Assembly (NCBI GenBank): GCA_017591395.1
Contig: WEDG01001293.1
Location: forward strand, 248,001-312,000
Source of the DNA: Schistocephalus solidus
Taxonomy: Eukaryota > Platyhelminthes > Cestoda > Diphyllobothriidea > Diphyllobothriidae
Reading direction: 5' to 3'
DNA: 64,000 nt
Under the pieces are notes generated by a model, which had not been told where the DNA came from, did not search any database, and saw nothing but the letters and a program-made list of their open reading frames with translations. Shown here piece after piece: positions 1-64,000 of the stretch. Every line of letters begins with the position of its first letter. Position 1 is the first letter of the stretch. The translations under genes were made by a program, and so were the position numbers.

Positions 1-473
1 GGAAATTAAAACGCAGCACTGGAGGCTTTATCAAGGGTGAACATTGTTCCATACTTTTGTTTGCTTGCATTGATGTGTTGATTGAAGCCTAACGACTGAG
101 CTTTATTTATGAGTTTAGAAGATCATTTATCGATTGGCTATTCCTATGCTTGCCACTAAATTCCGCACATACTTCCAGTCCGGAAATTTGCTGCAATAGA
201 TATTTGCTCAAGTACCAAACGAAGGATGTGGAGTTCTGAATTCAGCGCGGAATCTGGAGATGTAGGGACAATAGCAGGACACCTGCAATTTCGTTTTAAG
301 CTTTGCGGTTCGACTGAGGAGGGAAGGTAGGATCGTGCTGAATGCAGTGTGCCCAGTAAGAGTACGCACAGCTTGTTGGCAGTCTATGCGCTAGGAATGC
401 TGCATCAAGATCGCCGCTGCTAAAGCAGGAATAAGTACTGTATAAATCCTGTCAGTGGGTTGATTCTTAGTAC
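1..473. other. No recognisable feature
   Basis: I see no open frame, RNA gene or repeat that I can name here. The stretch ends in a TA dinucleotide run that marks the left edge of the hammerhead-element array. Confidence 0.4.
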
Positions 474-489
474 AGTATATATATATATG
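474..489. repeat. (TA)n microsatellite at left edge of hammerhead array
   Basis: A short TA run directly precedes the truncated first unit of the tandem element. A similar run at about 1207-1219 closes the array on the right. AT runs of this kind may be the insertion or recombination sites that trimmed the array. Confidence 0.7.
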
Positions 490-521
490 TTTCGAATCCC
501 AGGTGTGCTACAATTGGGATT

Positions 522-576
522 GGGTATGACTGGCTGATGATGGCTAATAAGCCAGAAATGGCCATTCCGGTCTCCC
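522..576 (+). ncRNA. Hammerhead ribozyme, type I, unit 1
   Basis: All core elements are present in order. Stem I 5' strand is GGG (522-524), loop TAT, GACTGG (528-533); then CTGATGA (534-540). Stem II is TGGCT/AGCCA with loop AATA (541-554), followed by GAAA (555-558). Stem III is minimal: A558-T565 and T559-A564 closing GGCC. H17 is T566. The stem I 3' strand CCGGTC (567-572) pairs with GACTGG with one G-U wobble, then T, then CCC (574-576) pairs with GGG. Predicted cleavage is between 566 and 567. The pairing and core match the known hammerhead rules; activity is untested. Confidence 0.87.
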
Positions 577-750
577 TTGTCTTTGTCGGTTCCACATTAT
601 CAACATATGCTGCACATCGCTATGCAACCGCCTGTGAGGGCTCTAGTCTGAGTTCCAGGGCACAACGGAACATAAATGTTCCTCAAGCAGATCGGTGAGC
701 CACACACTATCATCATATTCCCAATCGCAACCGACAAAGCAACGAGCCCG

Positions 751-804
751 TGGCTCAATGGTAGAGCGTTCGACTCAATTACCAAAGGTCGCGGGTTCGA
801 ATCC
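751..804 (+). promoter_or_regulatory. Internal pol III promoter (A and B boxes), unit 2
   Basis: The A box TGGCTCAATGG (751-761) and B box GGTTCGAATCC (794-804) match the tRNA internal promoter consensus, with 32 bp between them. The surrounding tRNA-like sequence is degenerate, so these are best read as promoter boxes of the small element rather than as a tRNA gene. Transcription would start just upstream of the A box and run through the hammerhead. Confidence 0.75.
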
Positions 805-826
805 CAGGTGTGCCACACTTGGGATT

Positions 827-881
827 GGGTATGACTTGCTGATGACGGCTAATAAGCCAGAAGTGGCCATTCTGGTCTCCC
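827..881 (+). ncRNA. Hammerhead ribozyme, unit 2, decayed core
   Basis: The layout matches unit 1: CTGATGA at 839-845, stem II at 846-859, stem I partner at 872-877. The conserved GAAA is GAAG (860-863), stem II starts with a C-A mismatch, and stem I (GACTTG/CTGGTC) has a U-U mismatch. Loss of the last core A should abolish or strongly reduce cleavage, so this unit is probably dead. Confidence 0.75.
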
Positions 882-1053
882 TTGTCTTTGTCGGTTCCAT
901 TCCATCATATGCTACACGTCGCTATGCGACCGCCTGCGAGGGCTCTAGTCTGAGCTCCAGGGCACAACGGAACATACATGTTCCTTAAGCAGATCGGTGA
1001 GCCCCACACTATCATCATATTACCAATCACAACCGACAAAAACAACGAGCCCG

Positions 1054-1107
1054 TGGCTCAATGGTAGAGCGTTCGACTCAAATACCAAAGGTCGCGGGTT
1101 TGAATCC
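1054..1107 (+). promoter_or_regulatory. Internal pol III promoter (A and B boxes), unit 3
   Basis: The A box TGGCTCAATGG is at 1054-1064. The B box is at 1097-1107 with one change from the usual TTCGA core (TTTGA). Spacing matches unit 2. Confidence 0.7.
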
Positions 1108-1129
1108 CAGGTGTGCCACACTTGGGTTT

Positions 1130-1184
1130 GGGTATGACTGGCTGATGACGGCTAATAAGCCAGAAATGGCCATTCCGGTCTCCC
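1130..1184 (+). ncRNA. Hammerhead ribozyme, type I, unit 3
   Basis: Stem I 5' strand is GGG (1130-1132), TAT, GACTGG (1136-1141). Then CTGATGA (1142-1148), stem II with loop AATA (1149-1162), GAAA (1163-1166), palindromic stem III sequence ATGGCCAT (1166-1173), H17 T1174, and stem I 3' strand CCGGTC (1175-1180) plus CCC (1182-1184). Only the first stem II pair is a C-A mismatch. Predicted cleavage is between 1174 and 1175, so the two inter-cleavage distances in the array are 305 and 303 nt. Confidence 0.83.
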
Positions 1185-1206
1185 TTGTCTTTGTCGGTTC
1201 CATTCC

Positions 1207-1219
1207 ATATATATATATG
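1207..1219. repeat. (AT)n run between hammerhead array and PLE
   Basis: A short AT run separates the truncated third unit from the 3' end of the minus-strand Penelope-like element. Confidence 0.6.
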
Positions 1220-1247
1220 AAAAGAAAAATGCTCTTCGGGAAATGGA

Positions 1248-1304
1248 GTTTTACTCGTAAATTTTCAAGTTGGTGACACCAACCCGTCGTCAGACGAAAT
1301 GAAC
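1248..1304 (-). ncRNA. Hammerhead ribozyme in PLE-1 3' UTR
   Basis: Read on the minus strand: outer stem I GTT (1304-1302), loop, TCGT (1297-1294), core CTGACGA (1293-1287), a 20 nt stem II built on GTTGGT/ACCAAC with two outer G-U pairs (1286-1267), then GAAA (1266-1263). Next come a palindromic AATT, H17 U at 1259, and ACGA (1258-1255), which pairs with TCGT; AAC (1250-1248) closes the outer stem. An extra unpaired C sits at the base of stem II. Predicted cleavage is between 1259 and 1258. Hammerheads are known from PLEs, which supports the call; activity is inferred. Confidence 0.65.
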
Positions 1305-1594
1305 AGAGGAGAAATTGAAGTGGCGTGACCGGACAGATAGGGACAAACAAACAGCTGGTGTGAGTGGGTGGTGGGTGGACAATTAATTGGGACATGTTTT
1401 GGGACGGGGGAGGTGAGAAGAGAACAATTACATTGGCTTGTTTGGGAGGGGGAGGTGGGCAGCGAGTAACTACGGCCGGCTAGATTATCTATCATGGTTC
1501 CGGGTTGGATGTGGGGGTCACTGCGTCGGTTGGAGGTGTCGGAATGTTTAATTGCGGTTCACCACGTGTGAGGTGGGGTTTGCGAAAAGTGAGA

Positions 1595-3840
1595 TTAGCA
1601 GTCGTTGCTAGGGGGTGGGCGCCCGTTAGTAAATCGTGATCGCAATCCTTCGTTATGAGCATCTAGGTCAACGTGGCGGTTAATGCTAGTTATGCTAGAA
1701 TGCAAAGCTTCGAGGAGTTCTCGAGCTTGTTTGGTGTTGGCCATGACGATCACTTTGGCACCGTCCCAATTGAGCGATGGTCGCATTCAAGGGAGTGCGC
1801 GAACACGAGTGATAAGTGGTCATGTCGGCGAAGGGCTAGCTTATGTTCGTTGATGCGAGTCCCAAGACGTCGGCCTGTATGGCCAATGTAAACAGAAGGG
1901 CAGTTGGCACACGGTATGCGGTAAATGACATTGCTTAAATGTTCTTTTGGTAGGAGGTCCTTTACTCTGCATAGGGTTGCGAGTGTGGAGGACGCAGGCT
2001 TGTGGGTGACAGAGATGCCAAAGTTACTTAATTGTCGAGAGATTGTTTCGGAAACACCTTGCATGTAAGGTAAGGAATAAAATTTCCGTGGCACTATATC
2101 TCCATTAGAAACAAGGTTCTGCGTTTGTCTCTGGCGTCGAAGACAATTTTTCATGAAGCTCGTTGGGTATCCATTGGACCGGAAGAACTGATACAAAAAG
2201 GATAGTTCTTTCTTAAGATGGTCATCGCTGCTGCAATAGCGGAAGGCCCGATGGAAAAGGGTGTGAACACAGCTTCTTTTGTGGGCCGCAGGGTGGTTAC
2301 TTGCATAGTTAAGCACGATTTCCGCAGTAGAGTCCTTTCGGTGGACGCTTGTTGCGAGTCCACCATCACTGAGTCGTTGTATGTTCACGTCTAGGAATTG
2401 TAGTATATCTCTTGTTGCAGCTTCGCGTGTAAATTTTATAGTCAGGAAGACCCCATTCAGACTCTGGTGCGATTGCTCAACGTCACAAGTCTTGATGATA
2501 ACGAATGTGTCATCTACGTAGCGGAGCCACATCTTTGGTTTGAAACGTTGTAAGACGCCTTCTTCTAGTCGCTGTAAGACTAGTTCGGCAAGTAGCCCCG
2601 ATATTGGAGAGCCCATTGGGGTGTCCTTAACTTGTTAATAGTAGTTGCCATCAAATTGACCATAGTTCTTAAGGCAGAGCTTAAGCATGTCTGAAACGTG
2701 CTGCTTTGGAATGCCGATAGGATTTTCTCTAGGCATCGCTCTATGCTGTCAATGGTCAAGTTATGCGGTATAGAGGAAAACAGAGAAACAACGTCGAACG
2801 ATACAATACATTCGTCAGGACTTACTTGAACTCCTTGTATGTTCTGTAGGAATGCCTGCGAGTTTCTGACGTTGTATCATGATCTGTCAATGAGGTGCTT
2901 AGTTTCCTGTTTAGCCATTTGACAAGATTGTAGGTCGGGGATCCAATAAGCGGTACTATGATCCTCAATGGTGCCTCTGGTTTGTGCACCTTTGGAAGGC
3001 CATATGCATTTGCGACACGGGGGTCACTGAGGGTCATAAATCTGGAGTCCTCGGGGCTAATGAGTTTCAATTGAGAACATTCATTCACTTTCTTCTTTAG
3101 AGAAGCTGCCTGTTTTTTCGTTGGGTCCGCATCAAGTGGGGTGTACGCTTCCCTGTCATTGAAAATCTGGTTTGCCTTGTTGACGTACTCGGTCTTGTCC
3201 ATGATAACAGTTGCGCCACCTTTGTTAGCAGGCACAATGACTATACTTTCATCTGTTTTCAGTGATTTCAATCCCTTCGCTTCTTCGATTGCTAAGGTTT
3301 GATGATGTTTCCTTTTCCGAAGGAGACCAGTGGCGCAGCTACGTATGTCCGCACGTATGTCCTCGGGGAAGGTGGAGGTCAGCAGAAGGGATTCAAGATT
3401 GGTTAGGAAGTTCGTCGGTGAAGCATCGGCATGGCTGAATTTTATTCCTTTAGATAAGAGGTTTATTTCAGAGGATGTTAGATTCCTTTTGGACAGGTTA
3501 ACAACCGTCGTCGGCATGCTGTTTTAATTTGTAGAACGGAGAAGAGATTTGAATCTCTCTTGTAGGTCGGTTCGTTTCTTCATTCTGGCGTCCTTGTTGG
3601 TGGAAATTATCCTTTGCAGTACTTATTCGGTTTTTAAGGTCGGCGATTGTGGCTTCGAAGAGGCAAATACGATGGTGGACGTCGGATATAACGGAACTCA
3701 AAACGCGGAATCCATATTTGCGTGCGAGTTGTCTTTCAGTCTCATTGGGTAGAGTGGGCTTGAATCGAAGTGACTTCGGAAGGATACCGCGATCGCGACA
3801 GTGGTGGAGGAAATTTAGTTGTTTGTAAGTCCTCGCCTGT
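1595..3840 (-). pseudogene. PLE reverse transcriptase / GIY-YIG protein, broken
   Basis: Penelope-type polyprotein read from high to low coordinates. The N-terminal region runs to about 3520. Next are the RT fingers with GLPKVHKP and GSPTYNLVKWL (about 3010-2920), a SFDVVSLF box near 2790, MGSPISG at 2616, and the catalytic YVDD at 2520-2509. A GIY-YIG nuclease follows with C-x2-C then VYIGHTGRRLGTRINEH (about 1895-1840). The tail continues in another frame to 1595. Lesions: a frameshift near 3590, in-frame TAA at 3526-3524, frameshifts near 2875 and 2730, TAA at 2637-2635 (expected Gln before VKDTPMGSP), and a frameshift near 1770. With only about six lesions it is a fairly young copy, but it cannot encode an intact enzyme. 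It would copy RNA at nicked targets and is a plausible partner for the neighbouring hammerhead element. Confidence 0.85.
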
Positions 3841-4219
3841 CTCTCTATATATATGTAAATATGGAGACAATAAACCTTCACACTTTGTGTTCGGTTCACA
3901 TTAACAATAAGGCTTTCAATTTCAGATGCAATGGTGTAGCACTTTCGGGTTTCAACCCTCTCAAATGCAAACCACATTCTTTAAAGGATTTCCCACATCA
4001 CCCCCTTACTGAAAAGGTAAGTAAGCTGCAGATGTTGATGTGACTTGTCAAAAACGACCCCCTACTAAATCTATAAATTGCCTGACGTTTTTCTGAGCCT
4101 GACCATAATTTTGGTAGGAAAAAAAAACAATATTGTGCTTTTAGCCTTAAGACGCTTGGTCTCATTCAACATGACATCTTTAGTCTCACTCATCTCACTG
4201 AATTCGGCGCACGAAGTCC

Positions 4220-5060
4220 AGTGTGAGAATTGTGAGGAGGCATACGGCGATATTCCGAGCTCACTCAAAATTCAGCATCTTATGGGGCTGTTTGGATGGA
4301 GACAAAACTTACTTCATTTTTGTTGGAAAAACCTGTGAACCGATCGAAGTAACTCCAATGGATTCCGATTGGCCAAACTGGTTCTACAATAGTTGGAGAA
4401 GACTGCCTTAAGTGTCAGCCGGCCTTTTGACGTCTTTACGTTGTTATCGAGCATGCTGCGGAATTTCCATAATTTGTTCAACTCTATCTTGCCTGATATA
4501 CAATTCACAAGGGAGGAAGAAAACGAGCGGAAGCTGCCCTTGCTTGACATGTTCGACAGACAAATTCAGAGGGGCGAAAATAGAGACAACTGCTTACTGG
4601 AGGGCAAAGAACACTAATCATCGTATTAGTTTTCACACCAATGATCCACTGGATCACAACCGAAGCTGTGTGAGAACACTCTCTAACCGCGTCTAATTTA
4701 TGTGGAATGGCTATTCAGAGACATTAATAAGCCGATGCGTACATGTTCGCTACCTGAGCAACCAACTGGGAAAACCATCGATGGTATTATATGCTGCAGC
4801 ATACATCAAGTACGTTTAAGACGTGACCGAGCTCATTGCTGCTGGATTACGTGTTGTACTTGCACACCTGCCCAAAAGCGAGCATGTGTAACAAGGTCAT
4901 GAAAATCAAGGACTGATTACATCCCAGTACGCAGTTTAATGCAGTGTATCGTATCCCGTGGCTTAACTGTGCAAATGAATGTATGCTCTGATCGTGCCTA
5001 CACGAAAATAAGCTACCTGTGCCACGGGGTGAGAAATTATCACGAGTGATTCAGCAACTT
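4220..5060 (+). pseudogene. Second Penelope-like element fragment (PLE-2)
   Basis: Plus-strand pieces in shifting frames match the part of a PLE after the YVDD box. There is a segment with IQFTREEENERKLPLLD (about 4497-4550), then RISFHTNDPLDHNRSCVRT (about 4620-4680), equivalent to the NHPAAHKRSCVHT stretch of PLE-1. Near 4945-5000 a YRIPWLNCANE segment marks the entry to the GIY-YIG domain. Stops and frameshifts are frequent, and no catalytic YVDD is readable. The copy differs from PLE-1 in sequence, so it is a separate subfamily or an older insertion. The left boundary is vague. Confidence 0.65.
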
Positions 5061-5335
5061 CAAAACGGGTCACAAGTCTAGGCCTGCGTCGCTGACCATT
5101 TCGCGAGACATGTTCGACCCGTTGCGCTGTTGGGTTCAATCCTGAGACCATACAAGCGGTCACATAGCAACGACCATTGATAGAGGAAGGAATACCGACA
5201 AATAGAGAGGGAGATAGAGTGGCCGTTTCTGGCATAACACCACTCGACAGCCAACCGCACTCGGGATTTCAACCTGTATTCTTTGTTAGTTTAGCATTTA
5301 TAAATCCGACGTTTTGCCACTGAGCTACAGATCTA
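5060..5335 (-). mobile_element. Diverged hammerhead/tRNA-promoter element, single unit
   Basis: Reading on the minus strand gives a cleaner tRNA-like head: A box TAGCTCAGTGG (5328-5318) and B box GGTTGAAATCCC (5274-5263). A decayed hammerhead follows: CTGTCGA at 5250-5244 in place of CTGATGA, then GCCA-GAAA at 5233-5226. The body then matches the 490-1213 units (pyrimidine-rich stretch, TTTGTCGGT, then the GCTATG-GACCGC block). The core is mutated, so it is inactive. The low-coordinate end lies next to the 3' end of PLE-2. Confidence 0.65.
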
Positions 5336-5339
5336 TTGT

Positions 5340-6250
5340 CTTCTCGGCTTTAATCGGGGATAGGAAACATCCGCAAACAGCATGCTGCCGTGTCTTCTTA
5401 ACCTTCTCTGTTTGGAACAGTGAATATCCAATGATCGAATATATCCTTATTCCTGTCTCTTATAAGGATGGGAAAAGTTAAAGGGTTCATGTGTGTGGAA
5501 GGTCACCGATGCAAAAGAATCTTTATAAAACTATGGAATTCAATGGAATATAACCGATTTGATTGTTCGCCAAAGTGGTTAGTTGAGCCACTTGCAACTT
5601 CAGCCCCGCCAGTCACACGTTTGGTAGAGAACGAGGTATCCCTTATCGTCCCTGCGGATTAGAATAATATTATTAGTAAAAACTGCAGCCTTTTGTTCAT
5701 TACCACTGAGCGCTGATGGACAACGTCAAATACGTGAGCCATATACCTAAAATCCATCCAAATGAGGGTGCGATAAAGGAATTAGAATTACATACAAAAG
5801 ACCTTGTATTCTCGGTTAAACTAAAGCGAAAACTACAAGCCATTTTCAGTGGAGTAGGAACCATTTGACAAGCGGACGGCTGGCATCCAAGTCTTAATGA
5901 CGGACGCTCAGTTGTTCCGCGGTGGTCCGAGAACGCAGCCCCGTGTGTAACTGCGCTGTCTGGAGGTCATGTGAGCACATAGTGCGTATTTAGACCCCCA
6001 ACCCAATAGCGAGCATATACCTGCCGCCAGTCAGTCGGGTCAGAAACAAATAAGCAGCTAGGGAATTGAATGAGCCAGAAATTGCGCACAAACAATTTGG
6101 CGCGTGTGTTTGGGAATGAGTGTGTACCTATTTCGGAGTTACTGACTCGCACCGAGTTTCAACCGGGCCTCAGGTTTGCACAAGGGGTTTTGGTGGTCTA
6201 CAGCCGAATAATGGATGATGGCTGAACTCCGTCCGGCCGTATCACATTCC
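5340..6250. other. Unassigned sequence between elements
   Basis: I see no coding region here that I trust. A patch around 5870-5960 faintly resembles the dispersed sequence at 15640-16070, but too weakly to call. Confidence 0.35.
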
Positions 6251-6254
6251 ATTA

Positions 6255-7105
6255 TGCGACAGTTCGACCATCGATTACGACGAGGTCCACCGTATGCTCC
6301 ACGGAAGGGTGGTGCAGGGACGGTGACTTGCGCGTGATTTAGTTTAAGGGGAAAGTAGACTTGCGATGCATCTACCGCACTTTCTCCTCCTCCCCCACCT
6401 GAGCCAAGTGTCATGGCAGCGTCGAGAAGACCGGAGATGGGAGAGGGCGCAGGTCACTGGCACCCCTGGGCGTACCACCACAGCTGGCTCGGATCCCACG
6501 GAGTGGGAGTGCCATAAAGACCACGTTAAGAAGGAGCCATTGCAGCCTGACTCTTAGTCCACCAATCAGCCACTACACACAAAAAAACACCTTTGGCTGA
6601 CCACGTGATCCGAGTGTTCCCGTCAGTTGGCAACCTTCCAAGCCACGGCTGTTAGCGCACCGTGATAGTTTCAAGCGCGTCAGATTGTTTATAGTGGGGA
6701 ATATGCGCTGAGCTGTCGATCTCACTCTCTTCCCCACCCCCACAATCAGACCACCGTCCGAGCCAGTCAGTTGTCTGATGTGGGAGTTGGCGCATTAGCT
6801 AACTGGTCGGCGTACCCATCTTCGCGCACCACAGCACAACCTGGCCCCCGTAACGCACACACCAGGATTCACTTAATCAGGGAATATGGAGGAGCCATCG
6901 CCGTCTGATTCCCAGTCCACTGGTCAGCCACTCAACATACACAGCACATACACTGGGCCGACGGCGTGGTCTGGTGTAAGCGTCAGATTGGCAGCCTTCC
7001 AAGCCACGGTTTCTAGGAAATCATGATATTCCCAGGTAAGTGATGATGGTGAGGGTGCTGTGTATGTATTGGTGTAGGTAGTGGGCGCTGATGTGGCTTA
7101 GCCTC
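6255..7105 (-). repeat. LINE-A 3' UTR, modules A and B
   Basis: Two related blocks follow the finger region. Each starts with GTGGCTTGGAAGG-TGCCAA and contains GTGGCTGAC-GTGGACT-AGAGTCAG and GATGGCTCCT or AATGGCTCCT. Module A is about 7010-6670 and module B about 6665-6255. The element's 3' end lies at a TGGTCGAACTG motif near 6260. The same two blocks in the same order end the copies at 10.7 and 51.2 kb, so the modules are a fixed internal duplication. Confidence 0.7.
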
Positions 7106-9723
7106 CGGTGGTTTACCGCAGGTTGTCGTGGAGGCGCATGCGTCCTAATAGGCCCATGTGGGTGTAAATTTGCGGAAGCAGTGATGGCGTCTACTGTATG
7201 TCGGAACCCCAGGCACTGGTTCACCAGCCTCCGTGCGATGGATTCGCAGGTGACCGACCGGGCCAATGCGTGAGTTGAAATTGTGGGCGCAGTGTGGGCA
7301 GGAGAAATCGGGAGAGGCTGGGAGGATGTCATTCATGGTAGTTGGGGTGGCAGGGGCGCTAAGAATGGCAGGAGCGGAGGGTGTGCATGGTGTATCGGTG
7401 TTGTCGGCATCGTGGTGAATTCCGCTGTCATGGATGCGCATGTGACCGAATAGGCCCATGCGATGAGTGAATGCGCGAGGACAGTGAGGGCAGTGGAGGC
7501 AACGATCTCTGCTGTGTGATGGTGCTCCAGGCACTGGCTCACCGGTCTCTGTACGATGTATTCGCAAGTGACCGACCAGGCCGATGCGTGAGGTGAATGT
7601 GCGGTCGCATTGAGTACAGCTTTGGAGAGATTCCCCATTGCTGATGGTGGTGGTAATAGTGAAGGCGAAGGCGGTGGTGGTTGCGGTGGTGGGGGGTAAC
7701 AGGTGATGAGTATTGGGATGTGGTCTCTATGATGGTGGGAGTAATGAAATTGATGCCAGGAGTGAGGGTGGGGAGTCTGAAGGAGGATTGGCAGAATTTG
7801 ACGCAGAAGTTAGAATATTCGGATTGTTGGTGCATTGCGTCCGAAGATATCTGACCAGGCTGATTCGCGCGCGGAAGATACGTTGACAGCGCGGGCATGT
7901 TGGAAGGGCCTGGGTATCGGCGGTGTTGGTCCGGGGCGCTGGTGACTTTCGTGTCGCTCCTTTGGACTTGGTGGTGGCGATCCGGTTGGCCTCATATATT
8001 ACTGCACCAGTCTTCACGGATCTTCTCTATGCCGGTCTATCCTGGGCGAGGTCCTTCCAGGTCGCCGGGTTGATTTGCAGTTGCTTCAGAGATTTCTTCA
8101 AAGTGTCCTTGTAACGTCGTTTTTGACCTCCCTGTCGGCGAGCACCCGTAGCAACATCTCCATGGAAAAGTCGTTTTGGTAGTCGCTCGTCGTCCATTCT
8201 TACCAGGTGGCCGCTCCATCGCAGTTGCACTTGCCTCAGCATGGCGTGGATGCTGAGGATTCCGGTCCGCTCCAGGACTTCCGTGTCCGGTATCCTGTCT
8301 TGCCATCTCAGCTTCAGTATTCTGCGGAGGCAGCCGAGATGGAAGTGATTTAGCTTCTTGGCTTGGTTCGAGTAGACGGTCCAGGCCTCCGCTCCGTAAA
8401 AGAGTGTTGTGAAGATGACGGCCTTGTACATCTTCAGTTTGGTGTTCAGGTGAACACTATCACGATTCCACACGAAGGCCTACAGCCGGCCGAAAGCCTG
8501 ACTGGCTTTGGAGATCTTTTGGGCAACCTCATCATCGATTCTCGTGTTGCGTGACAGCGTGCTTCCTAGATAAGCGAAGGTTTCCACGTTTTTGAGTTGA
8601 GCACCGTTGACATTGATTCGGGGAGCATTGTATTCCACGCTGGGTGGTGGCTGGTGCATGACAACCACTTTGGCTGTATTGGTTGTTAATCCGAAATCGG
8701 CGCAGCCTGCGGCGAAGAGGTCCATGCTCCTTTGCATATCCTCCTCCGTTACGGTGTTAAGGCCACAGTCATCCGCGAAGAGCAAGTCATGGACTGTAGT
8801 CGTAGACACGCGCGTTATGGCCTGCATACGCCAACTGTTGAGAAGGTGCCCGTCAGTTCTGTAGGCGATGCGGATCCCATGCTGCTCATCATGGTAGGTG
8901 TCCATCAGCATAGCAGAGAACATGAGATGAACAGGGTGGGGGCCGGTACGCAGCCCTGCTTCACTCCATTGGTCACTGCGAATGCTTCATATACCGTCCC
9001 GTTGTCAGTGACGCGCGCCGTCATCCCGTCATAAAGCTGACGCACCATGTGCGTGAACCACACAGGTAAGCCGAATTTCTGCACGACTTTACATAGTGCG
9101 TCACGATGTACAGTCTCAAAGGCTTTCGTTAGATCCACGAAGGTAGTGTAAAGGTGAGTTCGCATCTCCTGGCACTTCTCTTGTAGCTGGCGGGCGGCAA
9201 AGACCATGTCTGTTGTTCTGTGGTGTCGGTGGAAGCCACATTGGCTTTCAGGGCGCAGTCCCTGTTCTAGGTGACCGTTCAGACGATTAAAAAGGATACG
9301 GGCGAAGATCTTCCCGGCGATGTTGAGCAACGAGATGCCTCTGTGATTATCACAGAGTTGCCGGTTCCCCTTCCGTTTGTAGAGATGAACGATGGTCGCG
9401 TCTTTGAAATCCTGAGGAACTTGTCCTTGGCGCCACTTCTCCCGGAAGAGTGCTGTGAGTTCTGCCATCAGCCGGAGCCCGCCGTGCTTGTAGACTTCCG
9501 GTGAGATTGCGTCGGATCCCGGTGCTTTACCGCTGGAAATCTGCTGCACGGCCCGGATGGTTTCTGGTAGGGTAGGCGGCAGATCCAGGTCATTGTTCGT
9601 GTCCACTTGAGGGAGCCGGTCAATGGCAGCATCGGAGATGGCTGATGAGCAATTAAGGACACTTCTGAAGTGCTCGGCCCAGCGCTTCAGAATTTGCGAT
9701 TTCTCTGTCAGCAGTGACGGCAC
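7106..9723 (-). pseudogene. LINE-A RT with C-terminal C2H2 fingers, nearly intact
   Basis: From 9723 downwards: RT with the SSGKAPGSDAI box, NHRGISLLNIAGKIFARIL, FVDLTKAF, GVKQGC, and the catalytic FADD box after 8923. Then a C-terminal region with [13 protein letters not shown] and a [21 protein letters not shown] stretch. Downstream are one C2HC-like and at least three C2H2 fingers such as CPHCPRAFTHRMGL...HMRIH, joined by linkers with HRTETGEPVPG, similar in style to the TGEKP linker of zinc-finger proteins. The last finger is in a shifted frame and ends near 7106. Lesions: a one-base deletion near 8930, and TAG codons near 8478 (expected Gln) and 8025 (expected Trp). The endonuclease is missing through 5' truncation. 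The enzyme would prime reverse transcription at a nicked target; the fingers presumably bind nucleic acid. Confidence 0.8.
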
Positions 9724-10697
9724 AACAATTCATTATGCACCGATTACGCGTGCGCTATTCTCTACCTATAGACGAGATCTTTTTGAATTCAAATCACGTG
9801 CTTCAGTGATCCCCTACTGGTTACAACTTGTATAGTTGGCTAAAGATAGAAAGGCATCGACAAACGGCTAATTCAGGATTCCCATGCCGGAGAATTATCG
9901 ATTATTTTTGGGACCCATACAACTTTCTACGCAAGTTTTCTATCGAAGGTATGACCTACGGGCTGAGTGCCCGCACGAAGCACTCATGTGCGCACGAAAA
10001 TGTGCATTAACGCGCGCATTTAATTTCTCGCTCTCGTTCGGCAACAGTCTGCCCACTAACCGCGCACTTAACTGTTGTCAGTTGGAGTACCGCAGCACTG
10101 AAAGCAGAGGCCCAAAATACCGGCTGTTAAAAAGTGTGCTGGTCAGCTGGATGCTGCTAGAAAGTTACGCGCCTTCTTTCTGTAATCTTTTCCATCGCCT
10201 TATCACGGCCAAGTCTCGGATTACCTAACAAAGGTAGAACCTTTCCATCTTTGAAATCTTCTCCGACACGAGCGCTGGCCCCACATGTGAGACCAGGCGC
10301 ATTACAAATTACATCACGTGACTCGTGATTTAACTAGCGAACTCTTCACATCGCTGTTAGTCGCATTATTAGGCTTCTAAAAACAACGTTCAAGCGACTG
10401 CCAGATGAATGGTTCGCTAACTGCCAAGGTAATAACAATAGTTGTGTAGGCTAGGGCCCTTGGTTAACTGTTTTCCGTTCGTTTGCTTTGGTTGCCTGTG
10501 TGGCACCGCACTATTCAATTCCGGTCACCTAGGCGAACGTTGTGATTAAGCGATTGACAACTAGTTGAAGGCACTGGCTTGTTCGATCAGAATTCAAGAG
10601 GTACAGTACTCTAATTATGCAGGTTAAATATTTAGTTGGATAGTCATTTGTCGAGAAGGCTACAATACACGCCAGCACGAGTGCTCCACCGTCTAAG
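9724..10697. other. Unassigned sequence upstream of truncated LINE-A
   Basis: This is the flank of the 5'-truncated LINE-A copy and the 3' flank of the next LINE-A copy. I see no gene or nameable repeat in it. Confidence 0.4.
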
Positions 10698-13105
10698 TCC
10701 GATGATGTTTACCATTTAATCCACTGAAGCGTGGTGCAGGGATGGCGACTTGCGCGTGGATTAGTTTTAAGTGATAGTATACTTGCGCTGCAGCTACAGC
10801 ACTCTCTCCTCCTCCCCCACCTGGACCCGGTGCCATGACAGAGTTAAGAAGAACGGGGATGGGAGAAGGCACAGGTAGCTGGCGCGGTCGGAGTAGCCCT
10901 TGAGTGTGCCGCCACACCTGGCTCGGATTCCACGGAGTGGGAGTGCCATAAAGGTCACATGAAGAAGGAGCCAGTGCAGCCTGACTCTCAGTCCGTCAGG
11001 CAGCCCATCCACACAAAACACACACTGGGCTGACCACGCGTTCCGCGTTATCCCGTCAGTTGGTAACCTTCCAAGCCACGGCTTTTAGCGCACCATGATA
11101 GTTTCAAGCGTGTCAGCTTGTTTATAGTGAGGGAAAATGCGCTGATCTGTCGACGTCACCCTCTTCCCCACTACCCACAATCAGACCACCGTCCGATTCG
11201 GCCAGTTGTCAGATGCGGAAGTGGGCACAGCAGCTGGTGACCTCGTCTACGCGTACTTCTTACATGACCTGCCCCCAAAGACAAACACCAGGATTTCACA
11301 CAACAGGGGGTTGAACGGCTCACATCTCACATGCGGGAGATAGCCAGAGGTCACGTTGAAAAATAGCCACCGCAGCCTGACTCTCTGACCACCAGTCAGC
11401 CACTCCACACAATACACACTGGACTGATTGCGAGGTCTGAGTGTACTTGTCAGTTGGCAACCTTCCAAGCCACAGCGCTTATCGCCCTCTGATATTCTCA
11501 AGCTCAGATCACACATTCGGCAGAGGAGCCACATGGAGAAGGAGCCGAGGATAATGCTTGCCCCTCAATCAGTTATGCAGACTGAGAGCATATTTTTGTG
11601 GTTTTGCGTTTGATTATGCGAGGTGCATAGGCTGATGAGGAGAGATGTAGTGGTGTGGTATAGCTGGTGGTGTTCTAACGCAGGTTTTCATGGAAACGCA
11701 TGTAACCTAATAGGCCCATGTGGTGTGTGAATGTGCGCGGGCAGTGCGGACAGTTGAGGCAGGTGCGGCGGGTGTATGTTGGTGTTCCTGCCACTGAATC
11801 GCCGGTCTGTGTGCGATGGATTCGCAAGTGACTGAGCAAGCTGATGCGTGATGTGCATGTGAGATGAGAATGAAGACAAGATACGTCAGGAGGTGCTGCG
11901 TCTACGGGGGCTCTGCTGCTGGTACTGGTAATCGAGCTCATGGGAAGAAGATGGAAAGTGTTGATGGGTGCGTAAGATGGGCTGGCATCGCGGTGGATTC
12001 TGTCTACGTGGATGCGCATGTGACTGATCAGGCCCATACGGTGAGCGAATGAGCGGGGGTAGGTAGGGCAATGGAGGTGGCGGTCTCTGCTGTGTGGTGG
12101 TGCTCCAGACACTAGTTCGCCAGTCTCTGTGCGACTGATTCGCAAGCGACCGACCAGGCCGATGTGTGAAGTGAATGTGCGATCGCAATGAGGACAGGTT
12201 AGTACTCGAGTCCCTATCGCTGGTACTGGGGACGTTGGTAGTGGAGGTAGTAGGTGGCAGGTAGTTAGAGGTGGCTACTGAGGTGGCGAGAGTGGAGCAA
12301 GTGGTGTTCTTCGCCATGATCAGCGCAAAGGGTGGAGGAGGGAGGATGATGTCGGTGATCGTCGGTGGCGGGGCATCGATGAAGTCGTTATCAGTGGTTG
12401 GGGTGGGCATCGTCATGGGGTCTGAGGCAGGTGTGGCAGAAGTTGTTGTGTGATTATTGTGGCATTGCGTTCGAAGATGTCCGACCAGGCCGATTCGCGC
12501 GTGGAATGTGAACGGACTCACCCGAGCAGCCCGTAGAGTATGGTGCGGGGGATGGGGACGGGGGTATTGTTGTTTGTTTGAATTACGACCGCTTATTTTG
12601 CGATCTGCAAGCCGCAGCCTGCTGCAGAAGACGTGATACCCAGCATTTTTAAGGTTACCTTTTCTAGCCCCTTCCTCCTTGAGGAGGCAAGCAGTGCTGT
12701 CCCTAAATAGGGCTGCTCTGACATCGAACTCCACTATGGGTGATGGTTTTGTTTTAGTGGGAGAGCGACCCGAGTTAGTCTGAACCGCCTACGGGATTGC
12801 TGTAGCGCTCGCTTTAGGACTTTTGAGATGGAGGGAGCCAGTGGGAATTTCGGGAGTCAGACGTACCGAGTGTGGAGGCCCACACAACACCGGAGACCCT
12901 CACCTCGTTTAGCCCTCCGGTCGTGACGGTTGCCCGGGGTGTGGCCACTGGAAAGAACCCAGCTTTGGATGGAGTCACAGTTGAGAGTTGGGTACCAGTT
13001 AAAGGCGGTCACAAGAGCATTCACCATCTGTACGAGACAAAGGGAGTGACCAAATGCTATCTGTGTGTTGCTTCCCCTTACTTGTACCGCCCTACAACTC
13101 CCACA
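10698..13105 (-). mobile_element. LINE-A copy 2, internally deleted (EN and RT absent)
   Basis: The 5' UTR (13105 to about 12740) matches the 5' UTR of copy 3 at 45.95-46.44 kb. The coding start follows. After the block GGGCTGCTCGGGTGAGTCCG (about 12531-12512) the sequence jumps straight to the first finger of the C-terminal array (GCGAATCGGCCTGGTCGG). The whole APE endonuclease, RT and linker, several kb in the long copy, are therefore missing. The finger region (to 11675) and both 3' UTR modules (to about 10700) are retained. This is a non-autonomous LINE-A derivative with both transposition ends. Confidence 0.75.
11675..12735 (-). pseudogene. LINE-A leader fused to zinc-finger array
   Basis: A 282-codon frame starts with the LINE-A leader (MEFDVRAALFRDSTACLL), crosses the deletion junction near 12510 and enters the finger zone as a Thr/Pro-rich reading. 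The fingers continue in another frame to 11675, with HCPTYPRSFAHRMGL...HMRIH, then a decayed finger, then CPHCPRTFTHHMGL and a stop after HENLR. One frameshift separates the two halves. If expressed it would be a protein of fingers only. Whether it was ever functional is unknown. Confidence 0.6.
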
Positions 13106-13194
13106 TGCAAGCACACACACAGACACGTACGTGCCAGCATGAACGACTGATGTATGCACGCGGATCACGGCTTTGTGACGTGTGAAAAGTTAGG

Positions 13195-13345
13195 GCTCGT
13201 TTATGTGGCCCCCGACCGTACCGGGGAATAGGAACAGCCCACAATCCAGGTTGCTTTGGATTATGGTTAGGATTGGTGACAAGATTAGGGTCAAAATTAA
13301 GGGTTAGGTTGGGGCAGCGGTTAAGATGGGAGATAGCACACACAA
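13195..13345 (+). repeat. Dispersed repeat with degenerate telomere-like tract
   Basis: A run of GGTTAGGATT, GATTAGGGTC, AAGGGTTAGG and TTAAG blocks lies next to a GGGGAATAGGAACAGCCCA patch. Related arrangements occur at 22850-23060, 25290-25450, 44420-44570 and 59570-59680, some in the opposite orientation. The blocks resemble TTAGGG but no exact array is kept. Confidence 0.5.
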
Positions 13346-13349
13346 ATGA

Positions 13350-15465
13350 ATGCTCGTCCTGAAATTTTGCTCACTGCCACCTGGATTATGGGAGGGGGGC
13401 GTTCCTATTCCTCTGTCCTGCCGGGGGTGGGGGTGGGGGAGCACATAAACAATTCGTCTCTGTGGAACATATGGTATGTGGCTGCGGCCAAATGAGATGT
13501 GTAAACAGAATGGCCTCTATCGCAGATGACAGCCTATTGTACTCCCAAGACAGTCCATATGAAAGTGCTACAGCAAAAATAGTGACGAATTTCTGTCCAT
13601 TAAAGTTAACTTTCAATTCATGTGGCTAGTACGCATGCCCAGGGTTGAATTTAGGTTGACTGAAATCAGTCACCACTTAACCCTCACGCCCACTCTATGA
13701 ACTCATTGATAACTGGCCCATCAAAAGAACCCAAGATGCCTCGGATTCGAAAATATCGCAAGTTTTCTTAATGGACCATTGACCACTGCATATCAATCAT
13801 ACTTGGCTTATGCGTTGACCACTGGAGAGGAGGAGCAAGCTGAGAATTCACAACACCCCTAGTCATTTGCGCTGGGCCTGAACAATTATAAAGAGGGGAA
13901 GGGGATAACGACGGAACAGGTGGAATTGCCGTTTCAGACCCAATCACGGCGATTCATTGGCTCCAGAAATTTAGGGGCAGGCAATTTCAGCTGATCGCCT
14001 TTGATAGCTCAAGTGTCTGCCATTCAGTACTTATATCCAAGCCATTAGCAGCCGAATTATTGAGCTAAGCTATCGGCAGGAAGTTGATCTAACACTTCTT
14101 CAAAAGTAATGGGATGCCGATGAATGATCGACGAGGTGGATTTTGGTTCTCCAGGTGGCAACGGAGTTGATTTTGTAGGGTAAAATACTCCCGGCCTGGG
14201 TGGTCGATGATTGCAACGAAGAAGGAAGCTGTGGTTTCAGAGTCCGCTGCCTCTAGCAAACCTTCCCAACATTACTAAGTGCGGGTATCGGCGGGAATTC
14301 TAACACTTTTGTGACATTAAGGATGGCCTCGTGACGAGGAGGTTATCGGAGTGAACAGTTCAAAACGTCGAGAGTGCTCTGGACCTCACCCTTGTGTCAG
14401 GGGAACACATTCCTCACCAAGCCCCATGCTTGATAGGCTTTCGATGATCTGGAAATGTAAAATGGCTTCTCACAAATTCTTATTTTGCTCTCCCTCGTCC
14501 TCAACTGAGCTGTCAGGAGCCCCTAGTCATAGCTGGCTATTGTCTAAAAATCGTCTTATAGAGTCGCCTTTCTGTCGCAGCTAAAGGAAATCCAAGAATG
14601 TTACATTATTGCGTGTTTTCTAAGATACGGGAGTTGAGTTCTGGTAATGAGAACGTCACTAACCTGGTTTGGGCTAGTTACGAGTGCAAATATCTCCTAA
14701 ATGCATTTCCTGATGAATATATTTATAGTTTATTGCTTGTTGTATACTGTGGATACTTTTGACAGTTGGGATCGATTGGATCCTAAAGCCCACTTGACCA
14801 ATTTACCAAGAGCAAATATTTGGTGAAGTACGCAGAAAATGGGGGAACATGTTAGGCTCGACATATATGGAGAAAAGTTCACGCATTATACATTGGCGTG
14901 TGTTCACCCCATCTCGTTATCTACGGATGTTCCTGCAGATTGGTTTGTCAGATTTAAAACTTTCTGTCGAGAAATTTTTAAATGCAAATCATCACATCCT
15001 GAACAAGAAAATATTGTAGGAACACTATATTCTTCTGCATCCCCTTAGCATTAGTACTCTCAGAACCCATATAGGCCGACGAGAGGATTCGATTATATTC
15101 CTCTGAATTTCCACATCAAATGTCAATAAATTTCTAAAAAATTCTTCATAAATGCTCTTTTTATATTGTGGACCACAGACTAAATGTCACATTCCATACA
15201 CTACTGCAGTACTATGCTGCATCAGGATGAGTCCTCTTTTCGAATTCTACTTCAACAGCGCACAGCAAGGTCTTTCATTCAATCTCATCTTTTCCTCGTT
15301 TTTAAGGTTGTAAAATGGAAGCATATTCTACAGCTAGAGTTACTTTTAGGGCCATGTTACGGCAGCGATACACAACTTAAGAGAAAGGAATAAAGGTGAT
15401 CTCTGACCTTGGCAAGCGAAAATGCGAGTCAAAGGAAGCAGATGCGATTGCTAGAATAAGAACTT
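13350..15465. other. Unassigned region
   Basis: I find no supported gene. Short open frames (for example 14351-14584 and 14839-15048) have no recognisable motif, and the base composition shifts to AT-rich after about 14600. Confidence 0.4.
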
Positions 15466-15522
15466 TATCGTCTGACGTTTCATATTCGTGCTCGAATCCT
15501 TCATCAGAGACAGCATCAGATA
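15466..15522 (-). ncRNA. Hammerhead ribozyme of PLE type, intact core
   Basis: On the minus strand: TATC (15522-15519), a 7 nt loop, GTCT (15511-15508), CTGATGA (15507-15501), stem II on ATTCG/CGAAT with loop AGCA (15500-15482), GAAA (15481-15478), CGTC, then AGAC (15473-15470) pairing with GTCT, and GATA (15469-15466) pairing with TATC. Stem III is just the palindrome ACGT, so it can only form between two molecules or fold as a single pair. Predicted cleavage is between 15474 and 15473. Similar flanking sequence at 21440-21560 shows this is a repeat, probably a PLE terminal fragment. Confidence 0.7.
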
Positions 15523-15639
15523 CGAGCAGTGCATATATAGGGAGTTGCAGTGTTTACATGATGCATTCGCTTTGCTACTGCATAATCATGACAATTCACG
15601 GTGCCCCCTCCACCGAGGTTGGATGCTCTTTGATGTGAT

Positions 15640-16070
15640 AATTGGTTGACGGCCGGCATCTAAGTCATTATTCGTTAGACTTGCATCCCAAGTGTTGGAT
15701 TTTGCTGTGATCATTGCTCGGCAATCTGGCGCACCAACAATGACGTTGGAAACAGTGTCAGACTGCACGCTCACCAAGTGGCTAAGTAATTTGGGCAAAA
15801 TAAGTCTCAGCACCGAATATGGGGTAGGGAGGTCATTGCCCTTGTCCGTAGACTAGGAGCTAAAGAACAAGCTTGTGGTTCACGCGATTGTCAATTCCCG
15901 CAAAATTTCAGCCTAGTCGAACTTGGATGTGTGGCCAGGTCTCATCGAATGAGCCACGACTTGAGAGTTGGCGTCCCTTCTCCGTACTACTGCCACTTAT
16001 TCGGGCATTTGCATCCCGAGCGGCATCCACGCCATACCCAGGCAACTGTAACTACGCTGAAGCAGTCACT
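15640..16070 (+). repeat. Dispersed unclassified repeat
   Basis: Shares the block GAGCCACGA-GAGAGTTGGCGT and flanking sequence with 28730-28830, in the same orientation. No coding motif is visible. It lies directly upstream of a decayed LINE-A. Confidence 0.4.
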
Positions 16071-16074
16071 TCAG

Positions 16075-16552
16075 GTGGATAGATAACGGGCGCCCTATCA
16101 AACGCCTCTTCCATGGGGATGTCACTGAGGGTACTGGCCGACCAGGAGGCCGAATCCGATGCTACACGGACATTAAAAGACTTGCCTGGAGCACTTGCAA
16201 ATCTACCCAACGACCTCGGAAGATATTGTCCATGACCAATCAATATGAAGAAGAGCAGCGAAGACCGGAGCTGCAATCCATGAAGCCACTCCGATCGCGG
16301 CCACTAATGTCAAGGGAGACGCAGGTAACAAGCTGGCTCCCCTGGTACGCAACGCCAGTCAACCTCTCCCAACAGGCCTGAATTGTCAGAGAAATTTATG
16401 TGCGTGAATCGACCTCGTCGGACATATCTGGAGCCAATGAAGTAACAATCTGCCGACCTGAAATGCTGCCTCCTCACTCACTCCCGGTGGTGCCCAGGCC
16501 GTTGGAGACCCTCACGACTGTTACTAACGATCCAAGTGCCCACCGTTATCGA
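16075..16552 (+). pseudogene. LINE-A copy 4, RT C-terminus relic
   Basis: The plus strand reads KRLFHGDV in the unrestored frame near 16085 and then a decayed version of the LINE-A C-terminal linker with stops, reaching the start of the finger zone near 16410. It is the upstream part of one LINE-A copy that continues at 16912 and 20951. The upstream RT and endonuclease are missing. Confidence 0.6.
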
Positions 16553-16567
16553 ACACGGTGATATCCA

Positions 16568-16911
16568 ATAGTTCAACCGTCGTGTTCGACGATGTCCACC
16601 GTATGCAGTGCAGGGACGGTGACTCGCGCCGGATTATAGCGAGAGTAGACTTTCGATGCATCTACCTCCCTCTCTGTTCCACTCCCCTACTTGGAACCGA
16701 TGTCAAGACAGAGTCAAGAAGACCGGAGATGAGAGAGGGCACAGGCCCACGCACTGTGGTCCACCGCCAAACAAGAACACGACAACACAAGAGAGGGGCG
16801 GCTTGGATCCCAATTGATTGAGAGTGCCATACAGGCCACATGAAGGAGCCATTGCAGAATGACTATCAGTCTACCAGTCGTCCATTGCGCACAACCGCAC
16901 GCACTGGACTG
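16568..16911 (-). mobile_element. Severely 5'-truncated LINE-A tail with 15 bp target-site duplication
   Basis: A 344 bp minus-strand copy of only the terminal part of 3' UTR module B, flanked by the identical direct repeat ACACGGTGATATCCA at 16553-16567 and 16912-16926. It interrupts the finger zone of an older plus-strand LINE-A copy. The exact duplication shows a separate retrotransposition event and fixes the element's 3' terminus near the TCGAAC-type end motif. Confidence 0.75.
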
Positions 16912-17946
16912 ACACGGTGATATCCACCACCCCTGTCACGGCCTCCACAGCGGCGACGGCCACTATCACCTCCCGCAGTCCTGCCATCGGTGAGAAAATC
17001 CGCGGCGACCGTCAAACACCACCCTCACCAACACCACCACAAACGTTAGTAATGTGGACTCGGTCCCAGTCTGTCTTCACTGCCATCCTCCATTCACCTA
17101 ACACATTGACCGGATCGGTCACTCGCGAATACATCCCATAGAGACCGACGAACCAGCGCCTGGAACACTAACATACAGTTGTGACGCCCGCTTACCCTGC
17201 ATGGGTCTACTTGCCCACATGCGTATCCAGGAAAATCTTCGGCAAATCATAACAGGCTTGACCACATCATCGCTCCTTTCCTCATCAGAACGTACATCAC
17301 ACATGACCACGCTGAGCACTCACACAACGCATGTTTTCAAAAAGCACCTCTAACGTAAGACTGAAGTATTGTCCTCGGCTCCATCTCCACGTGGCTCCTC
17401 TGTTGCATGTGTGATCCGAGCCGGAGACTATCGCGGTGCGTTAAGCGTCATGGCTTGGACGGTTGCCAACTGACGATTGCACTCAGATACTGCAGGCAGC
17501 CCAATGTATATTTGTGTAGATTGGCCGACTAGTGGTTTGAGAGTTAGGCTGCAATGGCTCCTCCATAACGTGATCTCTGGTACTCTCACACATGAGATGT
17601 AGGTCACTCGCCCCCTCTTGTGTGAAATCTTTATGCTCGTGTTTTAGGGGTCAGGTCATGTACGTTGTACGCGCAGACTATTTCACTAGATAGGTCAGAA
17701 CCTGCGCCCATTCCCCGCAACAGTCAACTGACCGGTTCGGACAGTGGTTGGGGCCTGAGAATGGGAATAGTGAGGTCGACAGTTCAGTGTATTTTCCTCA
17801 TTATAAACAACCTGACGCGTTTGAGGCTATAATGGTGCGCAAAAAGCGGTGACTTGAAAGGTTAGCACCTAAAGGGATTACTCGGACCTCGAAGTCAAGC
17901 CCAGTGTGTGTTTGTGTGGAGTGACCGTCTGGTGGACTGAGAGCAG
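16912..17946 (+). pseudogene. LINE-A copy 4, finger zone and 3' UTR
   Basis: Continuation of the decayed plus-strand LINE-A. Finger remnants (MGLLAHMRIQENL-like reading near 17200) are followed by 3' UTR module A (about 17440-17790) and the start of module B (about 17840-17946). The copy is then interrupted by LINE-B and resumes at 20951. Confidence 0.65.
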
Positions 17947-20900
17947 ATGGGTTGTCCGTTAGCCTAGCCTTTGCTACAGTGTCCGCGGGAGTCGACGCAC
18001 TCCGCATCCCTGGTCTAGTGGTACAGGCGAATAGTATGCGAACTGGGTTATTCAATCAAGGACGAACACTTGATATAAGATGTTTGAATCTGCGAACCTT
18101 TTTGGACCCCGGTACCCAAAGGCTGACGGTGCGCAGCCTTTACCAGTACAAATTAGGTGTCTGCTGCATGTCAGAAATCTGAATTCCTGACCCAGACGAT
18201 CGGGAAATAAAGATCCTGGGAGCGAACTCACGTTTCACCATGTATCACAGTGGCCCACGCGACTCCTTTGGTAAACGTGGTGTGGCGATCGCCCTCTCGC
18301 AACAAACGAACTATGCACTAATGGCTTGTGAACCAGGCAATGAACTGATGGCCTACATGCGACTGAAGGATCACTACACAAACACCTCTATCGTCTCCAT
18401 ATACGCACCAAATTTCGCTGCAGATCAGCATGACAATGAGAAGTTTTACTTACAGCTGCAAGCGTTAATTGAAAGACTCCCTCACCGCAATCTGCTGAGT
18501 GTTACCGGGGGCTGGAATAGCCGGACTGGAATTGATGACTCCACAAAAAGTCATCTTATTGGCCGTTTTCGATGTTGAAAATGGTGAGATATTGTTAATA
18601 CTTGCTGATCAGAACCGACTGTTTGTCACGAATACGTGCCTCCAGCTTCGCAACAAACATCTGCTGACCTGGCATTCAAACGATGGTCATACGGCCAACC
18701 AGGTCGACTACATTCTAGTCAGGTTCCACAGCTGGGTTCATAGGAGCAGATCACTGCATGTACCTAGACTGGTAATCCCCATGTATCTGACCATGTTCTG
18801 GTTCGCACACTCTTGAAAATTCACCGCTCATCCGGGTTCAAAATGCCACGCGTTAGACGCCTCTATGTCGCCCAATTCCGACAAAACCCGCACTGTCGAG
18901 GCCCTGAGCAGAGAAATCTGGTCCTGTTTAACGACTCGAGCAGATGGAGAAGGCAGTAGCGAGTGTTCATAACTGAAAGAAGCAGTCTATGCAGTAGCTG
19001 AGAAAATTCTTGGATATACTCAGCGACGCCGCAGTCACTGGATCAGCGGAGAAATCCTGCAGTTTTTTGCTCAGACGGTTCGAGTCTGGTCCTGCAACGA
19101 TGCTTCCTTTCTTCAACTCCGACAGATGAGGGCACAATCAGCTGGGGAGGACCGAAAGAAATATTGGGCTGAAATAGTGACTTCCATGGAGCTGGCCTCA
19201 AACGTTGGTGACACCCGAAATCTCTACCCAATTATCCGCCAAGTTATTGGTAAGCCCTCTACACTAATTGACGCTGTTTGAGGCGTAACTGGCAGCTTTA
19301 TTGCTGACAACTCGGCCAAGGTCGAGCGCTAGGGTTAGCACATCAAGAAATTTCTCAAGTTCGATATTGAACTCAGTATCCCTTGTTCCCATCTGCAACG
19401 GAGTCCCCTCCCTCTCATACCTATGCAGTGCCACGCGAAACACCTTCTGAAGGAGAAGTCACTGGTGTTATACAAAGGTTGCGCAAAAAAGGCACCTGGA
19501 GAGGAGGGTATACCCACTGAAATCTGCAAGTTTTATGCTAACACTAGTGTCCTGGCTCCATGAAGTGATTAAACACACGTGGAGAGATGAGGTCGTTCCT
19601 GCTGACTGGGGTTCAGACATCCATGTACATGTCCACAAAATGGGAGATAAGACGAGATGCGAGAACTATCTTTTCGACATTGCTGCAAAGATCTTCGCTA
19701 TTGTCCTGCTCAGGCTATTTCAGGCTGGGCGTGACTCTAGGACGAGGCCCAACCAAGCTGGATCCCACGCTGAGCGTGGAAGTGCGGACCAGATATTCAA
19801 ACTAAGGCGCATCCTTGAACTTCGCCATAGTTACCAACAAACGGCAGCCGTCTGCTGTGTTGACTTTGTCACCACTTTCGAATCCACCCATCGTGAGTCC
19901 TAATGACGCTCAAACACTGCACGAGTTTTCGTTCATTACAATCTTTCACAACCACTCGGTATTCGATCTGGCGTTTGACGAGGTTGTATCCTGTTGCCCA
20001 TTCTGTTCAACCATGCTATTGACTGTATTCTTCAGAAGGCCCTACATGAAGAGGAGGGTGGCGAGCTTGCACTCAGAGGCTGACTGATTTCTAGTACGAC
20101 GATGCTATTGCCTAACTGACTTTAAACTTCGGTGAGCTGCAGTCCACAGTGTCAAGGGTGAATGAGATCGCTAAGTCGGTCAGTTTGTCCCTAAACGCTG
20201 GGAAGACGAAAGTGTTTTCAAGTTGCATCCCTGCTCAGGAGAAGGCACCTCTCGAATTGATGGCTGTCAACTTGAAGTAGACCGTTTCGAATACCTCAGG
20301 GGGTTTCTGCCGGATGGACAGAGTAAAAAATTACCTTGTTTCCCGAATTAATGCTGCTCATTGGGTTTTTGCAAGCCATTGAAAATGCCCATGAACCCGA
20401 CGCAAGGTTTCTATTGCCACGAAGATTCACGTGTATGGTGCATCCCTCCGGTCTGCCCTTCTCTATGGCTGTGAATGCTGAGCTATGTGCACGGAAAATG
20501 AGCTTAAACTGAATGTAATTGACCACCAATGCTTGAGGACCATCCTCTGAGTGAAGTACACCGACTTAATCTCAAATGAGACTGTCCACACTCGCTGCGA
20601 CATCACAAAGAAATCGCAAGCCATCCATGAACGACGACTGAGATGTTTTTGGCACATTCTTCGTCACTCACCTCAGGAGTTCAGTGTTACTGCACTCGAT
20701 CAGACACCACTACCCAAATGGAGGCGCGAAAGAGGGGGTCAGACCAAAACCTGTTTCGACACATTTCGTCAGAACATGGAAGTTGTTCTTGGACCTTCAG
20801 TATTCGGCCTCCGTCGTTGACGAGGAGAATGGATTGAGGTGTCCAGGTCTGCTGCCATGAATCGTCACGCCTGAAGAGGCACAATCCGTTGCATAATTGA

Positions 20901-20950
20901 GGAAGGCTAGCTCAGGCATGATCGCAGTCGTAAAAAGTACACGTAGTAAA
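17947..20950 (+). mobile_element. LINE-B copy 1, full length, nested in LINE-A
   Basis: About 3.0 kb plus-strand non-LTR element inserted in LINE-A 3' UTR module B. The host sequence is duplicated at the edges as GACTGAGAGCAG (17935-17946) and GACTAAGAGTCAG (20951-20963). It starts at or just before the coding start of the family and ends after a short AT-rich tail. Confidence 0.75.
17955..20930 (+). pseudogene. LINE-B endonuclease and reverse transcriptase, decayed
   Basis: N-terminal APE-type endonuclease: CLNLRTFLDPGTQ then the SEI catalytic position near 18178, a VSIYAPN stretch near 18390, NLLSVTGGWN near 18490 (the usual GDWN Asp is changed to Gly), and HSNDGH...QVDYILVR near 18700. 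RT: KKAPGEEGIPTEI near 19480, IAAKIFAIVLL near 19680, CCVDFVTTFESTH near 19850. Around 20095 the YADD box reads as a stop followed by YDDA. The C-terminal region with SNETVHTRCDITKKSQAI and RRLRCFWHILRH runs to about 20930. Several stops and frameshifts make it inactive. Confidence 0.75.
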
Positions 20951-21260
20951 GACTAAGAGTCAGGCTGTAATGGTTCGCTTTTAATGTGGCCTTTATGGTA
21001 CTCCCAATCCATGGGATCCCGAGCCAGCTGTGGCAGCGCGCCTAGGGATGGCTCCGACCGCGCCAGACACCTGCACCCTTCCGCCTCCGGGCTTATTGAC
21101 TTAGCCATGACGTTGGACCCAGTTGTAGGTAGGTGAGAGTGCAGTAGATTCAGCGCAAGTCTACAAGCTATATTATTTAATTCACGAGCACGTCACCGTC
21201 CCTGGTCCATCTTGCTGTGGGGCACAAATGGACCCGGTCGGATACGACGGTAGAATTGTT
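20951..21260 (+). repeat. LINE-A copy 4, distal 3' UTR module B
   Basis: Resumes exactly where LINE-B interrupted the module, with AGAGTCAGGCTGTAATGG, and runs to the terminal GACGGTAGAATTG motif near 21258. Confidence 0.7.
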
Positions 21261-21443
21261 ATAGTAAGCCAGATGGCCGAGAAATCACCACGCCAGCTTC
21301 CAACACGTGTGATGCAATCTCAATGATTAACGAATCGAACGTCGGCCATCTACAGATTAGCGTCTCAAAGGCATAATTGTCCTAGGTATGTGGTAGCATA
21401 GCGAATACATTCTGAAAATCCTCGTGTACGGATTGCACTTGGC

Positions 21444-21500
21444 TGATATCGTCTCGGATGATGGTCTGAAGCACGAATCCGAAACGTCAGCCGGATAAAT
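21444..21500 (+). ncRNA. Decayed PLE-type hammerhead
   Basis: GTCT then CGGATGA (21455-21461) in place of CTGATGA, an irregular stem II, GAAA (21481-21484), CGTC, then AGCC. The flanks match the hammerhead at 15466-15522, including the ATAAA-TTCTTATT and GC-TCTGCTTC stretches downstream. The U-to-G change in the core should inactivate it. Confidence 0.5.
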
Positions 21501-21559
21501 TTCTTATTTTACGATCGCGTCTGCTTCTTCCCGCCTGTAGCGTTGGCACCAGCAATTAA

Positions 21560-22850
21560 TATTGCCCTACCCACGAACCTCCTTCTACATTCGGTTGTCT
21601 GTTTAGCTTAGTCCAGCGTGTAACGAGATAGAATTCTGAACAACAGACGTAATGCATACATTACTTTAACAGGCACGATTAAAAATACCACGACCTTCAC
21701 ATTAGAAATGAGGTGGGACCGCAGACCTAACCACATCACCCAACCAGCATGGTCAGGTATGGGGAGAGTTCAGAATGGCTGCGGCAAGCATAGGAGAAGG
21801 AAGTATGTTCGGCCTTTCACTGTACTCGTGCTTATACTCTCTCACTCTAACTGTCTCGTAAATAAACCCCAGTAGATGAGGGAGGAGTGGACAAGGTAGA
21901 CGCTGCACTAGTCTACCTATCCACAACTCCTGAGATAGTGGTGCTGACTGTCCCGTCCTCTAAACGAATAGCCAGAAAGGTGGCAGGAATAAATGTTAAG
22001 ATACGGTTGGCGAAATTAGGAATTCATAATTTTATTGATCGTCACATTAAAATTTTCCCAAAACCTTTTGGCAAGGTGATGAGTTCAGTGAAAAAAATAG
22101 TCTAATAAGAAGGTCCACGAAACTGGGACAGGGGAACGTTCGCCATAACCTGCTTCAGGAAAACAAAATAAAAAAAGGCTCCTGTTCAAAGGTGGGTACC
22201 CTTTACGGTAATTTGGCGTGATTTACGTAGGGGTTGGGGGGAGGGGGGAGGGGCGGCAAAATAAACAATCAATTATGAAGAACCTTCGGAACTGGGAACA
22301 TGTTCTCCAGAAAGATTAAATGGAATGAAACATCAAGTAGCCGATGAAGTAACATGACGGATCAAGTGTACACGCAGTCCTAAAGTTGAAGGTAGAGGAA
22401 AGGGTGATTCAGAATTGAACAATTTCACAACTCAAGAGAAAGCAGAATGACAGTCTGATACAGCGCCAACCGAGGACTGCTCAAAGTTTGGAAAACGTCC
22501 TTGGATGACCAAGAGTTTTGCCACGATAAAGGAATATAACAGACTAATCACAAAACACCATTGTAGTGTATTTAAAAATCAATAGAAGACAGGTGGGTTG
22601 ATTAACCCTTTTTGATGGCTACTTGGCGTATCTACGAATGAAGGATTGTGGACTAGTTGCCAGTGAAGGCTGGCTGCGAAATGAGTCCACTGTCAGTTCT
22701 GTAGTCACGAACCTACAACAACAGTGCTACTTAAGGGCGGAAGGCCGGCGTCCGGCACTCTAAGGGATAAAGATGATGCGTATGACCGCCTAATCCAGAC
22801 ACGGGAATGGAAACCGCTCGCAATGCATGTACTTTTGTGCCAACTTCCAG
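21560..22850. other. Unassigned region
   Basis: No recognisable gene. An open frame at 21887-22105 (+) has no motif I know. The last coding exon of the scramblase gene should lie below 23537 on the minus strand, perhaps in this stretch, but I could not identify it with confidence. Confidence 0.35.
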
Positions 22851-23160
22851 AAACTGCGGTTAAGGATTACGGTGAGGATTAGGGCTAAGCTTAGGTTTAA
22901 GGTACAAGGTTAGAGTTAAGGCGGAAGTTGCAGTTATGTACAAGAATATGTAAGGGGTTAAGATCTGGGTTCGTGTTAGCTGTAGAGTTTAGGTGTAGGG
23001 TAGGGTTCGGGCTAAGATTAAGGTGACGGTTTAGTTTTATGTTTGGGTTAGTGCTAGAGTTAAGCCACGGGAATTTTTACCCGTCCCGAAGTTTATCGCA
23101 CCTAGGCCACCTAGGCGTTGCTATTTCCATGTCCTGCTTAGGTGGCCATACAAGGCATCC
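22850..23160 (+). repeat. Dispersed repeat with degenerate telomere-like tract
   Basis: About 200 bp of GGTTAAGG, GATTAGGG, GGTTTAAGG, GGGTAGGGTTCGGG and similar blocks, the longest tract of this family here, followed by a GGCCACCTAGG segment shared in part with the other copies. Confidence 0.55.
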
Positions 23161-23537
23161 TTATCCACTAAGAACCTATGATGTACCAAAATATCCGCTG
23201 ACAGTAGAGTGACATCGTGATAGGGAATCGCCATTAAATAGGTTACCTTGCCACTGTTGGGACGCGATCCGGTTCCATCGCTAAAACAGGAACCCTTAGG
23301 TTTGACTGCCTTACGGTTATGGTGCTTACTGTGCTGTACTCGAAATGAGGCAACCGTGGCCTTTGCATGATTTGGTGAGCCGTAAGTCTACCCGAGGCCT
23401 TAACTAATATCTTATATGCGCTTGACACCACGTTAGTCGCCACGCCGAATCTCAATACCCGTAGAGAGAAATGCTCCGACTGTCCACTATGTGGAAAAGG
23501 CGGATTAAATTCTGAAGCAATATATGTTTGCACGTAC

Positions 23538-23678
23538 CAGAAGAACAGCAGCGCCTATACTGAGCGCCTTCATTCGCATATCTAAGTCAACGGGGAAGTG
23601 TATATGAAAATTATCCATTCCTGAGAAGTTTTGCACTGTCAATCTCCCAATAGATCCCTTCATGGACATCGCATGAAG
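23538..23678 (-). CDS. PLSCR: Phospholipid scramblase, exon d (C-terminal core)
   Basis: A 141 bp, 47-codon exon in phase 0, with acceptor CCCTTTTCAG before 23678 and donor GTACGTG after 23538. It encodes IGRL, then FSGMDNFHIHFPVDLDMRMKAL, then a hydrophobic start IGAAVLL. This aligns with the scramblase segment that contains the calcium-binding loop and the beginning of the C-terminal membrane helix. In the loop GMDNFHIHFPVD the first acidic residue usual in the family is Gly and a Gly is His, so calcium binding may be altered. The following exon (end of the helix and stop) was not found. Scramblases move phospholipids between membrane leaflets in a Ca-dependent way; that role is family knowledge, not shown here. 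Confidence 0.82.
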
Positions 23679-26397
23679 CTGAAAAGGGAAAACGATAAGT
23701 CATCCTGAGCGTGGATCGAATAGACAACAACAAAGACAAACACAAGAATAGCAAATTGGGCTGTTACTTTTTCAGCAAACAAAACCAGAGATTTCAGTGC
23801 ACTGAAAGCAAGGGGCCTATGGGCTAACCTTTTCCAAAAAAGGAGTCTTCCACAGCTGATTCTGGGTAATCCTGGTAGCTAGACGGACATACGTCAGCCA
23901 ATTCGGAAGTTTACGTGGACAAAGGTTTTAGCCCAACAATGCACCAACAGACTTGAGGCTAGCTGGGTCCTCGCAGCGAACAACTACGTACCGATTTTAG
24001 GCTCCAACCGACTGCTAGTTGTTTTCTTTATACAGGAAGCGAGTTGCTGTGGCAGTAGTGTCAGGTAGTAGTCCTCGCTGTCGCCCTCTTTCTCTCATTG
24101 CCACCAGAAGATCTAATTGCACTTTTCCAATATATAGGCGCCCTACGAATATGCGGGCGCGAAATTCGGAGCAGGTTCGCGGGAAAGAGGACGATAGTAA
24201 GCACAGTAAGCGAGAGTTCCTTGTGTCTTATTCGCCCTATTGAGGTTAACGATGGTGAGCAGCAGTTGTTCAGAAATATGTGGCACTTATTAACGTGTGC
24301 GTAAAGGTAATTTGATGATAGCACAGTAATGTTGTAATGAAGAAGTCAGGCAGTTCTTCCAGAATCCCAATTTGTACACAGTATTCCCCGCTATCTCATC
24401 GAAAATGAACAGATTATGCTTACTGGCAGACGGGCGTTCACCGAGCGCGTTCCTTGGGGCTCATGCTTGAGCTCCACCGGCAGCTTTACAGCTGTTAGTT
24501 GAAAAATTTTACCGACAAAGAACAAGGGGGGGGCTGGAATGGCAACTTCTTACTTGTTATCAATCATCAGTTAACCACCCAGGTTGTTGCAGCAGCTAAT
24601 GTTATTTTCGAAATCCTCACCTAAAATTATTAGATCGATACCAAAGAAAACTTAATCGTAGCGGACTTGGCCGCCTTGAGCCCTGGGACACCTTAATGTT
24701 TAAGAATGCGCATCTGCTCTAATGGAATAAATCCCACTCGACGACACTCATCATTGAACGAAAAACACAACTTCTTTGCGAGCACATTTAGGCTACTAGC
24801 TTCATTCAGCAACAATATCCTTGACGGAATATGAATAGAACAGCATGTAAGACGATAAGACCCGGAAATTGGTCCTTCTCCTGCGTGACTGGGATGGAAT
24901 GGACATCCGCTCACCCTGATCAGGATGGTACTACGCTGCACAGTAGAGTTCGTAAGCAGCTTCTGACTGAAGGAGACGACTCGTCTTATATTTTTCCTCA
25001 CCAAACTCCGCTTCCCCACATTTCTGCATGGCCGACCATTAAGCTGTTTCATCGATCACCACAACGTAAACCATCGCCCCTCCCCCAAATCGTTTTTCTC
25101 CTTGAGTTTCGACTTTCTGTCTATCTGTGCTCATTTAGCACACAACAGACCTCCAGCTCTGACGTGAAGGAGGACAAAGTCAATCTGAAGTGTGTACTAA
25201 AATATCTTCATTTCTGGGTTTCTCAAGGTAAGACGCCAGAATTGGAATCCCCTCCCTCAGGAATAAAAGTGGGTTTACGCTAAAATCCAGGTGTACTTAT
25301 TTCTATGTCCCAACTTTAGGCCTTGCCAAAAAATCGAACGCTTAACTCAAACCCTATTCCTAACCACAACTTTAATAATGCTGGAATTTAGCACAAGGCC
25401 ACCTATATTACAAGAGATCCTGTCTGCGTATCTTAACTTGGTTTATGGGACTATGAATCTCAAAGTTACATGGAAAACGTTAGTGCTACCGGAAAAGGGA
25501 CAGAACTAACTGGCCAGGAGATAAGCACCTTATTGAATCAACAACAATATCTGATTCACCATGTAACAGTTAAAGTCAGCTGTTTCTGCACAAGTGAGGC
25601 AACGTCGGTGGTATGAGATGGGCTTGAAAGTGACTAGATTCATCGAGATTTGCGTGAGGAGTAACGCACGATGCACCAGGACTGAGAGACTGGAGTTCAA
25701 AAATCAGAACAGTAATTGAAAGCCGGTTGCCATTTTATCTTCTCCGAAATTTTATAGCCCAAGCACGACAACCTTCACCTTTCGATGTACAGAAGCCTCT
25801 TTCCTGAGTCACATGAGGAGAGGGGGCGAGGGAGGCGAGACGTCATTCCAGTACTGTGACAGTAAGCCAAGTTTTTCTTTGCGTTTCTCAATACGAAAAA
25901 TAACATTGGAGGGCAGGGATTCTGTAGCGCCGGCCGCAAACGAAAGTCTTTAAAAATCCGTTGCTTACTGTGTAGTCAAACGCTCAATCAACTTAGGCAT
26001 GAAGCGTTCGGGTGATTCGATGCTTATTGTCAAAGTGAAGTACGTGATTGCGTCTTTTTAAGTCATCAGCCACATCAAAGCAGAAAAGGCCAAGTAGACA
26101 AGACAAAGTAATTGTATCAAAAATGGTATCGACAGCCGACTTCAGGCAAATGATAACTCTGCACTGCGTGATAAGTCGAAAGTATATCCCACCGAATCAG
26201 GAGCTAAAATATGAATGTTCCATAAAACTTCTGGTAGACCGCAATTTTTGTTGGCATGGAGATTCTTTAGAATAGGGACACTGGAGTCGGCTACCTCAAG
26301 TAGAACAGTTATGAGGAAAGTAGAAAAACAAAACAGGTTTTATCATGATTTCTATATGTTGACACCAAAGCTGCCGTTGAGCTGAAAATTCACCGAC
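23679..26397 (-). other. Scramblase intron between exons c and d
   Basis: 2719 bp between GTCGGTGA (donor) and TTTTCAG (acceptor). It contains a copy of the telomere-like dispersed repeat at about 25290-25500. The 114-150 codon open frames here have no recognisable motif and are probably chance. Confidence 0.6.
25290..25500 (-). repeat. Dispersed repeat with degenerate telomere-like tract
   Basis: On the plus strand: CTCAAACCCTATTCCTAACC, then GGAATTTAGCACAAGGCCACC, the right-hand block also seen at 44530 and 59640. It is inserted in a scramblase intron. Confidence 0.5.
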
Positions 26398-26598
26398 CTC
26401 AACTGTGCAATAGAAACGGTTATTCAAAGAGCCCACCTTGAAGATGCCGTTGATAAATTTGCTTTGGCGAATCGATGGACCATTCAGGCGCAACTGGGGA
26501 TTGTCATTCATGTCTCTGAAGATCAAGTTCATTGAAGGAAGGAAGCGTGTCTGGGACACGGAGCCGTAATTCTGACTTCCGGAGACGACAGAGATCGT
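26398..26598 (-). CDS. PLSCR: Phospholipid scramblase, exon c (middle domain)
   Basis: A 201 bp, 67-codon exon, phase 0 at both ends, with acceptor TGTCCCCTTCAG and donor GTCGGTGA. It encodes ISV...YGSVSQT, then LPSMNLIFRDMNDNPQLRLNGP, then GIFKVGSL. These match the scramblase pattern I-x-V, I-G-x-V-x-Q, P-x-(F/Y)-x-I-x-D, L-x-I-x-G-P, F-x-V. Its first residues continue directly from the Cys-rich end of exon b, and its last from exon d, with no frame change. This is the strongest evidence that the four pieces form one gene. Confidence 0.8.
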
Positions 26599-27106
26599 CT
26601 GAAGGGGACAGTGGGAAATTATGAAAGCGCGCAGTTGAGGAGGAGAAATGGAGCAGTGTGTGTTGGTCAGCTGGGTGAATATTAACTTATACACTATTCG
26701 CGTAAAAAATAGTCTCTTTACGAGAAAAGATGCAAATACATGCGTAATTCATGGCTTATTCCGATGGGCAGGGGATTTTTTAATTCACATCTTGGCGTAA
26801 GACGGATATCGTTCGCACAAAACGATCGATAGAGCGCCACAAGCTCCGTGCACCAATAGAAAAAAATTCTCGAGTATTTACACGCCTAACGAGTGAGGAA
26901 GCAGCTAAGGGCGGAGAATTGGCGTGATATCTTGCAGTGGCTTCAGTACCTACGCATGCTCCTAGTGTAGAGTCGAGAAGCGCCGGTTTTAGGTTCGGAT
27001 GGTGTACGAGGAAGACAAAGTGCGTCGACAGCCCACTAAAAGCAACGAGCCTAACATGCGCATCTTTACGTCCCAAAACCCATGATGATAGAACTGACTG
27101 ACACTA

Positions 27107-27345
27107 CCAGCCCCCTCCCCACCCTCCGAAAATGTCCAGGCGACCCCACATTGGTCTGCAATCCGAAATGCTTTCGCAGGCTTGATGCCTGGCAAAAGGT
27201 TGCAATACGCCAAGCGTGCTCTCGTCCCTTGTGTGTTGGACATGCAGGATGCCATGAAATTACACAACAAGAAGACCGGCCGTGGTCTTGGATCACTAAC
27301 CAAAGACAAGCCATATGGTGGAGTCATGCAGTTGAATACAATAAC
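27107..27345 (+). other. Possible unrecognised exon or coding relic
   Basis: An open frame of about 75 codons without a convincing start. It includes PHWSAIRNAFAGLMPGKRL, then YAKRALVPCVLDMQDAMKL, then GLGSLTKDKPYGG. It is preceded by CACTACCAG and ends near a possible donor AAC-GTAAAAG. It is more GC-rich than the surrounding intron, which is why it stands out. I do not recognise the family. It could be an exon of a gene nested in the scramblase intron, a processed relic, or chance. Confidence 0.25.
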
Positions 27346-27921
27346 GTAAAAGTTCGATCAATAGGGGCCGAAAGTAGCAGCGAACAGTGGGGAACCGAAT
27401 TGTAATCCAACAAGACTATGGAAGGGATAACTCCAATCGATAAAACAACAAACGTTTTCGATACTTCCCACACTGCTGGTAGTCAATGGCTTCTCAGAGT
27501 ATCCAAATAACACACACGAATTTGTTTTTAAATTTAAAAGCATCTATCGGCGTCTAAATAAGATGGGTTTGTAAGATATAAATTTAACGAGAGGACCAAT
27601 AGTTAGCCTCAAACACGCAACAAGGTCGATTTTGGCAACATTTCTAGCTTAACCCATGATAAACCAAAATGAGTGCCTGTTCTTTGTAGATCAAATACGT
27701 GACAAACTCATTTGACAGAGTGGAAGTCAGTGCACATAGGGATTAAAGGGCATGACATCGGAGGGGTTTATACAGCTACTCTTTATAAGCATGACTAGAT
27801 TTGGCAGTTCAGAAGGGTGTTGAGGTGGGGAAAAGGAAGGTACCACAGTCGATTCTGAACATGACGTGAAGTAGCAAAGATTAATAGTACCCCAGCTCAT
27901 GCCTCCCAATCGGTCCAATCG

Positions 27922-28236
27922 GTGCACAAGAAGAGTGCTGAACTCCCCTTTGCAAATTTTATACTATGCAACACGACTAAAGGAGAAGGCAATCCTATGT
28001 TGCTGCAGAGCTGGTCACCAAAAGAGTGGATAACTATACAAAAACCTGCTTCTCTGCCATGTGGGTATTGTAATAAGCCAAGGAAGCGGGAGGGGCTGGA
28101 GACAATAGAATCAACGTCTCCTGTCACCGTTATGGAAACGCTGCCCCATAAATGTCCTATGTGCATGCGCATCACAAATATGTTTCCATTTGGCCACAAT
28201 TCCATATTTGTGCTAAAGAACTCACTGACTACCTGA
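27922..28236 (+). other. Unrecognised open frame with two Cys pairs
   Basis: 104 codons with CGYC and, 30 residues later, CPMC, a spacing compatible with a zinc ribbon. The opposite strand is also open for 190 codons (28469-27897), so one of the two openings is probably a shadow. No family was recognised and no clear splice sites were assigned. Confidence 0.25.
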
Positions 28237-28679
28237 GGGTTTCTCACGACGATTTCATGAAAGGGAGCACAAGAGGTAGCCAGTGTATGGGAATAAATCA
28301 GCAGTAGATAATTTGGCATAGTTGAGCAATTGTTGGACGTATAAATTAGCCTCAAGGAGAAAAAATAAAAGCTCGAAATTGGGACATCGTAGGTTAGATA
28401 GTCAGAACGTTGATTGTACTCAAGCTCTGTTTGTTCTGTTATGGGTTGAAATTCCACCGAGTGCGTCAAGTTTTCGCAAGTGGGTAGCCGGTTAATATAT
28501 AATTTTCAATGAGTGTCATAAACCAACCCTATCCACGATAGGGTTAGTTTGCTTTGCTATAGACGGCTAATTTAAAGCTGGGTTGCCAATACTGTCACTG
28601 GAAGGAGGGTTTACTGGCACGCTCCTCGCGCCCTACCTCAGGCGACGTGGAAGCATTGAAAATTTAAGGGAATATCATT

Positions 28680-28870
28680 GATTTCGGCGGTGAACGGCGG
28701 CCGGAGTGCCACTTATCATAACTCGCGTGCTTGTGACTTCTCCCGAGGATTCCGGTCACATTGAACTTCAAGAGGTGGCCAAGCCCCAGAGAGTGAGCCA
28801 CGATAAGAGAGTTGGCGTATTTTCACCCTACCAATGATGTGTATTCGGCCATCCGCTTTCGGAGTAATTG
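28680..28870 (+). repeat. Dispersed unclassified repeat, second copy
   Basis: Shares GAGCCACGATAAGAGAGTTGG and neighbouring sequence with 15940-16010 in the same orientation. Function unknown. Confidence 0.35.
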
Positions 28871-29329
28871 GCTAATTTCCCTGACGTGGTTGCTTTGACC
28901 GCAATTGCACCAGATTTGTTAAACGACTTCTGTTGTTTCCCACAGTGGCAGCTTGTCTTGCGGCTTCGGGTGGTTTTCTCGGAGTGGTTTGAGAGGACGA
29001 CTAACTGCTTCCGAGATATTTTCGACACAAAGAGCACAACCGAAATTTGGGGCCAGTGTGTTTTGGCCATAGGTTGAGTCTTTGCATGAACTGGCTGACG
29101 TAGTTTTGCAAGCAACCGTTTGTCCCAGGCACCCTTTGAAGGTATCATAATTCAGCAAAGACGTTTTTAAGTTCAAGACAGTCTACCTTAGTGTGCCGAT
29201 AAGGTCCCTTTATGCGATTGGGTTTGTGATGTATTGGATGCTCTTTACATGGGCCACGCGTGGGTTGCACTGAACCAACACAGAGACCAGATCAGGGCAC
29301 GAGAGACTTTATTCGGGCTGCGCACCCGT

Positions 29330-29975
29330 AAAAATGCTCATGGGGGGAGGGTGTGTGATTGCATGCATGGGCACACAGTGTTGCCACCGGAGCCCAATCA
29401 CCGCATCAGCTAACTGACCAGCTCAGAAAGTGGGCTGTTGCCTGGGAGAGAGATTTAAAACCGAGATCGACTTTGTGGGCTGCGTTACAACGATATTCAG
29501 GGCATATTCTTTACTATAAGCAATCTGAAGCGTTTTAGTGTATCACGGTGCACTCAAAACCCTGGCTTGAAAGGCCGTTAACCGACAGGATAACTCAGTT
29601 CTCTCCTCAAGACAGAGTCAGGCTGCAATATCTCCTTCTTGATGTAGCCTCTATGGCACGCCAACTCAGTTGGGATTCGAGTCACAAATTTCTTGTATGT
29701 ATGGCATCCTGGTCCATCGTGCGCGGATCAGGTGCGTGTAACAGGCAAAGATGATTCGTTTCGCTTTGTCAGCCACTGGATCCGAGCACAGCTCCGGACT
29801 GCGTGAAGCCGTCATGATATTGGGATCTGGTGACGGATGGAGGAATGTTTAAGCTGCTTCGTAGGTCTATAATCCCTATAACCTAATTCACACGAAAATC
29901 ACCGTTCTTATGCCCGTCACACTAGGGGGCACATGGTGGACATCGTCAGTAATGATGGTCGACCTGCTGGTCAGC
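29330..29975 (+). repeat. LINE-A 3' UTR remnant
   Basis: Plus-strand decayed copy of modules A and B: CACTATAAGCAATCTGA-like junction near 29515, CCCTGGCTTGAAAGGC near 29560, AGAGTCAGGCTGCAAT near 29615, ending with GATGGTCGACCTG near 29965. There is no coding part upstream. Confidence 0.55.
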
Positions 29976-30939
29976 GCAAAAGATGCATGAATAAAGCAAA
30001 AGGAGGTTAACGAACGGAAAAGGCAAGTCGAGAGATAAGTCGAACATCACAAACACAGAATTTAGAATCCGAAAATAATGCCGATTTTGTTGTTGGTGTA
30101 AAATTTGAAAACTAATTCATATTTTAAAGTGTTTTAGCATAGCCGAAAAGACAAGGAGCCAAAGAATGTTTTAGTTATCACTCAACTTAAAATCTGAGCA
30201 TTGTTCATTATAAGGTAAGTCCAATCAGGAATATATTGCACTGTTTAACTGCATGCAAATGCGGGTTGCGGGGACGCGCATCGCAATTGTACGATCACTC
30301 CAGGCTCGTTGATGCAGTGAGATGGCGTTTGTATGACACTGAACCGAGAAAGGTACATCGATGCATGTACATTGGTGGAAATCGCCACACATAAACCGGC
30401 AACACAAGCGAAAAGTCGGAGCAAGGAGGCACGACCGCAGCCGTAACGAATACCTGTAAACAATACACTGATGCTCCCCATAAAATGAATCAAAAGAGCT
30501 AGTGGACATAATTACCGTGCCCGATACTGGCACCCAGATCTCACCCATGGGTCTAAGAATTCTTGTCCAGCAGGGCGGCTACACCCCGGTAACCGTCGGT
30601 AACCGGCAATTTAAACCGGATGAGGGTGTCCTGCGTGTATGTCTCCACACCCGGAAGTCCCTGAACTAATACTTATCCTCTCTCCTGTCCAAAAATAAAA
30701 ATTCCTACTGAGGGGGTAATAAAAATCCTATAAATTAGCAATTTTGATCACCTTTCTATCGTAACAACGTCATGCCACACAGCGGAGCTCGGGATCCGCC
30801 TAGGGATATCTCAGCGAATATATTTATGGAAGCATTGGTTAGCTCTTCGCGAAGGGCTACACTATAAAATTTGCCGCATGCGGACAGAGGCTCGTGGAGG
30901 TAAATCACGCAGTTAATTAACCACGCGTCTAATTCCACG

Positions 30940-30960
30940 CGTCTCTCTCTCTCTCTTTCC
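30940..30960. repeat. (CT)n microsatellite
   Basis: A CT dinucleotide run of about nine units within the large scramblase intron. Confidence 0.7.
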
Positions 30961-31689
30961 CCTCCCGAAAGCCGAATTGACACTGATTACTCTTTTAGTC
31001 TGGAATGTTCGTGTAATTTTAGACAATCAATGGCAAATCGATCGGAAAAGAGGACAGACCCATTTGTTCGGGAAGCAGCTTGCTGCGAAGTGAATGGTGC
31101 TTACCTAAATAAAACATGCTACTCCAACACGAAACAATCTAGGGAAGTGGATTCAGGATAACTCTATTTTAAAGCTCATTTCCAAAGGCCGAGCGAAGAG
31201 GCACCGGGTTCAACTTCGCCCTCAAGAGCGACGACTTGAGATAGCTGTCCTGTTTCACACAGGGCAGACCATGGGCAATTGCCCATGGACTCCCCCTTCC
31301 ATTGTGTTCACGTTTTGTGTATGTTGGAACCACAAAGACTAATATTTGCGAGGGTAGAGGCCACGATGCTTCCACACTTGGCATTCTTTCCATGTTTTGA
31401 ACTAGATGGTTTATTCACAAAGCTGTATCATTAAGGAAGTGAATGTTTGTGAATCAACGAATGATTTTGTGCTCGCAATAGGACAACCTGTTGGAGCTGG
31501 ATTCAAAACAGGGGTTTATATCAGCCTACTAAATTTTAAATAACGGAGAATTTGTAGTTATGAGGATGTTCACACCTCAACGATTTAAATACCTATTAAA
31601 GACTACAAGGTAAGCTATCACCGGGCAAGGTAAATACTGTACTGTTGGATAAACATAAGCATCCACTAGACTTTAGCAAACATCCGAAT

Positions 31690-34250
31690 CCGAGCCTGAA
31701 AGCGGACACTGTGGAAACATAATGGAGTCAAATACGGAGCGTCACCCATGCTATTGTTCTGTACATCCTCGGTCATGCCCACCGTCAGCATCATGACTAG
31801 TTAACCAACAATGATAAAGAAATCGCAATCTGCTCTTCGATAAATGGACCGCAACACGGCCTAAGACAATTACAGAACAAACACCAACAAATCGGCTTTC
31901 TTTCCACGTCAGAGTCTGGTGCAGCAGCGCATTAGGGAGATACAGAATGCTTGGAAAAACCATAGGACGGAGGAAATGGAAGGATAAGCGAACAACGATA
32001 AAGTGAAGAAATTGTTCACATCCAGCAAGGCAAGATACGGCCCTTAAGTCAAAAAGGACTGCGCCGCTGCTCAATCCCGACGGAACAACACCCCCGACGT
32101 AGAAATCGTAAACTCTGGAGGGCTGGGTCGAGCACTTAAGAGATGTCCTAAAATTATAATCCGCAATCTCCGTTGGTGCCATCAAGAGGCCCCCTCAAAA
32201 AGCAAAAAACGTCGAACTCGATCGGTTACGCTCGGTGCAAGCAACTATTAGAGCTGCGTATTAGGTGTCCAAGCGACAATGCAGAAGGCGTTGATTCCCC
32301 CCTCGAACTGAAATCTGCAAATATGGCGACTTTCAACGGACGCACAAACTCAGCTCGCTGACGTGGGGACAAGAAAAATCCCTCAGGTCCAAAAGTACGC
32401 CACCATGGCCCCCTTATACAAACGCAAAGAAATCTGCAAATCGAGGACAATCACAAAGGCTTCTACATTCTCAGCATTGCAGGAAAAATATTCTTACGTG
32501 CCTAGTGCAATCGCCTGAACCGTAAACTGAAGCAAGGACTTCAGAATTAAGAAACGATCGGTATGATATTTGCTGCCCATCAATTAAAAGAGGAATTTCA
32601 AGAAATGCTTTTGATACAGGCAATTGTGAGGGACTCTGGAAAATAATTCTGAAATTCGGACGCCTAAAGCATCTTATAAAACTAGTGCACTAGCTTCACA
32701 CCAGGATGATGGATCACATCATGGATAATAGGGCAATCTGGAAAGCATTTACAGTGACAAATGAGGTAAAAAAGGCTACCCAATCGCCCCCCCCCTTCTG
32801 TTTCAAGTTTTAGGTATGCTGATGGACGCCTATCGTGAGAATTGAACGGAACTGAAAATTTAAAAAACGAATGGACAACTGCTTAACATCCATCGCATGC
32901 AAGCACCCTCGAAATTATTCATGGTCAGCGTCCACAAACTATTGTGCGCCGATGTCTGTACGCTACTCAACACGACGGAGGCGAATATTATAAGGAGCAT
33001 TAACCTGTTTGCATGTAGCTGCTTCTACATCGGAGTGACATTCAGGAAGAAGAAGACAGTGAATAAAAAGAACCCAGAATTCACGCCAATAGAACCTCAA
33101 TCATACTTGTAGAATAATAAGTGTACCTCGGGAAGTACAATTTGAAAGAAACATCAAAACCAAATATCACATTGCAAGTCGAAGCCGGGCTTTCGGATAG
33201 CTGTTGCACTCCGTCTAGTACTGCTTTAACACCCTCACTGACATAAAACTGATAATGTACAGACCTGTTATCTGGACTATGTTCTCGCATGAGGCGGAAA
33301 CATTAGCGGTCTATGAAAACCAGACAAAGGGAAAAGATTACTTTTACCTCAGTTTTCTCTGGAAAATACCAGAGGTGCCATAACAGGAAAGAATCTCATA
33401 CACTGACGTTCTCAGTATTTATGCCAGGCTGGGACTGATGCCAACACATTGGAGAAGCCACGCCGTGAGGATGGAAGACGAGCGTCTGTCATGGCAATGG
33501 GTGCTTGCAGACAAGGTAGAAAATGACGATGTCATGACACTCATTAGAATCCCATCAAGAACCAGCAAATCAACTCTGAAACCTGAGAAGGCCGCGTATG
33601 TAATCGACAAGCTTGATGTATTGCCATGAAAACTGAGATAATCAACGCAGACTACCGCATACAAGAACGCGATGAGGAATGTATGGCTGCAACGATCGAA
33701 CACCTATCAATATATCACATTTCCACCTGACGTTTAGGGCTTAAATCAGACTCGCTGGACAGCCGCAAACGCCATGCGGTGTCAACATTACAACTTTGCA
33801 TGTTAAATTTCAAAACACCACCACCTTCACGAATATTACAAGTAAAATAACTCCGCCTACCTGCAGGCAATAACCAGCACTGTCTTTCCCACAGGCAATG
33901 CAGGATCAGTTCCAAAATGCACATATGGCGACCGTACCATCGAATCACACCTCCATCTGATTAGTCACTTGCAAATCAAACGCAGTGAGACTGGGGAACA
34001 AGAACTTAGGGTCACGGCGCACACCTGTCATGCACGCCTCACTTATAAATACGGCCTTAGCACAGCAAAACATTGCGTGGGTTTTTTTCGGTCGTATGCG
34101 CATACACGACAGCGATAATTACTCCAATGGCACCACGACAAACCCACCTCCCACATTACTAAGCTCCTCTACCACCAAAATTATCATCAGGTCTGGACAT
34201 AAGAACTCAAATTGTTCCTACTGCTACTAATAGCTTAGGCTCATGCAACA
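31690..34250 (+). pseudogene. LINE-A copy 5, ancient relic
   Basis: Traces of LINE-A in all three plus frames: a GHAHRQHHD-like segment near 31770, IFLRA and HQLKEEFQEM near 32490-32610, WKAFTVTNEV near 32735, and a better-kept C-terminal piece SIYARLGL...RMEDERLSWQ at 33420-33500. A finger trace FGRMRIHDSD lies near 34090. Dozens of stops and frameshifts make this the oldest LINE-A copy in the window. It lies antisense in the scramblase intron. Confidence 0.6.
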
Positions 34251-35919
34251 ATCTAGTCGGCCACTCCCGAGCCCATTGGACTGTGACTGGCGAATCGCTT
34301 AAGTGCCAATTTATACGCGTTACTCACTGCTTGCCTTTCACAGTGTCCTAGAACAGTTCAACATAGCATTGATCTATTTTACCGTATGCCAGCACACTCG
34401 TCCCAAGGGATGCGCCTGACAGTTTATTCTGAATCTCATTATACCTTGCCTAACAACTTCGATTAATTTAAATCTAACTGTAAGGCATATGACAACCTGG
34501 ACATGTATTTTGTGTAAAAAGTTGCGGTGGTGATTAAGGTGCTCGGGCTTCTGTACCCCTCCTTAATGCGTCAAGCCAAATTGCTAGCATTAGCTTATGA
34601 ACGATTAAACTTTAAAAAGTTCATTCTACGAGCGTATATTAACAGATATAGGCAGATCTTGTAATTTTGGTGCCTCTTGAAAATATGAAGGACAAAAACG
34701 CGTGTATAAGAGCCTTTAGGGCATTGCGTAGGCAAGGCTTATTTTTGCGATGCATCACAATAGTGGGTCAACTATATCAAGAACACAGGCCAGTAATAGT
34801 TTGTCACATTTGAAACGCTATGCGTTTACAGTACCGTAACAGTATGAACTCCTATGGGTCACTGGACATCATTATGGGACGTGAAAAGAAGCAAATCAGT
34901 ACCCGCAGACCAACGATGAGTGTATCTCGAACACTATTTAATAGTTCTTTTTCAACTACAGACCATAAATGCGGACTATCATCCAAGGACCCCGCCGAGT
35001 CTGAAATACTATCGCCGATAGAATGCCTTAATATCTCAGATGAGCAGAAACTCACTTCTATCTGCACATTTTCTTTTTTTTTAAAAAATACAGGCTTAAT
35101 CTTACCACACACCTTAGAATTAAATATTTGCAGCATAGTCGTGTGCGTTGAGACACTGGCTCGATAGGGAAAGGGGAGCGCTTAAGCCTCTGCCAGTGCT
35201 GTTAGTTCCGCTACATATAATTTGGTCGTTCAAATTAAGCAGTAACTATGGGGTTAAAAATTACTGGAGGGGACAAAAAACGTACAAGGGAATGGATTAG
35301 AGGTGAGCACATCTAGTAAAGCTGTACATTCCGCTGTTGCTGTTATCTGAGTGTCTCGAAAATTCACCATCCCGCCGGATAAAACCGCCATCATCCCGAT
35401 ATACAATTACCAAAAACTCAATATCACCTCACTATCGTGGCGATATACTCTTGGTAATAGGGATGTTTCCAGACGTCCATCTTGGGTGTGCAAGTTTATA
35501 AAAATCAGTTTCCTAATTACAACGATAGCTGAATTCGGCATAATCATGCACAAAACAACCGATGCAGACTCATGATAAACTTTTTAAAATTTCAGCGTAG
35601 TCCATAGTCAAAGTTTCCATGGTTTTTTGTATGAATCTAACTATCTTTCCTCGCCACTTGTTTTTTTTTAATAACAAGACGCGTTATTTGTCCAAAGAAA
35701 CAAACACAAAGTGAATGTCCTCACTCGTTATTTCAGTTATTTGGTATAGGCACTTGGAAATTACAATTGATGGTTCAGTTAGTTCAATGTTGTTCTTACC
35801 TTTAAGAATGAGCTTTTGAAATAAACGAATTAAAATATTTCTCATACATTTTAATGGCTTAAGTGATTGAGGAACATTCCGAGGTGGATGTAAAATAGAG
35901 TCCAGTTCTGAGCACTTAC
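34251..35919. other. Unassigned intronic sequence
   Basis: Part of the large scramblase intron. A frame at 35136-34852 (-) begins with a plausible acceptor, but exon c at 26598 fits the scramblase continuation far better, so I do not call it an exon. Confidence 0.45.
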
Positions 35920-36134
35920 CGCGGGATGACAAGGGGCACAGGGTGCACAACCCGAATCCTTCTCCAAGCTTAGAACAGTATTGCCCTGCATGTCATGGAA
36001 ATTAACCTCAAAGGTATGGCAAGATTCACAACAGAGCCGCATCCACCAGTTACTTTGTTCGAAACCCTCAAGGATCGGTTGGCCTTCCGGATCAGTAACA
36101 AAGTAGCGTCGTGGAAAGGCAGCACAGCATCTAC
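35920..36134 (-). CDS. PLSCR: Phospholipid scramblase, exon b (Cys-rich segment)
   Basis: A 215 bp exon between acceptor CTGTTTTTCAG and donor GTAAGT. It completes a Gly codon split with exon a. It encodes RYFVTDPEGQPI, WWMRLCCESCHTFEVNF, DMQGNTVLSLEKD and CAPCAPC. This follows the scramblase order: a K/R-Y-x-(I/V) strand, a Cys pair, a second strand F-x-(I/V), D-x-x-G-x-x-V-x-x-L, then a Cys cluster. In relatives the Cys cluster is palmitoylated and decides plasma-membrane against nuclear location, so a membrane location is plausible here. Confidence 0.8.
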
Positions 36135-36987
36135 CTGAAAAACAGAAAATGTAACAGACATAAATCTAAAAAGCTCCAGACGAGGGTCTTATGTCTTAAT
36201 AGCACGTAAATAACATTTTTAATCAGACATGAGCCTAATCTGGAAGTGACAGGTGAAGAAAAATTACAAAAATAGGTATAAGTGACAAGTGAGAGTACAG
36301 TAAAGAAGGCTTCTTTACTACTTCTAAAAGTGTTGATGCCACGAGGTACCATTATATGTGGCTAGTTGCTAGTTCAAACGTCAGGTAAATTCTGTCAGAA
36401 AGAAAACTGGTAGATAGTGATTAAAGCTATCGCCATTTTAACTAGTCTAAGGCAAATCGAAAAACTACGATAAAAATCGAAAGCATATGTAGCGCATGCT
36501 TGAAGAAATCTGGAAACATAATGACAGATGAAAGATAGGCTGACACACATTACTATCACAGTTTACGTGTGCAAACTTATAAACGTAGCTTATAAAAATT
36601 AAACGTTGCCACGAACTAATAAACCAGGCTTGATTAAAAATCGTCCTCTTTGTTGATCAACTTGTGCTAAGTCAATCATTTTCGGATTCCGTTAGAAAAG
36701 GAAACTGGAGTAAAGGAAGATGGTAGAGAAACCACTGATTTGAAAACCCAGAAGGGTTGGAATTATCTACAGGAAGAGGTTTCTGTACATTCCGATTGAA
36801 TGCATTTTCAGAATGCATTTTCCGACAAAACAGTTTTGGATTTGCATACCTAGTGATATGTAAACATGTGTTCTTAGAGTCATACTTTGAGCAGTTCCAT
36901 TTCATAAGTTACGTTAAAAGGGCATCGCTTATGTAAATGGGAAATATAAGACATTAAATAAGCAATAAAGAAAAACAACTAACATAC
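36135..36987 (-). other. Scramblase intron between exons a and b
   Basis: 853 bp, donor GTATGT and acceptor TTTTTCAG, phase 1. Nothing else recognised inside. Confidence 0.65.
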
Positions 36988-37154
36988 CTCGCTCTTCAAC
37001 GGGCACTCGGTAAACCCGAATTTCCGTCGATTTCACTAGAAACTGCAAACCAGCGGGAATTTCGAAGGGGCCAGAAATGAAATTTTCCGGTGCAGGTTGT
37101 TCAGTGTGTGGGTTAGAAACACCGAGTGTCATTGAAAAGGTTTGCGAAGAAACT
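36988..37154 (-). CDS. PLSCR: Phospholipid scramblase, exon a (partial N-terminal)
   Basis: A 167 bp exon with probable acceptor TTATTTAG at its high end (an alternative AG lies two bases further in) and donor GTATGT. It encodes a Pro/Ser/Thr-containing leader, then FEIPAGLQFLVKSTEIRVYR. The IPAGLQFL...IRVYR part matches the P-x-G-L-E-Y-L...I-x-V-x-Q entry of the scramblase domain. Upstream exon(s) with the start codon were not identified; the usual Pro-rich N-terminus is not seen here beyond a few residues. Confidence 0.72.
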
Positions 37155-40130
37155 CTAAATAATATATGATCACAAAAAAATGTACAAATCAAAGGTTGAA
37201 AACAAGGAAAGATCCAAGAAATGCGAACATTGGAAGGATAGTCAGTGTGCGATCACAGAATATTCTGCGAGGATTAATCGAGGATTATTCCTCTGGGATG
37301 ATTAATCCTGCCATAAAAACATCCAAATATAAAATCGGTCATATAAATAAGCAAACTATAAGGTTCGATCACGATGCAAAATATATAAAATGAAGGTAAT
37401 ATGTTGCATAAGACACTTTGGAAACGGTAAAAACTTTATAACTTGACAAAAATGCATCGATCATCATCATCAAATCAACCAGGATAGCTAGATTTTAATT
37501 AGCATTAAACATCCTCCTGTCCTTTATGTAAAGAAAAGCGGTTCTTTCCTCAAATAAAAAAACGGCGGTCTTAAAATCACAAAATTGAAGAGACGTACAC
37601 GAATAGCAAGGGCTTGGGCCAATTAACCTAGCGAGTGACACTAACGCAAGGTTGGAAGTTTATTGGTTAATGTAAGGTTAACGGCCGAATGATGCTATTT
37701 GGTAAACTTAAACAACCGCTTCAGGATATTAAAACAACCGTGATACGGCTTCGCACACTAAATATGTATAAAGGCTTCTAAGTTTACCAGGCTACAATTG
37801 TAAAAAAACGACTAAATGACATTTTAATGATCTAAAAGGAGGGATCCTTGAACTTTGACAGAAATTGCTCGGCAGACTATCTTGCTTGCCTGCTACATAT
37901 GAAATCGACCTAGGGCAAAGCCAATACAAGGGCCGAGTCAGCAATGAGTAGTATGTATTTGAGTTAAATATTGCCATACATAACCCTGAGATCCGTTACT
38001 AATTTGATTTCGACCATACAATGTTAAGTGTGAATCCTGTGCGATGCCTTTGTTAGTCCTCATATGCTGTAATTTACGATAATCGTTTTCAAGCCAACCG
38101 ACCTGACCCCGACATCCGATTGACACATGGAGGCTGGGGTAGATTAACCTCAGATTTAACGTTTAGCTACCTCATTGTGAATAAAACTAACTTTGAATTA
38201 TAATGAGATACTAACACCCATGGCCCGGAAAAGTTGCTAACTGACGGGTCAACTGGGTCCTACTCAAGATGCGATGATGACTTTTAACTACAGCTTTATG
38301 ACACCATTATCTGTAGCATGTTTAAGATTGAGCAAAAAAATCAAACTACATGGGAACCTATAGTCAGTGTAGTGCGGCACTCACGTTTTAGGATAGTTAG
38401 ATTTACAAACTACTGCATCCACCTACGCTGAAATTAGGTGTGTTTTCTGTTAAAAAAGTATACTTAAGTGAAGTTATGATATTGTTTAAGTGCAAAGTTG
38501 TCCCAAATATTGTCTTTAAACCATAATACTGGTTTTTATATGTCAATACTTCTTTTATTACCTTCGAGTCCATACGTTCAAGAAGATCTTCGTACCATCC
38601 AAGGAAGAATGATTATGGTGCTTACTATAAAATATGACTAGAGTTATAAGGTCATTTAAACGCAAAAAATAAAAATCGTCCTTAATTGTCCAGTGGTAAG
38701 TGGCAAGTGACACAATAAATTAAAATTTGATACAACATACCATACTCTCAAGTAATTAAAGGCGAATTATTAGGTAAGAATGTGGACAGTTTATGGAATA
38801 TTACTAAGCGACAGTTGTACAGAAATTCCTTGGACTAATCACAGAAAGCAGAGAAGCAATTTTTGTATATACACATTAACAATCCTTTCATTTTTTGGTA
38901 TTCGGTTTTGAGCGTTACATCCTCTGTTCTCACTCACCAATGTGGTCTCTACTGCTGCAGCTTTTCTTCCCTTCTTTTTTCCCCACCTTCTCCCCACAAT
39001 AGAATGATGGGGCCCTCTGGGCCTTAAATGTACAATTTATTTATTTAAAATCACAATCAACAGTACGAATAGTCGCATCAGCCGTTCCATGTTCTCTTTT
39101 CACTATGTCCTTCGCATTCAGTTTTCTTTGATATGTACTTCATCTAATTCTAAACTTTATCGGTTCTCGTCATTTTTTATAATTTTTCTGCCGATAATCC
39201 ATCTGAGTATGCTGCTTTTCCCTTGTGCCTCTTTTTTGCTCATTCCACTACTTGGTTCTTACTTTTTCGCTTCTAAAAACATTCCTTGTACTTCGTTTTT
39301 TTATTCCAACTTTAGTTTCTTTTGCCCTAGTATGTTTTCGCCCCTTTCTCCTGGCATAGTTTCAGTTATTTTTATGCTTGGTTCTCCACACGAGTAAATC
39401 ACGTTACTTAGTATCGTTTGTGCTCTTTCACCATACTTTCCCTGCATTTTGCCATTTGTTTATTCATTTTTGTAAGGTTAAACCACATCCGACAATAATA
39501 GCATAAGCATTATTATCTCCCCTGAATATGTCATTGTGAAATGGACAGTTTACGCTGGAACCGCTTTCCGGTACTATCCTTGGTCTTGCTGACAATGTGC
39601 ATCTGACGATATCCGGTGACTTTAAATGTTTTAACAGTTGGCTAAAACTAAAAAAACCACGTCCAAAACGCGGCCTACATGCCTATGGGTAGTCACCTAT
39701 CTATCTTCAGAGACTCGGGTAACCACTACAGTGCTCGTCTTATCGGACTATAAATAAACTCTCCAGAAGTACAAAGACACCAGAGCCAGTTGATAATATT
39801 TTACAGATGCGGAAGTTTGATCTGGAAATATATGTATACAAATGTTCGAAAACCGCTAAATATTTTTTCATCTAGCTTGTTTCTGAGATTCACAACTTGC
39901 TGTTCTCTTAAACGTTCTGTATTGTCACCTTACAAGCATTCTTGCAGTATCATATATATTAAAAGTAATATACCGTCTATTACCTAACAGTTTCCACGTG
40001 AAGTTCATTGGACTTGGTCATTTGGCTTGCGAATCTCATAAATAGTAGGGTAGCATAATAAGTACAACATAAATTATAATAACATAGCGTGTCTACTTAT
40101 TTACGTTTATTTCTTACTTGTAATCGTTAC
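37155..40130. other. Region upstream of scramblase exon a
   Basis: AT-rich sequence probably containing the promoter and first exon(s) of the scramblase gene, which I could not place. A pyrimidine-rich patch at 38940-39060 ends in GGGGCCCTCTGGGCCTT followed by a TTTA run and looks like the tail of another retroelement. The 39089-39397 frame is low-complexity and hydrophobic because of T-rich sequence and is not a credible gene. Confidence 0.4.
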
Positions 40131-40139
40131 GGTTGCGAT

Positions 40140-43100
40140 CGTGCGTGATCTAGCCAGCCTCGACGATGTCACATATTGTACCTTCCCACGCGTGACGACT
40201 CGCGGCAGCAGACATGGAAAGCTCAATTCAATCTTTTCTCCAGGAACGGACGCTGAATACCGAAGGTCCAAGCACTGTCCCCATGTCTTGCCGAACCGTG
40301 TCGAGCCAGGTTTTAAGTTGACCTTGTCTTCGACGCCTCAAAGTGGGCAACGGCACTAGATCGAAAGCAATAGAACACAGCTCGTGAGACAGGCGATGGA
40401 GTACGTGCCCGAACCACCTCAGTCGTCTTTATTTGATGGCCTTAGTTATTTTGGAGATATTGTCACAACCAATTCAGACTGTTTCGTTTGAGACGTAGTC
40501 GGTGTACTTCAATATAAGGATTGTCCTCAGGCAAAAATGGTCAAATACCTGCAGTCTTAACTCATCTTCTACGCGCACAACCCAGCTTTCACAACCGCGA
40601 GGAGGACTGACCGGACGGATGCATTGTACATGCGGATGCTCGTGGTGACGGACCTTTCGCGTCGGGTCCTTAGGCACTTTCTAAGGATCGTAAAAACCCG
40701 GAGAGCAGCGCCGATTCGGGAGACAATGTCGTCCTTATTCTGTCCATTCAACAGTATCCTCGTCCTGAGATTGTTATGCACGAGGATGCGCGTAGTGGTG
40801 GAGTGATTTTTTACCTTGTTAAAATCAATGATTTTGTCCGGCGGCAAACTAAATAAAGCAGGCAGCCGTCGGCTGCTAGTAGCCATGACGGAATTCCAGA
40901 ATGCGCCTCAGAGTGAATAGCTGGTCCATGCATCCACGCCCAGCTCGGAATCTGGTTTGATTGGGCCTCGTCCTAGAGTCATGTACAGACTGAAACCGCT
41001 TGAGAAGGATAATAGTAATTACCTTCGAAGTAACGTCAATGAGACTTATGCCTTCTTAAAGACGGGCAATAGGATTCCCGAACCCCAGTCATTGAGAATT
41101 ACTTCGTCTCTCCCCACTTGCTTATTCACCACAGGAAGCCAGGGAACCAGAGTGTCGACACATGCCTTGTAGCTTTCTGTGTGAATACTGTCCTCTCCAG
41201 GCGCCTTTTTGTTGTGCAGCCTCAGTAGTGCATCGGCAACTTCTCCCTCTGAAGGAGGTCGCATGACACTGCATAGGCGGGAGATGGATGGAACGCAGGC
41301 GCAGAGGAGAGCGAGGGTGTGATTAGTTGCTCATTTAAGTTGAGGAGGTGCTAGAAGTGCTTACGCCAGCGATCGACCTTGGGCGGGTTGGCAGAAATAA
41401 GGCCACCATTCACATCGCGAACAGAGTCACTAAGCGTCAAGGTCTTACCACTAACTTAGTGAATAATTTGGTAGGTTTTGCGAGTGTCACAAACGTTTGA
41501 GGCCAGCTCCCTGGACGTCGCTATTCTAGAAAAATATTTCTGCCGGTCATCTCTAGCCGACTTTGCTGTCATGTTCTGGATTGGCGGAAAGAAGCATCGT
41601 TGTGGGACCAGCTTGAGCCTTCCGGGCAGACAACTGCAGGGTTCATCCACTAATCCAGTCACTGCGGCTCTGTTGGGTGAATCCGAGAAGTTTCTCAGCT
41701 GGTCCATAGAAGGATGTCTTTAGTGATGACCATTGGTCACTGCCTTCTTTGTCAGCTAGGGTCTCATAATGTAGCCGGAGTTCTGTGTTCAGGGCCTCGG
41801 CAGTGCTGGATTCCTGGATTTTTGCAATATCGAGTATTATCGCACGTGGCCTTTTTTGGTGCAGACGAGAGATGATTTTACAGGCATGGGCGAACGAAAA
41901 CATGGTCAGACCCGTGGGTTTTATTAGTTTTGACACCACGCATTGATCTGCTAGCTTTAACCCAGCGGCGGAACCTTGAACGAACTAGAATGCATTTGAC
42001 TTGATTGGCCGTATAGCCATCGTTTGAGTACCGAGTCAGTAGATGTTTGTGGGAGGGCTGGAAGCTAGTGTTCGTGAAAAACAGTCAATTCTGAGCAGCA
42101 AAATTAGCATGCTCTCACCATTGTCGCATTGAGAGCCAAGCCCATACCGACCAATAAAGTCACTGCTTGACGAGTCCCCGAGTCCAGTCGTACCATTCCA
42201 GTCCCCCTCAACAATCAACAGATTACGGCGAGGAAGTCTTTCTACTAACTCCTGCAGCTGCGAGTAGAAGGCCTCTTTATCACGCTGTTCGGCAGTTGAC
42301 GTCGGTGCGTACACAGACACGACAGAGATGTTGGTAAAGTGACCCTTCAGTCGCGCGTAAGCTATTCGATCATTGGCTGGTTCCCATGCAAGTAGTGCAC
42401 GATTTGCTTGTTCCGAGATGGCAATAGGCACACCGTGTCTACCAGAGGAGTTCCGTGGGCCATTGTGGTACAGGGTGAATTGGAAGTTGACCCCCGGCTC
42501 TTTAATTAGCTTGTACCTAAGTAGGGGATTCGGACTTCAGGCAGGTAGCAGACATTCACGTGGTATTGGTGAAGACTGCATGCCGTCATCGTTAGGGTAC
42601 CTGCGTCCGGAAACGTTCGCAAATTCCAGCATCCAATACAAAGACTCCGTTCCCGGTTAAGTTTTCCAGCTTGAAGACTATTCCCCCACACCACTGGACC
42701 AAGGCTGCGGAGTGCGTTGGTTCCCGTGGATACCGTAGCATGGATCGTAGTACTGTAATCGGACATTTTTCATGAGGTTTCTTGTGGATTTGAATACAGG
42801 TGGAACCCCGACAGCCTCTCAGAGTGTTTGTTCGAGGTTGTCTCCTCTAGCGCTTTGGTTCAAGAACCTAACCACGAGGCAGCGGTAGCAAGCAAACTTA
42901 TTTAAGGGCAGTTCACGGTCGCCGTGGCACCGTGCCATTGTAGGGATTTGTGGCATTTTATAAGGCAGCCGGCGTGCCAGACCTCAGCTCTCCACGTCTT
43001 GGTAGCACTGCAGCTTCTGGTTTGCGACTGCTTATTTGTCAGACCCAGGAGTCTGCTTATTTCCAGCTAACCTTAACTGAAGGCCGTTCCACTATCCGCC

Positions 43101-43150
43101 ACCTTTGGACGCGCCGAGGAACCAGCAGTTAGGCTAAAAGGTAACCCGTC
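40140..43150 (-). mobile_element. LINE-B copy 2
   Basis: Minus-strand relative of the element at 17947-20950. It has a longer 5' part (coding start ATG at 42766, with sequence up to about 43150 that may be 5' UTR) and the same 3' end block (CTTGGACCTTCGGTATTC near 40270, then TCTGCTGCC-CGAGTCGTCACGC near 40200). The central RT is missing. Confidence 0.7.
40474..42766 (-). pseudogene. LINE-B endonuclease and RT with palm deletion
   Basis: Endonuclease from 42766: NLRTFPDAGT, YLPEVR (catalytic Glu position), VSVYAPTS near 42310, and NLLIVEGDWN near 42210 with the catalytic GDWN kept. RT fingers: NKKAPGEDSIHTES near 41200. Fragments of FTLRRILEFRHG near 40905 (frameshifted) are followed directly, near 40850, by sequence that normally lies after the YADD box (LNGQNKDDIVSRI). 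The catalytic palm is therefore deleted. C-terminal SNETV at 40474. Several stops elsewhere. Inactive. Confidence 0.68.
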
Positions 43151-43548
43151 TTCCCTTTGATGTACAAAAACATCTCAGGGCCTGTTTTAATTTGCAGTTC
43201 CTTCTTCCTTCCTGACCTCCAATCGGCCAAGTTGATTCTTGCAATATTGGCCTACGCCGTATTTAAAATTGACAGGGGGTGGTTCATAGCCCACTGTTGG
43301 TTTCGAATTAAACACCGACATGGTCACTGTAAATATCCTTCATTCCTCCCTTCTGTCGCAAGCTGCTAATCCAATTAATGGCTTGCAGCTGTAGGCAGTG
43401 AAAACGTCAGGAAAATCGAACGTTACCGTTAGGGAACATTTCCGCTCACTGCGCTTTCTGCATCTCGTAGCTGCATTGCTAACCCAATGAATGGGGCCTA
43501 GACAGCCGATGTAAATCCATGAAGATTTAACAATATACTGCGTACCTG

Positions 43549-43745
43549 TTAGCTCCGACATCGCAGTAATCAATCAATTTTTTGATGATGGACTGTAACT
43601 CAGACAGTGAGTAGCAATATGCTTCTTGTCCTTCGATGGTCACGTGAAAGCATCCACTCCTTCTTTTCCCTGGCACTGAAAATTTCGGCAGCCATTCACC
43701 CTTCTTCCTTTCCCTACCATTACTTCGGCTAGCAGCTTCATGTCC
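43549..43745 (-). other. Probable exon of an unrecognised gene
   Basis: A minus-strand frame ending in AGCTAACAG followed by GTACGC, a good donor at the low-coordinate end. It encodes a basic stretch GRERKKGEWLPKFSVPGKRR, then CFHVTIEGQEAYCYSL and SELQSIIKKLIDYCD. The composition looks like a real folded domain and unlike the transposon frames around it. I do not recognise the family. The acceptor and start are uncertain (an in-frame ATG lies at 43748). No continuing exon was found downstream, where LINE-B lies. Confidence 0.35.
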
Positions 43746-43749
43746 CAAT

Positions 43750-45934
43750 TTGTGGGACCCTCAATTTTCTTTTCTGTCTTATCTTACCAATTCCACTGAT
43801 TTCGTTGTCCTAGTTCCCTTTTTCTATTTGGTCGCATGAAAGCGTTCGCGCGGCACCCTGAGATGGTGACCACGTGCGTCTACAAAACTGTGGACACAAA
43901 CGTCATACCGGGCTACTTAGGAGCCCTGGATTTGTTTAGGCACGCCTATATAGCTCATCCCGTATGGCTGTAAACTTAATGATATCCCGGACCTTGTGGG
44001 CTGGTACGCAGATGTGAACGCCTCACACACATGCAGCGCCGGCTCAGTACATTTCTTAAATTTCCAATAGCATCCGTTGTGTTCACGCGGCCAGTCATGT
44101 CCAATTACCGCAGGCATGCTAATGAGTTCTGCAGTCAATTTAACTACTTTCCAACTACTTAATAAATAAATAGACAGTATTTAGGAATATAATGCTGGGG
44201 TACTCCTCTCCCGCCCTACCTCGTAAATATTCACTTGTGGCGGAATGAAGTGCTGTAATTTTAGCTTATAAAATATAACCAGCAAATTTGCTATATCCGA
44301 TTTTTATTTAAGTGCTTGAGGAAATTTTTCAAAGCAGCTGAATACAGATTATGGTTGGATCGTGGCATAATTGTCCTTCTGTACCACAAATGACCTTGTG
44401 CTTAAGTCCAGGAGGAACGTATTCCTGTGCCCTAATGTTAACCCCAAAACGAACCAAATCCATACTCTGGCCCTCACTCTAAGACTCCTGACCCTAATCT
44501 CAATCCAAGCTCAAAACCTTTTCAGAATTTAACACAAGGCCGCTTGCAATACCGAGGGTACTCATGCAGAGCCGTACCCAAGTTTGTTTTTACAGCTGTT
44601 CCAAAATCCCTATGAATTTCGAGATTAACTACCATATAGCTGTCAACGTTTCCAAATTTTGAACAAACAAGAGTTGTGTGCTGAATCATGGATTGATGCT
44701 GTTTGTTTCGATTTCAGTAAATAATTTTTCATTGTATAAGTTTCTTTTAGAGGGCAATAACAAAGAGAAGCAATTGTTAACACTTCCTCTAACCAAACTT
44801 GATCAATCGCGGAACGAGTTTACTCACGTTTCTTACCGGGAAAGGGGGGCATAGATACATCCTTGCAAAAAGTTGTCCTAGACTGCCAATGTCTCATATG
44901 ACTCCAAGGGGTCCTGTATTACCTCTCCTGTATTTTTAAACACTGATTAATCAGAGCTGAGTCTCATTTTCGTACTGCAGAATTTCTTCTTCACTGAGCC
45001 AGAAGAGTTAAATCCTTTAAACAGCACTAAATTTCCGTAATATTGAACGGCCTTCTTTGCGTCTTCTGCAGTTTCGGAATGGCATTATCAGACAGGTCGA
45101 TGGGTAGAGGCAGGTCTGTTGCTTCAACAAGTTGATTTTGGACCAGTGGAATGTTTGTGGAGTCGGGCCAAAATACTTGCTTATTCAGTCATAAATTTAT
45201 GAAATTTGAAGGCAGCAGATGACTTTTGGGTCACTGTCTACTACGCATGCTTTCGCAAAGAACCATTGTTGAGTTGTCACCGATTGCTCGGGTATTATCC
45301 GATGACGGTTTAGACAATCAGAACAATCATAATGAACAAGAAACCGACATATTAAACATGTTATTCTGTTAATTTTTAAATAAATTAAAGCCATTACACC
45401 AAATGTCAATACTTAAAATCTTGTCTGACAGCAACATTGCTCTATTTTTCAAGTCTTTGTAATGTCCAAAATTATATATTCTTAGCAGTTACTATCTACC
45501 GTTTTCTACTCTCTGTTGAGAAGCGAACAAGGAACGACGAAAACAAATAAGCCTTTCTAAGATCCGACCGTAATACCAGGGGCACATTCGATCTGCCAAA
45601 AAAGCCGGCAACAATGTATAGCCAGTTTCCGACAGTAAAGGTTTAACGAATTTTAATCAAACTGATACCCAACTAAGTCCATCAGGAAGCTAAAAAATTC
45701 ATCCTTTTGTAGTCTTTTGATGAGAGTTGAATTTATGAAAAGGATGTTTTCAGGTTGATTGTATACCAATAACGCCGCGTCTCAAAAAAAAATAATTATG
45801 GGTATTTAGGAGGAAACATCGAGGGACACCAGTTCAAACTGCTTAGCAGATGCCCGTTGGTTGTTGGCACACGAACGTCACCAAAAACAGACCAAAACTT
45901 CGACGTTTGAATATGTATTTCAAGAGCAGTTACT
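43750..45934. other. Unassigned region with one telomere-like repeat
   Basis: AT-rich. Apart from the telomere-like repeat at 44370-44640 I see no nameable feature. Confidence 0.4.
44370..44640 (-). repeat. Dispersed repeat with degenerate telomere-like tract
   Basis: Plus-strand blocks GCCCTAATGTTAACCCC, GGCCCTCACTCTAAGACTCC, GACCCTAATCTCAATCC, then AGAATTTAACACAAGGCCGC, the right-hand block shared with 25385 and 59640. Confidence 0.5.
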
Positions 45935-46439
45935 GCCCACCCAGGGTGTTGGGGTACTAGTTAGGGGAGGCACCACACAGGTAGCATTAGGTCGCTGCAT
46001 TTATCTCGTGCAGATGGTGAATGCTTCTGTGTCCGCCTCTACCTGGTATACAAGTCTCACCTTTGGCTCCTCTGAGCTGGATTCTGCTCAGCGGCCACAC
46101 CCCGGACAACCACCAAGACCGGTTGGCTAAACCACTTCAGGGTTTCCAGTGTTGTGTGTGTCTCCACGCTCGCTATGTCTGCTTCCTTCCCCTGCCCTTC
46201 CTCCTCTCTCCCCTCCTACCTGCCCACCCCCTCACCCTTCCCTCATTCCCGACGGTCGAAAAAGTCATACAGCGGGCGCGACAGCAGTCACATAGGCAGC
46301 CCAGGTGAATCGGTCGTTCTCTCGCTAAACCAATTCGTGACCCATAGCGGAGTTCAGTACCTGCCTGGGATTACTCAGTAGCCATATTTAGAGACAAAAC
46401 TGCTAACCCCCGCATTAGAAGAGGGCCCTGGCTGCTCGG

Positions 46440-49400
46440 GTGAGTCCGCTCACTCTAGCAGCCTAGAATGTTCGCTCGCTTTTAGAAAATTTGAGGAGCA
46501 ACCAACTGCAACGGAGGATGGCACTAGTCGCTCGGGAACTGGCACGCTACAAGGTGGACATCGCTGAACTCAGCGAAACCCGATTTTCTGAGCAAGGTGA
46601 ACTGGAGGAGGTGGGTGCCGGTTACACCTTCCTCTGCAGCAGCCCCCAGGCAGAACGAAACGAAACCGGCGTCACCTTTGCCACCCAGACCGACATCGTG
46701 GGACGTTTGGCCTGTCTGCCGCAGAACAGCAATGATCGTCTGATTAACCTCCTCCTGTCTCCTCGGTGAGACAAGTTCGCTACCATCGTCAGTATCTACG
46801 CCTCCCGCAATGACAGCTCCGATGAGGTAAAGAGCAAATTCTACGCGGATCTGCACGCCCTCCTGGCGACTGTGCCGAAGGTGGAGAAGTTGATTGTCCT
46901 TGGTGCTTTCAACGCCGGTGTCAGCACAATCAATACCATGTGGAGAGCAGTGCTGCCCCCCCCCAGTGCCTACGGCTTCAATGACAACAGCCTTCTCCTT
47001 CTACGAACCCGCGCAGAGCAGCACCTCATCCTGAGCAATACCTTATTCTGCCCTCCGATGCGACAGAAGGTGACCTAGATGCATCCCCAGTCAAGACACT
47101 GTCACCTGCGGGATTACGTTGTTGTCCGGAGACGAAACTAGGAGGACGTGGTGGTGCCAAGGGTGATCTCAGGTGCCGATGGATGGATCAACCATCGCCT
47201 CGTCATTCCCAAAATGAGGCTTCGTCTGCAAACACGCAGGAGACCCCAAGGTAAGCAACCAGCAGGTAAGTTAAATACCGTTTTGTTGAATGAGCCTGCT
47301 CACCATCTCCATTTCAGCAGTGAAATTGGTCCACCGGTTAGACAACCTTTCAGTCACTGACAAGAACGCCTCCGTGGAGAACCACTGGTGTCAACTGAAG
47401 GACGTGGTCCAATGCAACACCCTGGATGTCCTCGGCCGCGCACGTCATCAACACCAGGACTGGTTCGATGACAACGACGCAGCCACCAACGCTCTGCTCA
47501 CCAAGAATAACCGGTTGTACAAAGCCTACGCTGACTGCCCTACCGATGCAAACAAGGCAGCAATCTACCGAAGTCACCGTCTTGTGCAGCAGCGGCTGCG
47601 GGAAATGTAGGACGCCTGGATGGCTTGCAAGGCCCAGTAAATCCAAGGGTACGTGGACCGCAACGATTGGAAGAACTTCCTTGCTGTCATCAAGGCTGTC
47701 AACGGTCCACCGTCAAAGGAACAGTTTTTCTTCTCAGTGCTGATGGAACTACCCTACTCACAGAGGATACTAAAATTCTGAAGCGCTTGGCCGAACACTT
47801 TAAAAGCTTCCTTTACCACCCCTCCACCATCTCCGACGTCACCATCGACCAACTGCCTGAAGTAGAAACCAACACTGACGTTGATCTCCTGTCCTCTATC
47901 CAGGAAAACATCAGGGGCATGCAGAAACTCTCCAGCGGGAAAGCACATGGACCGGATGCGATCCCAGCTGAGATGTATAAGCATGGCGGCCCCCAACTAA
48001 TGCATCAGCTAACAACGCTCTTACAGGAGATATGGCGCCAAGGAAAGGCTACTTAGGATATCAAGGACGCCAAAATCGTCCACCTCTAAAAGCAGAAGAA
48101 GAACCACCAACTATGCGATAACCACCGAGGAATCTCGCTGTTCGATATTGACAGGAAAATCTTCTCCCACATTCTCCTCAACCGCTTTAACAACCACCTG
48201 GAACAAGGACTCATTCCGGAAAGTCAATGCGGCTTCCACCGTCACCACGGCACCACCGATATGGTCTTCACCGCGCGTCCGCTACAGGAGAAGCGCCAGG
48301 AGATGCGGACTCACCTGTACTCTACTTTCATGGAGCTGACTAAAGCCTTCGACACGGTGAATCTCGAAGGACTATAGAAGATCGTAAGAAATTCAGCTGT
48401 CCCGAGCGATCCATTTACATGATGCGTCAGCTCCATGATGGCATGATGGCGCGCGTCAGGGACAAAGGAGCCGTCTTAGAGGCATTCACAGTGACCAACC
48501 GAGTAAAGCAGGGCTGCGTCCTCGCGCCTACCTTCTTCAGTTTCATGCTCTCTGCCATGTTAATGGACGCCTAACGCGACGACCGCCCCAGGGTCCGCAT
48601 TGCCTACCGGATGGATGACCAACTCCTCACAACGGCGGATGCACTCATAGTCACATGTGTCAGCAGCCACCATCCACGAACTTCCCTTCGCTGACGACTG
48701 CGCACTCAATGCGATGAAAGAAGAGGAAATGCAAAGGAGCATGGACCTCTTCGCTGCCGCTTGTGACAATTTCGGACTTCACATAAACACTGAGAAAAAG
48801 GTTGTGATGCATCAGCCGCCGCCCAATACCATCTACACCGCAGCTCCCATCAACGCAACGACAGAAGAGGACATAAAAAGGAGCATGATCCTCTTAGCTG
48901 CCGCTTGTGACAACTTTGAACTGTTAACCAACAGGGAGACAACGGTGATAATGCACCAGCCACCACCCAACACCGCCTACAAAGGACCTTGCACCAATGT
49001 CAATGGCACCCAACTGAAAACCGTGGACATCTTTACCTACCTGGGAAACAACCTCTATCGAAGCACAAAAATCGATAACGAGATTGCCAACCGGATCGCC
49101 AAGCTTTCGGACGCATGCAGAATATCATCTGGAATCGACGCGGTCTCCACCTAAGCACCAAAGTCAAGATATAAAAAGCTGCAGTCTTGCCTAAACTGCT
49201 GTATAGAGCAGAGACCTGAATGGCCTACCAAAAACATGCATGGAAGCTCAACCACTTCCACATCAGCGGCCTTCGCTGAATACTGAAACTGAGATGGCAA
49301 GACAGGATCCCGGACACAGAACTGTTGTAACAAACACGCCTCCTCGACCTCCATGCCCTGCCGAGACAATTGCAACTGCACTGTAGTGACCAGCTCTTGA

Positions 49401-50027
49401 GAATGGACGACGAACGACTACCCAAGCAACTCTTCTATGGAGATATACCCTCGGGTTCCTTAAAGCAACTGCAGAGTAACCGGGTAAACTGGACAGACCT
49501 CACCCAGAACCGACCAGCCTGAAGACATGTGAAGCAATATATGAAGCCAACCTGATAGTCGCTATCAAGGCCAAAAGGGTGGCATGAAAGTCAGAAGCAC
49601 CTCGGACCATCACCTCCAATGCTCAAGCCCATCCAACATGCCTGCACTTTCAACACACCTTCCGCGGGTGAATCGGCCTGATCGGACACCTTCGGATGCA
49701 ATACAACAACAATCTGACAACATCAAATTCTGCGTCGCCACAATGTCGACAGCACTGATACCCCACGCACACCCTCCACTCCTGCCATTCCCATCACCAC
49801 TACCACGGAAGACAACCACCCAGCCATTCCCGACTTTCCTGACCACACTGAGCCTGCAACTTCACATCACGCATCGGCCTGATCGGTCACCTTCGAATCC
49901 ATCGCACATAGACGTCGTGAGCCACTGCCTAAGGCTCTACCATATAATCACCACGCCCGTATTCACTGCCCTCGCACACCTTATGGGTCTATTAGGCCAC
50001 ATGCGTCACCACGGTACCCTGCGGTGA
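46440..50027 (+). pseudogene. LINE-A endonuclease-RT-zinc finger protein, decayed
   Basis: Endonuclease: ELARYKVDIAELSETRFSEQ near 46540 (catalytic Glu kept), ATIVSIYASRN near 46780, LIVLGAFNAGVST near 46895, where the catalytic GDFN Asp is Ala, and WINHRLVIPKMRL near 47185, where the usual Asp before His is Asn. RT: SSGKAHGPDAIPAEMYKHGG near 47930, NHRGISLFDI near 48120, MELTKAFDTV near 48330, and the catalytic FADDCALNA at about 48690. This is followed by an in-frame 144 bp tandem duplication. C-terminus: [11 protein letters not shown] near 49290 and [15 protein letters not shown] near 49400. The fingers are heavily eroded (HLMGLLGHMRHH near 49980). About ten stops or frameshifts. Inactive. 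Confidence 0.75.
48720..49007 (+). repeat. 144 bp tandem duplication inside LINE-A RT
   Basis: GAAGAGG recurs at 48720 and 48864. The two copies encode parallel 48-residue segments with QRSMDLFAAACDNFG / KRSMILLAAACDNFE and MHQPPPNT in both. They stay in frame with each other and have diverged by many substitutions. Confidence 0.8.
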
Positions 50028-50099
50028 ACCACCGTAGGCTAAACGACATAAACTCACACTACCTCCACCAACATTTACAAATTACCCCCACCATCGTTG

Positions 50100-51265
50100 C
50101 ATACCTGAGACTAGTACGGTCTCCTAGACACCGTGTCTCGAATGCTGCCAAGTGGCGCTTACATCAGACCACGCCGTCAGCCCAGTGTGCGTTGTGCGTT
50201 AAGTTGCTGACCAGTGGGCTGGAAGTCAGATGGCGATGGCTACATCCTACCCCGTGGCTTTGGGAATCCTGGTGTGTGCGTTATGGGGCTGTGGCACGCG
50301 AAGACGGGTACGCCGACCCATCAGCCAGTGCGCCCACTCCCGCATCAGGTAGCTGACCGGCTCGGATGGTGGTCTGATTCAGGGCGTAGGGGAGAGACGG
50401 CTCAGCGCATTTGCCTCACTATAAACAATCTGGCGCGCTCGAAATTATCACGGTGCGCTACAAGCCATGGCTTGGAAGGTTTGAGAGAGAGCTACGCTTT
50501 ATTTTAAAAGTAAAATTCCAAAACTTTCAGCAAAAAATGTCCTCCATTCACCATGAATAAGGTTGGGCACACAAACCACACAACACCGGAAGATCACAAA
50601 TGAATAGCCGAAGAATGCATATATTGACATCATGAATAATCATCCTTGAATGTGTCTCAAAATGTCGACCAAATTGGACTTCTTTCAAAACAGTGCCAGC
50701 ATCATGCGCTGATGACCTCAACTTGTTGTTCGAATAAACAAATAGAGTTAAAATTCGGTATATAATGAGTGCAATAGGCTAACCGACGTACATATAAGAG
50801 GAATCACATGCGAATAGAGAGCAGAAAAGATGGTGGTTCAATTTCAAAAGCCCACACGTGTTGGTTGCCAACTGATGGGTAACTCGGACCGCATGGTAAG
50901 CGCAGTGTGTGTTTTTGCAGAGTGGCGGACTCGCGGACTGAGTGTCAGGCTGCAATGGCTCCTTCTTAGTGTGGCCTTTATGACGTGCCCACTCAACTGT
51001 GATTCAACCCACCCCTCCCTTGTGTTATAGTGTATTTGTTTGTGTCAGACCACAGTGGGTGGACCTGCACCCTTTCCCAGCTCTGGGCTTCTTGACTTTA
51101 TCTTCACACCGGGCCCATGTGAGGGAGTGGAACAGAGAGTGAGATAGATGCAGTGCATGTCTACTCTGCCTATAATCCATTGCAAGACATCATCCCCGCA
51201 CCACCCTGTTGTGGAGCACGCGGTGAACATAGTCGAAATCAACGATTGAACTGTCCATCCAGCTA
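50100..51265 (+). repeat. LINE-A copy 3 3' UTR, modules A and B with insertion
   Basis: Module A is about 50120-50482, with GTGGCTGACC-like and GATGGCTACATCC blocks and a CACTATAAACAATCTGGCGC junction. Module B is about 50873-51265 with GTCAGGCTGCAATGGCTCCT. The intervening 50483-50872 is unrelated AT-rich sequence with no coding motif. Confidence 0.65.
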
Positions 51266-51583
51266 TTCGGGTTGCCTTCCAGCTAGGGACCAAGAAGTTG
51301 TTTCCAATTTTGAATCTGTCGCGAGGCGGAGATTGTGATTAATCCTCACCATAAATATTTAACAAATAACCAGCTTGATGTAGAAACTAAGATGTGTTTG
51401 ATGCTTACACGTTGTTCTGTAACACATCCAAGCTAGCATTTTGCCTCAAATCATTTAAAAAGAGGTATACCTTTATAGGTTTGTACTGAATAGTATAAAA
51501 TTTTCAACATGAATATGAATATATATGCAAGGGGGATAAAATATAATAAAAGAAGGTTGTTTGCTCGCCGGAATCATGTTTTT

Positions 51584-51640
51584 TTTCGACTGAGCAATTG
51601 AATTCGTACTGGAGTCCATCGTCAGAGATAAAAGTGGTAA
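51584..51640 (-). ncRNA. Decayed hammerhead in left arm
   Basis: CTGACGA on the minus strand at 51625-51619, stem II closed by GACT/AGTC around a long loop (51618-51588), GAAA at 51587-51584. The sequence after GAAA is a poly-A run with no stem III or stem I partner, so it is unlikely to cleave. Confidence 0.45.
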
Positions 51641-51947
51641 CAAAAACAAGCAACAGTTATAGTGGGCAGAAGCGAATCAGACACCAGTGATGCCAGTCCA
51701 GAGGTGACTGCGCAGGTCTCTGTATGCCAGCGCCAGATCGATAAATCAATTGACCAAGTTCTCACCGGAGGCCCAGGTTTCAATCAATTCTCGGCTGGTC
51801 TTGCTTCTGGCGTGGGCAATTATCTCGGTCAATCGATTTATCGATCTGGCTCCGGTATACAGAGCCCTACGCAGTGCTTTCCGGACTGTAATCACTGGTG
51901 TGCGCTTGGTTCCTGCCCCCAATAACTGGTGCTTGTTTTTGTTGCCA

Positions 51948-52003
51948 CTTTTATCTCTGACGATGGACTCCAGTAAGAGTTCGAAAGTTCAGACGAATAA
52001 AGC
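51948..52003 (+). ncRNA. Hammerhead-like motif in right arm
   Basis: Stem I 5' strand ends TCT, then CTGACGA (51957-51963), T, stem II GGACTC/GAGTTC with loop CAGTAA (51965-51982), GAAA (51983-51986), GTTC, then AGA (51991-51993) pairing with TCT, with ATAAAG further out pairing with CTTTTAT. The core is complete, but stem III (A-GT-T) is not a perfect palindrome and stem I is short, so activity is doubtful. Confidence 0.5.
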
Positions 52004-52017
52004 CATGATTCCGGCAA

Positions 52018-55000
52018 ATGAACCATCTCTACTTATCCATACACCTGGAAGGCGAACATTCGCCTCAATTCGGGATTAAATATTCCTTCCCAAAGATTCC
52101 GTTTCAGAAACGGTTGGCAAGGAGCATTGGTCAAATATACCAATGTGCGTGCTTACGCTACTGTGAAAATTAAATTTAGGTGTTAAAACAGGTCTCTTCT
52201 TCCCTAATGGTTTACCCATCTTGCTCACAGAGACCACAATAGCTTCGAGCAGTCGTGCATGGTAGAAACGATGTTGTGGAGAAGGAGAACCATTCAGTAT
52301 CCTCCGTATTCCCACAGTTTTAACTAACATGCCTTGAGAAGGAGGTCGGTAGCAGCAAAAATCCAGCCATTTCGCGCCAGTACTACACATGATTCATATA
52401 GGATGCTATCATGTTCCAAACGAACCACAACTGCTCAGCTCCACATAAAATGCAGAAGATTATTTAGGTTAACTACGACGATGCTAGTGGCGCTGAAAGT
52501 TAAAGATCTTAACTGTGAATGTTAGGAGACTTCCCCCAGCGTAGTCCGACAGCCACATGACTATTATTCTTCCCAATAGAGACAGAGTGGTTCTGACTGG
52601 TAGCTTGTTTTTTCACCAATTCGAAATTCACATGAAGGACGTAAGGTTGCACGATGGCTGTATATGTGGTATATGTGCTGGGAACATTGTCATTTGGCTA
52701 CCATGACAAATAAATATTCATCTCTGAGCTTCTAACAAATACTTGAATTATTTCGCATGCAACAGTCTCTCAAAAGATGTCATCTTCTACTCTTAACAAT
52801 AAAGTTTCACCTTTCCGAAATCTCGGTGTTGACCTAGCTTCAGAGCCCTCATTAATCCTTCAAATCATTTTCTGATTTATTAAAATGAAATATTCGCGAT
52901 TTAAGATGCATCACCCATATTCCCTCTTTGGATATTGGCATCTTGTTAATGTTTTAGTCAAAACGTTCAAGCGCATCGTTCACCAGATTATTGAATATTT
53001 TCTTTACCTATCCTATTTTTCTCTAGCTTCTTTGGCATGGCTTTCGTCATATCTCCAGTTGCACGCCGATTTATCAGCGATGGTCTTATTATCTCTGGCA
53101 CGGTTTAAAATGTGCAATGATAGAAAAGTGTAGAAAAGAAGACCTAACTTGTCACACTGGCGATAATAGTTTTTGCAAATATCTCGATTTATTTTCAATT
53201 AGCCACCGTTTGTATTTTGGTATGCGTAATGGGCAAAAATTGTTTGCCCCAAATGTAAAAAATTGCTTCACAATATGACATATTTATTTCTCTCGCTTTT
53301 TCAGTGTACGTCTGTCCATTTTCGAGTACCTGTGGAATAATTTAAATAGCTCAAACGAATAGATGCTTATCCAAACTACCATATAGTTATCAGCCTACCC
53401 GGAACGATGAAGGAGCTACCAGGAGAATCCACCCTACTAAAGTTGTTCTGTCAAGAAGTGAGCAGTAACGGGGCCACAAGGATGGAACCATCCCAAGTTC
53501 TTAATGTGACGTATGCTCGCCTCATCAGATTCCGTGAGCATGCGAATAAGCAACTCTAGTCTACGTCTGCCAGTTTGCCGCTCTTCACGAATGCTTCGCC
53601 ACTCCATGCAACCACGTAACTCGAGAAGCTACCCATAATGACGTGGAAAAAAATATTTAACATTCCTCTCTAGCTGTCTCGTTATATTTGAATTCTTTGT
53701 GCCTACACTCTTTATAGTGTTTACGCTCACATAACAGATAGAATGAATCGTTAAAAAACGCCTCTATAATTAAAAATATAAAAGACCAGAAGGAACGAAT
53801 ACTATCACGTTCGTTAAAAGTTTCCACAAACAGTTAAACATTTGGCACCCAATGTAGCAGCCTTTGAGAATCCAACATAACTGAACACTAGCCACCTGTC
53901 TCTCAAGCTATCCTTTCACCTGTCACAAGGTTTTACGCATTTGGAGATGTAAACGACAATGGCTGCTAATGTTACAGAGACGCCAGGTCAATAGAACCGA
54001 ACCTTATGCCCTCACCTTAGAACTCTTACGACTATGCGCCATCACCATCAATTACGTCAATCAAGCAGCCTTTTCGCCTTGGGCGTGATCATGCACCTAA
54101 CAGCGACGGGCCAATAGCCGCGCCGCCCAAGAGGATGAGTGCCAAGAAATGCTGAAAGGATGGACAGCGATAGGCTGGTTAGCAGGTGCAGAGGTATTTA
54201 TTAGCCAATCAGCGCCAAGGACAGGAGGTCTGAAATGTACTCAGGCATGTTAGCAAGCATTTTAGGACTTGTCTAGAGGTTTGACTTTAGTCTCACACAC
54301 AATAATCAAATACTTCAATTTGGCCGTCGTCGGTGAGTTGTGTTCTGATCAGCACTTCCAAAACTTATTACATATTTCAAAGGACTGGAAAAAATTCCAA
54401 AAAATAATTAAGAGCAGGAGTATTCTTTTGTTTTTATAATCAAAAGTTTATTTGAAAAAGAAACTTTGCACTTCACTAGCAGTTTCACGATGTGCCCGTT
54501 TACTACCCACCAAGCTTAAAATTCTCCATTTGCCTTTCGTCTCCAATTTTGACTAATTTAAAAGACTAGTTCTAGTTCTGATATCCAAATGCTTGCTGTG
54601 AGTTTAGATTATTTTTATTTCTTGCTTTTGCTGAGTTACACGCAAAATTTCCAAAAATATTAACCAAACCGAAAGTCCGGATGCTTTACACCCAGTCCCC
54701 AGGTTCGAAAAGTGCTTGATGAAATATTCTTGAACCATTCGGATTTATGACGTTATGCTTCATCTAGCTGAAAAGCGACGGTGCCTTGAAGAACCTATGC
54801 ATAAAATGATGGTTTGAGAAATGTCTTCTAGCTATGGGTGCTTCTGGTCGCTGCCTTCTTAAAGTGGGCGACTAAGCTTTGAATTCATTTACAAGGGTCA
54901 CTTTGAGCAAGATGTCTCTTGATGAACTCAGAATACTTTTTCTTCCGGATCTATTAGATAGTTTTATCAACTGACAAAAAGTCGAATCAACACTGAAAAA

Positions 55001-58000
55001 AATGTACAGTCTGCTGAGTTTTTCTCGACGGTGTGATTCCCGGACAACGTTGATGTCGATTGCAAAATTGTGTTCTCAATATATTTAAATTTTGAGGTTT
55101 CTCTCTGACTTCGGGCATCTCTGGCACTACTTCGATATTTTCCCATGCTCTTACTGGATGCCATCTCCGCATATTGTCATGTCCCCACCTAGCTCTCTTA
55201 AAGTCATGTAAAAACTCAGCCCCAGTTTTTCTACATGACTGAACCTGAAAAAGAGTCGTTTGTTTGATTTCATTGCATTTTCTCCTGAAGATGCTCGATG
55301 GAAACTATGAGAGTGAGAGTGGCGTGCATGACGAAGTGTGATAGTTGACAGCGTGAAGGTTTCCAAATCACAAGCCCGACAAGATAATGTTTAGGAGCAA
55401 ACGGAAAAAAATATCGAGGCAGTTCAGCAAAAAGTTGTAGTAAGCCACCTCTTCAGACGTGTGTGGGCTGAGGTTGCTGGGTACCAGCGTATGCACATAT
55501 GCTTTGTACGCTTGAGGCCAATCCGCAGCTGAAACAGCGTAGATTAGCCTCGAGCCCTCACGAAGCTGGTGTGAAGTCTCTTGTCGCGTTAAAAACCAAG
55601 TGAGTGCGAGGGTAGGGCGGACAGCAAGTGGCATGACTAAGTGGCCACGAGGGAAATCGCCGGGGCAGACTTTCATATAAACTGATCTGTCCTAATTGCA
55701 AGACGGAAATAAAAATTGATTGAAAATCAACAAACTCAGGTTTAAAATATCGGATCTGCAGCCCGGGATTTTGGTAGCGCTGGCCTATGACAGTGAAGAA
55801 TTCAGAAATTCTAACTCCAGTATCCCGCTTCTAGTCAGTAATACCCCCGAATGTTAATACTTCGGGATCCCACACTAATGACGGATCGTACCTTTTTGTA
55901 TCTTTCTTCCAATAAACGGCTAAATGCACACTAACTTTAAGAAGATCTTTTTGAACTTTACCCCCATTCGAAACGGAATTAGAGCTTGTAATTCAAGAAA
56001 GGTCTCAGTCCAAGTTGTCGCAAAGGGTGCTGCAACAATTTGTTGTATGCTTTCAACTAGTATTAAAAGAATTATTTCTAAATTTTTGAGAATGTAGGGT
56101 TTATCTTGATATATTTTCAGAAGTACATATAAATAGTTACACAGGAATAAACGCTCACAAATCCCTATACTTCCAGACAAAAATAACTTAAAAATGAACC
56201 ACAGAGATAATTTAAAGTTAACCATCCGCCAAACCGAATTTGGCCAAAAGACTACGTCAACATAGGGGTTCTCGACAGAGACGAAGATAGACAACTACTA
56301 TGCAGTCACAGTTTTAATTGCCTTCATTTAAACCTTTTCGTGTTTTTTCACCGGAAGCCAAGGAATGGGCATGTGTCCATTTCTATATGAATAAATACCC
56401 GAGCTGCAGCGACAAAGAATGCCAGGTAGCAAAGCACTACCGAACCTTATTTTACCTACGACCCGTCTGCAAGAGTGTGCTGACATTCTGCATCGTGGGC
56501 CTGTGCAAGTTTGTGTTCCTGTTTTCGGATTGTGGCCAGTGTTTCGATTGGTTGAATGAAGGTGGAATTAGCTCGAAATAATCCCGTGTCAATCTATCCA
56601 CATTTCCATCAACGCACTCCCGCATATACGTCCGCATATGAATCAGTGTTTCCATGTTCGCAGGTCACACCTACCTTATAAAAATCCAAGGAAAACTTTA
56701 TAGGGTAAAATCAATTGCTTTTACTACTGATACTCACACTTGCATAATTCAAGTTCTATCTAAGTACAAAAGGATACTAAGCATTTTGACCAATATAATA
56801 AACCTTTTTCTAATCACATAGCAATAACCGAACTTTGGTTGCCCAACTAACCTCTTCAGATCTTATTTCATTTCATCAATGTAGATGAAATTCATTTTGA
56901 CAAAAGAACCTAGCCTCATTTTTCTACTCAGACAATGTTCAAAATCAGATGCTTTTTCAACTTTGGCACTAACCGTTAGTTCCTTATCATTCAGTCTTCT
57001 ATGAAATTTTTGCTACTTCTCATTTGAACCACAGATGGACTTTCATGAATCTAATTAACATAACCAGAAAATCGAATATAACTGAAATCAAACGAGTTCT
57101 GTAGTAGATTTCAGTTTAATACTTCCAAAAGAACGCAGAAGGCCAAAGTATCCACAAACATGTGCATGATAGATCTTTCTGGAAATGATGCACGTTGTAT
57201 GTTCAGAGGAAACGTTTTTTTCTTTAAAACAGTTTCTTAACACGACGTTATCATCAGTTTTTATTTCATGTTCTTAATGGTTGAAATTAAGATATTGACG
57301 TTGAAGGTTTTATAAGATCCTCATATAGCAAACATAATTGAAAGTTCTCTTGATAACCACATGTCTGGTTGTTTCATATGACGTTCCTAAAGAGTTAAAA
57401 CACCGATTCTATAAGTTTAAGGACACAACTTTCGGCAGAACTGTGTTAGCGAACTACTTTAAAACTTCTCAAGCCCTACGTTTATTCTGTATACGTCTGT
57501 GTTTCTCGCATCACATTAATCTAGGCTTTGAGGCAATTGCTGATCAAATCCTATTTAATAGAACATTTTTATAGGTTAGCAGGCGTTATGACTGCAAGAG
57601 GTGACACATTTACTAACGAGATCCTGCTATAAAACATTGGCCAAAATACTTTAAACCGCCTAGGTACAATTTAAACAATCCCATGTTTATAGCTTTAAAG
57701 TTTTGCTTTAAATAATCCGCATCAAAATGGCATTATTTGGAAATTTCAAACAAAAATCCTGTGTTTTTAGGAAGTCCTTGTCAGAACTTGGAACTGCATC
57801 CTTATAGTTGTAAAAAAATTTCAATATGAAGCAAACAGTTCTCACAGATTATGAAATTACTTCGTTATTTTGATTTTAGATAGCATGGCTCTATGTATGG
57901 TCACAGGCATTCTGCTTGCTTTGTTCACTATAACAGTAAGTTGAATATGTTTTGTGACTTCCGAGAAGGCCCGCCAAATGGCCGTAGAGTTTAGATGTCT

Positions 58001-59500
58001 TGATTATTGTAATACTATTTATTTAGAAAACAGAATCTTTTGCTGTAAAAATACTTCAGGTATTTATTAATGTTGACACCAATTGGACTGCTCGAACTTT
58101 TGTCTGCTTGCCCAGGTTTTAGCCGATAGTCACATACGTTAAATTGAGCGTCTCCAGTATTATTTTTCCAAATGTATACTTTCCTTTTTGGCTGAAAAAG
58201 AGGCAAAGTATTGCTTTCAGCTGTGATAAAATTTAAAATTGACTTTGCTTACCCGTACACTGGTCTCAACCATGCTCACAAAGTGCACCCTAATTGGTGT
58301 GCGCGCCAGAAATGCATCATTTCTTTTATGCACTTTTTAAAATGAATTAAATCCTCTCATGAAATCAAAAATAATGTTTTGTTTTCTTACCCTCACAAAC
58401 TCCCTAAGGATTCATGTACTTATCCTAAACGTCTCCAACTTTGTCGACAATGTTAGAGATAGATCTGCTCTATTTAACCAGCTTCAATATAGTTGGTGTG
58501 GAGCCACTAAAAAAAGACAGAACACAAAGCAGTGCGCAAAACTCACCTATGTTGATGAACGAGAAATGGAATGAAAACCTTTAATTTATTAGGAAATAAT
58601 TTTGGTAAAATATGTGGAAACTTCAGAGATGAAGTCGTGAAATCAGTCAAGCATGCGAGGGCAGTTCACGGAACAAAAAAAGAAATAAATGCCGGATTTT
58701 GCGTTGGTGCCTCAATGCGACTTAAAAGACCTTCCGATTTCATCGGAGATGGTTAAGGGAGTCTAGACGGGATCATTTAGGGCAGCACACATGGAGAAAA
58801 TCCTGAAGTGCATTAGAATTTGGTCGAGACGAGAGACACAACCAATGATCTGGCTGCGTTGAAATATGATGACCTTCTGTTGAGTGACACAATAACACAA
58901 GTTATTTAATTTGGCGTAGAGACAGCTCAAACGATGTGTTAAGGCGACTAGATTTATTTGCAAGAATTAGATGGGGCATTGCATTTTGTATATCAATTTG
59001 AAAGAACGTGCATCAGAATTTATTCGCACCAAAAAGTTTCCTATAAAAGGACGTTTAAAGTTAAAACAAATAATTTACATACTTTACATCTTCAAATAGA
59101 TTTATGTTAAAATTTCCCTCCAATTTACTTCCCTAGACATATTCCAAAGAAGTCATGACTGAAGATCTGTAAGAAAGTTTCCATCTTTTAAAACATATGC
59201 TACTGGAATAAAAGATGGAAAGTCAAAATTACAAATGCGCAAGACACAATAAAAAAGTCGGAGTTTGCCTAGCTCTTAAGCTCTTAAGAGGAGTTAACAG
59301 ACAATAGGGCAATTTCTTATACCCCTGACTTTACGCTCTGCTCCACATTCTGTGCGCGTTTTTCATTCTAAAGTGCATTCTTTTCTTCTCACTAAATATG
59401 CATAGCTCATCTTCTTAAGGCACAAATATGCTGTGACCTAGATAACAACTGTTGAAAAATGTATGAAATTTCTAATTATAGTAAAATGGCAAACAGGAAC
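52018..59500. other. AT-rich region without supported genes
   Basis: No retroelement protein or host exon that I can name. Frames that drew attention but lack motifs or splice support: 52390-52076 (-), 55164-54967 (-), 55676-55368 (-) and 56318-56581 (+, several Cys). A patch at 53980-54070 faintly resembles the telomere-like repeat. The segment at 53400-53640 is more GC-rich and may be another decayed repeat. Confidence 0.4.
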
Positions 59501-59765
59501 AGCCTCTAGGAAATGAGGAGATCCTGCGGTTTATTCCGGGAAGGGTAGCTATTCTCGTGTTCTACTCCTGATTCTAAAAACATTCACCCTGACCTTAATC
59601 CTACACCCACGTTAACCCTTACTCTTATTTCCCTATAATTTAGCCAAAGACCACCCACAATACGGGGTTTCTTTTTCTTACGTCTTACGCGTATTAGATT
59701 AAAATTCAATTTTTAACAAAAATTTAGAAATTGTTGATTGTAGGCTTTAATATATAGGATGGGTT
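59500..59765 (-). repeat. Dispersed repeat with degenerate telomere-like tract
   Basis: Plus-strand blocks ACCCTGACCTTAATCC, ACGTTAACCCTTACTC, then CTATAATTTAGCCAAAGACC and CCACCCACAATACGGGG, a clear relative of the copies at 25290 and 44370. Confidence 0.55.
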
Positions 59766-62700
59766 GATATTATCCGCAACGTTAGGATGCACATTCATGA
59801 ACCCTATTGAAAGCAGGTTCTGCTGCATGTGGTTGCCAGTTTCCTTAACCTTGGCTGAGAGTTCATTGCAAACCCTGAACGTATTCATGCAAATTTTGAT
59901 AACCCCAAAAACTCAATATAATTACAGTATCGGTTCAAAACCCATGTTTGCAGGAATCATGTACCTTGGGAAGCTTACTGCACGACGAACTGGCAAGTTT
60001 TAATGTCCAAATAAAAGCCTGCAGTAATGAGAGGGATGAAGTATCCTAACACTACGTCCTGTGCAGTCACCTATCTGCCGGGGGTATATTTCTCCTCTTA
60101 AAGAACAGGAATCCATCTAGACCAGTTGCAGTTGCAGGCATTTAGCAAGAGGATGCGGATTACAATTTCAGAACAAAAGATAAAGTTACTGCAGAGATTG
60201 TGCCTAAATTGCGCAGAAACTGGTGAACCATTATAAACCCAGAATGTGTCGTTCCTGGAGATGATATGTTCAATTAAAACTGCTTACAGCAAGGGTAGTT
60301 AAGTCGCATCCCTTCGAGATTTTAGGTTGGATATTACCAACTGCTCATACATAGAGGTTGTAGGTATATAGCAATTAGGTAGGGATTTTTATTATTTGCA
60401 TCTGAATATGGTCTCAGGTAAAAGCCAGTAATGTGATACCATTTGTGAATGGACTTACGGTGGTGTAGTATGTTCTGCAGAATAAGAACCTCAATCAAGT
60501 GCTATTTTCTAGCTGAGAGTTTAAAGTCAATCTTAGTTTTTAAAAGCTGCAGCGGGTCCTGGTTTGCATCCCTTTGATGCATTTAGAGAAAATCTACATT
60601 TTCAACGTTTACCAGTTTATCAGACTAATCTGTCATTTTGCAATTTTAGGAGTGGAAAAAGCGCAATTACAAAGAACAAGTATGAATCCTTTGCTCAAGT
60701 TAAAATATAATTTATGAGTGAAATTTATAAAACGGAAGTGGATATTCCCAATAACGGGTGATCATTATTGGCTTAGATATTTAAGCTTGACAGTAACTAA
60801 ACAGCTCTATAGAAAAAATGATATTACAAGAGTCCTTCTACCACTTCGTAAACAGTGGCTACATTTGTCCGTTTGAAGTGCCTTTTTTCAACTGCTCAAG
60901 GTATATTGAAAGCGTCGTATTAGAAAACGGAAAGTTGATGATCTTATTTGCACAGGTTAATATCTCCTTACTTCCGAATAGGCGCATTTACTAATGATGT
61001 TCACAGGATCACCTATCTTTACATGCAGGTTTTTGCAGCTTAAATACGAAGGGAGCCTACTACGAACGCTACATAATAACATTATATTCAGCTTGCTTGC
61101 AACCACAGGAACATAGCGTTACGGCACATAAAACAGGTTTATAATTTAGAAACACTTTAAGTGTGCGAAACGCAACTTTATCGTCATGTTACGTTGCTTT
61201 GTGGCAAAACTTGGCGTAACCAGTTGCATATTATACTGTCAAATAAAAAATGCAGAATCTGAATGAGGCTTCAGAGGATCAAATTAAACATGCCCATTCG
61301 ATTTGACCACTTGTGACTGTTGGCTATTAAAGGGCTTTACGGCAAACGTATATTAGCGCCCTTTCAAGAAAAATTACCGTTTCTTTCTAACTGTTTACGT
61401 GCCCATGACGTTTGTTTTCGGCAAGGCGGACGAACATTATTGACTTCTGTTAGTTGCATTCGATTTAAACTCTGTAATTTTTAAATTATTACTGCTCAAC
61501 CATACGCTGGGTTTTATTTTCAGAGATAACACGACCACGACACAGGCGATGACAACCGAAGATTCGTACGGAAGTTCAAATAATTTTATTATGAAACATG
61601 TGTTGGAGATGTATATATTTCCAGCTGCGTTTGCCAAGCTATCAAACGTTAAAACATTATTAATGGTTCTTAGCACGCCATTTACTCTATGTGATCTGAT
61701 TAAAAACTCATATTTGCTTAGAAATTTTCCCTAATACGAAAAATCATCGATTTCGAGGGCATAGGAACGAACTTATCTGCTGGTATAAAAGTTTATAGAT
61801 AGGTGATTCATCGTTATCTATTTCAATGTTATGCACATTTTTCTTCCCAGGTTCTTTGGAGATGCTAATGATTGGTGGTAAGTCGTTCATCTTACGTCGA
61901 TCGCAGGTCTGTATTTTGATAAATGCCGATCCTGGACGCTACCTTTCTTAGTAGGGTTTAGTGCTGTCCAGGCCAGTTATAGACGCGGGCTTTCACTCAT
62001 AGAATATTTCAGTATTTTGACAGGAGCGATGGAGTTTGAGATCTGCACCTATATTTAAGGACGGGTTTTGACAAAAGAAGCATCCGAACACGTTAATCTT
62101 TTACCTTTGATAAGATATCAGTTTATTTAAGCAAAGATAAAAAGCTCAAACCCACATATTTTTCCATTTTAGGGACAACGAATCCTGGGGATATTTGTAA
62201 GTCTGTTTTATGGTTTAACATTCCATTTGTATCGCTATAGCCGTAGGTTTCAAATGTACGGACTCCAATTATATTGGAATTCGTTTTTTTATATAAACAA
62301 AACTTAAACGCTAATGTCCTGTTTATGGAAACGTACACAAAATGACGCACGAGTCATTGTGAAGGCATAGGAATCAACTTATAACTACAAAATGAGAACT
62401 TTAGCCGAAAATTATAATTTTCAAAATGCGTATGCTTTAAAAAATAATTATCGGGTTCTTTTTAAAGTGACATCCTTTCTCTTCCAAATAATGAAATATG
62501 TCTTATCTTCTCAGGGTGGCAAAGGCTACAAACAAAACACCAATTACTACGACCACGTATGTATCTTTTAATAAGTGAGGAGTTAGATTTTTAGCCAAAA
62601 TGTGCCAAATTTTTGAATGTTTATGTCCTGAAATATTAATCGTGGATATGATCCTCGAACTTCTTTGCAATGACTAGCACACCCTTTTAATAAAATTCAT

Positions 62701-64000
62701 ATGTTTAAGGCTACGTTTTAAAACCTAACTCAAAAATACCAATCTTACTTGTAAAGCGTAAAGTTAATTAGCCCACTACGCATTCAAATATTTTTAGAGG
62801 CATAAGACGTAACATTTAGAAAGTGAAGTTAGTTGATAATTATCGATGAAATTCTATCTCATCTGAGTATTTTCCTTGTTGTATTTCTACGGGGCCTTGA
62901 AGAGTGACAAGACTACGTTATTTTTTCATTTTTTTGTAACGCTTATCGCACATTTGCTTTGAGCGAACATCAATCACGCATGCTATCTATAAACAATTCT
63001 ATCAATTTTTCTATTATTTGCATAGCCTACGGCCTTTCCTACCTGGACGATATCACCATCTAAGTGAAATATGAGGGACAGGCAAATGCGAACTGCCTTG
63101 CTTCGTAAAAGTGGAAGTGGACGGTTTTCGGAAGATCCTTGTGGTTATCCATCAGGATATAACTTATGCGGAAGAATTGCGCAAACTAACGGGGGTTTAG
63201 AGGAAAATATTATATTAGGAATTGCAGTGTATTCCCACCAAGCTACGAGAATTGATATAAATTTAGTCACATTTACTATAGATCGTTAACCAGCCGAGAG
63301 AAAGAAGTTAAGCTTTGATGATAATTAACTTCAGGGAATTTAAATAGGTACAGTGTGCTCTGAAATTCCTAGAAGATAGGCTTGGATCCTTGAGTGTGCA
63401 TTCAGGTAAAAATATTGCTTGAGGATTGTTTTAAAAAGGTCTAGCTGGGAATATTTTCCCAGGTAATAACAAACGGTAACCTTAATACTGTTATCTCTTC
63501 CACATAAAATGCACTTGCACTTAAAGCCACTTTAATCAAGGGCTGCTTTCACTAAATTTCCCAAACATAATTGCAGAAGCGTTCAATTTGTATTAATAAT
63601 TTTGCAGAAAATTCGGTTCGAGTTGCTTCTAAAAAAAGACACATTTCTTTGCTAACATGATATTATGCAGGCTATGTCAGCTTACATATCTTATGTGAGG
63701 CTTCTTAGGCAGAAATTAAAGTAGGAAACATAGTCGTTTTTCCTTGAAGTAGTAAAAATAACACATATTGGCTTAATTTTGACTGGATCACATGCCGGGG
63801 AGGAGAAAGTCTTTAGGAACTCACGATCATTCCTTTCAAAACATCTACTGATGAGCACAGTCTGCTCAGAGAAACGTAAAATATGGACCTAAATCTTTAA
63901 CTAGCTATTAATATGAGAAATGAGTACTTAACAAGTCTTTAAATAGGAGTTACAGCTTTATCCGCCTATGCAGGAATCGTCAATGGACAGCGGGAGGCCT
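59766..64000. other. AT-rich region without supported genes
   Basis: No recognisable coding or RNA feature. Frames at 59764-60003, 61549-61734 and 63071-63289 (+) show no known motif. A CTGATGA followed by a hairpin and GAAAC near 63849-63880 recalls the hammerhead core but has five extra bases before GAAA and no stem I, so it is not called. Confidence 0.4.

Follow-up and report, generated by a model that had tools for sequence, protein, structure and literature searches.

A high-copy retrozyme-like tandem array at (TA)n runs of the tapeworm Schistocephalus solidus and its probable integration by a Penelope-like element protein

The array and the neighbouring Penelope-like element

The window, a stretch of 64,000 nucleotides of the Schistocephalus solidus genome, contains a short tandem array close to its beginning. 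The array had been claimed in a preliminary description, and Tandem Repeats Finder confirmed it at positions 491-1212, with a period of 303, 2.4 copies and 92% matches. Together with a blastn chain to the monomer consensus, its limits were set at 489-1206 on the forward strand. It consists of a 5'-truncated unit (489-566), which starts at about monomer position 227 within the B box, two full monomers of 305 nt (567-871) and 303 nt (872-1174) between predicted cuts, and a 3' stub of 32 nt (1175-1206), which extends from the last predicted cut to a reverse transcriptase (RT) start site, termed site A. Internal copies of the site A motif ATAT, the first start site, were found in the sequence at 605-608 and 907-910, and internal copies of a second start site, termed site B, at 708-718 and 1010-1020, all on the forward strand. 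A (TA)n run at 476-488, taken to be the target microsatellite, forms the 5' boundary of the array, and a second run at 1207-1218 is common to its 3' end and to the 3' end of a Penelope-like element (PLE), which are arranged tail-to-tail. These two runs flanking the array are the only runs of (TA)6 or longer in the window. Among the listed repeats of 60 bp or more, no further direct repeats were present around the array. The GC content is 52.0% for the monomer consensus, 50.8% for the array and 45% for the window.

The PLE lies on the reverse strand (1219-3845) and was delineated from its ORFs, an alignment of 3' ends and its protein relatives; its 3' end is at the (TA)n run, and its 5' limit is uncertain. 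An ORF piece at 1750-2634 (reverse strand) encodes the end of a reverse transcriptase followed by a GIY-YIG endonuclease, in that order. The Pfam scores were below the respective cut-offs (RVT_1 26.5 bits, cut-off 29.6; GIY-YIG 21.2 bits, cut-off 22.6), the identity was 75% with Sparganum proteins and 74% with those of Spirometra, and relatives such as P0006 list both domains. The protein relatives are in keeping with a diphyllobothriid-like tapeworm as the host. For the ORF piece upstream of it (2822-3523, reverse strand) no Pfam family was found at E 0.01, and it was assigned to the PLE by its position and its co-linearity with the endonuclease piece at another locus (L010). The PLE also carries a minimal hammerhead (1254-1298, reverse strand). 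Its predicted cut is at 1259/1258, and the (TA)n run follows 40 nt further downstream; the minimum-energy fold of this stretch is the hammerhead, with stem I UUCGU/ACGAG and a 9-bp stem II.

Hammerheads and tRNA-like parts of the array

Three hammerhead stretches had been proposed for the array, at 522-576, 827-881 and 1130-1184 on the forward strand, and both these positions and the proposed cuts at 566/567, 871/872 and 1174/1175, spaced by 305 and 303 nt, proved correct in the sequence. Motif 1 has a complete core with a U-A pair at 10.1/11.1. Motif 2 indeed has GAAG instead of GAAA and in addition one stem I mismatch, and it is predicted to be probably impaired. Motif 3 has a C.A mismatch at 10.1/11.1, the base of stem II, which was also found in unit 2 and in 51 of 65 distinct motifs. 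All six pairs of stem I (GACTGG/CCGGTC) are present in units 1 and 3, whereas unit 2 has five of the six, and stem III is a palindrome without a loop (AUGGCCAU).

No Rfam hammerhead family reached the gathering score in the window, and none was found at E values up to 5 in positions 1-4000. In the stretches sampled from the genome (see below), a hammerhead scan that required a fully paired stem II gave 7 matches, and a laxer scan gave 96. When the three units were folded singly, none of them had a hammerhead as its minimum-energy structure. For two copies of unit 3 the best predicted dimer fold was a double hammerhead. For two copies of unit 1 the best dimer was more stable than the double hammerhead by 1.8 kcal/mol, and the double hammerhead was in turn more stable than two monomers by 5.9. 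For unit 2 the best dimer was more stable than the double hammerhead by 9.0. These predictions suggest that the hammerhead probably acts as a dimer, owing to its palindromic stem III. Among the 65 distinct motifs most pairs of stems I and II either did not vary or had a change in one partner only, and the paired counts were near the shuffle means. The hammerhead ends of the unit had an identity of 0.97-0.98, compared to 0.88-0.96 elsewhere (20-base windows), and the PLEs carry a second hammerhead, the stems of which are entirely different. The hammerhead fold is thus supported by the dimer prediction, by the elevated identity at these ends and by the PLE hammerhead with different stems.

A weak stem III and activity as a dimer have been described for some animal retrozymes (PMC7229834), and the satellite retrozymes of newt and axolotl are described as having no clear stem III and better activity as dimers (PMC7229834, PMC6155905, PMC7761336). 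The weak or absent stem III and the preference for dimers, which is predicted for the tapeworm element, are alike in the tapeworm and the amphibian elements as described, and the hosts differ. To our knowledge, no tRNA-like promoter is present in the newt and axolotl elements. PLE hammerheads are likewise reported to cleave in dimers, to which the predicted dimer can be likened.

A and B boxes had been assigned to each unit. Both were recovered in two tRNA-like stretches on the forward strand, at 744-812 (A box 751-761, B box 794-804; Rfam tRNA score 21.7 bits) and at 1047-1115 (A box 1054-1064, B box 1097-1107 with one mismatch; 24.7 bits), the cut-off being 29 bits; the boxes were assigned with what we take to be the box consensus. 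Unit 1 is devoid of an A box, because the 5' truncation falls inside the B box. ARAGORN detected no tRNA anywhere in the window. Among the sampled full units an A box was present in 50 of 58, an intact B box in 37 and both in 33.

The Sm-alpha element of Schistosoma mansoni has tens of thousands of candidate copies (PMC2770079, PMC2576457), and its hammerhead is reported to cleave fast (PMC6155905). The tapeworm element is comparable to Sm-alpha of schistosomes, by its features rather than by a sequence alignment: as far as they are described, Sm-alpha and Sj-alpha are also flatworm elements that are tRNA-derived and SINE-like, with pol III A and B boxes and a hammerhead. In contrast to Sm-alpha as described, stem III of the tapeworm hammerhead is a loopless palindrome.

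Copy number and insertion scars in the genome

The core pattern CTGATGANGGCTAATAAGCCNGAA had 24,170 exact matches in the 604-Mb genome, and the reversed control had none. One exact 28-base pattern was also sought in viral contigs, with 0 matches. A sample of 52 array segments, each at least 60 bp long, was compiled from 41 stretches with a total of 308,630 bases. As 40 of the stretches were picked at listed core-pattern matches on contigs C2-C30, the sampled ends and identities represent places with an intact core. Whole-genome junction counts are free of this bias; they refer to the forward strand, since reverse-strand counts of gapped patterns were inflated by repeated matches and were left out.

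A (TA)n run adjoined 31 of 49 resolvable array 3' ends in the sample, and 28 of these 31 ends were at monomer positions 30-39 or 142-149 (p about 2e-31 versus uniform), the exact positions being soft because at ATAT motifs an alignment may overrun into (TA)n by a few bases. The other 18 ends had no adjacent (TA)n, and six of them ended in the alignment at position 302, with diverged sequence beyond. The two preferred sites, A and B, are about 110 nt apart and contain the only two ATAT motifs of the monomer consensus. In the whole genome 1,336 forward junctions with (TA)n were counted at site B and 1,123 at site A, whereas two control points gave 9 and 3. The anchors of the sites and of the controls occurred 71, 75, 41 and 36 times in the sample. 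On the 5' side of the two site anchors the genome-wide numbers were 49 for site B and 31 for site A. In the sample (TA)n adjoined only 11 of 50 array 5' ends, including those in the window and at L014, L042 and L043. Up to 300 bp from arrays, runs of (TA)6 or longer numbered 0.83 per kb, versus 0.056 elsewhere. Recurrent 3' ends, variable 5' ends and dispersal are signs of a retrotransposed, non-autonomous element. Many insertions in the sample were shorter than one unit, and 13 of 14 close pairs of arrays on opposite strands were head-to-head.

These results bear on the possibility that the array is ordinary satellite DNA, in which unequal crossing-over multiplies the units and the hammerhead and the tRNA boxes are relics. 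Sampled arrays reach up to 14 units (L017), and some, including the longest, are homogeneous, as would fit a satellite. The 3' ends at two motifs, the (TA)n flanks throughout the genome, the asymmetry of 3' and 5' junctions (1,336 to 49 and 1,123 to 31), the head-to-head arms and the many partial-unit insertions with retrotransposition-type ends all argue against it, making it extremely improbable. The arrays in the window and at L015, L025, L034, L040 and L043 mix subfamilies. An origin of every array by rolling-circle copying was dropped, because a single circle does not simply account for the mixed ones.

It has also been considered that (TA)n is not the target and is made at insertion, by a telomerase-like PLE RT that copies AUAU repeatedly. 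The runs are often long, and many head-to-head insertions have (TA)n beyond each of their two arms, which would agree with such a synthesis. Single arrays with (TA)n at the unprimed 5' end, among the 11 mentioned above, speak against it, and we assign it a low probability.

The PLEs of the genome were characterized in the same way. Cervera (2014) and Lunse (2017) reportedly worked on PLEs with minimal hammerheads. Here, 126 forward junctions of PLE 3' ends with (TA)n were found 25-55 nt past the GAAAATT of the hammerhead, those listed at about 36-45 nt, and 91 forward junctions were found at a second PLE site, 39 nt from the first. The first site is followed by ATTATA. Among 36 sampled PLE tails seven carried a further PLE arm in inverted orientation that stopped at the second site, and six of these seven arms ended against (TA)n. 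The PLEs thus have the same signature as the array element, i.e., a minimal hammerhead, two downstream start sites, (TA)n and head-to-head inserts, and the distance from the hammerhead to the first start site, about 32-41 nt, is common to both. PLE coding sequence made up 11.9% of the bases up to 1.5 kb from arrays and 1.3% further away. Only two insertions were PLE/retrozyme chimeras: at L049, which a control search brought up by chance, a PLE tail switches into retrozyme sequence, and L053, one of the 36 sampled PLE tails, combines a PLE arm with an arm of the retrozyme family that ends at the equivalent of site B.

A tRNA-derived SINE that is moved by a LINE would explain the tRNA-like part with its A and B boxes, and the window contains an RT ORF of a different kind at 8905-9729 (RVT_1 72.6 bits), which we guess to be of the LINE type. 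Yet a poly(A) tail was absent at the sample junctions examined, the element inserted into (TA)n and has an arm from either side, PLEs share the ends and the target, and retrozyme/PLE chimeras are present. A LINE-driven origin is therefore very improbable.

Identity of the element and its proposed mobilisation

Metazoan non-LTR retrozymes are described as tandem repeats of 150-450 bp with a type I hammerhead and many copies (Cervera and de la Pena 2020, PMC7229834), and the element has the same repeat size range, hammerhead type and high copy number. A GC content below 50% is a stated property of animal retrozyme repeats and not part of their definition (PMC7229834), and plant and metazoan retrozymes seem to be promoterless according to a review (PMC7761336). 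In contrast, the tapeworm element has tRNA-like A/B boxes and a GC content of 52%, and neither its insertion into (TA)n nor its pair of start sites nor its head-to-head arms are part of the description of metazoan non-LTR retrozymes, as far as consulted. The retrozyme identity put forward in the preliminary description is therefore upheld by the tandem monomers of about 302 nt, the type I hammerhead, the A/B boxes, the dispersed high copy number and the retrotransposition-type ends; the GC content does not agree with it.

The biochemistry of PLEs comprises cleavage and extension on both strands at an AT-rich target, with two internal start sites, the interval of which forms a "tail" of 30-40 bp (PMC11167929). 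It fits the PLEs of this genome, which have a start-site interval of 39 nt, appear to use both strands and have an AT-rich target. The retrozyme resembles PLEs with minimal hammerheads in that the hammerhead is followed by two RT start sites, and in the AT-rich target and the apparent use of both strands, but it comprises about 302 nt with no ORF assigned, and its start sites are about 110 nt apart instead of 39 nt. Judged from these sequence features, the array probably represents a metazoan non-LTR retrozyme of high copy number, which has a tRNA-like pol III promoter and is integrated at (TA)n by a PLE protein. Integration of the retrozyme RNA by this protein is indicated by the shared signature, the 3' ends, the head-to-head arms and the PLE/retrozyme joins.

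In the cycle that we infer from the insertion scars, every hammerhead in a read-through transcript of an array would cut, and the resulting unit-length RNA would be ligated into circles. The PLE protein, with its RT and GIY-YIG endonuclease, would take up this RNA and may recognize it through the module shared with PLE RNA, a hammerhead with two RT start sites downstream. The protein would open a (TA)n microsatellite, and each of the two DNA ends would prime reverse transcription, with starts at sites A and B. Repeated passage round a circle would yield tandem arrays, and two tandem arms would meet head-to-head and be joined. Transcription, self-cleavage, circular RNA and enzyme action are thus all putative steps.

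The start sites of the anole PLE are reported not to be homologous to the cut DNA (PMC11167929). In contrast, AUAU in the retrozyme matches the (TA)n target.

Because of this match and the ATTATA after the first PLE site, microhomology alone might choose the start sites. An endonuclease-independent capture has also been considered, in which (TA)n breaks spontaneously and any RT extends the TA ends on AUAU-bearing RNAs. It would be in line with the location of the only two consensus ATAT motifs in the start sites, with the ATTATA of the PLE, and with the few control junctions, many of which are also at short TA matches. However, PLE and retrozyme share the distance from the hammerhead to the first site and each has a second site, their joins point to one RT, and PLE coding sequence is enriched near arrays, so that the capture appears improbable.

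Integration by the PLE protein could also involve a pairing of templates. A dimeric PLE RNP might carry two RNAs, each PLE or retrozyme, that are paired via the palindromic stem III of their hammerheads and are each primed from one side of the (TA)n break, and the hammerhead would then also serve to pair templates. This would fit the palindromic stem III of both elements (UGGCCA and AAUU), the use of different start sites by the two arms of several insertions, and the mixed PLE/retrozyme insertion; it is tempting to speculate along these lines, and we regard the proposal as rather unlikely.

In the retrozyme descriptions cited here platyhelminths are mentioned once, with no species (PMC7229834, PMC7761336). 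Among the matches listed in CC-licensed PMC papers there was no report of hammerhead elements in tapeworms, and none of retrozymes that are targeted to (TA)n or joined to PLEs. PLEs are named as likely candidates for the mobiliser of animal retrozymes (PMC7229834, PMC7761336). The insertion scars of this genome offer an answer to the question of the mobiliser, since insertion into this target can be read from the mark that it leaves, and there are thousands of junctions. For the PLEs the genome represents a test of one in vitro study, which found two start sites past a hammerhead and the use of both strands; head-to-head products would be expected from this. Taken together, with its pol III-type promoter and its probably dimeric ribozyme the element could be a natural source of an abundant circular RNA of about 300 nt in the parasite.

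Fold, tRNA-like part and abundance of the retrozyme

The retrozyme array at window 489-1206 begins with a partial unit, which is followed by two full monomers and a stub of 32 nt (period 303, 2.4 copies, 92% matches). It was verified that the three proposed hammerhead stretches (522-576, 827-881 and 1130-1184) and their cut points are exact in the sequence, and that unit 2 indeed has GAAG instead of GAAA. Stem I (GACTGG/CCGGTC) has all six pairs in units 1 and 3 and five of six in unit 2. Stem II is GGCU/AGCC with the loop AAUA; its base 10.1/11.1 is U-A in unit 1 and C.A in units 2 and 3, and C.A was also found in 51 of 65 distinct motifs of the sample. Stem III is a palindrome without a loop, AUGGCCAU. 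Single-copy folding of the three 55-nt stretches yielded the full hammerhead fold in none of the three. With two copies, the double hammerhead was the best structure for unit 3: stems I and II form in each copy, and the intermolecular stem III has all eight pairs. In the best dimer of unit 1, stem I forms in both copies and stem II in one, without intermolecular stem III. Relative to this dimer the double hammerhead is less stable by 1.8 kcal/mol, and it is 5.9 kcal/mol more stable than two monomers; for unit 2 its energy exceeds that of the best dimer by 9.0 kcal/mol. Dimeric hammerheads are known from newts and Penelope-like elements (PLEs) (PMC7761336, PMC6155905). The pattern CTGATGA-GAAA has six matches in the window versus 1.4 expected; one at 63848-63874 (plus strand), which could form a short stem between its two motifs, is either a further hammerhead or a random match.

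The preliminary description had assigned A and B boxes to every unit. This holds for the two later tRNA-like stretches, whereas in unit 1 the A box is missing, since the array begins inside the B box. A search of Rfam returned only tRNA, below threshold (21.7 and 24.7 bits), at the tRNA-like stretches bearing A and B boxes. A pol III terminator-like TTTT is present in 8 of 58 full units, which would allow read-through.

In the host genome (603.7 Mb, 8,019 contigs) the core pattern had 24,170 exact matches, and its reversed control had none. The element is a real retrozyme, as had been proposed, and a very abundant one. Related families were seen in several fetched stretches (L018:697-2821, with a 307-bp period, L014, L028, L029, L040 and L046); they have the hammerhead and the tRNA 3′ part in common, and their bodies are diverged. 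At L021:4842-5276 (minus strand) three tandem copies of a unit of about 145 bp carry the same hammerhead, and the tRNA-like part was not seen; this unit is smaller than the circles of about 170-400 nt reported for animals.

Array ends and the probable (TA)n target

The sample comprised 40 stretches fetched around listed core matches plus the window (41 stretches, 308,630 bases). A 302-nt monomer ruler was built from 54 full units, and 52 array segments of at least 60 bp were chained, same-strand neighbours at most 25 bp apart being merged into one. When ends at stretch edges were left out, 31 of 49 3′ ends abutted (TA)n, and 28 of these 31 lay at monomer 30-39 (site A) or 142-149 (site B), for which the chance is about 2e-31 under a uniform model. 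Sites A and B, which we read as start sites of reverse transcriptase (RT), are the places of the only two ATAT motifs of the ruler, and end positions are good to a few bases, since alignments can extend into (TA)n at these motifs. The remaining three ends lay at monomer 21, 248 and 263. Among the 18 3′ ends without (TA)n, six stop at monomer 302; in L028, L029, L040 and L046 a related family with another body continues there, and L020 and L037 go on with diverged retrozyme sequence towards a (TA)n. For several of the other twelve no explanation was found. The 5′ ends were scattered, and 11 of 50 abutted (TA)n. Ten of these 11 lay at monomer 190-257, the tRNA-like part and just beyond (e.g., window 489), as if RT halts at that fold.

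Junctions were counted genome-wide as a 12-base anchor followed by (AT)6 within 30 nt, on the forward strand only, because reverse counts were inflated. Site B had 1,336 junctions and site A 1,123, versus 9 and 3 at two control points; on the 5′ side the same anchors gave 49 (site B) and 31 (site A), and several of the listed 5′-side junctions are themselves tiny head-to-head joins. The anchors occurred 71, 75, 41 and 36 times in the sample, and thus anchor frequency explains a factor of about two at most. The exact site A junction occurred 495 times on both strands, its reversed control not at all. In L009-L028 and the window, the 27,618 bases lying up to 300 bp from arrays contain 23 (TA)6+ runs, versus 13 in 232,892 bases elsewhere; the window has only two such runs, both bounding the array.

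Of 14 opposite-strand neighbouring segment pairs within 80 bp, 13 were head-to-head and one was tail-to-tail. Overlaps of 1-9 nt were seen at seven head-to-head centres and one of 25 nt at an eighth; the other five have gaps of 9-69 nt. The two arms of a pair often do not share one outer site: L010 has B and A, and L016, L023 and L033 have A and B. Head-to-head arms with differing outer sites are the expected trace of two-sided priming at one break.

At 18 informative positions, units disagreed in 9.5% of comparisons within arrays versus 45.7% between arrays (95 units, weighted by long arrays). Arrays in L012/L013, L017 (14 units), L038, L042, L027 and L029 are homogeneous or nearly so at the site A haplotype, and haplotypes are mixed in the window, L015, L025, L034, L040 and L043. 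Homogeneous arrays would arise if RT passed repeatedly round one circle, and mixed arrays would call for multimeric templates or a switch of template. Because arrays may also be homogenised by unequal crossing-over, the circular template is a putative step; the nearest relative was in the same array for only 34 of 66 units.

The adjoining Penelope-like element and chimeric insertions

Beside the array, the minus-strand PLE at window 1219-3845 encodes the end of an RT domain followed by a GIY-YIG domain, each just under the Pfam cut-off. The relatives of its protein include those of Sparganum (75% identity), Spirometra (74%) and Schistocephalus, which makes a diphyllobothriid-like tapeworm the probable host. 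The (TA)n run at the 3′ end of this PLE is also that of the retrozyme, the two elements being arranged tail-to-tail. One run common to both ends was seen at window 1207-1218, in L078 and on a further contig (G000:C158:54231-54290), which suggests that the same microsatellite is used repeatedly. In stretches of at least 9 kb and the window, PLE coding sequence accounted for 5,064 of the 42,396 bases lying up to 1.5 kb from arrays versus 2,634 of 198,402 farther off.

A (TA)5+ run lay downstream of 10 of 16 PLE matches and was absent from six, within at most 1.5 kb of downstream sequence and for some much less. Five PLE 3′ ends (window, L010, L011, L012 and L016) align mutually and stop at (TA)n. 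Each has CUGANGA, then a stem and then GAAAAUU (or a closely similar sequence) 69-76 nt ahead of the (TA)n; the alignment has a sixth copy, L010 6756, which continues beyond the stop point. Minimum-energy folding of the copies in the window and L016 gave a hammerhead whose stem I is UUCGU/ACGAG and whose stem III does not extend past AAUU. Genome-wide, 126 forward PLE-type junctions were found, with (TA)n starting about 36-45 nt after GAAAATT among the matches listed. One exact PLE tail had 53 junctions, for 36 of which 251 bp were fetched: the PLE continues through in 22, and an inverted PLE piece is present in eight. In seven of these eight the piece ends at a second site 39 nt farther along the PLE, six of the seven against (TA)n; this second site has 91 forward junctions genome-wide. 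The distance from the cut to the first start site is about 32-38 nt for retrozyme site A and about 36-41 nt for the PLE. Taken together, the hammerhead, the ends, the (TA)n and the inverted pieces of the PLE indicate that both elements have a hammerhead, two start sites, the target and the head-to-head form in common.

Two insertions combine both elements. L049 is a single insertion inside (TA)n, the left retrozyme arm of which ends at site B; the right arm opens next to (TA)n with PLE tail (about 28 nt), followed by retrozyme from position 200 up to 35. From its sequence, the right arm reads as if RT began on PLE RNA and moved on along retrozyme RNA. In L053 a PLE arm stands opposite an inverted retrozyme arm, which belongs to a related family (70% identical to the ruler, 94% to L040, where a hammerhead core is nearby) and abuts (TA)n with its end at the equivalent of site B.

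Elsewhere in the window, repeated C2H2 zinc-finger ORF pieces at 7145-7991 and 11675-12788 (minus strand), diverged copies, lie beside RT-like ORFs. A 144-bp tandem duplication (48706-48993) is located within the ORF frame 48651-49154, which resembles the RT-like ORF at 8480-8986, and an inverted repeat at 51554-52028 has arms of 205 nt, 80% complementary and spaced by 65 nt.

Comparison with known systems

According to Frangieh et al. (2024, PMC11167929), an anole PLE protein cuts AT-rich DNA, cleaving both strands and extending each; from this we would predict head-to-head products. Internal RT starts occur at two sites downstream of its hammerhead, and the interval between them is the 30-40 bp 'tail' of genomic copies (PMC11167929), which the 39-nt interval between the tapeworm PLE sites matches. 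The two systems differ in one respect: the start site of the anole PLE has no homology to the cleaved DNA, whereas in the tapeworm AUAU or ATTATA faces the TA ends.

Published work describes metazoan retrozymes and proposes PLEs as their mobilisers (PMC7229834, PMC7761336); schistosomes are known to carry hammerhead SINEs derived from tRNA (PMC2770079, PMC2576457). A search of mostly open-access literature revealed no report of the tapeworm family or of PLE-made (TA)n insertion. What appears to be new is a tapeworm retrozyme family and, above all, direct genomic evidence for a putative PLE-made two-sided (TA)n insertion. Cleavage, circularity, transcription and the enzymatic action of the PLE are what we infer from these patterns. 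A PLE-mobilised retrozyme is, as a whole, a quite probable explanation, confidence in it being slightly reduced because the double hammerhead is the best dimer for unit 3 only. The retrozyme case makes the question of mobilisation testable.
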